Shown: piece after piece, positions 1 to 64,000 of the stretch | How the letters are laid out: every line of letters begins with the position of its first letter | Position numbering within the stretch: position 1 is the stretch's first letter | DNA from: Lacunisphaera limnophila | GTDB lineage: Bacteria; Verrucomicrobiota; Verrucomicrobiia; Opitutales; Opitutaceae | NCBI RefSeq assembly: GCF_001746835.1 | Contig: NZ_CP016094.1 | Coordinates: 186,001 to 250,000 of the forward strand | Direction: 5' to 3' | Length of the DNA stretch: 64,000 bases | Made by a program: the position numbers and the translations under genes | Notes under the pieces: generated by a model | Seen by the model: only the letters and a program-made list of their open reading frames with translations | Databases searched by the model: none | What the model was told of the DNA's origin: nothing

Positions 1-2874
<2,874 letters not shown>

Positions 2875-2987
2875 TTTATCGCCGCTAGTCGCGCCGTAGT
2901 GGCCGCGATGGCGGTTCGGGAAACTCGCGCAGGACCGAAACCGAGCTCCACCCCGCCCACAAAGGCGCCGCCCGGGCCGGGTCAGGG

Positions 2988-3692
2988 TCAAGCCGAGACG
3001 ACCGACTGCTTCCCCGGCCGACCGAGACGGCGGCGGATCGCGATGCCGAGCAGCAGCACCCCGGCACCCGCAAGCCCGTAGGTCGAGGGCTCGGGCACAG
3101 GGGTCAACGCGACCGAACCGAAGCCTTCATCGCTGGTGCTGGCCAAACTGAAATTCTGGTCAGATCCTCCCGTGACCGTGATGGACTGCCAGCGGGCGGT
3201 GACGCCATCGTCCCCCAGAAAACCGGTCACGGTCGCGAAATCGTCGAACTGAAACACAAACGTGGCGACTTCGCCGAATCGAATGCCTCGTTGCGGACTG
3301 CCACCGTTGGCGTTGGGGCCGCTGATCAGGCCCGCGTCCTGACCGAAGTTGTTGCCCCCGGCATTCAGGGCATAGGGGATCGACAGCGTCCAATCGCTCG
3401 GCTCAATGCGGCCGGGGGTCAGCAAATTCCAATTCTGGCTGATGAGGCTGGTCGAAGCGAGCAGGGCATTGGGCGCATTGAAGCCAAACGACGTGATCGT
3501 GCCGCCCGCTCCGCCGGATCCGGCATAACGGTTGTCAATCTGCAGCTGGAGCTGGTTGGAGACGGTATCGAGGGTGAAGGCAAAATGAGCCGTGACCCCC
3601 GTATTCACCCCAACGGGTACATACAACTGGGCGGTGGCGGTGGAAAATCCGAGCAACAGGAATGAGGCAGTGAGGTACAGGTTGGGTCGCAT
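2988..3692 (-). CDS. PEP-CTERM sorting-domain secreted protein
   Basis: 234-residue exported protein with a signal peptide (about residues 1-21) and a C-terminal sorting signal: VPEPSTYG at residues 199-206, a hydrophobic stretch and a basic RRR tail. Proteins with this signal are processed by exosortase-type enzymes and linked to the envelope or exopolysaccharide in Gram-negative bacteria. The middle is rich in Gly, Ser, Thr and Asn and resembles a beta-sandwich; I recognise no catalytic motif. It is divergent from the PEP-CTERM gene at 4042. No exosortase gene is visible in the window. Confidence 0.85.
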   Translation of the reverse strand: MRPNLYLTASFLLLGFSTATAQLYVPVGVNTGVTAHFAFTLDTVSNQLQLQIDNRYAGSGGAGGTITSFGFNAPNALLASTSLISQNWNLLTPGRIEPSDWTLSIPYALNAGGNNFGQDAGLISGPNANGGSPQRGIRFGEVATFVFQFDDFATVTGFLGDDGVTARWQSITVTGGSDQNFSLASTSDEGFGSVALTPVPEPSTYGLAGAGVLLLGIAIRRRLGRPGKQSVVSA

Positions 3693-4041
3693 GGCGGGAA
3701 TGGTTTGGGTTGAAGTGTGCTAATGGGAACACCTCCTTATAACATGACCCGCGCGAAGTCTTCCATCCGCCGACCACTGCCGATGGCCTCAGGGTAAAGC
3801 TATTCGGGATTAGAGCCGAATGGCTATGAACCCAGAGCCAGAAGGGCCCAGGTTGTGGTATTTATATCGAGCGAGTGATGACCGTCAGACTGACATACCC
3901 AAAACTTGGCTTTGGTCTTACTTCAGACCTGAACCTTTCCGCCGGTCCCGAAAAGGAGGCTTGCCCCTTCGAATAATATTTTTTTTGAAAATATGTGGGT
4001 TAGCGATTTGCAACCCTTCAAACTCAACCCGTACCCACGCC
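3693..4041. other. Intergenic region between divergent PEP-CTERM genes
   Basis: About 350 bases without a convincing gene. Base composition is markedly more AT-rich than the surroundings, with an ATAATATTTTTTTTGAAAATA stretch split over 3973-3993 that probably holds promoter elements for the rightward gene. An in-frame extension of the downstream gene back to 3820 exists but lacks a signal peptide, so I treat it as non-coding. Confidence 0.5.
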
Positions 4042-4698
4042 ATGGTTCCTCGCCCACGCCGCCTCCTGATCGGATTTTTTCTGGCCCTGCTTTGCCTTGG
4101 AAAATCCCAGGCCCAAGTAGTCATGACCGTTGACTGGTCGGATTTGTCGGCCGTGAAATTCACCGCGACGGGAGCTAACTCCGCCATCGAGTATCCTGAC
4201 GCGACCAACTATAGTTTCTCTGATGGCATCGCTTTGCTCAATTTCTTCACCAGCTCGGTGGTGGTTCAGGACCTGGATGGCGGATCTTCGACACCGGGAT
4301 CAACCCTGACGGATAGCGCGGGAGTCGTGTCTTCCATCACGATTTTCGACCGACTTTCTTCCTGGAACGACAGTGACCCTGGTGCATACCCGGGCGGCAA
4401 TGGGTCCGATGTCACCCTGTGGAATACCTCCACCCCTACCGACATGACTTTCAGCATGTCCAGCCCTGCCTTTAACGGGGAAGCGGTTTTCGACCTGAGT
4501 GCCTATTCCGCTTTCACGAATCTGTTCCCCGCGCTCAACGCGACCGGCACTGTCGAGATTTGGAATGGGTCTGGTACCCTCGGCACGTGGCAGGTTGTCG
4601 GCGTGACGGCCGTGCCCGAGCCCTCCACGTACGCTGTGCTCGCCGGCCTCGCCGCGCTCGGCTTCGTCGCGGTGCGCCGGCGGCGCACCGCCGCCTGA
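4042..4698 (+). CDS. PEP-CTERM sorting-domain secreted protein
   Basis: 218-residue exported protein. The ATG at 4042 is chosen because a classic signal peptide follows directly (MVPRPRRLLIGFF...SQAQ); a longer reading from 3820 would bury it. The C-terminus carries VPEPSTYA at about residues 191-198, a hydrophobic helix and an RRRR tail, i.e. an exosortase sorting signal. The body is Ser/Thr/Asp/Gly-rich with no recognised enzymatic motif. The gene is followed by a strong intrinsic terminator and is divergent from the PEP-CTERM gene at 2988. Confidence 0.85.
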   Translation: MVPRPRRLLIGFFLALLCLGKSQAQVVMTVDWSDLSAVKFTATGANSAIEYPDATNYSFSDGIALLNFFTSSVVVQDLDGGSSTPGSTLTDSAGVVSSITIFDRLSSWNDSDPGAYPGGNGSDVTLWNTSTPTDMTFSMSSPAFNGEAVFDLSAYSAFTNLFPALNATGTVEIWNGSGTLGTWQVVGVTAVPEPSTYAVLAGLAALGFVAVRRRRTAA

Positions 4699-4727
4699 GG
4701 ATCGCGCTGCCGCACTTGCGATCATGG

Positions 4728-4756
4728 AGCCCGACCGAAATAGGTCGGGCTTTTTA
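4728..4756 (+). terminator. Rho-independent terminator
   Basis: Nine-base stem AGCCCGACC / GGTCGGGCT with a six-base loop followed by a T-run, 30 bases after the stop of the PEP-CTERM gene. Confidence 0.85.
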
Positions 4757-4906
4757 GTTTGTGGTCCAAATGCCCCCGCTCCGCTTCCCGGACTTTAGGG
4801 AGCTACGGCAGGGGCCATGCTTTACCTTTTACCTCACTCCTAGCCCGACTGCCGGACCTTCAGAATTTGCGTTGTCTGACCCCGGGCTTGACGCAGCCTG
4901 CGCCCT

Positions 4907-6043
4907 ATGAGCCCCGCGTCCCCTTCCCGGCTGCCGTGGATCGACCACCTGCGCACGGCGTCCATCGTACTCGTCGTCAACATGCATGCCTGCGTCACCT
5001 ACAGCCACGTGGGCGACTGGTACATGATGGCCGATCCCGAGCCCACGCTCGCGGCGAAGGTGCCGTTCATCATCTGGCAGAGTATGCTGCAGTCGTTCTT
5101 CATGGGCCTGCTCTTCTTCCTCGCGGCCTATTTCGCCGCCGGCTCCCTCGCCCGCCGCGGCCCGGGCGCCTTCGTGCGCGAACGCCTCGTCCGCCTCGGC
5201 CTGCCCGCCCTGCTCTACATGCTGGTGATCCACCCCTTCATCCTGCTCGGGCTGAATCCGTGGGATCACGATTTCGGTCCGCCCGTGGCGTTCTACACGC
5301 GCTTCGTCCGGTCGGGAGAATTCCTGGGCGAGAGCGGTCCGCTGTGGTTTGCCGTCGCCCTGCTGCTCTTCTGCCTCGGGCTGGCCGGCTGGACGAAGCT
5401 GCGCCCGATGGCGAACGTGACGTCCACCCCGCCGCCCTCGGGCCGCCTCCTCCTCGGCTGCGGGCTCGGGATCGGTCTCGCGTCCTTTGCCATCCGGCTC
5501 GGGCAGCCGATCGGGACGAACGTCCTTAACCTGCAACTCTGCTTCTTCGCGCAATACATCGCGTGGTTCCTCGCCGGCGTCCACGCCGCCCGCCGGGGCT
5601 GGCTGGTGCCGCTGGCCGCCTCGTCCCAAGCCCGCCACGCCGGCTGGCTGGCCTTGGTGGGCGGACCGGTGGTCCTGCTGGGGCTGTTCGTCCTCGGGAC
5701 CAAATCGGCCGGCATCGAAGCCTTCTTTGGCGGCGTCCACTGGCAGGCCCTCGGTCTGGCGGTGTGGGAGCAGCTGACCGGGCTCGGGCTGGCCCTCGGC
5801 GCGCTCGCGCTGTTTTCCCGACACGTCAACGTCGAGACCCGCCCCCTGCGCTGGCTGGCGGACCGCTCCTTCGGGGTCTACGTGCTGCACGCCCCCGTGC
5901 TGATCGCGCTGGCGCTGCTCTTCCGCGCCTTGCCCTATCATCTCTACGGGCTGGTTGCCCTGCTCACCCTCACCGGCTTGGCCGTCAGTTATGTCCTGGC
6001 CGACCTCGCCCGCCGGACGCCCGGTTTGAAATCAATCCTGTGA
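4907..6043 (+). CDS. Acyltransferase family 3 membrane protein
   Basis: 378-residue polytopic membrane protein of the acyltransferase-3 family (OpgC/MdoC-like), which adds acyl or succinyl groups to glycans or lipids on the periplasmic side. The N-terminus has the family signature WIDHLRTASIVLVVNMH followed by about ten hydrophobic segments, with FGVYVLHAPVLIALAL near the C-terminus as typical for the family. The substrate cannot be predicted; no glycan genes are adjacent. The gene appears to be alone on its strand between a terminator at 4756 and a lipoprotein gene at 6200. Confidence 0.85.
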   Translation: MSPASPSRLPWIDHLRTASIVLVVNMHACVTYSHVGDWYMMADPEPTLAAKVPFIIWQSMLQSFFMGLLFFLAAYFAAGSLARRGPGAFVRERLVRLGLPALLYMLVIHPFILLGLNPWDHDFGPPVAFYTRFVRSGEFLGESGPLWFAVALLLFCLGLAGWTKLRPMANVTSTPPPSGRLLLGCGLGIGLASFAIRLGQPIGTNVLNLQLCFFAQYIAWFLAGVHAARRGWLVPLAASSQARHAGWLALVGGPVVLLGLFVLGTKSAGIEAFFGGVHWQALGLAVWEQLTGLGLALGALALFSRHVNVETRPLRWLADRSFGVYVLHAPVLIALALLFRALPYHLYGLVALLTLTGLAVSYVLADLARRTPGLKSIL

Positions 6044-6199
6044 GAGGCGAGTGGGCGGAAAGGGGTCAGGCCGCGCATGGTGCTATCTGACTTTCGATCG
6101 GGGAGGCCCACCCGGGAACTTATTGCTCCCCAGCGGTCCCAATAACTATCCCTGTGCTTGGGCCGGCACACCCTTCAAACCCCGATCGCCTCCCTGTCC

Positions 6200-6712
6200 A
6201 TGAAGCTTAGCCTCCTTCCCCTCCTCACCCTCGCCCTCGCGGCCGGCGCCTGCTCCCAGCACGCGACCACCCCCGCCCCGTCCCTCGTCGCCGTGCCCGC
6301 GGGCACCCTGCAGACCGCCTGGGGCGCGATGCCCACCTACCGGTCGGAGGGCCTCCCGTTCAAGTTCGACCGCAGCCGCCAGCGTCAGGCCGTCCTCCCG
6401 CGGGAGTACCGCGCGGGCGACACCGTCGTGCTCGACGTGCTGGTCTCGCGCGACGGCACGATCAACGACGTGAAGGTGCAGCGCAGCTGCGGCACCGAGT
6501 CCGTCGACCGCTTCATGGCGAACCGCTTTGTTGGCGCCCGGTCCCAGCTGCAGGTCGCCGCCACTGACCCCGCCCCCTATGTCATCCGCCAGACCTTCAG
6601 CCTCGGCGAGAGCGGCCCCACCGGCAGCAATGCGCTCATGACCGATGGCGACAGCAAATTCTCCGACGTCCGCCCGATGGGCACCGGCGCCAAGCATCCC
6701 GCGGATCACTAA
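6200..6712 (+). CDS. Putative lipoprotein with TonB C-terminal-like segment
   Basis: 170 residues. The ATG at 6200 is preferred over upstream starts because a signal peptide follows at once (MKLSLLPLLTLALAAGAC, Cys18 as a possible lipid site; the lipobox is imperfect). The central part, GDTVVLDVLVSRDGTINDVKV, resembles the strand pattern of TonB/energy-transducer C-terminal domains, where a partner-to-product relation is read as 'variation introduced by new data'; here no TonB transmembrane helix or Pro-rich spacer is present. Function unknown. It is convergent with the cupin gene at 6758. Confidence 0.7.
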   Translation: MKLSLLPLLTLALAAGACSQHATTPAPSLVAVPAGTLQTAWGAMPTYRSEGLPFKFDRSRQRQAVLPREYRAGDTVVLDVLVSRDGTINDVKVQRSCGTESVDRFMANRFVGARSQLQVAATDPAPYVIRQTFSLGESGPTGSNALMTDGDSKFSDVRPMGTGAKHPADH

Positions 6713-6757
6713 GCGGGCCGCGCGACGGGCGCGGACCGGGCCTGCGCCCCCGCTTGC

Positions 6758-7357
6758 TTAGCCGAGGCCGTAGCGCGCCTTCAACGCCTCGCGCTGCTGC
6801 TGACCTTCCGGAAACCGGATGATCCCAAACTGCGCGGTCAGCCGCAGGATCTCCTCCCGCCGCTTCTCCGACCCCTCGGGATAGCCATTGGCCGGTGTCA
6901 GCCGGTGGAAGATCTGCTCGAGGTAGTCCTCGAACGGCTGCTGGAAATACATGTCGATAAACCGCAGCGGGTGGTCCGACGCGTTGAAGAAGGTGTGCTT
7001 GATGCGCCGCGGCCGCAGGTGCCAGCCGCCGGCCGGGACCTCCAGGACCTCCTCGCCCATCAGCACGCTCGCCGTGCCCTCCAACACGTACATCAGTTCG
7101 TCCAGATCCTGGTGGGCGTGCGGCGCGGGACCCATGCGACGCGGTGCCACGGCCGTTTCCACGCAGGAGTAAATGCCACCGGTATCCGCCTGGCGCACCA
7201 GCACCCGGATATCCATGTCGCCCCGATGGTCGAGGGGTGGCGAGGGCGGCAGGAAAAACGGCGCGGGGGCGGCCCCGGCCGGAGCGGACGTGCCCTGGGC
7301 GGGCAACAGGAGCGGGGTCAGCGCAGCGCCCGCGAGGAGAAATTGTCGGCGATCCAT
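6758..7357 (-). CDS. Secreted cupin-domain protein
   Basis: 199 residues. The start at 7357 gives a twin-arginine-like signal (MDRRQFLLAG) followed by Ala/Pro-rich sequence. The cupin core is visible as APHAHQDLDELMYVLEGTASVLMGEE (metal-binding His, His and Glu) and GWHLRPRRIKHTFFNAS (final His). Cupins of this type bind a metal and act as small-molecule dioxygenases, isomerases or sensors; the substrate is not evident. It is divergent from the DUF3472 gene at 7483, so the 125-base gap probably holds both promoters. Confidence 0.8.
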   Translation of the reverse strand: MDRRQFLLAGAALTPLLLPAQGTSAPAGAAPAPFFLPPSPPLDHRGDMDIRVLVRQADTGGIYSCVETAVAPRRMGPAPHAHQDLDELMYVLEGTASVLMGEEVLEVPAGGWHLRPRRIKHTFFNASDHPLRFIDMYFQQPFEDYLEQIFHRLTPANGYPEGSEKRREEILRLTAQFGIIRFPEGQQQREALKARYGLG

Positions 7358-7482
7358 GGTGCGTTGCAGCGTGGCCGATCCCGACCGGCTGGCAAGGCCG
7401 CGCCGCACCCGACCCCGGTGGTTGGAGCTTGGCCGCTCGCCGCTTCTCCGTCCCACTGGCTCTGCCCCCTGCCCTAAGCCGC

Positions 7483-8784
7483 ATGCCCGCTCCCGCCGCC
7501 CTCCCCACTCCCCCCGCAACCGCCGCCCGCCCCCCGCGGGCCCGCCGGCTCCTCGCCGCCTGCCTCCTGTGCCTCCCGCTCCTGGCCGCGAACGCGGCCT
7601 CGCGGCGCATTCCGGCCCACACCGCCTATATCAGCCCGAACCCCGAGGGCGCCAAGGTCTCGGCCGCCGGCATCACCGACTGGAAGAACCCGCGGCTCAA
7701 GGTGGAATGGTTCGGCCAGATCAACACGCCCGGGAGCGTCGATGCCCGGGTCGCCCTGCGCCTCGCCGACGGCCAGTCATCTCTCCTGCGTCTCACCGTG
7801 GCCGGCCAGTCGCGCGACGCCACCGCCGTCGGCGCCGGCGCGACGCTGGTCTTCGTGGACTTCGGCAGCTTCGACCTGCCGGAATCAGGGTACTACCGCT
7901 TCAGCCTCGAATCCCGCAACTTCCTCGGCAAACCCGCCGGCGACCTCGACGCGCTTCACCTCGACGGACCGGCGACCGCGGGCGCGCATTTCAACATCAA
8001 GGAACGCCGCAATGCGGCTTCCGTCCACCTGTCCTACCCGGTGTCGCCCGGGGCGGAGGTGACGGCGTTCTACGGCGAGGTGACCGGCCTGGAGGACCCG
8101 TTGTGGACCTTCTACATGGCCTGCGGCTGGCAGCGCGGCTACCTCGGCATGCAGGTCAACAGCGCCATGGAGCGCCGGATCATTTTCAGCGTCTGGGACA
8201 GCGGTAACGAGGCCGTCAATCGCAGCAAGGTCGCGGCCGAGGATCGTGTCACCCTCGTGGCCAAGGGCATGGGTGTCACCGCCGGCGACTTTGGCAACGA
8301 GGGCACGGGCGGCCACAGCCACCTGAAGTACCGCTGGAAGACCGGGGAGAAACAACGCTTCCTCATCACCGCCCGCCCCGCGGATGCGACCCACACGATT
8401 TACTCGGGCTACTACTTCCGGCCCGACCAAAACGCCTGGATGCTGATCTCCAGCTGGAAGGCGCCCAAGGACGGCGGTTACCTGCGCGGCCTCTACAGCT
8501 TCTCCGAGAACTTCGGCGCCGCCAACGGCCACGTCCTGCGCCGCGCCCGCTACGGCAACCAGTGGATCCAGACCGCGGACGGGACCTGGCAGGAACTCAC
8601 CGTCGCCACCTTCAGCCACGACGAGACCGGCAAGGCCGACCGCCGCGATCGCTTCATGGGCGTGGAAAACGGCGAGTTCTTCCTCAGTCACGGTGGTTTT
8701 GTCGAGGGCTTCACCGAGTTCGGGCTGCCCTTCGAGCGTCCCGCCACCGGCCAGCCCCCCACCGACCTCCCCGCCGCGCCCTAG
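7483..8784 (+). CDS. Secreted DUF3472-domain protein
   Basis: 433 residues with an N-terminal signal peptide (hydrophobic stretch at about 22-40). The first half looks like a DUF5077-type beta-sandwich and the second half matches DUF3472, with the characteristic GNEGTGGHSHLKYRWKTGE region near residue 275 and alternating aromatic strands (YSGYYFRPD, WMLISSW). DUF3472 proteins occur in polysaccharide-degrading bacteria and are thought to bind carbohydrate; activity is unproven. Start chosen at 7483 because the signal peptide begins soon after. Confidence 0.8.
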   Translation: MPAPAALPTPPATAARPPRARRLLAACLLCLPLLAANAASRRIPAHTAYISPNPEGAKVSAAGITDWKNPRLKVEWFGQINTPGSVDARVALRLADGQSSLLRLTVAGQSRDATAVGAGATLVFVDFGSFDLPESGYYRFSLESRNFLGKPAGDLDALHLDGPATAGAHFNIKERRNAASVHLSYPVSPGAEVTAFYGEVTGLEDPLWTFYMACGWQRGYLGMQVNSAMERRIIFSVWDSGNEAVNRSKVAAEDRVTLVAKGMGVTAGDFGNEGTGGHSHLKYRWKTGEKQRFLITARPADATHTIYSGYYFRPDQNAWMLISSWKAPKDGGYLRGLYSFSENFGAANGHVLRRARYGNQWIQTADGTWQELTVATFSHDETGKADRRDRFMGVENGEFFLSHGGFVEGFTEFGLPFERPATGQPPTDLPAAP

Positions 8785-8871
8785 CCCATCCCGCCGTCCT
8801 GCGCCTCCGTCCCACCCGCCGCATTTCTGGATTTCCCCCGGCGGGACGATCTGCATGATGCCCGCACCCCC

Positions 8872-9258
8872 ATGAAAATCCGCCCGCTCGCCTTCGTTGC
8901 CCTGCTCCTCGCCTCGTTCCTCCCGGCTTTCGCCTCCGACCTCGCCGGCACCTGGAACACCGAGTTCGACTCCCAGATCGGCGTCCAGAAATACAGTTTC
9001 ACCTTCAAGCACGAGGGCGACGCCCTGACCGGCTCGGCCACCTTCGACCATTCCTTCGGCAAGGGCACCGTGCCGCTCAAGGCCGTCAAGGTCGACGGTG
9101 ACAAAGTTTCCTTCACCGAGGCGTTCACCATGGAAGGCAACGAGATCACCATCGCCTACTCCGGTACGCTCACGGGCGACGAGCTCACGCTCACCCGCCA
9201 GGTCGGTGACATCGCCACCGAGCAGCTCACGGCCAAGCGCACCCCGGCCGGACATTGA
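8872..9258 (+). CDS. Small secreted beta-rich protein
   Basis: 128 residues: a clear signal peptide (MKIRPLAFVALLLASFLPAFAS) followed by an all-beta segment starting DLAGTWNTEFDSQIGVQKYSF and repeating strand-turn-strand units with GDALTGSA, GDKVSF and GDELTLTR. The pattern resembles a small lipocalin-like barrel often found beside carbohydrate-active genes in Verrucomicrobiota and Planctomycetota. It follows the DUF3472 gene by 87 bases in the same direction and may be co-transcribed. No catalytic residues are apparent. Confidence 0.75.
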   Translation: MKIRPLAFVALLLASFLPAFASDLAGTWNTEFDSQIGVQKYSFTFKHEGDALTGSATFDHSFGKGTVPLKAVKVDGDKVSFTEAFTMEGNEITIAYSGTLTGDELTLTRQVGDIATEQLTAKRTPAGH

Positions 9259-9321
9259 GCCACGCCGGGCTCCGCTTGCTCGGCTGTTGACGGACCGGCC
9301 GGTCCGGCAAGAATCCCCGCC

Positions 9322-9891
9322 ATGGCTGCCACGGCCAAAAAAAGACCCGCCGCCCCGCGCCCCGCGGACCTGCTTGCGATCCTGCGGGCCCGCTTCGAGC
9401 AAAACCAGGCCCGTCACGCGGATCTCACTTGGGCCCGGGTCCAGACCCGGCTCGAGGCCAACCCCGCGAAACTCGCGGCTCTCGCCGCGATGGAGCACAG
9501 CGGCGGCGAGCCCGACGTCACCGGCCAGGACTCGAAAACCGGCGAATTCCTCTTCATCGATTGCGCGCCGCAAAGCCCCGTCGGCCGCCAGAGCCTCTGC
9601 TATGACCGCGCCGCATTGGACGGCCGGAAGAAATTCCCGCCCAAGGGCTGCGTCACCGAGCTGGCCGCGGCCCTCGGCATCGAACTCCTGACGGAGGAGC
9701 GGTATCACGCTCTCCAGCAGCTCGGCGAATTCGATACGAAGACCTCCAGCTGGCTGCAGACCCCGGCGGACATCCGCAAACTCGGCGGCGCGATCTACGG
9801 CGACCGGCGATACAACCGCGTCTTCATCGGCCACAACGGCGCCGACTCCTACTACTCCGGCCGTGGGTTCCGCGGACTGCTGCGCGTCTGA
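9322..9891 (+). CDS. DUF4256 family protein
   Basis: 189 residues, cytoplasmic, no signal or membrane segment. Matches my memory of DUF4256: LLAILRARFEQNQARH at the start, a central MEHSGGEPDV motif, LCYDRAALDGRKKFPP and a C-terminal GDRRYNRVFIGHNGADSYY block. The biochemical role of the family is unknown. It begins 63 bases after the small secreted protein and is followed by an SRPBCC gene in the same direction. Confidence 0.8.
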   Translation: MAATAKKRPAAPRPADLLAILRARFEQNQARHADLTWARVQTRLEANPAKLAALAAMEHSGGEPDVTGQDSKTGEFLFIDCAPQSPVGRQSLCYDRAALDGRKKFPPKGCVTELAAALGIELLTEERYHALQQLGEFDTKTSSWLQTPADIRKLGGAIYGDRRYNRVFIGHNGADSYYSGRGFRGLLRV

Positions 9892-9943
9892 AACTCCTCC
9901 TTCCCGGCCGGCCGGTCGTCCCCTCTCTTCGCTCTTCCACGCC

Positions 9944-10489
9944 ATGCTCCCCGTCCTCCTCGCCCTCCTCGCCGTCCTCGTGATCGGCTTCCTGCTCTTC
10001 GTCGCGTCCCGTCCGGGCACGTTCCGCTACACCCGCTGCCTGGTCATCGCGGCGCCCCCCGCGGCACTGTTCGCGCAGGTCGACGACTTGCGGAAATTCC
10101 AGGACTGGAACCCGTGGGCCAAGCTCGATCCCCAGTGCGTGTTCACCTACGGCGGTCCCGCCACGGGCACCGGGGCCACGTACCACTGGAAGGGCAACCG
10201 CAAGGTCGGCGAGGGCCGCATGACCATCACCGAAAGCCGGCCTCCCGCGCTGGTCCGCTCCCGCCTCGAGTTCATCAAGCCCTTCGCTGCGACCCACACG
10301 GGCGAATTCACCTTCACGCCCGAGGCCGGCGGAACCCGGGTGAGCTGGACCATGACCGGCGAGAACAACTTCATGAGCAAATTCATGGGCGTGTTCATGA
10401 ACTTCGAGCAGATGATCGGCCGCGATTTTGACCAGGGCCTCGCCACGCTCAAGGCGCTCACCGAGCACCCGCCGTCATCCGCGTCCTGA
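9944..10489 (+). CDS. Membrane-anchored SRPBCC (polyketide cyclase-like) protein
   Basis: 181 residues. The N-terminal helix (MLPVLLALLAVLVIGFLLF) is a membrane anchor and the rest is a START/SRPBCC fold: VIAAPPAALFAQVDDLRKF with the conserved WNPWAKLDP, then TYGGPATGTGATYHWKG and a final amphipathic helix. The family binds small hydrophobic ligands. The ATG at 9944 starts the anchor helix directly. It converges with the PEP-CTERM gene at 10493, leaving only three bases between stop codons. Confidence 0.85.
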   Translation: MLPVLLALLAVLVIGFLLFVASRPGTFRYTRCLVIAAPPAALFAQVDDLRKFQDWNPWAKLDPQCVFTYGGPATGTGATYHWKGNRKVGEGRMTITESRPPALVRSRLEFIKPFAATHTGEFTFTPEAGGTRVSWTMTGENNFMSKFMGVFMNFEQMIGRDFDQGLATLKALTEHPPSSAS

Positions 10490-10492
10490 CCC

Positions 10493-11197
10493 TCACCGGC
10501 GGGGCCGCCGCCGCGCCACCAGCGCCAGCGCCGCCAGCCCGGCGAGCGCGGCATACGTGGAGGGCTCGGGAATCGCCGCGACCCCGTGGTCGACGATCTG
10601 CAGGCCGTTCAACTCCGCCTCGTTGAATCCCAGGCTGCCGATGAAGCTGCCCCCCAGGCTTGTCCCCGTGGCGGTGACGGAAAAACGCACGTAGTTCGTG
10701 CCCTCCTCATACGCCGCGATCGTGAAGGCCGTCAGGCCCTGCGTGCTGCCATCGAGGGTGAAGGTCGCCGCCCGGTCCGTCGAGTAGCTCGATCCGGCCT
10801 GGGAATACAAATAGATGTCGTAGGCGTGGCCGGGCGTCAGCCCCCCGAGGGTGAAAGCCGTCGGCGTGGCGCCGTCCATGTAGAAGTAGTCCGCCAACAG
10901 GTTGCCGGCGAATTCCTGGTCCCCGCCAAAACCGATGTTGGCGTACTCCGGGTCGTCCATCGCGAACGACAGCGTCGTCGTGGTGACCCCGTCCGAGGCC
11001 AGGAGAGCCGTGGCGCCCACCCCCGAGGTGACCGCGTTCCAATAATCATGGCCTGGGTCCGCATAGGCGCCCTGCCCCACATAAACCGGCACGAAGCTGA
11101 TCTTCACGTCGATATTGACGACCTGCTGGGCCGCAGCCCGGACACCGAGCAACAGGAGGGCGATCAGGAGAAGGTACCCAGGACGAGGGAAAGACAT
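10493..11197 (-). CDS. PEP-CTERM sorting-domain secreted protein
   Basis: 234 residues with a signal peptide ending near AAAQ and a C-terminal IPEPSTYAALAGLAALAL helix with an RRRPRR tail, i.e. an exosortase sorting signal. The body is beta-rich (GVTTTTLSFAMDD, YDIYLYSQAGSS, FSVTATGTSLGG) and ends with a domain similar to other verrucomicrobial PEP-CTERM proteins; no enzyme motif. The C-terminal helix is close in sequence to that of the protein at 4042, suggesting both use the same sorting enzyme. Confidence 0.85.
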   Translation of the reverse strand: MSFPRPGYLLLIALLLLGVRAAAQQVVNIDVKISFVPVYVGQGAYADPGHDYWNAVTSGVGATALLASDGVTTTTLSFAMDDPEYANIGFGGDQEFAGNLLADYFYMDGATPTAFTLGGLTPGHAYDIYLYSQAGSSYSTDRAATFTLDGSTQGLTAFTIAAYEEGTNYVRFSVTATGTSLGGSFIGSLGFNEAELNGLQIVDHGVAAIPEPSTYAALAGLAALALVARRRPRR

Positions 11198-11326
11198 AGC
11201 GTGGAGGGGTGGCCCGGAAATAGCCGGACACAGACTTCCTCGTCACAATTCCCGAATCCCTGAGGACTATCTCTCCCCGGGCGCCGGGACCACGAACCGG
11301 GGCCGCGCGCCGGGGCATCCTCGCGC

Positions 11327-12436
11327 TTAACTTCCTTCTGCCGGCGCCTCCGGTGCGGCGGGCACCGTCTCGGGTTCCACCTCCGCTGCCGGCAGGGACG
11401 CGATCGCCGCGCGCACGGCGCGGACCGCCCGCTCGTGCTCGGTGCCGGTCTCGCCCTTTTCCTTGGCACCGATCGCGTTCACGTAGGCGCCCATGAGCGT
11501 CTCGACCTGCCCGGGGTTGAAATCCGTGCTCGCCCCGACGACGGCGGAGAACAGCACGCCGCGCCGCAACGCCTCGATCGCCCGCCGGATGGCCGGCTTC
11601 ACCGCCATCAATACCCCCTTCACGAAGGTGCGGGCAACGAAGCCCACCTCCTCCTCCTTGAGCGCATCCGCGATGATGCGGTCCACCGCCTGCTCGAACG
11701 CCCCGCGCGGCGGCAGGTAAAAGACCCAGTCAAAACGCGCGAACAGGCTGCCCTCCAGATCCGCCGGGCGCAGTGCCCGCCACCGGGCCTCCACCTTCGC
11801 CGGATCAAAATTTTCCCGCCACGCCAGCTGGTAAAGCTGCGCCCCGATGCCCTCGAGGGGCAGCGGCAACGCCGCGATAATCTGTTCAAATTCGAGGTCC
11901 GGGGGCTCCGTGCCCTCCGTTTCATCCGCCTCCACCGTCCCGTCCCCGAGCGCATTCTCCCAATGGTGCAACATCGTATTGAGCTCCGGCGCGCGCGCCG
12001 CGACGGCGGGATCAAGCTTCCCCTCCTGCGCAAGCGCGAGGAACTGCCGGAAGACAAAGACCGGGTGCGGCTCGCCTTTCTTGCCGATGATGACGAGCCC
12101 CTTGCCCGTCTCCTCGGTCACGGCCTCGTAAACCACCTTCACCACCGCCTCGGCAAACTGCTCGGCATAGCGCCGGTCGCCCTTCGAGCGCGCGTGGATC
12201 GAGATCGTCAGGGCCTTCCCTTTCACCACGAAGGGCGCCAGCTGGATGTCCTTGCCGAACTCCCCCTCCGGCTTCGGCCCCGCCGCATGCGCGGCGCCGG
12301 CCAGCCCCAGCAGGGCCAGCGCGAGCAGCATCAAGCCGCGGATCCGCGCCCCGGGGCCCGGGGTGACGGCGCCACGGGGGGCCACCCCGCGCTCAGTTGA
12401 TGGGGCCAACGCGTCCTGAAGGCGGGTGTCGTGCAT
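11327..12436 (-). CDS. Secreted protein of unknown function
   Basis: 369 residues. The ATG at 12436 has a strong ribosome-binding site (GGAGGG eight bases upstream), giving a long polar leader before the hydrophobic signal MLLALALLGLAGAAHAAG; a second possible start is at 12331, directly at the signal peptide. The mature part is mostly helical and acidic, with an Ala/Glu/Pro-rich C-terminal tail (PETVPAAPEAPAEGS). I do not recognise a family. It is divergent from the GIDE-LemA gene at 12620. Confidence 0.75.
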   Translation of the reverse strand: MHDTRLQDALAPSTERGVAPRGAVTPGPGARIRGLMLLALALLGLAGAAHAAGPKPEGEFGKDIQLAPFVVKGKALTISIHARSKGDRRYAEQFAEAVVKVVYEAVTEETGKGLVIIGKKGEPHPVFVFRQFLALAQEGKLDPAVAARAPELNTMLHHWENALGDGTVEADETEGTEPPDLEFEQIIAALPLPLEGIGAQLYQLAWRENFDPAKVEARWRALRPADLEGSLFARFDWVFYLPPRGAFEQAVDRIIADALKEEEVGFVARTFVKGVLMAVKPAIRRAIEALRRGVLFSAVVGASTDFNPGQVETLMGAYVNAIGAKEKGETGTEHERAVRAVRAAIASLPAAEVEPETVPAAPEAPAEGS

Positions 12437-12619
12437 GGTGTTGTCCCTCCAGCACACACGGCCGCGGCCAAAGTTACACGCAATTCCCGCCCGGTTCGCC
12501 CGATCTTGGGCCTCGGCTGGCCGCCGGGGTTCGTCCAACGCAGCCTTGCGACCGGCCGGTCGGATTCTAGTGTGCCGCCACTTCCCCGTGCCCGGCCACC
12601 CTCCCGCATTCCCCAGCCC

Positions 12620-13915
12620 ATGCCCTGGCTGATCCTGCTCAGCGCCCTCGCCGCCCCGCTGTTGCTCTGGGGCAGCCTGCACCTCCGTCGCCGCCATCGC
12701 CTGCTCGCGGACCTGCCGACCTCGAAAGCCGCGGGTGTGTTCATCGGGTTGACCGAACTGCAGGGCACCGCCGAATGCGCGGCGCCGCTCACCAGCACCC
12801 TCGCCGCGATGCGCTGCGTGCATTACCGCTACGTCGTCGAGGAACAGTGGTCCCGGCTGGTCACCGAGACGACCACCGACAGCAAGGGACGGTCGCGGAC
12901 CACGACCCGGCGCGAAAGCGGCTGGTCGGAGATCGCGTCCGGCGGTGAGACCGTTGATTTCTACGTCCGGGATGAGACCGGCATCGTGCTGGTCCGGCCG
13001 GAGGGGGCGAAGATCGAGCCGCTGCGGCTGTTCGACGAGACCGTGAGCCGCGGCGATGCGCTTTATTACGCCAAGGCCCCGGCCGCCGCCGTGGCCCATT
13101 CCGACCACCGCCGGCGCTTCACCGAGTACGGCCTGCCGCTGCATACGCCGCTCTTCGTCGTCGGACGGGCGCGGGAACGCACCGATGTCGTGGCCGCCGA
13201 GATCGCCGCCGACCCGGCGGCCGAGCTGTTTCTCATCTCCGCCCGCTCGGAAGCCAAGGTGCAGTCGGGGCACGCGGTCTGGTCCTGGGTCTGCCTTTTC
13301 TTCGGCCTCGTCTGTACGCTGGGCGGTTTTCTGCTCTACCAGACCTTCCGGGCGGTCCCGTTTGTCCCCTGGCATTTTATCGCGGTGGGCGCCGGCTTTC
13401 TGGCCGTCTTCACGCTGGGCTGGGTTTGGATGGTGTACAACAGCCTCGTCAGCCTGCGGGAACGCACCCGGCAGGGCTGGTCGCTGGTCGACGTCCAGCT
13501 CAAGCGCCGGCACGATCTTATCCCCGGCCTCGTCGCCGCCTGCGCCGGCCTCGCCGGTCACGAGGCGCGCACCCAGACCGCCCTGGCCGCGCTCCGCGCT
13601 CAGCAGCAGGCCACGCCACCCGGCGTCGCGGGCCCCGACTTCACGGGGCTCGCCGCTCCGCTCCGCGCGGTCATCGAGGCCCACCCGGACCTGGTGGCGC
13701 AGGCCAGCTTCGCCCGGCTGCACCAGGAACTCGTCGCGACCGAACAACGCGTGGCCCTCGCCCGCACCTACTACAACGATATCGCCACGGCCTACGCCAC
13801 CCGCCTCGAGCACATTCCCGACCGCTGGGTGGCCCGCCTCGGCCGGATGACGCCCCCGCCCCTGCTGGCGGCCACCGACTTCGAACGCGCCATCGTCCGG
13901 GTGGATTTCGCCTGA
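12620..13915 (+). CDS. GIDE-domain and LemA-domain fusion membrane protein
   Basis: 431 residues. An N-terminal membrane helix (about 3-18) is followed by a GIDE-type domain as in mitochondrial ubiquitin ligase MUL1 (about 35-210; CVHYRYVVEEQW, SGGETVDFYVRDETG), two membrane helices (about 220-243 and 252-273) and a LemA domain (about 273-431) with the signature YNSLVSLRERTRQGWSLVDVQLKRRHDLIP split over residues 273-302. There is no RING finger, so it cannot be a ubiquitin ligase. GIDE-LemA proteins are known in bacteria but have no assigned role; LemA proteins are linked to envelope stress. ATG at 12620 chosen because it starts the first helix. Confidence 0.85.
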   Translation: MPWLILLSALAAPLLLWGSLHLRRRHRLLADLPTSKAAGVFIGLTELQGTAECAAPLTSTLAAMRCVHYRYVVEEQWSRLVTETTTDSKGRSRTTTRRESGWSEIASGGETVDFYVRDETGIVLVRPEGAKIEPLRLFDETVSRGDALYYAKAPAAAVAHSDHRRRFTEYGLPLHTPLFVVGRARERTDVVAAEIAADPAAELFLISARSEAKVQSGHAVWSWVCLFFGLVCTLGGFLLYQTFRAVPFVPWHFIAVGAGFLAVFTLGWVWMVYNSLVSLRERTRQGWSLVDVQLKRRHDLIPGLVAACAGLAGHEARTQTALAALRAQQQATPPGVAGPDFTGLAAPLRAVIEAHPDLVAQASFARLHQELVATEQRVALARTYYNDIATAYATRLEHIPDRWVARLGRMTPPPLLAATDFERAIVRVDFA

Positions 13916-13971
13916 CCCCGCGCCGGCTTCTGGGCTGGACCCGCGAAACCCGTTGCCGCAAAAAACCCCGC

Positions 13972-14739
13972 GTGAACTTCCCGTCCTCCCTCCTGCGTCG
14001 CCTCACGGCGCTGCTCGCCGCCGGCCTCGCCGCGGCCGCTGCGGCCGACGAGCTCCACGACCAGATCGGCCTGCTGGGTCCCGATTTTCTGGTGCGCGCC
14101 ATCCCGGCACCGGTGCTGGACCGGCCCGCCGATTGGATCAACCGCGACGACGGCGACTATCACTACGTCTACACCGCCGGGGACGACCACGGCCAGAAGG
14201 AACAGGTCGAGACCCACCGCTACGATGCCGCCCACCCGGGCCGGGTCTGGCACCGGCAGATCGGCGCATCCTTTGTCGAGTCCTTCGAACTCCTCGACAA
14301 CCAGGCCATCCGCTTCCACGCCGAGACTGACCGGCAGCACGGCTACCAGGTCGATTTCAGCCCGGGTATCTCCATCCCGGCGGGCGTCAAGGCCGGCGAC
14401 ACCTGGCAGGCCGAAAGCGACCTCGCGGCCTTTCACCTCGACCCCGCCGGCAAGGCGGCTTTCCAGGGCCGCATGACCGCGACCTGCCGCTATGTCGGTG
14501 CCTGGCGCGTGAAGGTCCCCGCCGGCGAATTCGATGCCGTGCTGATCGAACAGTCCTTCGATGTGGCCATCGGTCCGGCCAAGGTCAGCGATGTCCGCCA
14601 CCTCTTCTATGCCCGCGGCGCCGGCGTCGTCGCGGAAGTCGAGGCCATCCGCGCCACCGCCCTCGTCGTGATCCGCGTGCGGGAAAAATCCGCCAAGGTC
14701 CTCTCCCGTCTCCCCGCCCCGGCCGCCTCGGCGCCCTAG
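13972..14739 (+). CDS. Secreted protein of unknown function
   Basis: 255 residues starting at a GTG (13972), chosen because a signal peptide follows (VNFPSSLLRRLTALLAAGLAAAAAADE). The mature part is beta-rich with RDDGDYHYVYTAGDDHGQ, GISIPAGVKAGDTWQAES and a KVPAGEFDAVLIEQS segment, a pattern seen in uncharacterised periplasmic proteins that resemble DUF3108-type beta barrels. It follows the GIDE-LemA gene by 56 bases and is probably in the same transcript. Its stop overlaps that of the convergent gene at 14736. Confidence 0.75.
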   Translation: MNFPSSLLRRLTALLAAGLAAAAAADELHDQIGLLGPDFLVRAIPAPVLDRPADWINRDDGDYHYVYTAGDDHGQKEQVETHRYDAAHPGRVWHRQIGASFVESFELLDNQAIRFHAETDRQHGYQVDFSPGISIPAGVKAGDTWQAESDLAAFHLDPAGKAAFQGRMTATCRYVGAWRVKVPAGEFDAVLIEQSFDVAIGPAKVSDVRHLFYARGAGVVAEVEAIRATALVVIRVREKSAKVLSRLPAPAASAP

Positions 14740-15734
14740 TCCGTCGCCGGTTTCAAGAGCGGGTAGATCCCGTCCGCGTCGGGCCCGGTGTAGCTGTGGT
14801 TCCAGCCCCGAAAATAATCCCGCAGATTCCTCCCGGCGGCCGCGGCGGCCGGGACTTGGCGCCCGGAAACGTGCGCCCAGCGGACAAATTCCAGCGGGCT
14901 GAGGTTCAGTCCGAGGCCGGCCACGACGCCCTCCTCGCTCGGATTGGCCGTGATCCAGTTGAGCATGGTCGCCGATGGCCGACCCAGCAGGGCCAGGCAA
15001 AGGCTGTCGATCCGCAGCCCCGACTCCACGTTGACCAGGCGGACGGCCTGCGTGGCCTCCGTGCGGGCCCGCTCGAGCTTCGTGCGCAGCAGGGTGGCGG
15101 CTTGGTTCTTCTCCTCGACATAGACCGGGTCCACCGCGTCGACGAGGTGCACGCTGCGTCCCGCGCAGGCCATTTCCTGCCGGATCGAGGCGAGGCCCGC
15201 CTCAATGGCGTTGGGCGTGAGAAAATAAAGGTCGCCGGCCAGAAACGGGGAGTGGCGGACCAGGCTCGCCTCCATCGCGGACAGGCGCAGGTGCACCACA
15301 TCCACCGGCATGCGGCTCGCGGTCCTTTCCTCCGGGAGGTCCTGGATCACCCACTCCAGGTAGGTGTTGGTGTAGGCGAGGATCGCCTCGGTCACCTTGT
15401 CGAACTCCGCCCGCGGACACTCGACGCCGAAACTCTCGGGCGGCAGCCACCCGTCGGCCTCCTGGTGCAGCATCCCCTCCTTGCTGATGTTGCTGTACGT
15501 GCGCTTTCCCTCGGTCACCCGCGCGATGATGTCCACGCAGCTCACGTCGATGTCGAAGCTGCCATCGGGTCCGGGCTCACGCACGGATCGCACCAGCGTA
15601 TAGGTCACCTGGCGCTCGCCATAGGGCTTGGTGACTAGCTTGAACACCCGGCCGACCGCCTCACGCCACAGCGGCAGCACCCCCGGCCCGGCGCCCGGGT
15701 CGGATTCAGCAGACATGGCCATGGGTGAGATCAT
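14736..15734 (-). CDS. Hypothetical protein, no recognised family
   Basis: 332 residues, soluble, no signal peptide or membrane segment. Visible parts are a basic beta-rich start (VFKLVTKPYGERQVTYTLVRS), a helical centre (FDKVTEAILAYTNTYLEW) and a region ANPSEEGVVAGLGLNLSPLEFVRW. Several near-equivalent starts exist (15734, 15722, 15716); none has a clear ribosome-binding site. Stop codons overlap by four bases with the convergent upstream gene. I cannot assign a function. Confidence 0.65.
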   Translation of the reverse strand: MISPMAMSAESDPGAGPGVLPLWREAVGRVFKLVTKPYGERQVTYTLVRSVREPGPDGSFDIDVSCVDIIARVTEGKRTYSNISKEGMLHQEADGWLPPESFGVECPRAEFDKVTEAILAYTNTYLEWVIQDLPEERTASRMPVDVVHLRLSAMEASLVRHSPFLAGDLYFLTPNAIEAGLASIRQEMACAGRSVHLVDAVDPVYVEEKNQAATLLRTKLERARTEATQAVRLVNVESGLRIDSLCLALLGRPSATMLNWITANPSEEGVVAGLGLNLSPLEFVRWAHVSGRQVPAAAAAGRNLRDYFRGWNHSYTGPDADGIYPLLKPATD

Positions 15735-15932
15735 ACAGTCTCGCAGTATCGGGGCATTCGGCCGGGGATTACAGCGAAACCTGCGGCTTGTGCCCCGTAA
15801 CCCACACTTTCAGGCTTCTTTAGCAAAGTGGGGGTTCCCCGCCGCACGATCAGGCCGTCAACCTGCTTTTCCGCGGAAAGTTCGGGGCTTCATTCCTCCG
15901 CGCCCTTCGCGGTCAATGCTTCGCGGTCTCGG

Positions 15933-16952
15933 TCACTCCCGTGCCGTCTTCAGCCCAAGCCGTGCGATGCGGTCGATCAGTTGCGGGTAGGCGATGCCCG
16001 CCTTCAACGCGGACTCGGCAAAATCCTCGTCGGGGGCCAGCGCGGGATTCGGGTTGGCCTCGATGAAATAGATCTCATTCCGCGCGTTCAGGCGCAGGTC
16101 GATGCGGGCGTAGCCGTCGATCGTCAGCAAGTGGTAGATGCGTTTGCACACCGCCTCGATCTGCCGCACGAGCGCGGGCTCGAGCCCCTCGGCAAACCGG
16201 TTTTCCAGGCCCCAGCGCTCGCGGTAGGCCTCGTCCCACTTCGCCTTGTACGTGGCGATCTTCGGCTCGTCGGGCGGCACCTCGCGGAACACCAGCTCGC
16301 GGATCGGGAACACCTGCAGCCGGTGGTTGCCGATCAGGCTCACGTAGAGCTCGCGGCCCTCGATGTACTCCTCCGCGATCACGTCGTTGTCGGTGTTTTC
16401 GTGCAGGTAGGTCACCCGCTCGCGGAACTGCTCGTCGGTCTCGACGAACGAGGCCTGCGCGATGCCGTAGGACGCCTCCTCCTTCAGCGGTTTCACCAGG
16501 ATGGGGAATTTCAGGTGCTTGGGCCGCACGCAGCGCTTGCCGCGCGGGATCGTCACGAAGTGCGGCGTGTGGATGCGGTGGTAGCTCAGGATCTTCTTCG
16601 AGATGGCCTTGTGCTTGCACAACGTGAGCCCGGTGGAACCGCAGCCGGTGAAGGGAATGTCCTTCATCGCGAGCAGCGACACGATGTGCTGGTCGAATGC
16701 GCGGTTGTTCCGGAACTGGTCGGCCAGGTTGAAGATCACGTCCGGGCTGAAGGTCTGCAGCTTCTGCCGCAACAGGTCGAGGTCGTCGAACAGCGCCAGG
16801 TGCTCGTGCGGGTAGCCGAGCGCGTCGAGCGCCTGCAGCACGGCGGCCTCGGTCTTCCAGTCCGCGGTCTTCAGTTCGGGGGTCAGGTCCTGGTCGAGCG
16901 TCGTGGGGCGCACGGCGTCAAAAAGGGCCAGCACTTTGAGTTTCTTGCTCAT
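15933..16952 (-). CDS. ATP-grasp ligase, D-alanine-D-alanine ligase-like
   Basis: 339 residues of the ATP-grasp superfamily, which forms C-N bonds through an acyl-phosphate. Visible: N-terminal Rossmann-like VLALFDAV and DVIFNLADQF, the central PFTGCGSTGLTLCKHKAISKK region, ATP-binding PILVKPLKEEASYGIAQ, and the metal-binding C-terminal ARIDLRLNARNEIYFIEANPNPAL. It is not a canonical Ddl: it lacks family context (no mur genes) and pairs with a zinc metallopeptidase whose stop lies three bases upstream of its ATG, so they form one transcript. A role in making or maturing a peptide or amino-acid conjugate is inferred only. Confidence 0.85.
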   Translation of the reverse strand: MSKKLKVLALFDAVRPTTLDQDLTPELKTADWKTEAAVLQALDALGYPHEHLALFDDLDLLRQKLQTFSPDVIFNLADQFRNNRAFDQHIVSLLAMKDIPFTGCGSTGLTLCKHKAISKKILSYHRIHTPHFVTIPRGKRCVRPKHLKFPILVKPLKEEASYGIAQASFVETDEQFRERVTYLHENTDNDVIAEEYIEGRELYVSLIGNHRLQVFPIRELVFREVPPDEPKIATYKAKWDEAYRERWGLENRFAEGLEPALVRQIEAVCKRIYHLLTIDGYARIDLRLNARNEIYFIEANPNPALAPDEDFAESALKAGIAYPQLIDRIARLGLKTARE

Positions 16953-16955
16953 GGC

Positions 16956-17975
16956 TTACTTGGTGCGTTTGAATTTTCCGGTGAACAGGTAGTTCATCAC
17001 CAGCGTGGTGACGTACGCGGCCACGGGCATGTCGGGCGCCGGGTCGGCCGGGCTCAGGTGCAGGTCGAGCTGGTCGCACCGGTCGATCAGGCGCGTGAGC
17101 AGCTTGTGCACGCGGTACTTCTTCTCGTTGGTGGACTCGCACACCGCATCCATCAGCCGGCGGCGGCGCGCCCGCAGCCAGGTCGAGGCCTTCGCCGCCG
17201 CGCCCGCCTCGGGGGCCCCGGCGAAGAGCTGCCGCAGGTCGCGGTCATAGAAATCGGGATAGGTGTCCTCGTTCTGCTTCCGCTTCTTCAGGTAATACGT
17301 CTTCAGTTTCTGGTTCAGGCAGTTGAAATCCTTCTCGCGGTAACCCGGCTGGTAGGGCGCGGTCTGGCCGGCCAGCGAGCGCATGAGCTCATCCACGTAC
17401 TCCAGCTTCTGCAGCGCCTTCCAGCCGTGGTAGCGCTTCCGCCAGTCGAGCCCGGGCGTCAGCCACACGGCGAAGGTCTCCGCGAAATCCTCGTCCGGGT
17501 GGCTCTGGGCATACCAGTCGTCGAGGTGCACGACGTACGAGTGGCTGTAGGGCCGCGGCCGGTAGAACTCCGGCGTGTCGTCGTTCGAGCTCTTGCCGAA
17601 GACCCGCTGCCACTTCCGCTTCCGGAACAGCTGGAACGCGTACATGTAGGCGTGCGCCGCCTCGTGGCGGATCAGGCGCATGAACCACCCCGGGGTGTCC
17701 CCCTCGACTTCGAGCATCAGCTTCGCCTCGAGCCGGCGCAGGCGCTCATGGGTCAGGAAAAACGGCACGAAGATCGCCGGGATGCCCACCGGCACGAACC
17801 ACTCGTCCCCGACATGGCACGGTGGGTGAAAGGCCAGGCCTTTGGCCGAGAGCTCGCCGTACAGCTGCTGGATCAGCGGCTCGAGGGGCGTGCCCGGCAG
17901 ACTCAGCCCCAGTTGGGAAATCTTCCGGTCCAGCAGCAAATCGTCGTCCAGATCGTGCCAGTCGGGTGATTCCAT
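16956..17975 (-). CDS. Putative zinc-binding metallopeptidase
   Basis: 339 residues, no signal peptide. HEAAH at residues 104-108 provides two zinc-binding His and the catalytic Glu; a downstream HPDEDFAETFAVW segment (about 159-171) probably gives the third ligand. This fits the putative zinc-binding metallopeptidase family (Peptidase_Mx-like). It is the first gene of a two-gene operon with the ATP-grasp ligase (three-base gap). Codons 1 to about 253 lie inside the tandem repeat and recur in damaged form at 22344-23108. Confidence 0.8.
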   Translation of the reverse strand: MESPDWHDLDDDLLLDRKISQLGLSLPGTPLEPLIQQLYGELSAKGLAFHPPCHVGDEWFVPVGIPAIFVPFFLTHERLRRLEAKLMLEVEGDTPGWFMRLIRHEAAHAYMYAFQLFRKRKWQRVFGKSSNDDTPEFYRPRPYSHSYVVHLDDWYAQSHPDEDFAETFAVWLTPGLDWRKRYHGWKALQKLEYVDELMRSLAGQTAPYQPGYREKDFNCLNQKLKTYYLKKRKQNEDTYPDFYDRDLRQLFAGAPEAGAAAKASTWLRARRRRLMDAVCESTNEKKYRVHKLLTRLIDRCDQLDLHLSPADPAPDMPVAAYVTTLVMNYLFTGKFKRTK

Positions 17976-18082
17976 CGCCGGACCCTAGCCGGAATTCGTT
18001 CCGGCATGAACCAAATTCCGCCGGCCCTGGCCCCGGGCCGCCCCGGTTTGACACCCGGCCGGCCGTTCGCCTTTCTCCCGCG

Positions 18083-18910
18083 ATGCCCATTCCGCCGCCC
18101 CTGCCCGATCCCGTCGACGCCGAGGAAGCGAGCCTGGCGCGCGAGGAAAAGGAAGCCTTCCGCCTGCCGCTGGCCGTGCCCTCCGCCCTGCGGCAAAACC
18201 CGGGCCTGGCCCTGACCGCCCTCTACCTGGGGGCCTCGGTGATCGGCATGTTCTTCCATCATCTCCTGCTGCGCCGCTTCGGCCTCAACGCGCTGGATTT
18301 TTCCGAGACCACCGACTTCCTGATGATCGTGGTGCGGGAACCCCTGACCGTCGCCCTGGCCCTGCTCGGCGTGCCGTTCTACATCGTGTACGGGAACACT
18401 GTCGTGAAAGTCGGCGGATGGCTCCAGCGGGTCTTCCCCCGACTCAAACGCAGCCCGGCCCAACGCCGGCAAAGCCTCGAGACCACCCGCCGCTGGGGCC
18501 CCTGGCTGCAAGTCGCGTTCATCCTCACCTACGCCCTGCTCTTCCTGATGCTCTACTCGACCTGGCGGGCCAATCGCATCAAGGCCGGGAACTTTCGCCC
18601 CCTGATTGTCGAGTACAAGACCGACTCGCCCCGCGTGGATGGCAGCCAGCGCTCGGATCACCTCGCTCTGCTCGGCACGACGTCGCGCTTTGCGTTTCTC
18701 TACGATCCCACGGCGCGGCGTACGGAGGTGGTGCCCCTCGATTCCATCGCCCGACTCAGCTGGGATGGCCGTACCCGCCGCGAGCAGGAGGCCGATGAAA
18801 AGGCCGCCCGCCCCACCCCGGCGGCCAACCCTCCGGCCAGCAGTCCGCTGCCCGCGGCCGCCCCGGCCGCCGCACCCCAACCGACCGCGCCGACCTCGCC
18901 CGCGGGCTGA
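18083..18910 (+). CDS. Three-helix inner-membrane protein, unknown function
   Basis: 275 residues with hydrophobic segments at about 41-63, 79-103 and 142-160, a basic loop between the second and third (KRSPAQRRQSLETTRRW) and a soluble C-terminal part with a Pro/Ala-rich tail (about 240-275). ATG at 18083 is the only start giving the compact form. No recognised family. Divergent from the metallopeptidase operon (107 bases apart). Copy B of this gene (23216-24044) carries one inserted base, so this is the trustworthy copy. Confidence 0.75.
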   Translation: MPIPPPLPDPVDAEEASLAREEKEAFRLPLAVPSALRQNPGLALTALYLGASVIGMFFHHLLLRRFGLNALDFSETTDFLMIVVREPLTVALALLGVPFYIVYGNTVVKVGGWLQRVFPRLKRSPAQRRQSLETTRRWGPWLQVAFILTYALLFLMLYSTWRANRIKAGNFRPLIVEYKTDSPRVDGSQRSDHLALLGTTSRFAFLYDPTARRTEVVPLDSIARLSWDGRTRREQEADEKAARPTPAANPPASSPLPAAAPAAAPQPTAPTSPAG

Positions 18911-19123
18911 TGACCGCCGCGCCCGCGCGGCGCCGACTGCATGTCCGCCCTGAAATGCAAGGGCGCGCCCGCGGATTGTTGCCGGGCTTATTGTCACCGC
19001 GTTGTCGCCTAACACCGCGCATCCGACGCGTCTGCTCGCCATCGCGGTCCGTAGCAGTTGCCAACACCCGGACGCTTTCGTGTCCGGATTGTTCTCAACC
19101 AAAAACAAAAAATCCGTCTCCCC

Positions 19124-19591
19124 ATGAAACTCCGTTCCCTCTTCGTCACGCTCGCGCTCGCCACGGGTCTGGTCGCTTCCGCCTCCGCCAAGACCGTCGT
19201 CGACATCGCCGTCGGCTCCCCCGACCACACCACGCTCGTCGCCGCCGTGAAAGCCGCCGGCCTCGTCGAAACCCTGAGCGGGCCCGGTCCGTTCACGATC
19301 TTCGCCCCGACCAACGCCGCCTTCGCCAAGCTCCCCGCCGGCACCGTCGAGTCCCTGCTCAAGCCCGAGAACAAGGCCCAGCTCGTGGCCGTCCTCACCT
19401 ACCACGTCGTCCCGGCCAAGGTCCTCGCCGCTGATGTGAAGTCCGGCCCCGCGCCAACCGTCAATGGCAAGACCCTCACGCTCAAGGTTGACGCCGACGG
19501 CGTGATGGTGAACAACGCCAAGGTCATCGCCACCGACCTCGTCGGCTCCAACGGTGTCATCCACGTGGTCGACACCGTCATCCTGCCCTGA
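19124..19591 (+). CDS. Secreted fasciclin (FAS1) domain protein
   Basis: 155 residues: signal peptide ([22 protein letters not shown]) and one complete FAS1 domain, with H1 motif [19 protein letters not shown] and H2-like [13 protein letters not shown] at the C-terminus. FAS1 domains mediate adhesion or bind small ligands on the cell surface. The upstream 210 bases hold no gene; a strong terminator follows. The copy at 24258 lacks one C in the run near 24419 and is frameshifted, so this copy is the reliable one. Confidence 0.9.
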
Positions 19592-19633
19592 CGCGGTCGG
19601 CCGGTTCCCGATTTTTTCGTCTCGCTTCCACGC

Positions 19634-19668
19634 GCCCCTGCGACCCTCCGGTCGCGGGGGCTTTTTTT
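19634..19668 (+). terminator. Rho-independent terminator after fasciclin gene
   Basis: Twelve-base stem GCCCCTGCGACC / GGTCGCGGGGGC (one T-G pair), four-base loop and seven T. Identical to the copy at 24767. Confidence 0.9.
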
Positions 19669-19741
19669 GGTGTCCGTTCCCGGCTCGCGCGCGGACTTGC
19701 GCCTCGCCGTCCCCGGCCGCGCCTGTTTGGCTCGAGGGGAG

Positions 19742-20438
19742 ATGAAACCCCGCCTCACCCTGCCGGTCCTCCTGTGCCTCGTCACCCCGGCCCTCGCGGG
19801 CCAGCCGTACCGCGACGCGGTGCACGCCGGCGGCCCGCAGGTCATACCCGGCGCGGTCTTCTGCGCCTACTTCGACGAGGGCGGCGAGGGCGTATCCTAT
19901 CACGACACCGATGCCGTGAACTCGGGCAGCGGCCGGCTCAATCCCGCCAACGGCACCTACCTGAACGAATTCCGGCAGCACGGCGGCCTCGACACCTCCT
20001 ACACCAAGCAGGTCCCCGATCTCGATGCACCCAGCAACCGGGTCGTGCCGCCCTCGGCCTCCTCTACGTCGGTTGGAACGAACCCGGTGAGTGGTTCAAC
20101 CTCACCGTCGAGACGGCCACGGCCGGCCCTTACACCGCCGATCTGCTGTACACGGCGCAACGTGACGCGGATGTCTCGATCGAGGTGTCCGGCGGGACAC
20201 CCCACCGCTTCACCCTGCCGTCCACCTTCGACCCCGCTGAGACCATTCCCTGGCGGCAGTGGCATCATTGGAACGTGCTGCCTGATGCCGCCACGCTCGA
20301 CCTGCCGCGGGCGTAACCGTGCTCACCGTGCGCATCGTCACCGGCGGCAACTGCAACCTCGCCACGCTCCTTTTCCGCCCGGCCGGCACCCCACGCCAAG
20401 GACCGGCCATCACGGCCCTCACCACGCCCGCGCGTTGA
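19742..20438 (+). pseudogene. Frameshifted copy A of the CBM-like secreted protein
   Basis: Starts like the intact gene at 24875 (MKPRLTLPVLLCLVTPALAG) but has one C missing near 20052 (frame lost after NRVVPP) and one G missing near 20311. The rest matches copy B base for base. Because losses fall in short runs of one base and the other copy is intact, I read this as sequence error, not gene decay. Confidence 0.8.
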
Positions 20439-20708
20439 GCGGGCCCCACTCCGGAAAGGTGGAGCGCCTTGCCCCCAAGGCGCTGCCGGCCGCGGAAAAA
20501 CGTGCAACCAGCTCTGCGGCATGGGTCCGGCTGAGGCCCCGGTCCTCGTCGGATTGATTGCCGGAATTTGGTTCCCGCTATATTTTCCGGAATAATCACC
20601 CCCCGACGGCAACCCCGGCTGCGGCCCGGGTCCGTTCAGCGGCAGACCCTACCTTGGGTCCGCCGTCGCCGGCTCCGTTGAGCCGGTCTCCCTCCACCCA
20701 CCCACCTG

Positions 20709-21167
20709 ATGAAAAAACAAAACTCTGCTTACCACCACCCTCCTCGCCACCGCTGCGCCGCCCTCCTTTTTGCGGGCTGCGCCAAAAATGATCGCGAGGA
20801 GGTCGCCGACAAGTCCAAGGAAGTCTACCAGGACACCAAGACCGCCGTCGCCGCCGGCTGGAACAACCTCAAGGACTTCACCTTCGAGAAACGCAACGAC
20901 TTCACCGCCACCCTCAAGGCCCGCCAGGCCGACCTCGAGGCCGGCATGAGCAAGCTGCGCTCCGAATACTTCCGAAGCCAACGCCAGCGCCAGCCGCAAG
21001 GCCGCCCATGGCCGAGCTGAAAGGATTCCGAGGCCAACTATTAAGGATAAGCCTCGCCGCCGTGGGCAACGCCTCCGCCGACACCTGGACTGCCGCGCGC
21101 GACGACGTCGCCGCCGCCTGGGAACCGTCTGCAGGCTTCCTACGCCAAGGCCCGCGCCGGGGAATAA
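20709..21167 (+). pseudogene. Frameshifted copy A of the coiled-coil lipoprotein
   Basis: Corresponds to the intact gene at 25843-26295. Extra A in the A-run after the start codon, a missing G near 20751 and further inserted bases (around 20969, 21006, 21022, 21044, 21051, 21121) destroy the frame. The number of errors is far higher than in the first half of copy A, as expected at a poorly covered contig end. Confidence 0.8.
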
Positions 21168-21262
21168 CCACCCCGGGCCTTGGCCCTATCCTCGCAGGCG
21201 CGTCGCCTGCCGCTCCAACTCAGTCGTTATGGAGCCGCGGCGACCTCGCCGTGGCATCACCC

Positions 21263-21293
21263 GGCGGAGGCCCGCGGGCCTCCGCCCTTTTTT
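21263..21293 (+). terminator. Intrinsic terminator, copy A
   Basis: GGCGGAGGC / GCCTCCGCC stem followed by six T; duplicate of the terminator at 26393. Confidence 0.75.
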
Positions 21294-21309
21294 CGCCCAC
21301 CCGCCCCGC

Positions 21310-22343
21310 TCACGCCGCGAGGAAAACCCGTCACGATCAGCAGCGCCACGGCAGGATGCCCATCAGGCTCTCGCCGGCGATTAGGCCCGACGCCACCGGC
21401 ACCACCGTCTTCTCCGCCAGCACGGGATGCTTGCGGCGCAGCACTCGCGCCCGCCGCGCCCAGGAACATCGCGATGCAATTGCTGCCGGGATCACCATCG
21501 CGATGCCGATTGCCGGAGGGGGCGACGGCAGCAGCGGACGAAGCCTCTTGGGCGCGAACTTTCTCGGCCAGCGCCAGCGCCACGCCGAGCGCGAGGCCGA
21601 TCAGGCATCGCCGACTTCGAGGAGGGATGCAGCGCCGACAGCGCCATGCGCGAAACGCCTGCGACACCCCCGCCCAGACCACACACGACGGCGCCGGCCA
21701 GGCCTCGCCCCCGAGCACGCTCGCGGTTCGGGGAATGATCAGGTTGAAGGCGGGCACCACCACGATGGCCCCGACCACCACGCCGAAGAGCTGCGCATAG
21801 ACCTGGTGCCGCGGCTTTGCGCCGAGCCAGGCCAGCCGTCTTGAGCGTGGTCAACAAATCCGCGGCGTGCAGGCCGATGCCGCCCGTGACGTTGGCCGAC
21901 ATGATGTTTCCCGCCACGTTGCCGGGCGTGATGATGCCGTAGATCATCTGCGTGACCGGACCCAGCGCCTTCGTCGGCGTCACATCCGTCTCGCCCGTCA
22001 CGCGCGCGGCCACGAATCCCATGACCACCGCCAGCGGCACGGCGATGAGCCGGCCCAGAGCGGAATCTGGAACAAACCCACCATCAGCGCGGTGACGACG
22101 GGGGCGCCAGCACGACGAAACCAACCGGAAACCACCACGCGGGACACTCGATGGCGGCGATGCCGCTGTCCCCCGCCTCGGCCTGTTTCCGGAACCACGC
22201 GCGTCAGGCCGCTGAAGGAGCGCCCGATGCTCTTGTAATCCAGCGCGAACGACGTGAGCCCCGAAGCCACGAGGATCGCCGCGCCCGGCCAGAGCGTCCA
22301 GGCCACGATGGCCTTGTAACTGACGGTGGTCACGATGCCCTGT
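21310..22343 (-). pseudogene. Truncated and frameshifted copy A of the OPT transporter (C-terminal part)
   Basis: Matches the C-terminal half of the OPT transporter at 26440-28281 but is broken by many one-base indels and lacks the N-terminal half, because copy A ends at 22343 and the sequence jumps to metallopeptidase. The break is not at any repeat or transposon end. Best explained as the low-quality end of a contig. Confidence 0.8.
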
Positions 22344-23108
22344 CCCCGGCGAAGAGCTGCCGCAGGTCGCGGTCATAGAAATCGGGATAGGTGTCCTCGT
22401 TCTGCTTCCGCTTCTTCAGGTAATACGTCTTCAGTTTCTGGTTCAGGCAGTTGAAATCCTTCTCGCGGTAACCCGGCTGGTAGGGCGCGGTCTGGCCGGC
22501 CAGCGAGCGCATGAGCTCATCCACGTACTCCAGCTTCTGCAGCGCCTTCCAGCCGTGGTAGCGCTTCCGCCAGTCGAGCCCGGGCGTCAGCCACACGGCG
22601 AAGGTCTCCGCGAAATCCTCGTCCGGGTGGCTCTGGGCATACCAGTCGTCGAGGTGCACGACGTACGAGTGGCTGTAGGGCCGCGGCGGTAGAACTCCGG
22701 CGTGTCGTCGTTCGAGCTCTTGCCGAAGACCCGCTGCCACTTCCGCTTCCGGAACAGCTGGAACGCGTACATGTAGGCGTGCGCCGCCTCGTGGCGGATC
22801 AGGCGCATGAACCACCCCGGGGTGTCCCCCTCGACTTCGAGCATCAGCTTCGCCTCGAGCCGGCGCAGGGCGCTCATGGGTCAGGAAAAAACGGCACGAA
22901 GATCGCCGCGGATGCCCACGGCACGAACCACTCGTCCCCGACATGGCACGGGTGGGTGAAAGGCCCAGGCCTTTGGCCGAGAGCTCCGCCGTACAGCTGC
23001 TGGATCAGCGGCTCGAGGGGCGTGCCCGGCAGACTCAGCCCCAGTTTGGGAAATCTTCCGGTCCAGCAGCAAATCGTCGTCCAGATCGTGCCAGTCGGGT
23101 GATTCCAT
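22344..23108 (-). pseudogene. Truncated and frameshifted copy B of the zinc metallopeptidase (N-terminal part)
   Basis: Begins with MESPDWHDLDDDLLLD like the intact gene at 16956-17975 but ends at the repeat junction after about 253 codons. Compared with copy A it has one C missing near 22686, extra bases near 22869, 22886, 22909, 22951, 22966, 22987 and 23047, and one C missing near 22919. HEAAH is still readable in one frame. Likely assembly error. Confidence 0.8.
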
Positions 23109-23215
23109 CGCCGGACCCTAGCCGGAATTCGTTCCGGCATGAACCAAATTCCGCCGGCCCTGGCCCCGGGCCGCCCCGGTTTGACACCCGGCCGGCCGTT
23201 CGCCTTTCTCCCGCG

Positions 23216-24044
23216 ATGCCCATTCCGCCGCCCCTGCCCGATCCCGTCGACGCCGAGGAAGCGAGCCTGGCGCGCGAGGAAAAGGAAGCCTTCCGCCTGC
23301 CGCTGGCCGTGCCCTCCGCCCTGCGGCAAAACCCGGGCCTGGCCCTGACCGCCCTCTACCTGGGGGCCTCGGTGATCGGGCATGTTCTTCCATCATCTCC
23401 TGCTGCGCCGCTTCGGCCTCAACGCGCTGGATTTTTCCGAGACCACCGACTTCCTGATGATCGTGGTGCGGGAACCCCTGACCGTCGCCCTGGCCCTGCT
23501 CGGCGTGCCGTTCTACATCGTGTACGGGAACACTGTCGTGAAAGTCGGCGGATGGCTCCAGCGGGTCTTCCCCCGACTCAAACGCAGCCCGGCCCAACGC
23601 CGGCAAAGCCTCGAGACCACCCGCCGCTGGGGCCCCTGGCTGCAAGTCGCGTTCATCCTCACCTACGCCCTGCTCTTCCTGATGCTCTACTCGACCTGGC
23701 GGGCCAATCGCATCAAGGCCGGGAACTTTCGCCCCCTGATTGTCGAGTACAAGACCGACTCGCCCCGCGTGGATGGCAGCCAGCGCTCGGATCACCTCGC
23801 TCTGCTCGGCACGACGTCGCGCTTTGCGTTTCTCTACGATCCCACGGCGCGGCGTACGGAGGTGGTGCCCCTCGATTCCATCGCCCGACTCAGCTGGGAT
23901 GGCCGTACCCGCCGCGAGCAGGAGGCCGATGAAAAGGCCGCCCGCCCCACCCCGGCGGCCAACCCTCCGGCCAGCAGTCCGCTGCCCGCGGCCGCCCCGG
24001 CCGCCGCACCCCAACCGACCGCGCCGACCTCGCCCGCGGGCTGA
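23216..24044 (+). pseudogene. Frameshifted copy B of the three-helix membrane protein
   Basis: Identical to the intact gene at 18083-18910 except for one extra G in the run near 23378, which shifts the frame inside the first membrane helix. Everything downstream is intact in the other frame. Confidence 0.8.
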
Positions 24045-24257
24045 TGACCGCCGCGCCCGCGCGGCGCCGACTGCATGTCCGCCCTGAAATGCAAGGGCGC
24101 GCCCGCGGATTGTTGCCGGGCTTATTGTCACCGCGTTGTCGCCTAACACCGCGCATCCGACGCGTCTGCTCGCCATCGCGGTCCGTAGCAGTTGCCAACA
24201 CCCGGACGCTTTCGTGTCCGGATTGTTCTCAACCAAAAACAAAAAATCCGTCTCCCC

Positions 24258-24724
24258 ATGAAACTCCGTTCCCTCTTCGTCACGCTCGCGCTCGCCACGG
24301 GTCTGGTCGCTTCCGCCTCCGCCAAGACCGTCGTCGACATCGCCGTCGGCTCCCCCGACCACACCACGCTCGTCGCCGCCGTGAAAGCCGCCGGCCTCGT
24401 CGAAACCCTGAGCGGGCCGGTCCGTTCACGATCTTCGCCCCGACCAACGCCGCCTTCGCCAAGCTCCCCGCCGGCACCGTCGAGTCCCTGCTCAAGCCCG
24501 AGAACAAGGCCCAGCTCGTGGCCGTCCTCACCTACCACGTCGTCCCGGCCAAGGTCCTCGCCGCTGATGTGAAGTCCGGCCCCGCGCCAACCGTCAATGG
24601 CAAGACCCTCACGCTCAAGGTTGACGCCGACGGCGTGATGGTGAACAACGCCAAGGTCATCGCCACCGACCTCGTCGGCTCCAACGGTGTCATCCACGTG
24701 GTCGACACCGTCATCCTGCCCTGA
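24258..24724 (+). pseudogene. Frameshifted copy B of the fasciclin protein
   Basis: Identical to the gene at 19124-19591 except for one missing C near 24419, inside the H1 motif. No other difference is seen, which argues for a sequencing error. Confidence 0.8.
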
Positions 24725-24766
24725 CGCGGTCGGCCGGTTCCCGATTTTTTCGTCTCGCTTCCACGC

Positions 24767-24801
24767 GCCCCTGCGACCCTCCGGTCGCGGGGGCTTTTTT
24801 T
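24767..24801 (+). terminator. Rho-independent terminator, copy B
   Basis: Same twelve-base stem and seven-T tail as at 19634-19668. Confidence 0.85.
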
Positions 24802-24874
24802 GGTGTCCGTTCCCGGCTCGCGCGCGGACTTGCGCCTCGCCGTCCCCGGCCGCGCCTGTTTGGCTCGAGGGGAG

Positions 24875-25573
24875 ATGAAACCCCGCCTCACCCTGCCGGT
24901 CCTCCTGTGCCTCGTCACCCCGGCCCTCGCGGGCCAGCCGTACCGCGACGCGGTGCACGCCGGCGGCCCGCAGGTCATACCCGGCGCGGTCTTCTGCGCC
25001 TACTTCGACGAGGGCGGCGAGGGCGTATCCTATCACGACACCGATGCCGTGAACTCGGGCAGCGGCCGGCTCAATCCCGCCAACGGCACCTACCTGAACG
25101 AATTCCGGCAGCACGGCGGCCTCGACACCTCCTACACCAAGCAGGTCCCCGATCTCGATGCACCCAGCAACCGGGTCGTGCCGCCCCTCGGCCTCCTCTA
25201 CGTCGGTTGGAACGAACCCGGTGAGTGGTTCAACCTCACCGTCGAGACGGCCACGGCCGGCCCTTACACCGCCGATCTGCTGTACACGGCGCAACGTGAC
25301 GCGGATGTCTCGATCGAGGTGTCCGGCGGGACACCCCACCGCTTCACCCTGCCGTCCACCTTCGACCCCGCTGAGACCATTCCCTGGCGGCAGTGGCATC
25401 ATTGGAACGTGCTGCCTGATGCCGCCACGCTCGACCTGCCGCGGGGCGTAACCGTGCTCACCGTGCGCATCGTCACCGGCGGCAACTGCAACCTCGCCAC
25501 GCTCCTTTTCCGCCCGGCCGGCACCCCACGCCAAGGACCGGCCATCACGGCCCTCACCACGCCCGCGCGTTGA
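24875..25573 (+). CDS. Secreted protein with carbohydrate-binding-like fold
   Basis: 232 residues with a signal peptide (MKPRLTLPVLLCLVTPALAG). The remainder resembles a CBM6/35-type beta-sandwich: GAVFCAYFDEGGEGVSYHDT near the start, LGLLYVGWNEPGEWFNLTVE with the conserved strand-Glu-Trp pattern, then GPYTADLLYTAQRDADVSIEV. Such domains bind sugars and often sit beside glycosidases, but this protein has no catalytic module. Intact only in copy B; the copy at 19742 is frameshifted. Confidence 0.75.
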   Translation: MKPRLTLPVLLCLVTPALAGQPYRDAVHAGGPQVIPGAVFCAYFDEGGEGVSYHDTDAVNSGSGRLNPANGTYLNEFRQHGGLDTSYTKQVPDLDAPSNRVVPPLGLLYVGWNEPGEWFNLTVETATAGPYTADLLYTAQRDADVSIEVSGGTPHRFTLPSTFDPAETIPWRQWHHWNVLPDAATLDLPRGVTVLTVRIVTGGNCNLATLLFRPAGTPRQGPAITALTTPAR

Positions 25574-25597
25574 GCGGGCCCCACTCCGGAAAGGTGG

Positions 25598-25619
25598 AGC
25601 GCCTTGCCCCCAAGGCGCT
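25598..25619. repeat. Intergenic palindromic element
   Basis: AGCGCCTTG and CAAGGCGCT separated by four C form a nine-base-pair hairpin 25 bases after the CBM-like gene, without a T-run. The preceding GGTGGAGCGC word recurs at a similar hairpin near 55856. A second copy lies at about 20463-20484 in copy A. Confidence 0.5.
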
Positions 25620-25842
25620 GCCGGCCGCGGAAAAACGTGCAACCAGCTCTGCGGCATGGGTCCGGCTGAGGCCCCGGTCCTCGTCGGATTGATTGCCGGA
25701 ATTTGGTTCCCGCTATATTTCCGGAATAATCACCCCCCGACGGCAACCCCGGCTGCGGCCCCGGGTCGTTCAGCGGCAGACCCTACCTTGGGTCCGCCGT
25801 CGCCGGCTCCGTTGAGCCGGTCTCCCTCCACCCACCCACCTG

Positions 25843-26295
25843 ATGAAAAACAAAACTCTGCTTACCACCACCCTCCTCGCCACCGGCTGCGCCGCCCTCC
25901 TTTTTGCGGGCTGCGCCAAAAATGATCGCGAGGAGGTCGCCGACAAGTCCAAGGAAGTCTACCAGGACACCAAGACCGCCGTCGCCGCCGGCTGGAACAA
26001 CCTCAAGGACTTCACCTTCGAGAAACGCAACGACTTCACCGCCACCCTCAAGGCCCGCCAGGCCGACCTCGAGGCCGGCATGAGCAAGCTGCGCTCCGAA
26101 TACTCCGAAGCCAACGCCAGCGCCAGCCGCAAGGCCGCCATGGCCGAGCTGAAGGATTCCGAGGCCAACTATAAGGATAAGCTCGCCGCCGTGGGCAACG
26201 CCTCCGCCGACACCTGGACTGCCGCGCGCGACGACGTCGCCGCCGCCTGGGACCGTCTGCAGGCTTCCTACGCCAAGGCCCGCGCCGGGGAATAA
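25843..26295 (+). CDS. Coiled-coil lipoprotein
   Basis: 150 residues. Signal peptide with lipobox FAGC (lipidated Cys24), then an almost entirely helical, highly charged region with Ala-rich heptads (EVADKSKEVYQDTKTAVAAGW, ANASASRKAAMAELKDSEAN). The pattern resembles apolipoprotein-like or Lpp-like envelope lipoproteins; a structural role in the envelope is inferred. Followed by a strong terminator and convergent with the OPT transporter. The other copy at 20709 is frameshifted. Confidence 0.8.
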   Translation: MKNKTLLTTTLLATGCAALLFAGCAKNDREEVADKSKEVYQDTKTAVAAGWNNLKDFTFEKRNDFTATLKARQADLEAGMSKLRSEYSEANASASRKAAMAELKDSEANYKDKLAAVGNASADTWTAARDDVAAAWDRLQASYAKARAGE

Positions 26296-26392
26296 CCACC
26301 CCGGGGCCTTGGCCCTATCCTCGCAGGCGCGGTCGCCTGCGCTCCAACTCAGTCGTTATGGAGCCGCGGCGACCTCGCCGTGGGCATCACCC

Positions 26393-26423
26393 GGCGGAGG
26401 CCCGCGGGCCTCCGCCCTTTTTT
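26393..26423 (+). terminator. Intrinsic terminator between convergent genes
   Basis: GGCGGAGGC / GCCTCCGCC stem with a CCGCGG loop and six T, after the coiled-coil lipoprotein gene and before the stop of the OPT transporter. Confidence 0.85.
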
Positions 26424-26439
26424 CGCCCACCCGCCCCGC

Positions 26440-28281
26440 TCACGCCGCGAGGAAACCCGTCACGATCAGCAGCGCCACGAGGATGCCCATCAGGCTCTCG
26501 CCGGCGATTAGGCCCGACGCCACCGGCACCACCGTCTTCTCCGCCAGCACGGGATGCTTGCGGCGCAGCCACTCGGCGCCCGCCGCGCCCAGGAACATCG
26601 CGATGCAATTGCTGCCCGGGATCACCATCGCGATGCCGATGCCGGAGGGCGACGGCAGCAGCGGACGAAGCCTCTTGGGCGCGAACTTCTCGGCCAGCGC
26701 CAGCGCCACGCCGAGCGCGAGGCCGATCAGGATCGCCGACTTCGAGGAGGGATGCAGCGCCGACACGCCATGCGCGAACGCCTGCGACACCCCCGCCCAG
26801 ACCACACACGACGGCGCCGGCCAGGCCTCGCCCCCGAGCACGCTCGGGTCGGGAATGATCAGGTTGAAGGCGGGCACCACCACGATGGCCCCGACCACCA
26901 CGCCGAAGAGCTGCGCATAGACCTGGTGCCGCGGCTTTGCGCCGAGCAGCCAGCCGGTCTTGAGCGTGGTCAACAAATCCGCGGCGTGCAGGCCGATGCC
27001 GCCCGTGACGTTGGCCGACATGATGTTTCCCGCCACGTTGCCGGGCGTGATGATGCCGTAGATCATCTGCGTGACCGGACCCAGCGCCTTCGTCGGCGTC
27101 ACATCCGTCTCGCCCGTCACGCGCGCGGCCACGAATCCCATGACCACCGCCAGCGGCACGGCGATGAGCCCGGCCCAGAGCGGAATCTGGAACAAACCCA
27201 CCATCAGCGCGGTGACGACGGGCGCCAGCACGACGAAACCAACCGGAAACCACCACGCGGGACACTCGATGGCGGCGATGCCGCTGTCCCCCGCCTCGGC
27301 CTGTTTCCGGAACACGCGCGTCAGGCCGCTGAAGGAGCGCCCGATGCTCTTGTAATCCAGCGCGAACGACGTGAGCCCCGAAGCCACGAGGATCGCCGCG
27401 CCCGGCCAGAGCGTCCAGGCCACGATGGCCTTGTAACTGACGGTGGTCACGATGCCCTGTGCGACCAGGGCCGGCGCCAGCACGGCGTAGGTGAGCAAGC
27501 CTCCCAGCAGCATCGACCAGCCCGTGCGGAAACTCATCAGGGCGCCGCCGCCGAGCAGCACGACCTCGGCCTTCAACGCGATCGTCCACTGCGCGAGGCT
27601 GTGGCCGGCCAGCGTCACCGGCAGCCCGATCGTGCCGGGAATCCAGTGCCACGCGTCGCGCAGCCAGGTGAAGACCGCGGCAAAGACCGCCGAGCCGCCC
27701 AGCCACGCGGCCTTGCCCGCGCCCCCGCCCGCCGCGGCGGTGTGGATCGACTGGATCGTCTCCGCCGTGGCCGTGCCGGTCGGAAACGCCAGCCCCTCCT
27801 GGTTGATGAGCTGCCGCTTGATCGGGATCGCCGCGAACACGCCCAGCGCCGCGATGACACCAAACCACGCGATCATCGAAATCGTGTCCGGTCGCACCGT
27901 CGTGATCATGAACAGCGCGCCGAAGGCCGCCATGTTGCCGCCGCCGGTCATGTAACCCGCCCCCGAGGCGACCGTGGTCAGCGCGTTGTTCTCCAGCGGC
28001 CCGAGCGGTTTCTTCACGATCCGCAGCGCCTGCAGCAGCTGGAATGACCCAAAGGCCAGGATGCACGCCGTCAGCGTCACCCCCATGCTCCAGCCCGTCT
28101 TGAAAAACACGTAGATGTTCGAGAGGCACATCGCCGCCCCGATCAACATGCCGACCACCACCGCCCGCACCGTGAGATTCGCGTCGTGCGGCCGGTACGT
28201 GTTTTTCAGCCAGTCGGCTTCGCGGGTGGAGGCATCAGCCGGCACGGCGGCCGGGACGGGGGAAGCAGACGGAGCGGACAT
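26440..28281 (-). CDS. OPT family oligopeptide transporter
   Basis: 613-residue inner-membrane protein of the OPT superfamily, which imports peptides or metal-chelating compounds by proton symport. Typical signatures: GMLIGAAMCLSNIYVFFKTGW near the N-terminus, NQEGLAFPTGTATAETI in the first half and GIGIAMVIPGSNCIAMFLGA near the C-terminus, among many hydrophobic segments. The start at 28281 is preferred over an upstream reading because it removes a non-family leader. The C-terminal 340 codons lie in tandem copy B; a broken partial copy is at 21310-22343. Confidence 0.9.
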   Translation of the reverse strand: MSAPSASPVPAAVPADASTREADWLKNTYRPHDANLTVRAVVVGMLIGAAMCLSNIYVFFKTGWSMGVTLTACILAFGSFQLLQALRIVKKPLGPLENNALTTVASGAGYMTGGGNMAAFGALFMITTVRPDTISMIAWFGVIAALGVFAAIPIKRQLINQEGLAFPTGTATAETIQSIHTAAAGGGAGKAAWLGGSAVFAAVFTWLRDAWHWIPGTIGLPVTLAGHSLAQWTIALKAEVVLLGGGALMSFRTGWSMLLGGLLTYAVLAPALVAQGIVTTVSYKAIVAWTLWPGAAILVASGLTSFALDYKSIGRSFSGLTRVFRKQAEAGDSGIAAIECPAWWFPVGFVVLAPVVTALMVGLFQIPLWAGLIAVPLAVVMGFVAARVTGETDVTPTKALGPVTQMIYGIITPGNVAGNIMSANVTGGIGLHAADLLTTLKTGWLLGAKPRHQVYAQLFGVVVGAIVVVPAFNLIIPDPSVLGGEAWPAPSCVVWAGVSQAFAHGVSALHPSSKSAILIGLALGVALALAEKFAPKRLRPLLPSPSGIGIAMVIPGSNCIAMFLGAAGAEWLRRKHPVLAEKTVVPVASGLIAGESLMGILVALLIVTGFLAA

Positions 28282-28356
28282 GCGGCGTTGGGAGGTGGGA
28301 GGTGAGGCGAACGACGGGGCCCAACGCTTATGACACGACCGGCCGGTGAACAAGCC

Positions 28357-29025
28357 TTAGATGGCCGCCCGCCGCCGGTGCATCTCCTCGAGCAGCGCCG
28401 GAAATGCCGCGCGGATGGGCGAGCTGGCGAGAAATTCCTCCGCCTTCCCCTTCGCCCCCCGCGTGCGCAGGCCCGCATAGACGTGCAGCTCAAACTGCAG
28501 CCGCAGCTGCGCCTCCGCCTCACTCAGGCCCAGGGCGGCCAGCAGCATCAGCAGCGACTCCACGGTGGAATAACGCCCGTCGTGCTCATGCGTGCGCAGC
28601 TGGTAGCGGCCCGGGCCGTCCTCCGGCAAACGCACCAGCCGCCCCCACGCGGCCACCTCGGTCGACATCCGCGCGGCCTCGCGCCAGCTGCCGTCCAGCA
28701 ACAACACCTGCAACCCCTCCGGCGCCGCCCCGGCCGGCAGGGGCTCGCCCCGAGGGTGCAGGATCCACAGCTCGCGGCCCGGCAGGCGGAAGGTCGCGGG
28801 ATCGGGCGGCGTCTCGCGCCGGAACAGATGACCGCGCGAGGCCGGCATCACCCGGTTGATCAGCCGCCCCGTGCTGGTCGGGCGGTGATACTCGCGGTGG
28901 TGGATCAGCACCTCCACCTGCAACGGGCACACCACCGCCCGCTCCCCGGCGCAGATGCACCAGCGGGGCACAAATTGACACCGGGCGCACCGCGGGGCGC
29001 CGGCCAGGACCACACTTCTTGCCAT
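28357..29025 (-). CDS. DTW-domain tRNA-uridine aminocarboxypropyltransferase
   Basis: 222 residues. The family transfers the aminocarboxypropyl group of SAM to a uridine in tRNA (acp3U). Visible: an N-terminal zinc cluster CARCQFVPRWCIC (Cys13, 16, 23, 25), the conserved IHHREYHRPTSTGRL block and the name-giving DTW-type motif as DGSW at 111-114, with Ser in place of Thr, then RTHEHDGRYSTVESL. Divergent from the phosphoesterase gene at 29115. Confidence 0.85.
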   Translation of the reverse strand: MARSVVLAGAPRCARCQFVPRWCICAGERAVVCPLQVEVLIHHREYHRPTSTGRLINRVMPASRGHLFRRETPPDPATFRLPGRELWILHPRGEPLPAGAAPEGLQVLLLDGSWREAARMSTEVAAWGRLVRLPEDGPGRYQLRTHEHDGRYSTVESLLMLLAALGLSEAEAQLRLQFELHVYAGLRTRGAKGKAEEFLASSPIRAAFPALLEEMHRRRAAI

Positions 29026-29114
29026 CCCGCCAGCAGGCCGCGCCCGCCCGCCCGGGTCAATCCCCGGCGCGGCCCGGCCACTGGCACGGGAACAGCTTCT
29101 GCCCGGGCTACCCC

Positions 29115-29870
29115 ATGAAGCTCCTTGCCGTCTCCGACCTGCATTTCGGCCTGACGCAGTTCGACTGGGTCGTGCAGCAGGCCGGCTCGTACGACGCCGT
29201 CATCCTCGCCGGCGACCTCCTCGACCTCGGCGGCCACCTCGACCTCGATTCCCAGATCACGGTGGTCGTGAAATACCTCCGCACCATCAGCACCAAGACC
29301 CGCCTGCTGGTCTGTTCCGGTAATCACGACGGCGATGAAAAAAACGCCGACCATGAGTTCGTCGCCCGCTGGCTGCAGCGCGTCCGCGCCGCCGGGCTGG
29401 TGGTCGACGGGGCCGGCACGGACATCGGCGGGATGCGGCTTTCGGTCTGCCCCTGGTGGGACGGCCCGGCCACCCGCACGGCCATGGGCGCCTTCCTGCG
29501 CGCGGAGCAACCGGTCCCGCCGCGTCCCTGGCTCTGGGTCCACCACGCCCCGCCCGATGGCGTCGGCGTGAGCTGGACCGGACAAAAGCACGCCGGTGAC
29601 ACCTTTCTCGTCGAAACCATCCGCGAGCTCGCCCCGGATTTTGTCTTCTCCGGCCACATCCACAATTCCCCCTTCCGCACCGGCGGGGCCTGGGCCGTTC
29701 GCCTCGGCCGCACCTGGGTCTTCAACGCGGGCCACCAACTGGGCGCGCCCCCCTCCTACATCGAGCTCGACCTCAGCCGCCGCACGGCGCGCTGGGTCTC
29801 CCAGGCCGGCGACGAGGAAATCTCCCTCGACGCGACGGAAGTCCCAGCCGTACCCCAGACCCCAGCCTAA
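29115..29870 (+). CDS. Calcineurin-like metallophosphoesterase
   Basis: 251 residues, cytoplasmic. All metal-binding motifs are visible in order: SDLHFG near residue 7, LAGDLLD near 35, CSGNHDGDE near 70, a VHHAPPDG His, and SGHIHNSPF near 180. The family cleaves phosphoesters with two metal ions; the substrate is unknown. ATG at 29115 begins right at the first strand. It converges with the cyclic-nucleotide-binding gene at 29913. Confidence 0.9.
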   Translation: MKLLAVSDLHFGLTQFDWVVQQAGSYDAVILAGDLLDLGGHLDLDSQITVVVKYLRTISTKTRLLVCSGNHDGDEKNADHEFVARWLQRVRAAGLVVDGAGTDIGGMRLSVCPWWDGPATRTAMGAFLRAEQPVPPRPWLWVHHAPPDGVGVSWTGQKHAGDTFLVETIRELAPDFVFSGHIHNSPFRTGGAWAVRLGRTWVFNAGHQLGAPPSYIELDLSRRTARWVSQAGDEEISLDATEVPAVPQTPA

Positions 29871-29912
29871 GGACCGGCCCGCCGGCGACAGGAGTTCCGC
29901 CGATCGCCCCCC

Positions 29913-30377
29913 TCAATCCCCCGCCTCGCGTCGCGGGATGTCCCGCGGGTGCTTGTGCATCAGGCTGTCGAGCACCTCATCAATCATGCCGAGATGATCC
30001 GACCGGTCCCGGAACTGGTGCTTGATGTCCACGAGGTAACGGTTGAGTGAATCCAGCCGTCGCGCCAGGATGACCGCCAGGTGCAGCGCGAACCCCGGGT
30101 GCAGCTGGAAGAACATGGCCGGATCCTCGACCTGGCGAAAGGTTGCCGCGGTCAGCGCCTTCACCGTGGCGGTGGGCGACGTCCCGAGCAGGTAGGACAT
30201 GTCGCCGAAAACCGCGCCGGGCTCGTACACCTCGGCGATGACCTCCCCGGCCTTCAGCACCTCCACCTCCCCGCTTTCGAGGAAGAACAGGCCGTCCACC
30301 GGGCGCCCTTCGGTGATGAGCACGTCGCCGGGCGCACAGGTGATGGCCGGCAGGGATCGGAGCAGGGATAAATCCAT
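29913..30377 (-). CDS. Single-domain cyclic nucleotide-binding protein
   Basis: 154 residues forming one cNMP-binding beta-barrel: PGDVLITEGRPVDGLFFLESGEVEVL, then GAVFGDMSYLLGTSPTATVKAL as the phosphate-binding cassette, and a C-terminal helix ending with RREAGD. There is no DNA-binding HTH, so it is not a Crp-type regulator by itself. The phosphate-binding cassette lacks the usual Arg, so true cyclic-nucleotide binding is uncertain. A paralogue is at 57989. Start at 30377 preferred to 30395. Confidence 0.85.
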   Translation of the reverse strand: MDLSLLRSLPAITCAPGDVLITEGRPVDGLFFLESGEVEVLKAGEVIAEVYEPGAVFGDMSYLLGTSPTATVKALTAATFRQVEDPAMFFQLHPGFALHLAVILARRLDSLNRYLVDIKHQFRDRSDHLGMIDEVLDSLMHKHPRDIPRREAGD

Positions 30378-30467
30378 GGGGAAGATGGGGGACAATCCCC
30401 GACGAGCAGGTTTCAGGCCGCCTCCGCAATACTTCGCTATTTGCCGGCGATGCGATTACGTGAGCCC

Positions 30468-30788
30468 ATGGACACCGCTCTTCCCGCCGCCCCGCGTCTC
30501 GCCGCCCTCCGCTGTTGGATGCAGGGCCGCCGCGTTTACTTGGAAATCACCGAGCGCCGCCGCATCAGTTTTCCCACGAGCAAATACGACCAGTTGGCCT
30601 ACGCCTCCCAGGTCGAGCTCGAGAAGATCCACCTGCACGACGAGGGCCGCGTCATCCGCTGGGACTCCCTCGACGAGGAGATCCAGGTTGAGGATGTGGC
30701 CAACAGCCGCTATACCCATACCGCACGCTCCGTGCCCTTTGTCACGGCGCTGGCGCCGGAGAAGCCGGCCCCCAAATACACCTTCTGA
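30468..30788 (+). CDS. DUF2442 family protein
   Basis: 106 residues, or 115 if translation begins at 30441; neither start has a clear ribosome-binding site. Recognised by the DUF2442 pattern: GRRVYLEITERRRISFP, then HDEGRVIRWDSLDEEIQVEDV. Many DUF2442 genes sit beside DUF4160 toxin-like partners; none is seen here. Divergent from the cyclic-nucleotide-binding gene and convergent with the small coiled-coil gene. Confidence 0.75.
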   Translation: MDTALPAAPRLAALRCWMQGRRVYLEITERRRISFPTSKYDQLAYASQVELEKIHLHDEGRVIRWDSLDEEIQVEDVANSRYTHTARSVPFVTALAPEKPAPKYTF

Positions 30789-30800
30789 GGCGGCCGCGGC

Positions 30801-31004
30801 TCAGCCGCGGCGCCGTTGCAGCACGCTGATCTCGTCCCGGAGGGTGTTGCCGTCCTGGCGGGCCGTCCGGCGGGCCCGCTTGAAGGCGGCCTCGGACGAC
30901 TTCAGGCCCTCGGTCAGCTCCCCGTTGGCCTTGGTTAGTTGGGCGATGCTGGCGTGGGCCAGCTGGAGCTGCTGTTCGAGTTCTTGGATGCGTTCAACGG
31001 ACAT
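30801..31004 (-). CDS. Small coiled-coil protein
   Basis: 67 residues that form a likely single coiled coil (MSVERIQELEQQLQLAHASI...), with a basic C-terminal end. Heptads with Leu/Ile at a and d positions run through residues 5-60. No known family; could be an SlyX-like or structural protein. Convergent with the DUF2442 gene. Confidence 0.55.
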   Translation of the reverse strand: MSVERIQELEQQLQLAHASIAQLTKANGELTEGLKSSEAAFKRARRTARQDGNTLRDEISVLQRRRG

Positions 31005-31234
31005 GTCCGGTCCCGGTAGCCCCGAACCTTCACATTAGCCAACCCTATATCCTCCGGCGACCGGGCTTTGCCCTCGCGCCCGCGGCGAATCCGCGAATCA
31101 TCACCGTGCGTGGCCCGTATTGGCCGGCAGTCTTATTGGTGGGCCCCCCGCCGAACCCCGGTTCGTTTGGGAGCCCGAAACCCGATTCCCGGGACCGGAC
31201 TGGCGGCGGATCTGACCCGCGCAACAACGATCCC

Positions 31235-31591
31235 ATGGGTTCCAAACTATACGTCGCCAATCTGTCCTACAATGTCACCGAGGCCGAGCTCCGCACCGCC
31301 TTCGAGCCCTTTGGCGGCATCGCCGACATTTTCCTCGCCACCGACCGCGAGACCGGCCGCCCCCGCGGGTTCGGCTTCATCACTTTCAACACCGACGAGG
31401 AAGCCCAGGCCGCCATCGCCAAGATGAACGGCGTCGAGCTCGATGGCCGCGCCCTCACCGTGAACGAGGCCCGGCCGAAGGAGGGTGGTCCCTCCGGTGG
31501 CGGCGGCGGTGGTGGCGGCGGCGGCGGCAAAAATTTCGGCCCCGACCGCCGCGCCGGCGCCTTCCAACAGCGCAACAAAAACCGGCGCTGA
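31235..31591 (+). CDS. RRM-type RNA-binding protein with Gly-rich tail
   Basis: 118 residues: one RNA recognition motif with RNP2 LYVANL (5-10) and RNP1 RGFGFITF (44-51), then a run of eleven Gly and a basic tail (GPDRRAGAFQQRNKNRR). Bacterial RRM proteins of this kind are small, often cold-induced RNA chaperones. The ATG at 31235 starts two residues before RNP2's strand, as is usual. The RRM aromatic residues needed for RNA stacking are present. Confidence 0.9.
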   Translation: MGSKLYVANLSYNVTEAELRTAFEPFGGIADIFLATDRETGRPRGFGFITFNTDEEAQAAIAKMNGVELDGRALTVNEARPKEGGPSGGGGGGGGGGGKNFGPDRRAGAFQQRNKNRR

Positions 31592-31639
31592 GTCCTGCCC
31601 GCCCGGAACCCACCCCGGGCCGGGCGGTCTGAATCGGCC

Positions 31640-32227
31640 ATGATTGCCATCCGCCTGATCCGGCCGGGGCTCTTGCTCACCGGCCTGCTCACCGGCCTGA
31701 CGCTGCCGCTGGCGGCCGCCACGGCCGAAACGGACGCACTCAACGCCCTGCGGCCCGAGGCTCCCCTCACCCTGGACGATCTCCGGCCGCAGCCCCGCGA
31801 GCGCCCGCGACTCCGGGTCAGCGAGGTCCTGACCGACGAAGGGCGCCTGCGCGTGCACGGCGGCCTGTCCTTCACCGTGGGCGGCAGCAGCGGCGGTGGC
31901 AGCTTCCACGGCACCTCAGCCTGGGCGAGCTACTACGACCCGGTCACAGGCATCAGCCTGGCGTTTTCCTACTCCACGTTCTCGGGCGACGGGCTCTACG
32001 ACACCTATCCCCGTTATTTTTCCTCGTACCCCAGCGCCTACCCTTATGCGGGAGCCCTGGACTCTCCCGGAGTGACCGCGGTCAACGTTCCGCGTTACAC
32101 CGCCGCTCCGGTCGACCGCACTGACGCGCCATCGTTCATCCGCAGCGGCGCGAGCGATTCCATCCCCCACCGCTTCCCGGCCGCCGGCGACGACTACGTC
32201 CCGTCCACCCGGAACGCGCGGCGCTGA
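31640..32227 (+). CDS. Secreted protein of unknown function
   Basis: 195 residues with a signal peptide (MIAIRLIRPGLLLTGLLTGLTLPLAAAT). After a charged region (LDDLRPQPRERPRLRVSEV) comes a Gly/Ser-rich strand (LSFTVGGSSGGGSFHGTS) and a Tyr-rich low-complexity part. No recognised domain. 48 bases after the RRM gene and nearly touching the convergent FKBP gene (three bases). Confidence 0.65.
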   Translation: MIAIRLIRPGLLLTGLLTGLTLPLAAATAETDALNALRPEAPLTLDDLRPQPRERPRLRVSEVLTDEGRLRVHGGLSFTVGGSSGGGSFHGTSAWASYYDPVTGISLAFSYSTFSGDGLYDTYPRYFSSYPSAYPYAGALDSPGVTAVNVPRYTAAPVDRTDAPSFIRSGASDSIPHRFPAAGDDYVPSTRNARR

Positions 32228-32230
32228 GCT

Positions 32231-32716
32231 TCATTTTGGCGGCAGGATGGCGATCAGCTCGATGTCGAAGATCAGGCCCGACACCGGCGGGATGTTGCCC
32301 GCCTGCATGCTGCCGTAGCCCAGACTCGGCGGGATGTAGAGGATGGCGCGGCCACCGGGCTTCATGAAACCGAGCCCGTCGGCCATGCCCCGCACCAGCC
32401 GGTCGAGGCCAAACTCCGCCGGCTGGCCCCGCGCGCGCGTATCGTCGAATACCGTCCCGTTCGCCAGTGAGCCCGTGTAGTGCACCCGCACCCGGTCCGA
32501 GAAGGTCGGAGCCGTCCCTTCGCCCGGGACGAGGATCTTGATCCCCAGGCCCGTGCTGCGCCAGTCGACCGCCGGATCCGCCGCGGCCTCGACGCCGAAA
32601 AATTTCTCCCGCTTCACCACGTGATCCGGCTTCACCGGCACCGGCGGCGCGGGTGGCTCCGCCGGCGTGCAAGCCGCGAGGATGAGGGCAAGGGCGGGCA
32701 AGAGGAGGCGCAACAT
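32231..32716 (-). CDS. FKBP-type peptidyl-prolyl isomerase, lipoprotein
   Basis: 161 residues. Lipoprotein signal with LAAC (Cys16) followed by a Pro-rich linker and one complete FKBP domain: VRVHYTGSLANGTVFDDT, GRAILYIPPSLGYGS and LIFDIELIAI. Catalyses cis-trans isomerisation of prolyl bonds in periplasmic proteins. Divergent from the ArsR gene with 92 bases between. Confidence 0.9.
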   Translation of the reverse strand: MLRLLLPALALILAACTPAEPPAPPVPVKPDHVVKREKFFGVEAAADPAVDWRSTGLGIKILVPGEGTAPTFSDRVRVHYTGSLANGTVFDDTRARGQPAEFGLDRLVRGMADGLGFMKPGGRAILYIPPSLGYGSMQAGNIPPVSGLIFDIELIAILPPK

Positions 32717-32770
32717 GCCCCCAACCTAACGCCGCCCCCGATCGAGCCAAGGGGAGAAATATAGATTTAG

Positions 32771-32806
32771 TACTTGCTTAATTAAGTTTTGCCTTAATCT
32801 TAATCG
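32771..32806 (+). promoter_or_regulatory. AT-rich probable ArsR operator/promoter
   Basis: In front of the ArsR start codon lies an AT-rich stretch unlike its surroundings, with a perfect palindrome CTTAATTAAG (32777-32786) and direct CTTAAT repeats. ArsR repressors usually bind such imperfect AT-rich palindromes near their own promoter. Role inferred from position. Confidence 0.45.
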
Positions 32807-32808
32807 AC

Positions 32809-33150
32809 ATGCTCAGCCTGCCCGCCCTCGCCGACCCCACCCGCCGCCGCATCGTCGAACTGCTCGCGCAACGCGACCGCACCACCGGCGAGTTGGTGGA
32901 CGAGTTTGACGTCAGCGCGCCGGCCATTTCCCAGCACCTGAACGTGCTCCGCGAGGCCGGGCTCGTGATCACCCGCGCCGAGGGCCAGACCCGCATCCAG
33001 TCCCTCAACCCGGCCGGCCTCGACGAGGTCGGGGCCTGGCTGGAAAAGACCCGCGCCTTCTGGTCCGGCCGCCTCGACGCCCTCGAGCGCGAGCTGCGCG
33101 CCGAGGACGCCCGCGCCGCCCAGGCCGCCAAGCGGAAAAAGAATTCATGA
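32809..33150 (+). CDS. ArsR-family winged-helix transcriptional regulator
   Basis: 113 residues of ArsR type: LADPTRRRIVELLAQRDRTTG, recognition helix VSAPAISQHLNVLREAGLV and wing EGQTRIQSLNP. No Cys metal-binding site, so it belongs to the non-metal group usually paired with AHSA1 proteins. Its stop overlaps the start of the AHSA1 gene (ATGA), showing translational coupling. Confidence 0.9.
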   Translation: MLSLPALADPTRRRIVELLAQRDRTTGELVDEFDVSAPAISQHLNVLREAGLVITRAEGQTRIQSLNPAGLDEVGAWLEKTRAFWSGRLDALERELRAEDARAAQAAKRKKNS

Positions 33151-33692
33151 ATACCAACGATCCCTACGGCACCTTCCACGGACGGGCGGAAGTCCGCCTG
33201 GTGCGCACCCTGCCCGGCCCCATCGAACGCATCTGGGAATACCTCACCGATCCGGCCAAGCGCGCGCGCTGGTTCGCCGGCGGCGTCTGCGAGCCGAGGG
33301 CCGGCGGCAAGAACGACCTCGTCTTCCAGCACAAGCACCTGTCGCCGCACGAGGAACCGCCGGAGCAATACAAGCAGATGAATGACGAGGGCTTCAGGAT
33401 GCCGTCGACCATCCTGCGCTGTGAGCCGCCGCGCCTGTTGAGCTACACGTTCGACGACGAGTCCGACGTCACCTTCGAGCTTACGCCGCAGGGCGCGGAG
33501 GTCCTCCTTGTCCTGACCCATCGCGCCCGCGGCTCCGACATTCCCTCCATCCCCGGTTACGCGAGCGGCTGGCACACCCATTTCGACCTGCTCCGCGCCC
33601 TGCTCGAGGGCCAGACTCCCCCGCCCTTCTGGGCCACGCACCGGCGGCTCAAGGAGGAATACCTCCGGCTCTACGCCAGTGTGACACCGTAA
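33147..33692 (+). CDS. AHSA1/SRPBCC-family protein
   Basis: 181 residues with the AHSA1-type START fold: RLVRTLPGPIERIWEYLTDPAKRARWFAGG and a C-terminal GWHTHFDLLRALLEGQ. Likely binds a hydrophobic ligand. Overlaps the ArsR gene by four bases; this ArsR-AHSA1 pairing is common and is often followed by a DUF899 gene, as here. Specific substrate unknown. Confidence 0.88.
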   Translation: MNTNDPYGTFHGRAEVRLVRTLPGPIERIWEYLTDPAKRARWFAGGVCEPRAGGKNDLVFQHKHLSPHEEPPEQYKQMNDEGFRMPSTILRCEPPRLLSYTFDDESDVTFELTPQGAEVLLVLTHRARGSDIPSIPGYASGWHTHFDLLRALLEGQTPPPFWATHRRLKEEYLRLYASVTP

Positions 33693-33783
33693 CCCGGCCC
33701 GCCCGCCCGGCTTCCCATCCGATGCCTCCCGGCATCCCGGGCGGAGCTTTGCCCACCCCTTTCCTTCCCACCCAAATCCAACC

Positions 33784-34620
33784 ATGAAATCCACCGCCTC
33801 CGACCAGACTCCCCTCGCCGCTCCCAGCCAGAAGTGGCTCGACGCCCAGCACGAACTCGCCCGCCAGGCCGACGCTACCCCGCCGCCTGCCTCCGCTTTC
33901 ACCCACCCGACCGTCGTGACGCCCGCCGACTGGCTCGAGGCCCGGCGGGAGCTGCTCTGCCTGGAAAAGGAATTCACCCGCCAGCGTGATGCCCTCGCCG
34001 CCCGCCAACGCGCGCTGCCCTGGGTCAAGGTCGCCAAGCCTTACGCCTTTGCCGGCCCGGCCGGCCGCGTTTCGCTGCCCGACCTCTTCGCGGGTCGCAG
34101 CCAGTTGATCGTCCAGCACTTCATGTTCGGCCCCGGCTGGGAGGAGGGCTGCAAGAGCTGCTCGTTTATGCTGGATCACCTCAACCCGGTCACCGTGCAC
34201 CTGCAGGCGCGCGATGTGGCCTTCGCCGTCATCTCCCATGCCCCGCTACAGGAAATCCTGCCTTTCCAGCGGCGGATGGGTTGGACGGTCAACTGGGTCT
34301 CCGCCCACGGCACGGACTTCAACGCCGACTTCCATGTGTCGTTCCCGGCCGAGGCCGTGGCCCGGGGCAAGGTGGACTACAACTACTCCCTGCAGGAGGT
34401 GCCGAACCAAGAGCTGCCCGGGATCAGTGTATTCACGCGGGGCGGTGATGGCGCGATCTACCACACCTATTCCACCTATGGCCGCGGCGTCGAGCTGGTC
34501 ATGACCACCTACGACCTCCTTGACCTCGTGCCCCGCGGCCGCGACGAGGCCGGCCTCGACTACGGCATGGCCTGGGTCCGGCATCACGACCGTTACGACC
34601 ATGCGACGCCGGCTCAGTGA
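33784..34620 (+). CDS. DUF899 thioredoxin-like protein
   Basis: 278 residues of the DUF899 family: VTPADWLEARRELLCLEKEFTRQRD at the start, then a thioredoxin-like region FMFGPGWEEGCKSCSFMLDHL with a CxxC pair, and a C-terminal GLDYGMAWVRHHDRYD. The family is related to peroxiredoxins but its activity is not established. Probably the third gene of the ArsR-AHSA1 transcript (91 bases after). Confidence 0.88.
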   Translation: MKSTASDQTPLAAPSQKWLDAQHELARQADATPPPASAFTHPTVVTPADWLEARRELLCLEKEFTRQRDALAARQRALPWVKVAKPYAFAGPAGRVSLPDLFAGRSQLIVQHFMFGPGWEEGCKSCSFMLDHLNPVTVHLQARDVAFAVISHAPLQEILPFQRRMGWTVNWVSAHGTDFNADFHVSFPAEAVARGKVDYNYSLQEVPNQELPGISVFTRGGDGAIYHTYSTYGRGVELVMTTYDLLDLVPRGRDEAGLDYGMAWVRHHDRYDHATPAQ

Positions 34621-34882
34621 ATTCCTCCGCGGCCCCTGGCGACGGCGGGCGGGTGCCGCCCTGCTCGTGGCGGCGGCCCCGAAGTGCCTCCTGTGCGCGG
34701 CCGCCTACGCCGGGCTCGGCACTGCCGCCGGGCTCGGCGGTCCCGAGCTCTGCGGCCCGCCCGCCACTCCCCTCACTCCCTGGATCGCCCTGCTCGGTCT
34801 GGCCGGCGCCACTGGCCTGCTCATCCGGCATCGTTCGCGCCCACCTGACCCTCCGGCATCCGAATCGGACAATATCTGCTGA
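34601..34882 (+). CDS. Small membrane protein with CxxC motif
   Basis: 93 residues. Starts at the ATG at 34601, overlapping the DUF899 gene by 20 bases in another frame. Two hydrophobic segments (ALLVAAAPKCLLCAAAYAG and TPWIALLGLAGATGLLIR) flank a Gly-rich loop with a further Cys; PKCLLC resembles the metal-binding CxxC of MerC-like small transporters. Function unknown, but the overlap suggests co-expression with DUF899. Confidence 0.65.
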   Translation: MRRRLSEFLRGPWRRRAGAALLVAAAPKCLLCAAAYAGLGTAAGLGGPELCGPPATPLTPWIALLGLAGATGLLIRHRSRPPDPPASESDNIC

Positions 34883-35018
34883 GTCGTCGCGATTTCACAT
34901 CCATACAATTGCCTGTCATGTAGTTGTGCCACAAACAGGGTAATACCACCCAGCAGCCTGGCTGATAAACCGTTGGGCACGATCAAGTCAGCCGGCTTCG
35001 GTGCCGTTATGAATCGTT

Positions 35019-35861
35019 ATGCTGTCTGCCCAAGTCTCGCCCACCGAACTGATCGAGGCGGCCCGGGAACTCCCCGGTGCCCCGCGCCTGCTCATCGAGC
35101 TGGGCATGCTGATCCATGACCCCGGCACCGACGCCCGCGATGTCACCGATCTGCTGAAGCAGGATCCCGCGCTCGCCGCGCGCCTCATCCGCATGGCCAA
35201 CAGCGCGGTCTATGCCCGGTCCGAACCCGTGTCCTCCACCGAGGGTGCGGTGAGCTGCATCGGCTTCGAGGAAGTGCACCGCCTCGTCGGCGCCCTCGCC
35301 GCCACCCAGCTCGCCGAGCAGCGGCTCGACCTCCACGGCATCGACGGCGCCCGCCTGCGCAAGATCTCCCTTTTCACCGCCGTTCTCATGGAGGAACTCG
35401 CAACGCCCGCCGGCGAAAGCCGCCGCCGCTGCTACACCGTGGGACTGCTGCGCTCCGTCGGCATGATGGCCCTCGAGATCATCGGCCGCCGCCACGGCCG
35501 CGTCCCCCCCTTCAACCCCGGCAGCGGCCAGCCCGTCCACGAATGGGAAAAATGCCACTGGGGCATCGATAACTGCGAGGCCGCCGAGATCATCCTCAAG
35601 GACTGGCGCCTGCCCCACGAAACGGTCATCGCCATCCGCCACCATTACCTGCCCGACGGTTACCACAACCCCATCATCCACCTGCTCGCGCTCGCCGCCG
35701 GCTCCGCGGCGGACCGCTACCAGGGCATCGCGGGCGAGGAAAACTACTGGCGGTCCACGCCGGAAAATTTTCGCAAGGCCGGCCTGCCGATGCGGGATTT
35801 CCAGCTCGCCTCCGAGAAGGCCCAGCAGACGTTCCAGCGCCTCGAGGCCGCGCTGGCCTGA
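35019..35861 (+). CDS. HDOD-domain signalling protein
   Basis: 280 residues, almost entirely one HDOD domain (LPGAPRLLIELGMLIHDPGTDA; DVTDLLKQDPALAARLIRMANSA; CIGFEEVHRLVGALAA). HDOD domains resemble HD phosphohydrolases but lack the metal site and are used in signalling. No receiver or GGDEF partner is fused. Confidence 0.88.
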   Translation: MLSAQVSPTELIEAARELPGAPRLLIELGMLIHDPGTDARDVTDLLKQDPALAARLIRMANSAVYARSEPVSSTEGAVSCIGFEEVHRLVGALAATQLAEQRLDLHGIDGARLRKISLFTAVLMEELATPAGESRRRCYTVGLLRSVGMMALEIIGRRHGRVPPFNPGSGQPVHEWEKCHWGIDNCEAAEIILKDWRLPHETVIAIRHHYLPDGYHNPIIHLLALAAGSAADRYQGIAGEENYWRSTPENFRKAGLPMRDFQLASEKAQQTFQRLEAALA

Positions 35862-35940
35862 GGCGGCCACCCGCCCGCTCGTCCGGAAGCTTGCGGCCGG
35901 ATTGAGGTTTTTTGCGCGAGCGCATCCCCGCCCGAACCGC

Positions 35941-38364
35941 TCAGGGCACCTGCACTGTCTGCGCGCCCGCCCGCAGCGCCACGGTCTTCCCGTCCCACAA
36001 AAATTCCCCCGTCACCCCCTCCGGCAAGGTGACTTCCGCCTGCAGGCCGGCCCCAGCCCGACGCAGGCTCACGGCAATCTCCCCGCGCGGATGCGGGATC
36101 GTCGCCGCCGCTTCCTGCAGGTGTCCCAGGTGGGGCGCGATGCGTACGGTGGCAAAGCCAGGTGACGCCGGTTCGACGCCCACGACCGTCGCGAGAAATT
36201 CATAGACCGGCGAGGCGCTCCACGCATGGCAGTCCGAGCGCGTCGGATCGGGTTTTTCCGCAAAGGTCGTCAGGCCCCGCGCCAGCATGGCGTGCCACTG
36301 CCCCAGGCCGGCGAGATAGCGGTCACCCAACCCGGCTTCCTTCAGCGCCCGCAACAGGTAGAACCGGAAATAAGTGGTGGCCTGCACGAGCGATTTATCG
36401 TCCGCCACCCGCCCGATCAACTCGCCGGCCGCCTCCGCCGTCACGGCGCCGGCCAGCACGGCAAAGACATTGGCGTGCTGGCTGTAGGTCTGTTTCGCGG
36501 GCGTGTCGGCATACACCCGGCGCACCGGATCCCAGCAGTGCTGGTTGACGGCGGCCCGCAGGCCCGTCGCAACCTGCTCATAATGCGTCGCCAACTCCGG
36601 CCGGCCCAGCGACCGGCAGAGCTCTGCCGCCCGCCGCAATGTGCCGGCGTATTGCAGGGTCACGATGCTCGAGCCGCCGGTGTGCGCGCCCGGCGCCTCG
36701 CCGCCGATGCCCAGGCCGCTGTTCCAGGCCCATTCATCCGCCCAATCCACGAACGTCCAGTAAGGCACCGGCCCGACCAGGCCGGTCGCGGGATCGATCT
36801 TCGCCTCGAACCACGCGAGCACCGCCTGCAGGCCGGTCAGCCGCGCGCGGAGAAAGGCGTCGTCACTGCGGTGCCGCCAGTAGTCGTGCAGCATGTCCAC
36901 CCAGAACAAAGAAAAGGTATTGATCAGCTGCGGGCTGTACGACGGGTAACGGCTCTGCGTGAGCCCCTCGGGAATCCGCGAGCGGTCATAAAGCTCGAGG
37001 GCGTTGCGCATCAGCCGGTCGTCGCCGGACACATACAGCGAGATGAGCGCCTGGATGCGGGTGTCACCGACGTACTGCAGTTGCTCGTAGTACGGACAGT
37101 CCACGTAGGTGTCGATCGCGCACAGCCGCGCGGTGCGCCAGCCGACCGTCCAGATGCGGGCCAACTCGGGATCATCGCTGCGGAAGGTCGCGTTCTCCTT
37201 GAACGGGTAACCGGTGAACACGCCGCTCAGATCCTCGATCACCAGCGGCTCGGTCCCGGTCGTGATGTCGAGCTGCACATACCGGTAGGTACGAAAGTCC
37301 ATCGGCGCAAACAACCGCCGCGCCCCGCCGTCCGGCCGGAACTGGTCCCCCAGACCGAGCATCACGCGGCCCTCGTGCTCGTCGCGGTGACCTTTCTGTT
37401 TTTTCGCGTCGAACAGCCCCTCGGCGTAACGCAGGGTCACGGTCGCACCGCGGCCGCCGCTGACCGTGAGCTGCGGAAACGAGTTGGTCAGATGCCCCTG
37501 GTCGAGCAGCACCGCGGCCGTCGTCCCCGCCGGCACCGTCAGCGGTCCGGTCCCGGCCAGAAAATCCGCCGGCACCGTCACCCCGGTCGCGCGCACCACT
37601 CGCGCCAGCCGCTCGGGGGTTTCCTCCAACAGCGGGATCGAGCGCGGCTTGAGCCAGTAATCCACGTCCGTGCCCCACCCGTGCGGCAGCCCCGGACCCA
37701 GCAGTCGCGGCGCGCTCCAGGCGCTGGCCTCAAAACCGGCCTGCTCCCAGCCCCAGGGATGGCGCGCCGCCTCGAAGCGGTCGCCCGGCCCCACCACCAC
37801 GAAGGTGTGTAAGTCATCCCGGTCCGCCCGAAAGGGGGCGTACGCCTCGGCCCGCGTTACTTTCCAGTCCGGCCCGGTGTCCGCGGCGCGTTCCGCCGCC
37901 GTGTCGCCCTGCAGCAGGAACGCCGTGCGCAGCCCCATGCTGGCATAGGGGGCGAGGTCGCCATAACCGACCAGCCGCACCGCCAGCACGTTGGTCCCCG
38001 CCGTAAGCCACGGAGCCAGGTCGTAACTCTCATAACGCCACTCGGCGGGATCACTCGCCTGCGGCCCGTAACCCACCGGCCGGCCGTTGACCCACAGCCG
38101 GTAGCGGGCATCGCCCGTCACGTGCACGACGAATCGCGCGGGCTTCGCCGCCAGCGTGAGCTCCCGCCGAAAAAGGTAGACGCCATATTCGGCCTTGGGC
38201 GCAGCCGGATGCGTGATCCAGCGCGCGGACCAGCGCTGCGCCAACAGCTCCGGCGCCGGGACCGGCAGACCGCTGGCGGTGCCGCGGGCGCTCGCGCTGC
38301 CCGGAAGTGAAACGACGCCAAGCAGGACAATCGCGCCGAGGCGGCGCAGGCAGCGGGGTAGCAT
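35941..38364 (-). CDS. Secreted alpha-L-rhamnosidase-like glycosidase (GH78)
   Basis: 807 residues from the ATG at 38364 (a GTG at 38382 would add six). Signal peptide ending at SASARG; then N-terminal beta domains with the GH78-type substrate-binding folds (WVNGRPVGYGPQASDPAEWRYESYDL), a middle jelly-roll and the alpha/alpha-barrel with DCPYYEQLQYVGDTRIQ, equivalent to the DCP...GD catalytic-acid region. Probably removes terminal rhamnose from plant or algal glycans in the periplasm. Nearest neighbours are not polysaccharide genes. Confidence 0.85.
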   Translation of the reverse strand: MLPRCLRRLGAIVLLGVVSLPGSASARGTASGLPVPAPELLAQRWSARWITHPAAPKAEYGVYLFRRELTLAAKPARFVVHVTGDARYRLWVNGRPVGYGPQASDPAEWRYESYDLAPWLTAGTNVLAVRLVGYGDLAPYASMGLRTAFLLQGDTAAERAADTGPDWKVTRAEAYAPFRADRDDLHTFVVVGPGDRFEAARHPWGWEQAGFEASAWSAPRLLGPGLPHGWGTDVDYWLKPRSIPLLEETPERLARVVRATGVTVPADFLAGTGPLTVPAGTTAAVLLDQGHLTNSFPQLTVSGGRGATVTLRYAEGLFDAKKQKGHRDEHEGRVMLGLGDQFRPDGGARRLFAPMDFRTYRYVQLDITTGTEPLVIEDLSGVFTGYPFKENATFRSDDPELARIWTVGWRTARLCAIDTYVDCPYYEQLQYVGDTRIQALISLYVSGDDRLMRNALELYDRSRIPEGLTQSRYPSYSPQLINTFSLFWVDMLHDYWRHRSDDAFLRARLTGLQAVLAWFEAKIDPATGLVGPVPYWTFVDWADEWAWNSGLGIGGEAPGAHTGGSSIVTLQYAGTLRRAAELCRSLGRPELATHYEQVATGLRAAVNQHCWDPVRRVYADTPAKQTYSQHANVFAVLAGAVTAEAAGELIGRVADDKSLVQATTYFRFYLLRALKEAGLGDRYLAGLGQWHAMLARGLTTFAEKPDPTRSDCHAWSASPVYEFLATVVGVEPASPGFATVRIAPHLGHLQEAAATIPHPRGEIAVSLRRAGAGLQAEVTLPEGVTGEFLWDGKTVALRAGAQTVQVP

Positions 38365-38486
38365 GCCCCGTGATGACAGCACCGGCGGGCGGTGACAAGC
38401 CCGCCCGCGGCGGATTCCGGCTCGTCAGCCGCCTCCCCGATGGGCTAGATCGTGTCAACCCACCCACCCCAACCAAGGAACTTCCC

Positions 38487-38852
38487 ATGCCCCGCTACAT
38501 CGATGGTTTCGTACTCCCGCTGAAAAAGAAGAATCTCGCGGCCTACCGCCGCATCGCCGCCAAGGCCGGCAAGATCTGGAAGAAGTACGGCGCGCTCGAT
38601 TACGTCGAGGCCGTCGGCGACGACCTCAAGATCCCGGGCATGGAAACGTCGTTCCCCGGCCTGGCGAAGAGCAAGCCCGGCGAGACGGTGGTGTTCTCGT
38701 TCATCACCTATAAATCGCGGGCTGACCGCGACCGCGTGACCAAGCGGATCATGCAGGACCCCGAGATCATGAAAATCTGCGACCCTAAAAAGTCCCCCTT
38801 CGACTTCCAGCGCATGGCCTACGGCGGCTTCAAAGCCATCGTCGAGTTATGA
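38487..38852 (+). CDS. DUF1428 family protein
   Basis: 121 residues of the DUF1428 (YbaA-like) family: YIDGFVLPLKKKNLAAYRRIA, LDYVEAVGDDL and a C-terminal FDFQRMAYGGFKAIVEL. A ferredoxin-like dimeric alpha/beta barrel; no enzymatic function established. The stop overlaps the start of the next gene (ATGA). Confidence 0.88.
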   Translation: MPRYIDGFVLPLKKKNLAAYRRIAAKAGKIWKKYGALDYVEAVGDDLKIPGMETSFPGLAKSKPGETVVFSFITYKSRADRDRVTKRIMQDPEIMKICDPKKSPFDFQRMAYGGFKAIVEL

Positions 38853-39685
38853 AACGGTTAATCCTGCTGCTCGGCCTGGTCGCGGTCCTGCCCGCCGCTG
38901 CCGCGCCCCTCGTGCTCAAGGTGATGACCTACAACCTGCGCTACGCGAGCACCCAGTCTCCTCACGCCTGGCCCGACCGCCGGCCCGTCATGCGCGACCT
39001 TCTCGCCCGCGAGGCCCCCGACGTCATCGGCACGCAGGAGGGATTGTATGGCCAGCTGCGCGACCTCGCGGCCGACCTGCCGGACTACGAGTGGATCGGC
39101 CTCGGCCGCGCCGGTGGCAGCGCGGATGAGTTCACGGCAATCTTCTTCCGCCGCGATCGTTTCGAACCCGTCGCCTTCGACCACTTCTGGCTCTCCGACA
39201 CCCCGCAGGTCATCGGCTCGATCACCTGGGGCCCGAAATACCGCCGTATGGCGAGCTGGGTGCGCCTGCGCGACAAGGCCACCGGCCGGGAATTCGAGGT
39301 CTGGAACACGCACTTCGACCACGAGGTGGAAGTGGCCCGGCAAAAATCCGCCGCGCTCATCCGCGACCGCCTCGCCCAGGTTGACGCCGCCACGCCGCTG
39401 GTGCTCGTCGGCGATTTCAACTGCACCGCCGGTGCCAGCCGCGCCCACGAGATCCTGACCCGCGAGGCCGGTCTCACGGACACCTGGGACGCCGCCCCCG
39501 CGCGCGCCAACGCGGACCTGAATACCTTCAACGGCTTCAACCCGCCCGCCCACGCCGGCGAACGCATCGACTGGATCCTTGCCCGCCGCCCCGCCGCCGT
39601 GGAGGCCGCCGGCATCGTCGACTACACCGGCCTCCCGCAGTTCCCGAGCGACCACTTCCCCGTGACCGCCACCGTGCGCTTCTAA
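38849..39685 (+). CDS. Secreted endonuclease/exonuclease/phosphatase-family protein
   Basis: 278 residues. Signal peptide MKRLILLLGLVAVLPAAAAP, then the EEP fold: TYNLRYAS, IGTQEG (metal Glu), FEVWNTHFDHE (catalytic His), LVGDFNCTAG and the final SDHFPVTATV. All metal and catalytic residues are present, so it is probably active on phosphodiesters or sugar phosphates. Translationally coupled to DUF1428. Confidence 0.88.
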   Translation: MKRLILLLGLVAVLPAAAAPLVLKVMTYNLRYASTQSPHAWPDRRPVMRDLLAREAPDVIGTQEGLYGQLRDLAADLPDYEWIGLGRAGGSADEFTAIFFRRDRFEPVAFDHFWLSDTPQVIGSITWGPKYRRMASWVRLRDKATGREFEVWNTHFDHEVEVARQKSAALIRDRLAQVDAATPLVLVGDFNCTAGASRAHEILTREAGLTDTWDAAPARANADLNTFNGFNPPAHAGERIDWILARRPAAVEAAGIVDYTGLPQFPSDHFPVTATVRF

Positions 39686-39699
39686 GACACCCGCCGTTT

Positions 39700-40098
39700 T
39701 CAGGCCGGGACCCGCAACTGGAGCAGGTCCCACTTGTTGCCGTATAGGTCACGGAACACCGCCACCGTGCCATACGCCTCGTGCCGGGGCTCCTCGTCGA
39801 ACACCACGCCGGCCGCCCGCATCGCGCCATGGTCGCGCGTGAAATCATCCGTCTCGAGAAACAGCCAGACCCGGCCACCGCCCTGCGCCCCGATCAGCTC
39901 CGCCTGCGCCGGCGTCGCCGCCCGCGCCAGCACCAAGCCGGTGCCATCCCCGCCGCGCGGCGCCACCCGCACCCACCGCTTGTCCGGGGCCAGGGCCGTG
40001 TCCTCCTGCAACACGAAGCCGAGCTTCGTCGTGAAAAACGCGATCGCCTCATCATAATCCCGCACCAACAGGGTGAGTGCTCCGAGCCGTTGTCCCAT
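39700..40098 (-). CDS. VOC-family (glyoxalase-like) protein
   Basis: 132 residues with the two-module VOC fold: GALTLLVRDYDEAIAFFTTKLGF and the second half ending FRDLYGNKWDLLQ (metal Glu region replaced by aspartate-type pattern). Often described as glyoxalase or bleomycin-resistance-like; substrate unknown. ATG at 40098 preferred to an upstream reading without family similarity. Confidence 0.85.
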   Translation of the reverse strand: MGQRLGALTLLVRDYDEAIAFFTTKLGFVLQEDTALAPDKRWVRVAPRGGDGTGLVLARAATPAQAELIGAQGGGRVWLFLETDDFTRDHGAMRAAGVVFDEEPRHEAYGTVAVFRDLYGNKWDLLQLRVPA

Positions 40099-40258
40099 GC
40101 GCACACTCTCGGCCCGGCCCCCGCTGCCGTCAATGCCCCAGCCCGCCAGCCCGGCGCCACCGAGATCGGTCTTGCGGATTTTCATTTCGCGATTCCCCTG
40201 AACCCACGTCCCGGCGGCCCTCCCGGCCCCCGGGTGACATCCCTAAACCAACCCCTCC

Positions 40259-40630
40259 ATGAAAAAGTACTTCCTCGCCCTTCTGGCCGCCACCCTGCTC
40301 TCGCTCGGTGCCGCCTCCGCCACCGCCAGCGAAACCGCCCCGAAGTCCGTGATCCACGTGGTCTCCGTCAAATGGAAGGCCGATGCCTCGCCTGCGGCCA
40401 TCAAGGCCGCCCTCGATGGGGTCCAAGCCCTGCCCGCCGCCTACAAGGGCATCACGCGGGTCTGGACTAACGCCTTCAAGGTCCAGGGTGACTGGTCCCA
40501 CGTCATCGTGATGGAATTCGCCGATGAGGCCGCCCTCAAGGCCTACGCCGGGAGCGACGCCCAGAAGGAATGGTACAAGGTCTACCTGCCGGTCCGCGAG
40601 CGCAGCAACACGCACGACATCACCAACTGA
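40259..40630 (+). CDS. Secreted Dabb (stress-responsive A/B barrel) protein
   Basis: 123 residues. Signal peptide MKKYFLALLAATLLSLGAASA; then a Dabb domain: VIHVVSVKWKADASPAAIKAAL and HVIVMEFADEAALKAYAGSDAQKEW. Dimeric alpha/beta barrel, role unproven. Followed by a strong terminator. Confidence 0.88.
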   Translation: MKKYFLALLAATLLSLGAASATASETAPKSVIHVVSVKWKADASPAAIKAALDGVQALPAAYKGITRVWTNAFKVQGDWSHVIVMEFADEAALKAYAGSDAQKEWYKVYLPVRERSNTHDITN

Positions 40631-40660
40631 TTCCCGCGCCAACTCCCTGAGCGAAATCCG

Positions 40661-40682
40661 GGCCGCCGTCAGGCGGCCTTTT
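40661..40682 (+). terminator. Intrinsic terminator after Dabb gene
   Basis: GGCCGCC / GGCGGCC stem, four-base loop and TTTT. Confidence 0.8.
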
Positions 40683-40820
40683 GCTTTTCGCCCACCGGCA
40701 CAAAGGCCGCATCGCGTAGCGCCGCCGGCCCGGGGGAGTGGGTCCGCCTCCGTGGAATATTGCACTGGCCTGCGGGGCAAAAATTCGCACGCTGACCGCC
40801 CGTCGCCGGTGTTGGTCCTA

Positions 40821-42887
40821 ATGGCTGCTTCCACCCCAAAACCTTTGCGCCTGGTCCCAGGACGCCAGCGGCGTGGATCATGGGCCGGTCGATCCCCCAC
40901 TTGGCTGGCCCTCCTCCTCCTGAGTGTCAGCCTGCCGGGCCGGGGCCGCGCCGGCGATGAGACCGTCCTCACCGAACTGACCTTCGAGCAGCTCGGCCAG
41001 ATTATTGTCACGACCGCGTCCAAGCGACCGGAGCCCCTCGCCGACACGGCCGCCGCCATCTCGGTGCTGACGGGAGCGGAGCTCCACAACCTGGGCGTCA
41101 CATCGGTTCCGCAGGCGCTGCGGGGCATCACCGGCCTCAATGTCGCCCAGATCAACGGAGCCTCCTGGGGCATCGGCGCCCGCGGATTTTCCGGCCAATT
41201 TGCGACCAAGCTGCTCGTGATGATTGATGGCCGGTCCGTGTACACCCCGGTCTTTGGCGGGGTTTTTTGGGACACCCAAAACTACCTGCCCGAAGACATC
41301 GACCGGATTGAGGTCGTTCTGGGCAACGGTGGCTCACTGTGGGGCGCCAACGCGGTGAACGGCGTGATCAACATCCTGACCAAGGACGCCAAGGACACCC
41401 AGGGTGACTTGCTCGCGGTGTCCGTGGGAACGCGGGGCAGCGGCATGGTCAGCGCCCGCCACGGCGCCAAGTTGGCTCCCGCGGTCTTCGGGCGGGTCTA
41501 CGTGAACTACCGCACCACGGCCTCGACCATCGATCCCGGTGGAAGTGAGGCGGGCGACGCGACACGCTTCCTGCAGGGCGGATGGCGCGTGGATGGCACG
41601 CGCGGGAACGCCCGCTGGACATTGCAGAGTGATGCCTATCAGGGGTGGAATGACTACCGGATTACCCTGCCTTCGCTGGCGGTGGGACCGCCCTACCAGT
41701 TCACGGACGAAACCGGCGAGTCCACGGCCGGTGGCAACCTGCTTGGGCGCTGGGAGACGTCCCTTGACTCGGGCGATTCGCTTCAAGCGATGGCCTACTT
41801 GGACTATGCCGAGAGAAAGGGGCCGCTCTTCGAGAACCGCACCCGGACCGTCGAGGTCGATATGCAGCACACGCTCACGGCGATCGGCCGGCATGAGCTC
41901 ACCTGGGGTCTGTCGGCCCGTCAGATCGACATCCAGACCCGCGATCGGTGGATCAGCTACCTGTCACCTCCGAACTCTCTCTGGCTCGCCAGCGCTTTTG
42001 CCCAAGACAAAATCACGCTGATTCGTGACCGGCTGAACCTGAATGCCGGGCTGAAGCTCGAGGGTGGCAGCAGAAACCGCACCGAACAACAGCCCAGCCT
42101 CCGCCTCGCCTGGCTGCCCACCCCGAACCAAGTACTCTGGACCAGTTGGGCCCGGGCAGCCCGGACCCCCGCACTGACGGAAAACTACGGCGTCACCTAC
42201 CCAGTGGTCCTACCGCCCGGAGCCCTCGACCCGCAGCTGCCTGCGGCCGTGCGGGCCACGGGTACGCCCGGCTTGGACGTCGAGACCCTTCACTCCTTGG
42301 AAGCGGGCTGGCGGTGGCAAGTCACCGACTCTCTCAATCTCGCCCTGACCGGATATCTGAACGACTATGACGATCTGATCGAGGTCAACAACGCCAGCCC
42401 CTTCGTCGAGGCCTCGCCGCAACCAGTGTTCATTATTCCGGCGGTCTTAAACAACGACCTGACTGGTCAAACCCACGGCGGCGAGATCACCATGCATTGG
42501 CAACCGGTGGAGCAATGGCACCTGACCGTCGGCTATGCCTACACCCTGACGCGATTCGCAAGGGCGGGGCCGGATGACCTCAACATCGTCCGCACCAGCG
42601 GCAACACACCGCGCCAGTCCGCGTCCGTTTCCACTACTTGGACCCCGGTCAAGACCTGGCAGTTCACAGGCTCACTTCGCTATGTCGATCGCTCGACCTC
42701 CTTGGATATCCCCGCCTATGTCGACTTTGACTTCAGCTTGGCTTGGCATCCGAACCCGCAGTGGGAAATCGCCCTCACGGGGCAGAATGTCCTGCACGAA
42801 CACCATCTTGAAGGGAAACCGGGCGTCATCGGCCCGACCGCGGAAATCCCCCGGGTGGTGGCCCTCCGCCTGACCTGGAAACGGTAG
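40821..42887 (+). CDS. TonB-dependent outer-membrane receptor
   Basis: 688 residues. Basic N-terminus and signal helix (WLALLLLSVSLPGRGRA), a short TonB-box-like LTELTFEQLGQIIVTTASKRPE, then the plug (ISVLTGAELHNLGVTSVPQAL, RGFSGQFATKLLVMIDGR, VVLGNGGSLWGANAVNGVINI) and a beta-barrel ending in a terminal aromatic/basic strand (PRVVALRLTWKR). Imports siderophores or oligosaccharides using TonB energy. ATG at 40821 chosen because the signal region follows. Less GC-biased in the third codon position than neighbours in places. Confidence 0.9.
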   Translation: MAASTPKPLRLVPGRQRRGSWAGRSPTWLALLLLSVSLPGRGRAGDETVLTELTFEQLGQIIVTTASKRPEPLADTAAAISVLTGAELHNLGVTSVPQALRGITGLNVAQINGASWGIGARGFSGQFATKLLVMIDGRSVYTPVFGGVFWDTQNYLPEDIDRIEVVLGNGGSLWGANAVNGVINILTKDAKDTQGDLLAVSVGTRGSGMVSARHGAKLAPAVFGRVYVNYRTTASTIDPGGSEAGDATRFLQGGWRVDGTRGNARWTLQSDAYQGWNDYRITLPSLAVGPPYQFTDETGESTAGGNLLGRWETSLDSGDSLQAMAYLDYAERKGPLFENRTRTVEVDMQHTLTAIGRHELTWGLSARQIDIQTRDRWISYLSPPNSLWLASAFAQDKITLIRDRLNLNAGLKLEGGSRNRTEQQPSLRLAWLPTPNQVLWTSWARAARTPALTENYGVTYPVVLPPGALDPQLPAAVRATGTPGLDVETLHSLEAGWRWQVTDSLNLALTGYLNDYDDLIEVNNASPFVEASPQPVFIIPAVLNNDLTGQTHGGEITMHWQPVEQWHLTVGYAYTLTRFARAGPDDLNIVRTSGNTPRQSASVSTTWTPVKTWQFTGSLRYVDRSTSLDIPAYVDFDFSLAWHPNPQWEIALTGQNVLHEHHLEGKPGVIGPTAEIPRVVALRLTWKR

Positions 42888-42965
42888 GCGCGGATTGGCT
42901 CCCGCTCCCCCACCGCGCAAACCACCCGACATCACCATCTGATCGGCGTCGGTTTTCCCTCTGCC

Positions 42966-42992
42966 GCCGCCCGTTTTTCGGGCGGCTTTATT
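42966..42992 (+). terminator. Intrinsic terminator after TonB receptor
   Basis: GCCGCCCG / CGGGCGGC stem with a five-T loop and a T-rich tail (TTTATT). Confidence 0.75.
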
Positions 42993-43054
42993 GATGCATT
43001 CAGGGCGGAGGTGCGGGCGCGGATCACATCTGTTCTAACAAGCGAGCAAAATGT

Positions 43055-43066
43055 TACTGGCCAGTA
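43055..43066. promoter_or_regulatory. Possible operator upstream of GH43 gene
   Basis: Perfect 12-base palindrome TACTGGCCAGTA, 27 bases before the GH43 start codon, inside a locally AT-rich stretch. Position fits a repressor site for a sugar-responsive regulator; no regulator gene is adjacent. Confidence 0.35.
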
Positions 43067-43093
43067 TTGTAAGCCCGGCATCAGCCTGCGCGA

Positions 43094-44056
43094 ATGCCTG
43101 AAACGCCCCTGATCTCGCATATTTACACAGCTGATCCGTCCGCGCACGTCTTCAACGGCCGGATCTACCTCTACCCGTCGCACGACCGGGAAGGGAACAT
43201 ACCCGACAATGACCTGGGGGACCAATATGACATGGTGGACTACCATGTTTTCTCGATGGACCGCGTCGGCGGCCCGGTGACCGACCACGGCGTCGCCCTC
43301 GATCTCAAGGATGTGCCCTGGGCCAGCAAACAGCTCTGGGCTCCCGACGCCGCCTTCAAGAACGGCAAGTACTACCTCTACTTTCCCGCCCGCGACAAGG
43401 CCGGCATCTTCCGCATCGGCGTCGCCGTCGGCGACCGGCCCGAGGGCCCGTTCAAGGCCGAGCCGCAACCCATCGCGGGCACCTACAGCATCGATCCTTG
43501 CTGCCTGAACGACGACGACGGCCGTTCCTGGCTCGCCTGGGGCGGCATCTGGGGCGGCCAGCTCCAGGGCTGGCGCAACAGTCACTTCGACCCGGCCGGC
43601 CGCGAACCCGCCGACCACGAGCCCGCCATCGGGCCGCGCATCGCCGAACTCGCTCCGGACATGAAGTCGTTCACCGGCGCCGTCACCGAGATCAAGATCC
43701 TCGACGAACAGGGCCAGCCCCTGCGCGCCGGCGACCACGACCGCCGCTACTTCGAGGGCCCCTGGCTGCACAAGTACCAGGGCAAATACTACCTCTCCTA
43801 CTCCACCGGCAACACGCACTACCTCGTCTACGCCACGGCCGACAACCCCCGCGGGCCCTACACCTACCGCGGCCGCTTCCTCGAGCCCGTCATCGGCTGG
43901 ACCACCCACCACTCCATCGTCGAGCACGGCGGCAAGTGGTGGCTCTTCCACCACGACGCCTCCCTCTCCGGCGGCCGCAACCACCTGCGCTGCGTCAAGG
44001 TCAAGGAACTCACCTACGCCGCCGACGGCCGGATCAACCCCGTGCCGGTCAGCTGA
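43094..44056 (+). CDS. Glycoside hydrolase family 43 protein
   Basis: 320 residues, five-bladed beta-propeller of GH43. The start PLISHIYTADPSAHVFNGRIYLY carries the conserved catalytic-base Asp, DPCCLNDDDGRSWLAWGG the pKa-modulating Asp and EGPWLHKYQGKYYLSYS the catalytic acid Glu. Likely a cytoplasmic arabinofuranosidase or xylosidase, as no signal peptide is present. Transcribed alone, with a possible operator upstream. Confidence 0.92.
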   Translation: MPETPLISHIYTADPSAHVFNGRIYLYPSHDREGNIPDNDLGDQYDMVDYHVFSMDRVGGPVTDHGVALDLKDVPWASKQLWAPDAAFKNGKYYLYFPARDKAGIFRIGVAVGDRPEGPFKAEPQPIAGTYSIDPCCLNDDDGRSWLAWGGIWGGQLQGWRNSHFDPAGREPADHEPAIGPRIAELAPDMKSFTGAVTEIKILDEQGQPLRAGDHDRRYFEGPWLHKYQGKYYLSYSTGNTHYLVYATADNPRGPYTYRGRFLEPVIGWTTHHSIVEHGGKWWLFHHDASLSGGRNHLRCVKVKELTYAADGRINPVPVS

Positions 44057-44143
44057 CCCGCCGGCTCCACCTCGGCTGTCGCGGCGCCCCCGCCGGCAAA
44101 TCCTTGAAGGAAGTCGCCTTTGCCCGGTGTTAGGCATACCATC

Positions 44144-44626
44144 ATGTCTATGCCCTCTCTGCCGCGCTTCGTTCTCGTCCTCAGCCTGATCCTGGGCGTG
44201 CCCGCCCTGGCGTCCGCGGCCGATGACAAAACCCCCGACCCAACGTCGTCGGAGCCCGCCCCTGCCCCCGGCGCCAAGAAGAAGCGCATGCTGGAAAAAG
44301 GCATGGAAGCCGACACCGTCGAACTCCTCTACGGCAAGCCCGCCGAGATCAAACCCATGGAAACGCCCGACGCGACGACCAAGGCGGAACAGTGGATCTA
44401 CCGGCGCAAGGTCTCCGAAAAAACCATCCAGACCGCCGACACCCAGAGCACCATCCCCACCTTCGGCCGCGCGGATGCCGGCGGCGTGAGCATCGTGGAT
44501 GTCCCGATCGTCACCTACCGCCTCAAGCACCTCACCACCTACCAGGTCACCGCCCTCCTGATGGTCAACGGCCGCCTCGAGGTCGCCAAACAGTGGCAGG
44601 AAGTGGACAGCGCCTACGTGAACTGA
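44144..44626 (+). CDS. Secreted protein of unknown function
   Basis: 160 residues; ATG at 44144 gives a good signal peptide (MPSLPRFVLVLSLILGVPALASA). A Pro-rich stretch and a basic KKKRMLEKG segment are followed by DTVELLYGKPAEIKPMETPD, a pattern seen in SmpA/BamE-like outer-membrane proteins (start of a MxxxxVxxLxGxP motif). Relation to BamE is suggestive only. Confidence 0.7.
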   Translation: MSMPSLPRFVLVLSLILGVPALASAADDKTPDPTSSEPAPAPGAKKKRMLEKGMEADTVELLYGKPAEIKPMETPDATTKAEQWIYRRKVSEKTIQTADTQSTIPTFGRADAGGVSIVDVPIVTYRLKHLTTYQVTALLMVNGRLEVAKQWQEVDSAYVN

Positions 44627-44732
44627 GCCAGCCCGCGCTCTGTTCCGCGGTGGAACCCGGCCTCCGGACGGGTTGATCGCGCTTTGATGGGGAACCCGGC
44701 CTTCTGCCGTCAGCGCGGCCGCCCTTTCTTCC

Positions 44733-45638
44733 TCACGGCACCCGCCGCAGCCACCCGCCCGTCTCCAGCCAGTCCGCCACCCGGTCCGGCCACGTCGTGA
44801 CCCGATCAGCCGTGCGCCGCAGGCCGTAGCCATGCCCGCCCGTGGGATAAAGGTGCAGCTCCGCCGGCACCCCGGCCTGCTTCAGCGCGGCGTAATAACC
44901 AAGGGCGTTCTCCACCCGCACCGGATCGTCCTGCGCCATCGCGATGAAGACCGGCGGCGTGACGCCTTTTTGCGGCGCCACTTCCGGACGCACGGCATCG
45001 CCCTGCTCCCGGTCCACGAGTCCACCGGGATAGATCAACGCGATGAAATCAGGCCGGCAGCTCTCAACATCGGCGGCATCGACCGCCGGATAAGCCCGGA
45101 CCGCATGATTGACCGCCAACGTCGCCGCCAGGTGCGCACCGGCCGAGAAACCCAGCATCCCGATGCGCTGCGGATCCAGGCCGAGTTCCTTCGCCTGCGC
45201 CCGCACCAGCCCGACCGCCCGTTGCGCATCCTCCAGCGCCGCCGCGTATCGCGCCCGACCCTCGCGGCCCGGCACCCGGTATTTGAGCAATACCCCCGTC
45301 ACGCCGATTGAATTCAGCCAGGCACAGACCTCCGTACCCTCCAGATCCAGCGCGAGGATGTAGTAGCCGCCACCCGGCGCGACCACGACCGCGGCCCCGG
45401 TGTCCTTCGCGGGATCCGGACGGTAAATTGTGAGCGTGGGGGTGGAGACATTGCCGAGGCGGATGATGGACCGGCCGGCGATCAGCGGATCGGGCGGCGA
45501 TTTGAACTGGTCCGCCTCCGCCGGCAGCACCTGTGTCTCCCCCGGGGCGGTGCCCGGCCAGAGCGGCTGGGGCCCGGTGGGCGCGGCATGTGCCGCCCAG
45601 GTGAGGAGGGCGAGAACGGAGAGGATCACCTTTTTCAT
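44733..45638 (-). CDS. Secreted alpha/beta-hydrolase (esterase/xylanase-associated type)
   Basis: 301 residues, signal peptide ending WAAHA. Alpha/beta-hydrolase with oxyanion-hole APGGGYYILA, nucleophile GMLGFSAGAHLA and catalytic His in TGGHGYGLR; the opening QPLWPGTAPGE is typical of acetylxylan-esterase-like proteins (DUF-annotated as endo-xylanase). Six bases downstream of the PQQ dehydrogenase stop, so co-transcribed with it. Confidence 0.87.
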   Translation of the reverse strand: MKKVILSVLALLTWAAHAAPTGPQPLWPGTAPGETQVLPAEADQFKSPPDPLIAGRSIIRLGNVSTPTLTIYRPDPAKDTGAAVVVAPGGGYYILALDLEGTEVCAWLNSIGVTGVLLKYRVPGREGRARYAAALEDAQRAVGLVRAQAKELGLDPQRIGMLGFSAGAHLAATLAVNHAVRAYPAVDAADVESCRPDFIALIYPGGLVDREQGDAVRPEVAPQKGVTPPVFIAMAQDDPVRVENALGYYAALKQAGVPAELHLYPTGGHGYGLRRTADRVTTWPDRVADWLETGGWLRRVP

Positions 45639-45644
45639 GACGGG

Positions 45645-47765
<2,121 letters not shown>

Positions 47766-47943
47766 GGGCGCAGTGGAACACCGCGCCGCCCGCTTGCCAA
47801 GCGGAGACCCCGCGACGTCCCCGTTCACTGGAAATTAACCCGATTAAAGGATTGATCCGCCCGCGGATGGATTTGAGCTGGTCACCGCCTCCACCGATCT
47901 CGAGGGCCAGCGTGATCGGCGGAGTTCAGAACCTCTTATCACC

Positions 47944-48315
47944 ATGATGCTGCCCACCCGTTCCCCGGCTGAATTCAAATCCTGGCTGGCTGCCACCCGG
48001 GGGCGTCCCCTCGGACGGCTCCTGCGCTTCACTCTCTTCGCCCTCGTGTTCCTGCTGAGCCCGGCCCGCGCCCCGGCGGAGCTTTACCAGACGATCCGCG
48101 TGAATGTCATGTCCCCCGAGAAATTCCGGATCGGGCGCGTCGTGTACCCCCTGGCAGAAATGACCCAGGTCGTTGCCGGCGAGGTGCGCGGCCCCAACCG
48201 GGTGTACGTGAAGTTATACATTCCGCTCGGCCTGAATAAATCCCTCGTCGAGGAAATCAAGGCCCACTGCCGCCAGGCGGGCGCCACGTCTTTCTTCATC
48301 CAATACAAGTCCTAG
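47944..48315 (+). CDS. Small secreted protein of unknown function
   Basis: 123 residues with an N-terminal hydrophobic segment after a basic stretch (RFTLFALVFLLSPARAPA) and a beta-rich remainder (TIRVNVMSPEKFRIGRVVY, NRVYVKLYIPLGL). No recognised family. Divergent from the PQQ dehydrogenase. Confidence 0.65.
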   Translation: MMLPTRSPAEFKSWLAATRGRPLGRLLRFTLFALVFLLSPARAPAELYQTIRVNVMSPEKFRIGRVVYPLAEMTQVVAGEVRGPNRVYVKLYIPLGLNKSLVEEIKAHCRQAGATSFFIQYKS

Positions 48316-48358
48316 CGGAGCGCTTGCCAAGCCGAGCCGCTCCCGGCAGGCATGGGCC

Positions 48359-50167
48359 GTGCCCCGCCCCGCCGCACCCTCCCGACCCTCGCCGACGCCT
48401 TGGATCGCGTGCCTGGGCTTGTTGGCCGGCACCGCGCTGCTCTTCTCCCGCTCCCTCGGCTACGACTTCATCAACTATGACGACCCGGTCTACCTGACCA
48501 ACAACCCGCGGGTGCAGGCGGGCCTCACCTGGGACGGCCTCGTCTGGGCCTTCACCGGCCACGCCGACTACTGGCACCCGCTCACCTGGGTGTCGCACAT
48601 GCTCGACTGGCAGCTCTTCGGCGCCGACGCCACCGGCCACCGCGCCGTCAACGTGCTCTGGCACGCCGTCAACGCCGTCCTCGCCTTCCTGCTTCTCCGC
48701 CGCCTCACCGGGGCCTGGGGCCTGGCGCTGTTTTCCGCCGCGCTCTTCGCGTGGCATCCCCTGCGCGTCGAATCCGTCGTCTGGGTCACCGAGCGCAAGG
48801 ACGTCATGAGCGGCTTTTTCTTCCTGCTCACCCTGCTCGCCTACGCCCGCTACGCGACGCGACGCGCGTCCGGCCAACCCGCCGGCCCGGCCTACGCCCT
48901 GACGCTGGCGCTCTTCCTCGGCGGCCTGATGTGCAAACCGTCCGTTGTGACCCTGCCGCTCGTCCTGCTCGCGCTCGATCTCTGGCCGCTCCACCGGCTT
49001 GCGCCCACCCCCGCCGCCGGTTGGTGGCGGACGCACCGCGGCGTGCTGCTCGAGAAAATCCCCTTCTTCGCCCTCTCCGCCGTGATCGCCGTCGTGACCA
49101 TCCGCATGCAGGTCGCGAGCAACGCCTTCTCCCTCGCCGTGCCGCTGGCCGACCGCCTCGGCAACGCCGTGGTCTCCGTCGTCCGCTACCTGGGGAACTT
49201 CTTCTGGCCGGTCGACCTCGCGTTCTTCTACGAACACCCGGGCGCCTGGCCGGCGGCGACCGTCGCCGGCGCCGTGGCCTTGCTGCTGTTGCTGACCGCG
49301 TGGGCTTGGGTGCGCCGCCGCCGCGAACCCGAGCTGCTCACCGGCTGGCTCTGGTTCCTCGCCATGCTCCTGCCCGCGCTTGGCCTGTTGCAGGTCGGGG
49401 TCCAGGGCATGGCCGACCGCTACACCTACCTCCCCATCCTCGGCGCCCAACTCGCCGTGCTCGGGATCATCGCCCGCCTGCCGGTGCCGGCCCGGGCGCA
49501 GCTGATCGCCGCCGGCCTCGTGCTCACCGCCGCCGCCGGCCTCACGTGGCGGCAACAAGCCTTCTGGCGTGACTCGGAGTCGCTCTACCAGCGCGCCCGC
49601 GCGATGGACCCGGCCAGCGCCCATGCCGAAGCCTTCCTTGGCTACACCCACTACGAGGCCGGTCGCCTTGCCGACGCCGAACGCCACGCCCGCCGCGCCC
49701 TCGAGTTGGACCCGCACATCCACTGGGCCTGGCTCACCCTCGCCAATGTGCAGGGCCAGACCGGACGCCTTGCCGACGCCGTGAATTCCTACCAACGCCT
49801 GATCGACCGGCACCCCGGCTACGCCCGGGGCCACTACCTGCGCGGCCTCCTGCTCCAGCAACTCGGTCGCACCGCGGAGGCCGAGGCCGACCTGACCCGG
49901 GCCGCCGCCTTGCTGCCCGACAACGCCCAGGTCCAACTCGTCCTCGCCGAATTTCTCGCCCGCCAGCGCAAGTTCACCGCCGCGGCCGCCGCCTACACCC
50001 GCGTCGTCACCCTGCGCCCGGACAGCGCCGAGGCCCACGCCGGCCTCGGCTACATGTACGCTCTGACCGGACAACGCGAGGACGCCGCCCGCCATTGGCA
50101 GGAGGCCCTGCGCCTCAAACCCGATTTCCCCGGCCTGCGCGAACGCCTGCAACAAATTCGCCCCTGA
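48359..50167 (+). CDS. TPR-repeat multi-pass membrane protein
   Basis: 602 residues starting at a GTG (48359; the ATG seven bases upstream is in another frame). About ten membrane segments (FSRSLGYDFINYDDPVYLTN; HPLTWVSHMLDWQLFG; ERKDVMSGFFFLLTLLA) resemble TMTC-type/PMT-like glycosyltransferase cores, followed by tetratricopeptide repeats from about residue 420 (HAEAFLGYTHYEAGRLADAERHARRALEL). A paralogue lies at 59324-61435. Role in glycosylation inferred. Confidence 0.8.
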   Translation: MPRPAAPSRPSPTPWIACLGLLAGTALLFSRSLGYDFINYDDPVYLTNNPRVQAGLTWDGLVWAFTGHADYWHPLTWVSHMLDWQLFGADATGHRAVNVLWHAVNAVLAFLLLRRLTGAWGLALFSAALFAWHPLRVESVVWVTERKDVMSGFFFLLTLLAYARYATRRASGQPAGPAYALTLALFLGGLMCKPSVVTLPLVLLALDLWPLHRLAPTPAAGWWRTHRGVLLEKIPFFALSAVIAVVTIRMQVASNAFSLAVPLADRLGNAVVSVVRYLGNFFWPVDLAFFYEHPGAWPAATVAGAVALLLLLTAWAWVRRRREPELLTGWLWFLAMLLPALGLLQVGVQGMADRYTYLPILGAQLAVLGIIARLPVPARAQLIAAGLVLTAAAGLTWRQQAFWRDSESLYQRARAMDPASAHAEAFLGYTHYEAGRLADAERHARRALELDPHIHWAWLTLANVQGQTGRLADAVNSYQRLIDRHPGYARGHYLRGLLLQQLGRTAEAEADLTRAAALLPDNAQVQLVLAEFLARQRKFTAAAAAYTRVVTLRPDSAEAHAGLGYMYALTGQREDAARHWQEALRLKPDFPGLRERLQQIRP

Positions 50168-50195
50168 GCCCGGATCCAGCCTCCATCCCACCCCC

Positions 50196-50240
50196 GTTCC
50201 GATGCACAAGTAACCTAATAGGTTACTTGTGCATCGGAAC
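50196..50240. repeat. Perfect 21-bp inverted repeat
   Basis: GTTCCGATGCACAAGTAACCT and its exact complement are separated by AAT. It lies 28 bases after the TPR gene and 98 bases before the aldo/keto reductase, and is AT-rich at its centre. There is no T-run, so it is not a classical terminator; it could be a palindromic mobile element (REP/IS200-like), a processing site or a bidirectional terminator. Confidence 0.85.
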
Positions 50241-50338
50241 ATCCTTTCGGAATCGGGCCTTGGACGGCGTGAGCATCCCGCCGGCCGCGTGACACAGGCC
50301 CGGGTTTACTTTCCAACCCGCCGGACTATCCTTGCTCC

Positions 50339-51334
50339 ATGGAAACGCGCGCCCTCGGCAAACACGGCCCCCTCCTCCCCGCCCTCGGCCTCGGCTGCAT
50401 GGGCATGTCCGATTTCTACGGGCCGCGCGACGAGGCCGAATCCCTCGCCACCTTGAACCACGCGCTCGACCGCGGGGTGACCCACCTTGATACCGCCGAC
50501 ATGTATGGCTACGGCGACAACGAGCGCCTGCTGGCCAAACTGCTCGCCACCCGCCGCGCCGAGGTTTTCCTCGCCACCAAGTTCGGCTTCATCCGCGACC
50601 GCGCCGATCCCGGCAAACGCGTCGTCAGCGGCCACCCCGACTACGTGCGCGCCGCCTGTGACGCCAGCCTGCAACGGCTCGGCGTCGAGGTCATCGACCT
50701 CTACTACGCCCACCGCATCGACGCCTCCATTCCGGTCGAGGAGACTGTCGGCGCCATGGCCGGCCTGGTCCAGGCCGGCAAGGTCCGCCACCTCGGCCTC
50801 TCCGAGGCCGGCGAAACGAGCCTCCGCCGCGCCCACGCCGTCCACCCGATTGCCGCCGTGCAAAGCGAATACTCCCTCTGGTCCCGCGACGTGGAGGCCC
50901 GCGTCCTCGGCACCTGCCGCGAACTCGGCGTCGCCTTCGTGCCCTACAGCCCCCTCGGCCGTGGCTTCCTCACCGGACAATTCAAAAGCATCGAGGATTT
51001 CGCGCCCGACGACCAGCGCCGCACCCAGCCCCGCTTCCAGGGCGAAAACTTCGCCCGCAATCTCGCCCTCGTCGCCCGCATCCAGGCCATGGCCGCGCGG
51101 AAAGGCTGCACCGCCAGCCAGCTCGCGCTCGCCTGGGTCCTGGCCCAGGGCGATTTCATCCTGCCCATCCCCGGCACCCGCCGCATCCGGAATTTCGACG
51201 AAAACCTCGGCGCCCTCGACGTGACGCTCACCCCGACCGACCTCGCCGAGATCGAGCAGGTGTTCCCCGCCTCCGCCGTCGCCGGTTCGCGCTACCCCGA
51301 GCAGATGATGCGCCTGCTCGACACGGCGAAGTGA
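50339..51334 (+). CDS. Aldo/keto reductase
   Basis: 331 residues, aldo/keto reductase superfamily (AKR13-like). NADPH-dependent reduction of carbonyls. Catalytic tetrad visible: Asp51 and Tyr56 (LDTADMYG), Lys81 (LATKFGF) and His125 (LYYAHR). C-terminal cofactor loop [15 protein letters not shown] is present. Alone on its strand after the inverted repeat. Confidence 0.93.
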
Positions 51335-51430
51335 CGCGCCCGGCGCCACCCGTGCACCGGCGCTGCGGTTTTTAATTCAGAAGATTTTCGCACAACCTTT
51401 CCCGGGAAATCGTGACTAACCACGTATCCC

Positions 51431-51868
51431 GTGACGCCCTCCGTTTCCACCCCGCTGCCCGCCGTTGCTCCGTCCCCCACCGCCCGGCGCGGCCTGCAGG
51501 TGCTCTACGCCGAGGATCTGCCGGAACTCCGCCAGCTCATGCGCCTGGTGCTCACCCCCGAAGGGCATGACCTCGAGGCCGTCGCCGACGGCAGCCTGGC
51601 CCTCGCCCGCCTGCAGGAACCCTCCGCCCGCTTCGATCTGCTGATCACCGATCATCACATGCCGGTCATGAACGGTCTCGACCTGGTGCGCGCCGTGCGC
51701 CGGCTGCCGTTCGCCGGCCGCATCATCGTCTTCAGCTCGGAACTCGATCCCCAGGTCTACGACGCCTACGTCGACCTCCGCGTCGACCAGGTCCTCGCCA
51801 AGCCCGTCCGTCCCGCCGCCCTCCGCCGCCTGATCGCCGACCTCTTTCCCGCCCCCGCCCCGGCCTAG
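51431..51868 (+). CDS. Single-domain response regulator (receiver only)
   Basis: 145 residues starting at GTG. Receiver fold: VLYAEDLPELRQLMRLVL, phosphoacceptor Asp in LLITDHHMPVMNGLDL, IIVFSSELD and the conserved Lys in VLAKPVRPAAL. No output domain, so it acts through protein contacts or as a phosphate sink. Very similar to the receiver at 54234-54638, suggesting duplication; no histidine kinase is nearby. Confidence 0.9.
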   Translation: MTPSVSTPLPAVAPSPTARRGLQVLYAEDLPELRQLMRLVLTPEGHDLEAVADGSLALARLQEPSARFDLLITDHHMPVMNGLDLVRAVRRLPFAGRIIVFSSELDPQVYDAYVDLRVDQVLAKPVRPAALRRLIADLFPAPAPA

Positions 51869-51992
51869 GCCGTTTGTCCCCTCTGGGGCCTCCTTGCCCC
51901 GCGGCCCCGCGCCCCGCGTGTCCGCGCCTTCACCGGTTTATGACACTTGCCATGCCCGGTCGAAACCGGTCTTTTCGAGGCAAATTATTCCC

Positions 51993-54154
51993 ATGATCGA
52001 CTCCCGTTTCTCCCGTCGCATGTTCACCCTCCTCCCGATGGCCGCCGCCCTCCTCGCGTTGCCGGCTCACTCCGCCGAGACCGGCACGCCGCCCGTCATG
52101 ACCCCCAATCCGCTCCTCGCCCCCAGCGCCCTGCCCTACCAGCTGCCGCCGTTCGCGCTCATCAAGGACGAGCACTTCCTGCCCGCCTTCGAGCTCGGCA
52201 TGGCCGAGGAACTGCGCGAGGTCGACGCCATCGCCACCAATTCCGCCGCCCCCACCTTCGACAACACCATCGTGGCCCTCGAGCGTCGCGGCGAGACCCT
52301 CAACCGCGCCCGCCGCGCGTTCGGCATCCTCACCGGCGGCCTCACCAACCCGGCCCTGCAGAAGATCGAGGCCGAGATGTCCCCCCGCTTCTCCGCCCAC
52401 TCCGACGCGATCTTCCTCAACCACGCCCTCTTCCGCCGCATCCAGGATCTCCACGCCCGCCGCGCCACCCTCGGCCTGGACCCCGAGTCCCTCCGCCTGC
52501 TGGAACGCTACCACACCGACTACGTCCGCGCCGGCGCCCAGCTCTCCGAGGCCGACCAGACCGTGCTCAAGGCCCTCAACGCCGAACTCGCCACCCTCTC
52601 CACCCGCTTCAGCCAGAACGTCCTCAAGGAGATCAACGCCGCCGCCGTCGTGATCGACACCCGCGCGGAGCTCGCCGGCCTCTCCGACGCCGCCATCACC
52701 GCCGCCGCTGCGGCCGCCACCGCCGCCGGCCACGAGGGCAAATTCCTCCTCCGTCTCCAAAACACCACCGGCCAGCCGCCGCTCACCAACCTCACCGACC
52801 GGGTCGTCCGCGAGAAGATCATGGCCGCCTCCCTGTCCCGCGGCAGCCGCGGCGGCGAGTTCGACAACCGCGAGATCGTCTCGCGGCTCGCCAAACTCCG
52901 CGCCGAGCGCGCCGCCCTCCTCGGCTACCCCCACCACGCCGCCTACCAGCTCGAGGAACAGACCGTCGGCAGCGTCGACGTCCTCAACCGCCTCCTTGCC
53001 GAGGCCGCCCCGCTCGCCGTCGCCAACGCCCGCCGCGAGGCCGCCGCCATGGACCAGGTCATCGCCGCCGCCGGCGCCGGCCACCCCGTCGCCGCCTGGG
53101 ACTGGGCCCTCTACGCCGAGAAGGTCCGCCAGGAACGCTACGCCTTCGACGAGAACGAGCTGAAGCCGTACTACGAACTGAAGCGCGTCCTCGAGGACGG
53201 CGTGTTCTACGCCGCCACCCGCCTCTACGGCATCACGTTCAAGGCCCGGCCCGACCTTCAGGGTTACACCGACGACATGCTCGTCTACGAGATCTTCGAC
53301 GCCGACGGCTCGCCCATGGCCCTCTTCACGGGCGACTTCTACGCCCGGCCCAGCAAGCGCGGCGGCGCCTGGATGAACGCCTACGTCCCCCAGAACGGCC
53401 TCACCGGCACCAAGCCCGTCATCGGCAACCACCAGAACATCCCCAAGCCCCCGCCGGCGAGCCCACCCTCCTCACCCACGACGAGGTCAACACCATGTTC
53501 CACGAGTTCGGCCACACCCTGCACGGCCTGTTCTCCGCCGTGAAGTACCCGCGCTTCTCCGGCACCAGCGTGCCGCGCGACTTCGTCGAGTTCCCCTCCC
53601 AGGTGAACGAGATGTGGGCCACCTGGCCCGAGGTCCTGCAGAACTACGCCAAGCACTACCAGACCGGCGAACCCATCCCCGCCACCCTCCTCGCCAAGAT
53701 CGAGGCCGCCAGCAAGTTCAACCAGGGCTTCGCCACCAGCGAGTACCTCGGCGCCGCGCTGATCGACCAGGCCTGGCACCAGCTCAAGCCCGACCAGGTC
53801 CCCGACGCCGCGGGCGTGCTCGCCTTCGAGGCCGCCGCCCTCCAGCGCGCCGGGCTCGACTTCGCCCCGGTGCCGCCCCGCTACCGCAGCACCTACTTCT
53901 CCCACGTCTTCGCCGGCGGCTACTCGGCCGGCTACTACTCCTATTTCTGGAGCGAGGTCCTCGACGCCCAGACCGTCGACTGGATGAAACAGCACGGCGG
54001 ACTCACCCGCGCCAACGGCGACCGCTTCCGCGCCACCCTGCTCTCCCGCGGCGGCAGCCGCGAGGCCCTCGCCCTCTTCCGGGACTTCACCGGCCGCGAG
54101 CCCGATATCCGGCCGCTCTTCGTCCGCCGCGGGCTGGTCCCGGCCACCCCGTGA
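51993..54154 (+). pseudogene. M3-family oligopeptidase with one frameshift
   Basis: Oligopeptidase A/Dcp-type zinc peptidase. The first frame (51993 to about 53450) carries the signal-like N-terminus and central helical domain up to NHQNIPKPP; the catalytic part continues in the next frame as AGEPTLLTHDEVNTMFHEFGH (HEFGH at 53501-53515) and ends at 54154. One missing G near 53450 (CCCCCGCCGGC where CCCCCGGCCGGC would restore the frame) explains the break. A single homopolymer-adjacent loss, plus the assembly errors elsewhere, suggests sequence error; otherwise the gene is complete and probably functional. Confidence 0.85.
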
Positions 54155-54233
54155 AAACCCTGATTCTTACCTTTTTGACAGAACCAGAGGAGACAAAGCG
54201 GATTTTATCTGCTACTTGCATGTCATACCGAGC

Positions 54234-54638
54234 ATGAGTTCGCCCGCTTCCACCACCGGCAACCCGACGCACCCGCGCAAATCGATGCGGGTGCTCTATG
54301 CCGATGACATGCGCGAACTCCGCCAGCTCCTCGAGATCGTGCTCGGTCGCGACGGCCACAAGGTTGACTCCGTGCATGACGGCAAGCTCGCGCTCGAGAT
54401 CCTCAAAAAGGACCTCGGCGCCTACGACGTCGTCATCACCGACCACCACATGCCCAGCATCAGCGGGCTGGAACTGGTCGGCGAACTGCGCGCGATCAAG
54501 TATCCCGGCCGCATCATCGTCTTCAGCTCCGAGCTCAGCACCGAGGTGGACGCCGCCTACCGCCGCCACCGCGTGGATCACATTCTGCCGAAGCCCATCT
54601 TCCCGTCCGACCTCCGCGCGATCTTCGCCACGCTCTGA
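54234..54638 (+). CDS. Single-domain response regulator (receiver only)
   Basis: 134 residues from ATG 54234. Receiver with VLYADDMRELRQLLEIVL, Asp in VVITDHHMPSISGLEL, RIIVFSSELST and ILPKPIFPSDL. Close paralogue of the receiver at 51431, on the other side of the M3 peptidase gene. No output domain or kinase. Confidence 0.9.
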   Translation: MSSPASTTGNPTHPRKSMRVLYADDMRELRQLLEIVLGRDGHKVDSVHDGKLALEILKKDLGAYDVVITDHHMPSISGLELVGELRAIKYPGRIIVFSSELSTEVDAAYRRHRVDHILPKPIFPSDLRAIFATL

Positions 54639-54808
54639 TCGGTGGATGTCCCTGTGGGCGGTGAGCTTGCTCCCGCCACGTACCCTGCCCGCCCGATCCC
54701 GGCCGTTTCCGGGCTGACTGCACCGGCCATCCGGCCGTGCCCCGGGGCACCCGGCAGATTCTTTCTCGTTCTCCGTCCTCCGGCAACTATAGCAGAACCC
54801 ACACCACG

Positions 54809-55246
54809 ATGACGACCACCCTGCGAACCTTCCCGGCCGCTTTCCTCCTCTGCCTCCTCCTCGGCGGCTGCGCGTCGGTCGACACCAAGGTCGAGCGCGC
54901 CGAGGACCTCGCCCGTGTGCAGCGCTTCTTCGTGATCGCCAACGCCAACGACAGCCGCGCGCTCGACCGCCACCTCGTCAACGCCCTGCGCGCCCGCGGC
55001 CTCACCGCCGAATTCGGCCCGCGCACCATGATCCCCGACGACACCCAGGCCGTCATCACCTACCAGGACAGCTGGACCTGGGATTTCGGCGACCGGCTGA
55101 TGTACCTCGAGGTCACCGCCCGCGACGTCCAATCCCGCCAGCCCCTCGGGCTGATGCAATACCGCGCCAAGATCCCCGGCCGCCAGCCCGTCGGCGAGAT
55201 CATCACCGACCTCGTCACGCGCCTCTTCACCCCCGCCAAACGCTAG
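54809..55246 (+). CDS. Putative lipoprotein
   Basis: 145 residues; lipobox LGGC with Cys21. The mature part starts with ASVDTKVERAEDLARVQRFFV and has a short FGDRLMYLEVTARDVQS strand region, similar to small DUF4136-like lipoproteins. No function known. Convergent with the pseudouridine synthase. Confidence 0.7.
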   Translation: MTTTLRTFPAAFLLCLLLGGCASVDTKVERAEDLARVQRFFVIANANDSRALDRHLVNALRARGLTAEFGPRTMIPDDTQAVITYQDSWTWDFGDRLMYLEVTARDVQSRQPLGLMQYRAKIPGRQPVGEIITDLVTRLFTPAKR

Positions 55247-55266
55247 CTCGTCCGCCCGCGCCCGCC

Positions 55267-55833
55267 TCACGCGAACACCGCCGCCCGCTCCGCCGCCGTC
55301 AACTCGCACCAGCACCCCGGCGCCAGCTCGCCCAGCGGAAAATGCCCGATCCGCGCCCGCATCAGCCGCAGCGTGGGATACCCGATCGCCGCCGTCATCC
55401 GCCGCACCTGCCGGTTCTTCCCCTCGCTGAGCTCCAACGCCAGCCAGCAATCCGGCACCGACTTCCGCACGCGGATGGGCGGCGTGCGCGGGGCCACCGC
55501 CGGCGCGGGTTCCAGCCGCCGCACCCCGCAGGGCCGCGTGCGATAACCACCGATCGTCACCCCCGCCGCCAGCCGCCGCAACGCCGCGTCGTCCGGCAGG
55601 CCCTCCACCTGCACCCAGTACTCCCGGCGGTGTCCCGCCTCGGGATCCAGCAGCCGTGAATTCAACCCGGGCTCGTCCGACAGCAGCAGCAGCCCCTCCG
55701 AATCCGCATCCAGCCGTCCGAGCGCATACACCGCCGGCGGCAATCCCAGCTCCGCCAGCGTCCGCCACCGCGACCCCGGCTCCGGCGTGAACTGCGAGAG
55801 CACCCCGTAGGGTTTGTGCAGGGCGATCAGCAT
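55267..55833 (-). CDS. rRNA pseudouridine synthase, RsuA/RluE type
   Basis: 188 residues. IALHKPYGVLSQFT at the N-terminus, catalytic Asp in YALGRLDADSEGLLLLS and GKNRQVRRMTAAIGYP define the RsuA family without an S4 domain, closest to RluE, which isomerises a uridine in 23S rRNA. ATG at 55833 chosen since the family begins there. Confidence 0.9.
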   Translation of the reverse strand: MLIALHKPYGVLSQFTPEPGSRWRTLAELGLPPAVYALGRLDADSEGLLLLSDEPGLNSRLLDPEAGHRREYWVQVEGLPDDAALRRLAAGVTIGGYRTRPCGVRRLEPAPAVAPRTPPIRVRKSVPDCWLALELSEGKNRQVRRMTAAIGYPTLRLMRARIGHFPLGELAPGCWCELTAAERAAVFA

Positions 55834-55855
55834 GGTTGTAGGCGACAGCCTTTCG

Positions 55856-55885
55856 GTGGAGCGCGTCGACCTCAACGCGCTTTTT
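55856..55885. repeat. Intergenic hairpin element
   Basis: AGCGCGT / ACGCGCT stem with an eight-base loop and a T-run on the + strand, although both flanking genes are on the - strand. The GGTGGAGCGC word is shared with the hairpin at 25591-25619, so this seems to be a repeated element rather than a gene terminator. Confidence 0.45.
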
Positions 55886-55949
55886 CGGCCCCGGCCGCCC
55901 CCCGCCTTCAACTTAAACCTGAAACTTCAACGGGCGCCGCGCCCTCCGC

Positions 55950-56600
55950 TCAGCGCGTCAGCCGCGCCCACGTGAAGTTCGGGTTGCGCCCGTTGCGGAT
56001 GCTCAACCGGATCCACATCAGCGCCAGCGGCTCCAGGCTGCGCGCCATGCCGAGGCCGCCCGTGTCCACCGGCTCGAACCCCAGGTCCTTCGCCAGCGTC
56101 TCCACCACTTCCTTCGCCTCGTCGTCATCGCTGCAATAAAACATCACCGGCTTCAGCTCGCCATGCCCCGGGTAGCTCGAGTCGGCAAAATTCTCCCAAC
56201 CATACGTGTTGAATGCCTTCGCCACCCGCGCACCGGTCGCCAGGCGCGCGATCTCCTCCGCCCCCGAGGTCGAGGAACCGAGCGAGAGGCCCAGGCTGCC
56301 CTCCGCGTTGAGCGACAGCGGATTCGTGCAGTCGATGAGGATCTTCCCGCGCAGGTCGCCCATGGCGTTGATCACGGTGGGCACCGCATCCCAGGGCGTG
56401 GCCAGCACGATCACCTCGGCGCTGCGCACCGCGTCGGGCACCACCACCGAGCTCGCGGCGCCGCCGATCTCGGCCAGCGGCGGCTTCGTCTTGCCGTTGG
56501 CCGGGTCGCGCACGCCGAAAATGATCGTGTGCCCCGCCTTCGCCCAGCTCCGACCCAGCGCACCGCCGACGTTGCCCGCCCCGATGATCGCAATTTTCAT
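55950..56600 (-). CDS. F420-type NADP oxidoreductase
   Basis: 216 residues. Rossmann start IAIIGAGNVGGALGRSWAKAGH and the family's VVLATPWDAVPTVINAMGDLRGKILIDCTNP define NADP-dependent, coenzyme-F420-type oxidoreductases of the FNO family; in bacteria these usually work on other substrates. ATG at 56600. Confidence 0.9.
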   Translation of the reverse strand: MKIAIIGAGNVGGALGRSWAKAGHTIIFGVRDPANGKTKPPLAEIGGAASSVVVPDAVRSAEVIVLATPWDAVPTVINAMGDLRGKILIDCTNPLSLNAEGSLGLSLGSSTSGAEEIARLATGARVAKAFNTYGWENFADSSYPGHGELKPVMFYCSDDDEAKEVVETLAKDLGFEPVDTGGLGMARSLEPLALMWIRLSIRNGRNPNFTWARLTR

Positions 56601-56671
56601 GGTGCGCGCAGATTGACGTTTGGCCGGGAATTGGCAACCACGACAGCGGCAACATTTCGTCAAAAACCTTC

Positions 56672-57850
56672 ATGCCCGTCCCCGATCCCATCGCCGCCCT
56701 GCCGAAACGCGCCTCCGAGCTCCGCGACCTGCTCATCAAGTGGTGCAACCAGAACTCCGGCAGCGCCAGCCCCGCGGGCCTCGCGGCCATGCTGAAACTC
56801 CTCCAGGCCGACTTCGGCCGTCTCGGCTCCGCCGAGGCCGTGCCGCTCGCCGACACCACCGCCCAGGCCCTGCGCCTCCGCGTGCGGCCCACCGCCCCGC
56901 TCCAGCTGCTGCTCAGCGGCCACTACGACACGGTCTACGACGCCGACCACCCGTTTCAGGCCTGCACCCTTCTCTCGCCCGAGCGCCTCCGCGGCCCCGG
57001 CACCGCCGACATGAAGGGCGGGCTCGTGGTCATGCTCGCCGCCCTGCTCGCGTTCGAGAAGACCCCCCACGCCGCCAAGCTCGGCTACGAAATCCTCCTC
57101 GGCCCCGACGAGGAAACCGGCTCGCAGGGCACCGCCCCGCTGCTCGAGGAGGCCGCCACCCGCCACCGCTTCGCCCTCGTGTTCGAGCCCGCCCGCGCCA
57201 ACGGCGATCTGGTCAAATCCCGCAAGGGCACCGGCATCTTCACCCTCACCTGCCATGGCCGCGCCGCCCACGCCGGCCGCGCCCCCGAGGCCGGCCGCAA
57301 CGCCATCCTCGCCCTCTGCGACCTCCTCCCCCGCGTCGAGGCGCTCACCGCCGAACTGCCCGGCGTAATGGTTAATGTCGGAGCCATCCGCGGCGGCGGC
57401 GCCGCCAACATCGTGCCCGACTTCGCCGAGGCCGTGATCAACGTCCGCGTCACCGCCGCCGGCGACGACGCCACCTTCCTCCGCCGCCTGCACGCGATTT
57501 GCGCGCCCTGGCACGCCCGCGAGGGCTACCGCATCGAGATCGGCGGCGGCTTCAACCGCGGCCCCAAGGTCGAGACCCCCGCCGAGACCGCCCTCTTCAC
57601 CGAGTGGCGCAAGGGCGCTCGCGAACTCGGCCTCGACTTCGACTGGCAGCACGTGGGCGGCGGCTCCGACGGCAACCTCCTCTCCGCCGCCGGCCTGCCC
57701 AACCTCGACGGCCTCGGCTGCGTCGGCGACCACCTCCACAGCCCCGAGGAATTCTGCCATCTCCCCAGCCTCACCCAACGCGCCCAGGTCGCTGCCCGCT
57801 TCCTCCACCGCGTCGCCGCCGGCGAAATCCCCCTGCCCACCCGGGCCTGA
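56672..57850 (+). CDS. M20-family metallopeptidase
   Basis: 392 residues of the M20 (carboxypeptidase G2-like) family. Metal and catalytic residues: His84 and Asp86 (GHYDT), Asp113 (GPGTADMKGG), Glu147-Glu148 (PDEETGS) and a final His in GDHLHSPEE. Cytoplasmic, removes terminal amino acids or acyl groups. Divergent from the F420-type gene. Confidence 0.93.
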   Translation: MPVPDPIAALPKRASELRDLLIKWCNQNSGSASPAGLAAMLKLLQADFGRLGSAEAVPLADTTAQALRLRVRPTAPLQLLLSGHYDTVYDADHPFQACTLLSPERLRGPGTADMKGGLVVMLAALLAFEKTPHAAKLGYEILLGPDEETGSQGTAPLLEEAATRHRFALVFEPARANGDLVKSRKGTGIFTLTCHGRAAHAGRAPEAGRNAILALCDLLPRVEALTAELPGVMVNVGAIRGGGAANIVPDFAEAVINVRVTAAGDDATFLRRLHAICAPWHAREGYRIEIGGGFNRGPKVETPAETALFTEWRKGARELGLDFDWQHVGGGSDGNLLSAAGLPNLDGLGCVGDHLHSPEEFCHLPSLTQRAQVAARFLHRVAAGEIPLPTRA

Positions 57851-57883
57851 TCGACAGAATGGCGTGGCTCGCCTACCAGCCGG

Positions 57884-57899
57884 AGCCTTGGCCAAGGCT
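57884..57899. repeat. Short palindromic element
   Basis: AGCCTTGGCCAAGGCT, a perfect 16-base palindrome within CCAGCC...GGCTGG, between the M20 gene and the TTC-rich tract; wording typical of interspersed repeats in related genomes (from memory). Confidence 0.45.
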
Positions 57900-57955
57900 G
57901 GTCCCCGTCCGCAGGCGCGCCCCTACAAACCCCGACATTACCGCCGGAGGAACGC

Positions 57956-57988
57956 TCTCCTTCTTCCTTCTTACTTCTTCCTTCTTCC
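57956..57988. repeat. TTC-rich pyrimidine tract
   Basis: Alternating TTCC/TTC units (TCCTTCTTCCTTCTTAC) abutting the stop codon of the cyclic-nucleotide-binding gene. Same wording inside metH at 1935-1957 and at 58581. Confidence 0.7.
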
Positions 57989-58444
57989 TCACGCCCCGCG
58001 CTGGCAGAAATCCTCGTCCAGCCGCCGCAGCCGCCGCGCTAGGTCCCGCGCGATGTTCAGCATCACGATGCCGTACTGGTCCGGCCGCGTCCGGTAGAGC
58101 TGGTAGAAATCCATGGCCTTGAGTGTGAACACTTGCGTCGGCTCCACCGCCACCACACTCGCCGACCGCTCCATGCTCTCCACCAGGCTCATCTCGCCGA
58201 AAAAATCACCCGGCCCGAACTCCGCCAACACGACGGCCGCGCCGCCCGCCGGCTGCTTCGTTACGCGCACGCGCCCCGCCTGGATGAAATACACCCGGTC
58301 CCCCCGCTCGCCCTCGCGCACGATCACCGCCCCCGCCGCATGCGCCTCCGCCCCGGCCAGGGTGCCCAGAAACCGCAAAGCGTCCTCATCGAGGCCCGCC
58401 ATCACGGGCAACCGGTGGATAAAGTTATCGAGCGAGGCGGTCAT
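57989..58444 (-). CDS. Single-domain cyclic nucleotide-binding protein
   Basis: 151 residues from ATG 58444. cNMP-binding barrel with VIVREGERGDRVYFIQAGRV and the phosphate cassette FGPGDFFGEMSLVESMERSASV (Arg present, unlike the paralogue at 29913), then a C-terminal helix. No HTH output. Flanked on both sides by TTC-rich repeats. Confidence 0.87.
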   Translation of the reverse strand: MTASLDNFIHRLPVMAGLDEDALRFLGTLAGAEAHAAGAVIVREGERGDRVYFIQAGRVRVTKQPAGGAAVVLAEFGPGDFFGEMSLVESMERSASVVAVEPTQVFTLKAMDFYQLYRTRPDQYGIVMLNIARDLARRLRRLDEDFCQRGA

Positions 58445-58580
58445 GGGGTCGAACCGTTCCCTGAACCACGCCACCCTGCGCCCCCCTGCCCCCAAACGCA
58501 ATGAACAACCCCGTCCTCCGTTGGCGGTGAGCTCGCTCACACCACCGCTCCTCGCGGATCAGCGCCCCCTTTGCCCCCGA

Positions 58581-58628
58581 TCCTTCTCCCTTCTTACTTC
58601 TTCCTTCTTAATTCTTCCTTCTTCTCCC
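58581..58628. repeat. TTC-rich pyrimidine tract
   Basis: Repeated CTTCTTCC/CTTCTTAC units immediately before the stop of the hemolysin-III gene; a longer relative of the tract at 57956. Confidence 0.7.
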
Positions 58629-58631
58629 CCC

Positions 58632-59270
58632 TCACGGCACCACATAAAAATACACCGCCGCCCAATGGCAGACACTCCCGCCCAGCACAAACAGGTGCCA
58701 GATCGCATGATGATAGGGCAGGCTGCGCCACAGATAAAACACCGCGCCGCCCGTGTAGCAGAGCCCGCCCGCTACCAGCAGCTGCAACCCGCCCGCCGGC
58801 AGCGCCGCCATCAGCGGCTTGATCGCGATCATCACCAGCCAACCCATCGCGATGTAGATCAGCGTCGAGGCCACGCGGAAACGACCGGCAAACCAGAACT
58901 TCAGCGTGACGCCCACCACCGCGAGCCCCCACACCACGCCGAACAGGCTCCAGCCCCACGGGCCGCGGAGCGTGACCAGCACGAACGGCGTGTACGTGCC
59001 CGCGATCAGCAGAAAAATCGCCGCATGGTCGAATTTCCGCAGCAGGAGCTGCTTCTTTTCGTCGGCAAAACTGTGGTACAGGGTGGAGGCCGTGTAGAGC
59101 ATCACGAGCGTGGCGCCGAAGATCGCCGTGCTCACCACGTGCCACGCCGTGCCTTGCTGGCTCGAGGCCACCACCATCAGCACCAGGCCCACCACCCCCA
59201 GCGCCGCCCCCACGCCATGCGTGAGCCGGTTGGCCAATTCCTCGTACCGCGGGGTGGAGACATCAGACAT
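58632..59270 (-). CDS. Hemolysin III family membrane protein (YqfA/PAQR-like)
   Basis: 212 residues, seven hydrophobic segments. PAQR-family residues are visible: EELANRLTHGVGAALG near the N-terminus, LYHSF and KFDHAAIFLLIAGTYTPF in the first half and a C-terminal AIWHLFVLGGSVCHWAA with the metal-binding His pair. Probably an inner-membrane hydrolase; the hemolysin name is historical. Confidence 0.9.
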   Translation of the reverse strand: MSDVSTPRYEELANRLTHGVGAALGVVGLVLMVVASSQQGTAWHVVSTAIFGATLVMLYTASTLYHSFADEKKQLLLRKFDHAAIFLLIAGTYTPFVLVTLRGPWGWSLFGVVWGLAVVGVTLKFWFAGRFRVASTLIYIAMGWLVMIAIKPLMAALPAGGLQLLVAGGLCYTGGAVFYLWRSLPYHHAIWHLFVLGGSVCHWAAVYFYVVP

Positions 59271-59323
59271 GCCTCCACCTTGCGAAATCCACCGCCCCCG
59301 CGCGAGGCGAAAGGCGCGCCCCG

Positions 59324-61435
59324 TTAAGGTCGCGCCGCGCGCGCCCGGGCCAGCGCCTCCGCGATCTCGCGGTCGCCCGGCCGCAGCCCCGCCAGCACTT
59401 CCAGGTGGGGGCGCGCCTCCGCCGGCCGGTTCAGGTGCATCAACAGCAGCAGGGCCAGCGTGCGCCGCGGTTCAAAATACGCCGGCTGCAACCGCACTGC
59501 CTCGGCGAATTGCTCCATCGCCTCCCCCGGCCGGTCGGCCTCCAGCAGCACATTGCCCAGGTTGTTCCGCGCCTCGGCATGCCCCGGCTCGAGCCGGATC
59601 GCCGCCCGATAGTGGTCCGCCGCCGCCTCGATCCGCCCGAGCGCGGCACAGGCGTTGCCGGCGTTGAACTGCATCTCCGCCGCCTCGGGCTGGAGCCGGA
59701 TCGCCTCCTCCAGCTGCACCAGCGCCTCGGCCGGACGGTTCGCGTCGATCAGCCAGTTGCCATAGCTGTTGCGCGCGCCGGCAAACCCCGGCTGCAGGCG
59801 CACCGCCTCCGCGTAAAGCCGCCCCGCTTCCTCCGCCTGGCCCGCGGCCCGCAGCAGGTTCGCCAGGTTGTTGTGCGTGGCCGCATGGTCCGGCCCGACC
59901 CGCAGCGCCTCGCGGTAGGTGGCGATGGCCTCGTCCCGTCGCTCCTGCCGCGTGAGGACCAGCGCCAGGTTGTACAGCGGCTCCGGCGAGCCCGGAGCCA
60001 GCGCGATCGCCGCGCGCAGGTGCCGCTCCGCCTCGTCCAAGCGCCCGCGGGCCTGCTCGGCCAGACCGAGATTGTGGTGCGCCCGCGCATTCGCGGGACG
60101 CTTCGCCACGGTGTCGGCCCACAGCCCCTCCGCGGTCGCATAATCGGCATTGCGGGCGTAGGTCACCCCGCCGGCCAACCCGGCCAGCAACCCCAGCACG
60201 GGCCACGCCCGCCGCCCGAGCGCGGCCACCAAGCCACCGGCCACCACCAGCACCGGCGCGACCAGCGCCAGGTACATCCGGTGCTCGGCCATCGTCTGCG
60301 TGACCACCGGCACGATGCTCGAACTCGGCGCCAGCAGCGCAAAAAACCACGCGCCGATAAACCCCAGGACCGGCCGGCGCCACAGCGCGAAGATTGTGAC
60401 GCCCAGCAAGCCGACCAAAAACAACGCCTGCCCCCACACCGCCCCCAGGCTTTCGACCGTCGCGATGCCATAGTCAAAGACCAGCGGGTGCGGCCAGACC
60501 ACCAGGCGCAGGTAATGGACGATCGCCTGGCACTGGGTCAGCGCGTATTCCCACGGCGACACCTCGATGCCAAATCCCGCGGTGCCACCCCGGCCCGCCG
60601 TGCCCGCCACCAACGCCGCCAGCACCAGCCAGGTCCCGCCCAAACCCAGGTAATACCGCCAGCGCCGCTGCCACGCCGCGCGGAATCCGCCGGCCACAAA
60701 GGTCCGGTCATAGAGCAAAATCATCAACGGCGCCGTCACCATCACCTCCTTGCACGCCATGCCCGCCAGGCAGGCCCCGACCGACAGCAGCAGCCAGTTC
60801 CGCCGCCCGCCCGTCTCCGGCTTCCGGTTGCCCGTCTCAAGTTTCTCCACCGCCCGGATGAACCCATAAAGCGCCAGCAGGTAACACAGCCCCATCATCG
60901 CCTCTGCCCGCTGCACGATGTAGGTCACCGCCGCTGTTTGCAGCGGGTGCACCAGCCAGATCGCCGCCACGAAAAACGCCACCCCCCACGCATGCTCGGG
61001 CAAGAGTTTGCTCCCCCCTGGAGCGCGGGCGACCCCGCCCGTGGGATTGCCGCCCTCCCCGCCCGGCCGCCCCACCAGCGTCCGCCGCACGATCCCGAAC
61101 AACACCAACCCCGCCAGGCCATGGACCGCCAGGTTGAAGAGATGATACCCGATGACCGCCTCACCCCCCAGCGCATGGTTCACCGCCAGGCTCAGGTTGA
61201 CGAGCGGACGCCCGCTCACGGTGACGCCCCCGTCCTCCAAGTGCGGAAAAATCACCCCGCTCAACGGCCACAACTGCCGGATGCTCGGGTTGTGCACGAT
61301 CGCCGGACCATCATCCAAGACAAACGGCCCGCGCAGGCTATTATGATACGAAACCGCCAGCAACAGGAGCAGGCCGCATCCCGCCACCCAAGCCGGGCCG
61401 CGTCCGGGGAGCCGGGTCGGAGGATTCGCTTTCAC
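59324..61435 (-). CDS. TPR-repeat multi-pass membrane protein
   Basis: 703 residues. Multi-pass N-terminal half (SYHNSLRGPFVLDDGPAIVH; VAAIWLVHPLQTAAVTYIVQR) like TMTC/PMT proteins, then about eight tetratricopeptide repeats (NLGLAEQARGRLDEAERHLRAAIAL). Paralogue of the protein at 48359. An inserted segment (KLETGNRKPETG, encoded near 60811-60845) looks like a short repeat read in frame in a loop. Divergent from the TonB receptor at 61713. Confidence 0.85.
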   Translation of the reverse strand: MKANPPTRLPGRGPAWVAGCGLLLLLAVSYHNSLRGPFVLDDGPAIVHNPSIRQLWPLSGVIFPHLEDGGVTVSGRPLVNLSLAVNHALGGEAVIGYHLFNLAVHGLAGLVLFGIVRRTLVGRPGGEGGNPTGGVARAPGGSKLLPEHAWGVAFFVAAIWLVHPLQTAAVTYIVQRAEAMMGLCYLLALYGFIRAVEKLETGNRKPETGGRRNWLLLSVGACLAGMACKEVMVTAPLMILLYDRTFVAGGFRAAWQRRWRYYLGLGGTWLVLAALVAGTAGRGGTAGFGIEVSPWEYALTQCQAIVHYLRLVVWPHPLVFDYGIATVESLGAVWGQALFLVGLLGVTIFALWRRPVLGFIGAWFFALLAPSSSIVPVVTQTMAEHRMYLALVAPVLVVAGGLVAALGRRAWPVLGLLAGLAGGVTYARNADYATAEGLWADTVAKRPANARAHHNLGLAEQARGRLDEAERHLRAAIALAPGSPEPLYNLALVLTRQERRDEAIATYREALRVGPDHAATHNNLANLLRAAGQAEEAGRLYAEAVRLQPGFAGARNSYGNWLIDANRPAEALVQLEEAIRLQPEAAEMQFNAGNACAALGRIEAAADHYRAAIRLEPGHAEARNNLGNVLLEADRPGEAMEQFAEAVRLQPAYFEPRRTLALLLLMHLNRPAEARPHLEVLAGLRPGDREIAEALARARAARP
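60811..60845. repeat. Short repeat inserted in TPR-protein gene
   Basis: Two CCCGTCTC units 20 bases apart around CTTCCGGTT encode ETGNRKPETG-type peptide, which I associate with interspersed repeats in this lineage (memory, not checked). Confidence 0.45.
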
Positions 61436-61712
61436 AGGTGCTGAGGGGATGACGGTTTACGAACTGTGGAAACAGTTTTCTGCCGGGGAGTTCAACCATT
61501 TCCGGATCGCGGAAATCACCTCCGCCCATGGCAGTCATCCTGCTTCCGACCCGGGGTCTAATTGTCCTTGGTTACAGTCCTGCAACTTCCTTCGGTTGTG
61601 AACAATCGGAGGGGGGTGCGAGCTTGACTATGACACGGGCGCTGCGTTCGCTCGCAAAACCTGAAACCCGGGCTCAACCCGGCGCACGTAATAACATCCA
61701 CTGCATCACACC
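61436..61712. other. Divergent promoter region between TPR protein and TonB receptor
   Basis: 277 bases without a gene. Contains a small hairpin AACTGT-GGAA-ACAGTT (61462-61477) and a TTGACT word at 61624-61629; no complete promoter or riboswitch could be recognised. Confidence 0.4.
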
Positions 61713-64000
61713 ATGCACAAACCGTTCATCAAATCGTTCGTACTCTCCGTGGTCACGGCTCTCGCCCTGACGCTCGCGCCCACCACCTGGGCCCAAATCA
61801 CGTCATCGGGCCTCACCGGCACCGTCCGTGGCGCCGATGGCGCCCCGATCGCCGGCGCCAACGTCACCGCCGTCTACACCCCGACGAACGCGACCTTCAC
61901 CGCCGTCAGCACCGCGGCCGGCCGCTACAACTTCCGCGGCCTCCCGGTCGGCGGTCCCTACACCATCTCGGCCAGCTCCACCGGCTTCAATGACGCCCGC
62001 CTCGAGGACGTCTATTCCGTCCTCGGCACCGACGTCGAAGTCGGCCTGACGCTCAAGTCCGACGTCATCCAGCTCGAGAAATTCACCGTCGGCGGCGCCC
62101 GCACCGACCTCGACGGCTCGGCCACCGGTTCCGGCCTCACCATCTCCAGCGACCAGATCGGCGCCAAGCCGACTTCCGAGCGCTCCCTCGCCGACATGAT
62201 CAGCGCCTCCCCGCTCGTCACCCTCCGCGACACCTTCGGCGACCGTGAAGAGTCCCAGATCACCGCCGTCGGCCAGAACAACCGTTACAACTCCATCCAG
62301 ATCGACGGTTCCCGCATCAACGACACCTTCGGCCTCAACGCCACCGGTCTCGCCTCCTTCTTCAACCCGCTGTCCCTCGACACCATCGAGCAGCTAGCCG
62401 TCGCCATCTCCCCCTACGACGTCCGCCAGGCGGGCTTCACCGGCGCCTCCATCAACGCCGTGACCAAGTCCGGCACGAACACCTTCAAGGGCTCCGTCTA
62501 TTACTACTTCCGCGGCGATGATTTCGCCGGTCTCCAGCTGCAGGGCGACAACCCCCGCGACCTGGTTGAGCGCGGCGTGTCCGTCCTCCCGAAGCTCGAG
62601 CGCCAGACCTATGGCGCCACCCTCGGCGGCCCCATCATCAAGAACAAGCTCTTCTTCTTCGTGAACTACGAGAAGTTCGAGAGCGTCAGCGCCGGCCGCG
62701 ACGCCATCTTCGAAAACCCCGCCAATGAGGCCCAGATCCTCGCCAAGCTCGACGAGTTCTCCACCGCCGCCGGCAAGGACATCGACTGGGGCTCCACCGT
62801 CACCGAGCAGACTTCCAACGTCGCCGAGGACGAGAAGATCTCCGCCAAGCTCGACTGGCAGATCAACCAGGACCACCGCGCCACCCTCCGCTACACCACC
62901 ACCGAGGGCGAGATCCCGCAGTTCGGCGTCTACGCCAGCGGCACGATCAACCTCAACGGCGCGGGCTCCAGCCCCACCGGCGGCCTGATCAACACCCCGG
63001 ACGGCCACTTCTACTCGCAGACCCGCAAGGAGAAGACCATCGCCGGCCAGGTGAACAGCCAGTGGACCCCGAGCTTCAAGACCGAGATCCGCTATTCCAC
63101 CACCACCCAGGACCAGCTCACGCCCGTTAACACCGTCGGCCCGGCCATCCAGATCAACGGCGTCCCCGGCGTCCTCACCAACGGCACCCCCACCACCGGC
63201 ACCTATGTGGTCGGCACCGAGCAGTTCCGCCAGGGCAACGTGATCGGCGTCGAGAGCGAGCAGATGGCCGCCATCGGCGACTACTTCTGGAAGGACGTCG
63301 TCTTCACCGGCGGCATCGAGCGCGAACAGACCGACTTCTACAATCTGTTCCGCCAGGGCTCCTACGGCATGGTCCACTTCTCCTCCCTGGCCAACTTCCT
63401 GGCCGGCACCCCGGCCCGCATCACGCGCAACGTCTATGACCCGAACGTCCGCAACGTGGCCGATGTCTCCGACCTCGCCACCACCGGCATCTTCGGCCAG
63501 GCCCGCTGGGACGTGAACTCCCGCCTGACCGTCACCGGCGGCCTGCGCTACGAGTTCGTCGAGAGCTCCACCCCGGAGCTGAACCCGGCCTTCCAGTCCG
63601 CCACCGGCTTCCGCAACGACGGCACGCCCGACGGCACCTCCAGCATCTCGCCCCGCCTCGGCTTCAACCTGGCGCTGGATGACGATCGCACCACCCAGAT
63701 CCGCGGCGGCATCGGCCACTTCTTCGGCCGCGCCCCGTGGGTGATCTTCTCGAACTCCTACGGCCAGACCGGCGTCGGCAGCGGCTCCCTCGACTCCGCT
63801 CAGGGCCAGCTCCCGACCTCCCTCACCGCCTACCTCGCCCAGTTCGATCCGGCCAACCCGATCGGCACCTACGTCGACAACCCGGCGATCCGCCGCGAGG
63901 TCAACTGGGTCGATGACGAGGTCGAGCTGCCCCAGTCCTGGCGCGCCAACCTCGCCTTCGAGCGCAAGATCTCGTTCCTCGACACCGTCTTCACCGCCGA
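61713..64000 (+). CDS. Oar-like TonB-dependent receptor, 3'-partial
   Basis: Open from the ATG at 61713 to the right edge (at least 762 residues). Signal peptide (KSFVLSVVTALALTLAPTTWAQ), then a carboxypeptidase-regulatory-like beta-sandwich (ITSSGLTGTVRGADGAPIAGAN, residues about 25-110) and the plug with QIDGSRINDTFGLNATGL and AGFTGASINAVTKSGTNTF, as in Oar-type transporters. The barrel continues beyond the window. Probably takes up proteins, peptides or glycans. Confidence 0.92.
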   Translation, partial: MHKPFIKSFVLSVVTALALTLAPTTWAQITSSGLTGTVRGADGAPIAGANVTAVYTPTNATFTAVSTAAGRYNFRGLPVGGPYTISASSTGFNDARLEDVYSVLGTDVEVGLTLKSDVIQLEKFTVGGARTDLDGSATGSGLTISSDQIGAKPTSERSLADMISASPLVTLRDTFGDREESQITAVGQNNRYNSIQIDGSRINDTFGLNATGLASFFNPLSLDTIEQLAVAISPYDVRQAGFTGASINAVTKSGTNTFKGSVYYYFRGDDFAGLQLQGDNPRDLVERGVSVLPKLERQTYGATLGGPIIKNKLFFFVNYEKFESVSAGRDAIFENPANEAQILAKLDEFSTAAGKDIDWGSTVTEQTSNVAEDEKISAKLDWQINQDHRATLRYTTTEGEIPQFGVYASGTINLNGAGSSPTGGLINTPDGHFYSQTRKEKTIAGQVNSQWTPSFKTEIRYSTTTQDQLTPVNTVGPAIQINGVPGVLTNGTPTTGTYVVGTEQFRQGNVIGVESEQMAAIGDYFWKDVVFTGGIEREQTDFYNLFRQGSYGMVHFSSLANFLAGTPARITRNVYDPNVRNVADVSDLATTGIFGQARWDVNSRLTVTGGLRYEFVESSTPELNPAFQSATGFRNDGTPDGTSSISPRLGFNLALDDDRTTQIRGGIGHFFGRAPWVIFSNSYGQTGVGSGSLDSAQGQLPTSLTAYLAQFDPANPIGTYVDNPAIRREVNWVDDEVELPQSWRANLAFERKISFLDTVFTA

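Follow-up and report, generated by a model that had tools for sequence, protein, structure and literature searches.

Within its published chromosome, Lacunisphaera limnophila IG16b (Opitutaceae) carries a 5.1-kb segment twice, head to tail, and the question raised by this locus is whether the doubling exists in the cell or was made during assembly. The window, i.e. the whole stretch of DNA analysed here (64,000 nt), corresponds to positions 186001-250000 of one contig of 4,199,284 bp, on which a dnaA domain is found at 464-946. According to the main text of the genome report (PMC5303756), the chromosome has the same length and is termed closed and complete; sequencing was on the PacBio RS only, with a mean read of 3,823 bp and ~80x coverage, and assembly employed the SMRT analysis software. 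No description of a trimming step was found in that main text, from which the terms "circulari-", "overlap", "Quiver" and "HGAP" are absent.

Recomputation bore out the coordinates of both copies (Table 1), their lengths (5128 and 5117 bp) and their head-to-tail order. In contrast, the claim of the original prediction that the repeat is exact did not hold. Global alignment of copy A with copy B returned 5148 columns, 5097 of them identical, 51 gapped and none with a substitution, an identity far above chance level, and the 51 gapped bases make up 48 indel events (45 of one base and three of two bases). It is this inexactness, with its indel-only pattern, that accounts for the origin of the feature.

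Table 1 The two copies, their junction and the genes in and across the repeated unit (window coordinates)
Feature	Coordinates	Strand	Size	Remarks
Copy A	17216..22343		5128 bp	Read as right-hand end of the original linear contig
Copy B	22344..27460		5117 bp	Read as left-hand end of the original linear contig
Junction A/B	22343..22344			Genome position 208343/208344; cut OPT gene fused to cut metallopeptidase gene
Error zone round the junction	20051..24417			Contains 41/41 copy-assigned errors
Putative zinc metallopeptidase gene	16956..17975	-	339 aa	Whole across left border of copy A; 9 indels in copy B version
Membrane-protein-like open frame, no Pfam match	17822..18910	+		Whole in A; one base inserted in B at 23378
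Fasciclin-domain gene	19058..19591	+	177 aa	Whole in A; one base deleted in B at 24417
Gene without Pfam match	24800..25573	+	257 aa	Whole in B; two bases deleted in A (20051, 20309)
Gene without Pfam match	25843..26295	+	150 aa	Whole in B; 8 indels in A
OPT transporter gene	26440..28353	-	637 aa	Whole across right border of copy B; 20 indels in A version

The unit contains or truncates six open frames that we treated as genes, the start of the membrane-protein-like frame being provisional. ARAGORN returned no tRNA or tmRNA gene in window positions 1-64000. Pfam searches placed the outer borders inside genes, as had been proposed: a putative zinc metallopeptidase on the left (Peptidase_Mx, E = 1.2e-5; its 25.3 bits fall slightly short of the curated threshold, 27) and, on the right, an OPT transporter (E = 1.3e-78). 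The closest named relatives of the OPT protein belong to the Verrucomicrobiota, mostly titled Opitutaceae, Opitutia, Opitutus or Lacunisphaera, and more distant matches come from other phyla.

The sequences at the three borders read ...CTCGGGGG/CCCCGGCG on the left, ...GCCCTGT/CCCCGGCG at the junction and ...GCCCTGT/GCGACC on the right, with the slash marking the border. Indeed, they have no bases in common, in agreement with the predicted absence of homology and microhomology. The further claim that inverted repeats are lacking stands for lengths of at least 40 bases, the minimum length in our search of the 64-kb window (seed 20). Pfam scans of the six genes that the unit contains or cuts gave no match to a transposase family, three of the six matching no family at all. 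The traces that are usual, albeit not obligatory, at the borders of natural duplications (homology, microhomology or a mobile element) were therefore not found here. On its own, missing border homology is insufficient proof of an artefact, since a blunt duplication is possible.

Stronger evidence came from the distribution of errors between the copies, which we judged by comparison with relatives, aligning the relatives' open frames to both copies with frameshifts allowed. Matching open frames numbered 8, 2, 6, 5, 4 and at least 60 for the six genes, with some of the loci overlapping; proteins from three relatives were aligned for each of five genes and from one for the membrane-protein gene. 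Against these relatives, the metallopeptidase, membrane-protein and fasciclin genes had no A-specific frameshift and were shifted in B, and the 257-aa, 150-aa and OPT genes had no B-specific frameshift and were shifted in A. In all six genes examined, one of the two versions is disrupted. Some frameshift calls were common to A and B, namely those in L093 (near its start), in L103 and L101 (near the fasciclin start) and in L121 and L123 (in the 257-aa gene); such shared calls are uninformative on which copy is wrong.

For the assignment of individual indels, every in-gene event was placed singly in the clean copy and the result scored against one relative per gene. The alignment score dropped in all 41 cases. 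Errors assigned to B (n = 11) correspond to A coordinates 17559-19283 and those assigned to A (n = 30) lie at 20051-22195, i.e. along the unit the 11 B errors come first and the 30 A errors follow, with no exception among the 41 in-gene events. As the error side switches just once along the unit, from B to A, all assigned errors cluster round the junction: the outer 2.8 kb of copy A (17216-20050) hold none and its last 2.3 kb all 30 A errors, and the first 2.1 kb of copy B (22344-24417) hold all 11 B errors and the remainder (24418-27460) none. Seven of the 48 differences, all intergenic, carry no copy assignment (A 20583-21253, equivalent to B 25718-26382). If sides were random and independent, the chance of a perfect order would be 3.2e-10, a value that is an underestimate because the errors cluster. 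Directly next to the junction, no difference is seen over 148 bp on the A side and 343 bp on the B side, a point against an artefact, since the tips of a contig might be expected to be its worst part.

Small indels are the error type of the PacBio platform, and a lean toward insertions is a trait of early PacBio (RS) reads. Insertions account for 30 and deletions for 11 of the 41 assigned errors, and 44 of all 48 indels adjoin an identical base. In comparison, the OPT gene differs from its DNA counterparts in three relatives by 285-309 substitutions and 26-32 gap events, which argues that real divergence at this gene is substitution-led.

Frame stability elsewhere was assessed by codon-usage decoding, with a codon table trained on the control stretches themselves. 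Within the 10,245-bp repeat, the decoder marked eight frame switches, six of them at positions without a possible gene boundary, as compared to one such switch in the window outside the repeat (53,755 bp) and two in 11 control stretches taken from elsewhere in the genome (219,284 bp in total). Switches explicable by a gene boundary numbered two in the repeat, four in the rest of the window and 38 in the 11 control stretches. Having marked eight switches where the alignment contains 48 indels, the decoder serves as a rate control and not as the main proof. A first setting, which considered direct switches only, detected no switch, neither in the window nor in two control stretches; that setting was blind because the path passed via a short non-coding state, and a lower switch cost worked.

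Outside the repeat, the window contains a change of frame near 53445 without a stop/start pair, between open frames 51894-53543 and 51947-54154 (both on the + strand). The gene concerned looks like that of a zinc peptidase, its second part encoding the motif HEFGHTLH, and the frame change is either a one-base error that persisted in the assembly or a genuine frameshift. The two control-stretch switches without a possible gene boundary are L096:13327 and L127:18351; they may represent further leftover indels or decoder noise. Switches at window positions 13910, 33140, 34576 and 38846 could each be explained by an overlapping or abutting gene pair.

Taken together, the 5.1-kb doubling is very probably an assembly artefact, in which ends of the chromosome contig that bore the same sequence were joined untrimmed. 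This is the origin that had been proposed from the missing border traces; its main support lies instead in the indel-only differences and the one-way switch of the errors, which place the assigned errors round the junction. The record displays what a contig-end overlap should leave behind: a head-to-tail direct repeat, errors in the junction half of each copy (41/41 of those assigned, with 7/48 differences, intergenic, left over), differences matching the error type of the platform (48 indels and no substitutions in a PacBio RS-only genome) and a record start, marked by dnaA at 464-946, that is distant from the join at 208343/208344. The start at dnaA and the published, PacBio-only closed chromosome are likewise consistent with an artefact.

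We propose that the break made in the circular chromosome by the assembler fell at an arbitrary position, so that the linear contig would have started at what is now 22344, circled the chromosome once and ended at what is now 22343. Both contig ends would then have covered the identical 5.1 kb, read a second time. The outermost 2.1-2.3 kb of each end were probably supported by few reads, or by few uniquely placed ones, and with such poor support small PacBio indels would have been left uncorrected. The ends were presumably joined without deletion of one copy, and the circle, as the position of dnaA suggests, was afterwards rotated to start at that gene. After such a rotation, the join would lie 208 kb into the record, where it appears as a head-to-tail "duplication". 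We infer that the cell has one copy per chromosome; the true chromosome length would be ~5.1 kb below the published value.

The explanation that comes closest, improbable as we consider it, is that the 5.1-kb unit was truly duplicated in tandem, very recently, and that the cell has two identical copies; the indels would then be sequencing errors left in the central part of the array, where reads could not be placed uniquely. It predicts nearly the same picture, with copies that differ by indels alone and are each clean in the outer half: were polishing achieved solely by reads anchored in unique flanks, the outer 2.8 and 3.0 kb would be clean and the middle dirty, the mean read of 3.8 kb given in the main text of the genome report is shorter than the unit, and a genuine repeat at which the contig broke off would have much the same appearance. 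What tells against it begins at the borders, where the lack of any shared base and of a detectable Ku protein leaves no sign of border repeats or Ku-dependent end joining, other routes to a duplication being possible. For Ku, the PF02735 profile had no match in this one genome, and the same search was positive in one of 14 control genomes (Bacillus subtilis). Recombination should frequently reduce an identical 5-kb tandem pair to one copy, and the explanation needs such a supposedly unstable pair to have been present in the sequenced culture. In addition, an error rate of ~1.6% (37 indels in 2.3 kb if the seven unassigned differences are attributed to A) is, in our judgement, high for the interior of a contig at 80x. 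Finally, a real duplication would have to coincide with the join that every circularised contig must have somewhere. That the strain possesses a real blunt duplication that extends from the metallopeptidase gene as far as the OPT transporter gene, either selected or very fresh, and that the assembly broke exactly there, is accordingly a prospect to which we attach little probability.

We give next to no credence to an old tandem duplication followed by independent pseudogene decay in its two copies. The broken state of each of the six genes in one copy is what it would produce, yet such decay should have brought substitutions, of which there are none in 5.1 kb beside 48 indels, and the assigned damage is restricted to the right part of A and the left part of B. 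A misjoin of two strains from a mixed culture, which could yield two near-identical versions of one region, is scarcely credible either, since strain differences should include substitutions and none is present; moreover, the main text of the genome report (PMC5303756) states that culture purity was tested by its authors with 16S clone libraries. Pseudogene decay and strain mixture were both rated very low on account of the zero substitutions between the copies. A single copy of the unit in relatives was excluded as evidence, with at most five candidates scored per genome and 31 of 57 genomes matched, its own included; the two sought genes without Pfam match were present in four and five of 21 genomes, again with its own included.

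If the doubling is an untrimmed overlap of contig ends, as we favour, a reference chromosome termed closed and complete is ~5.1 kb too long, and its record contains spurious paralogues and pseudogenes as well as a spurious junction between two truncated genes. The feature itself is ordinary and matters only as a correction of the reference genome. Its signature, i.e. copies that differ by indels alone and errors that switch side once and lie close to the junction on both sides, is recognisable from the sequence by itself and could be used to screen other finished long-read genomes for untrimmed overlaps.

Natural tandem duplications in bacteria are like the present case in being head-to-tail direct repeats in which each outer border is spanned by an intact gene and two truncated genes meet at the junction; unlike them, the repeat described here has no border homology, differs between copies by indels only and has its assigned errors round the junction. 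The closer counterpart is the situation documented in the Circlator report (PMC4699355) for long-read assembly of circular molecules, where contig ends are of low quality and bear the same sequence. As that report describes for PacBio data, near-identical low-quality sequence is found at both ends of a contig and should be merged into one, and the same applies to the two copies analysed here. In contrast to the overlaps described there, the ends in the present record would have been joined beforehand and the circle restarted at dnaA, placing the overlap 208 kb inside the record.
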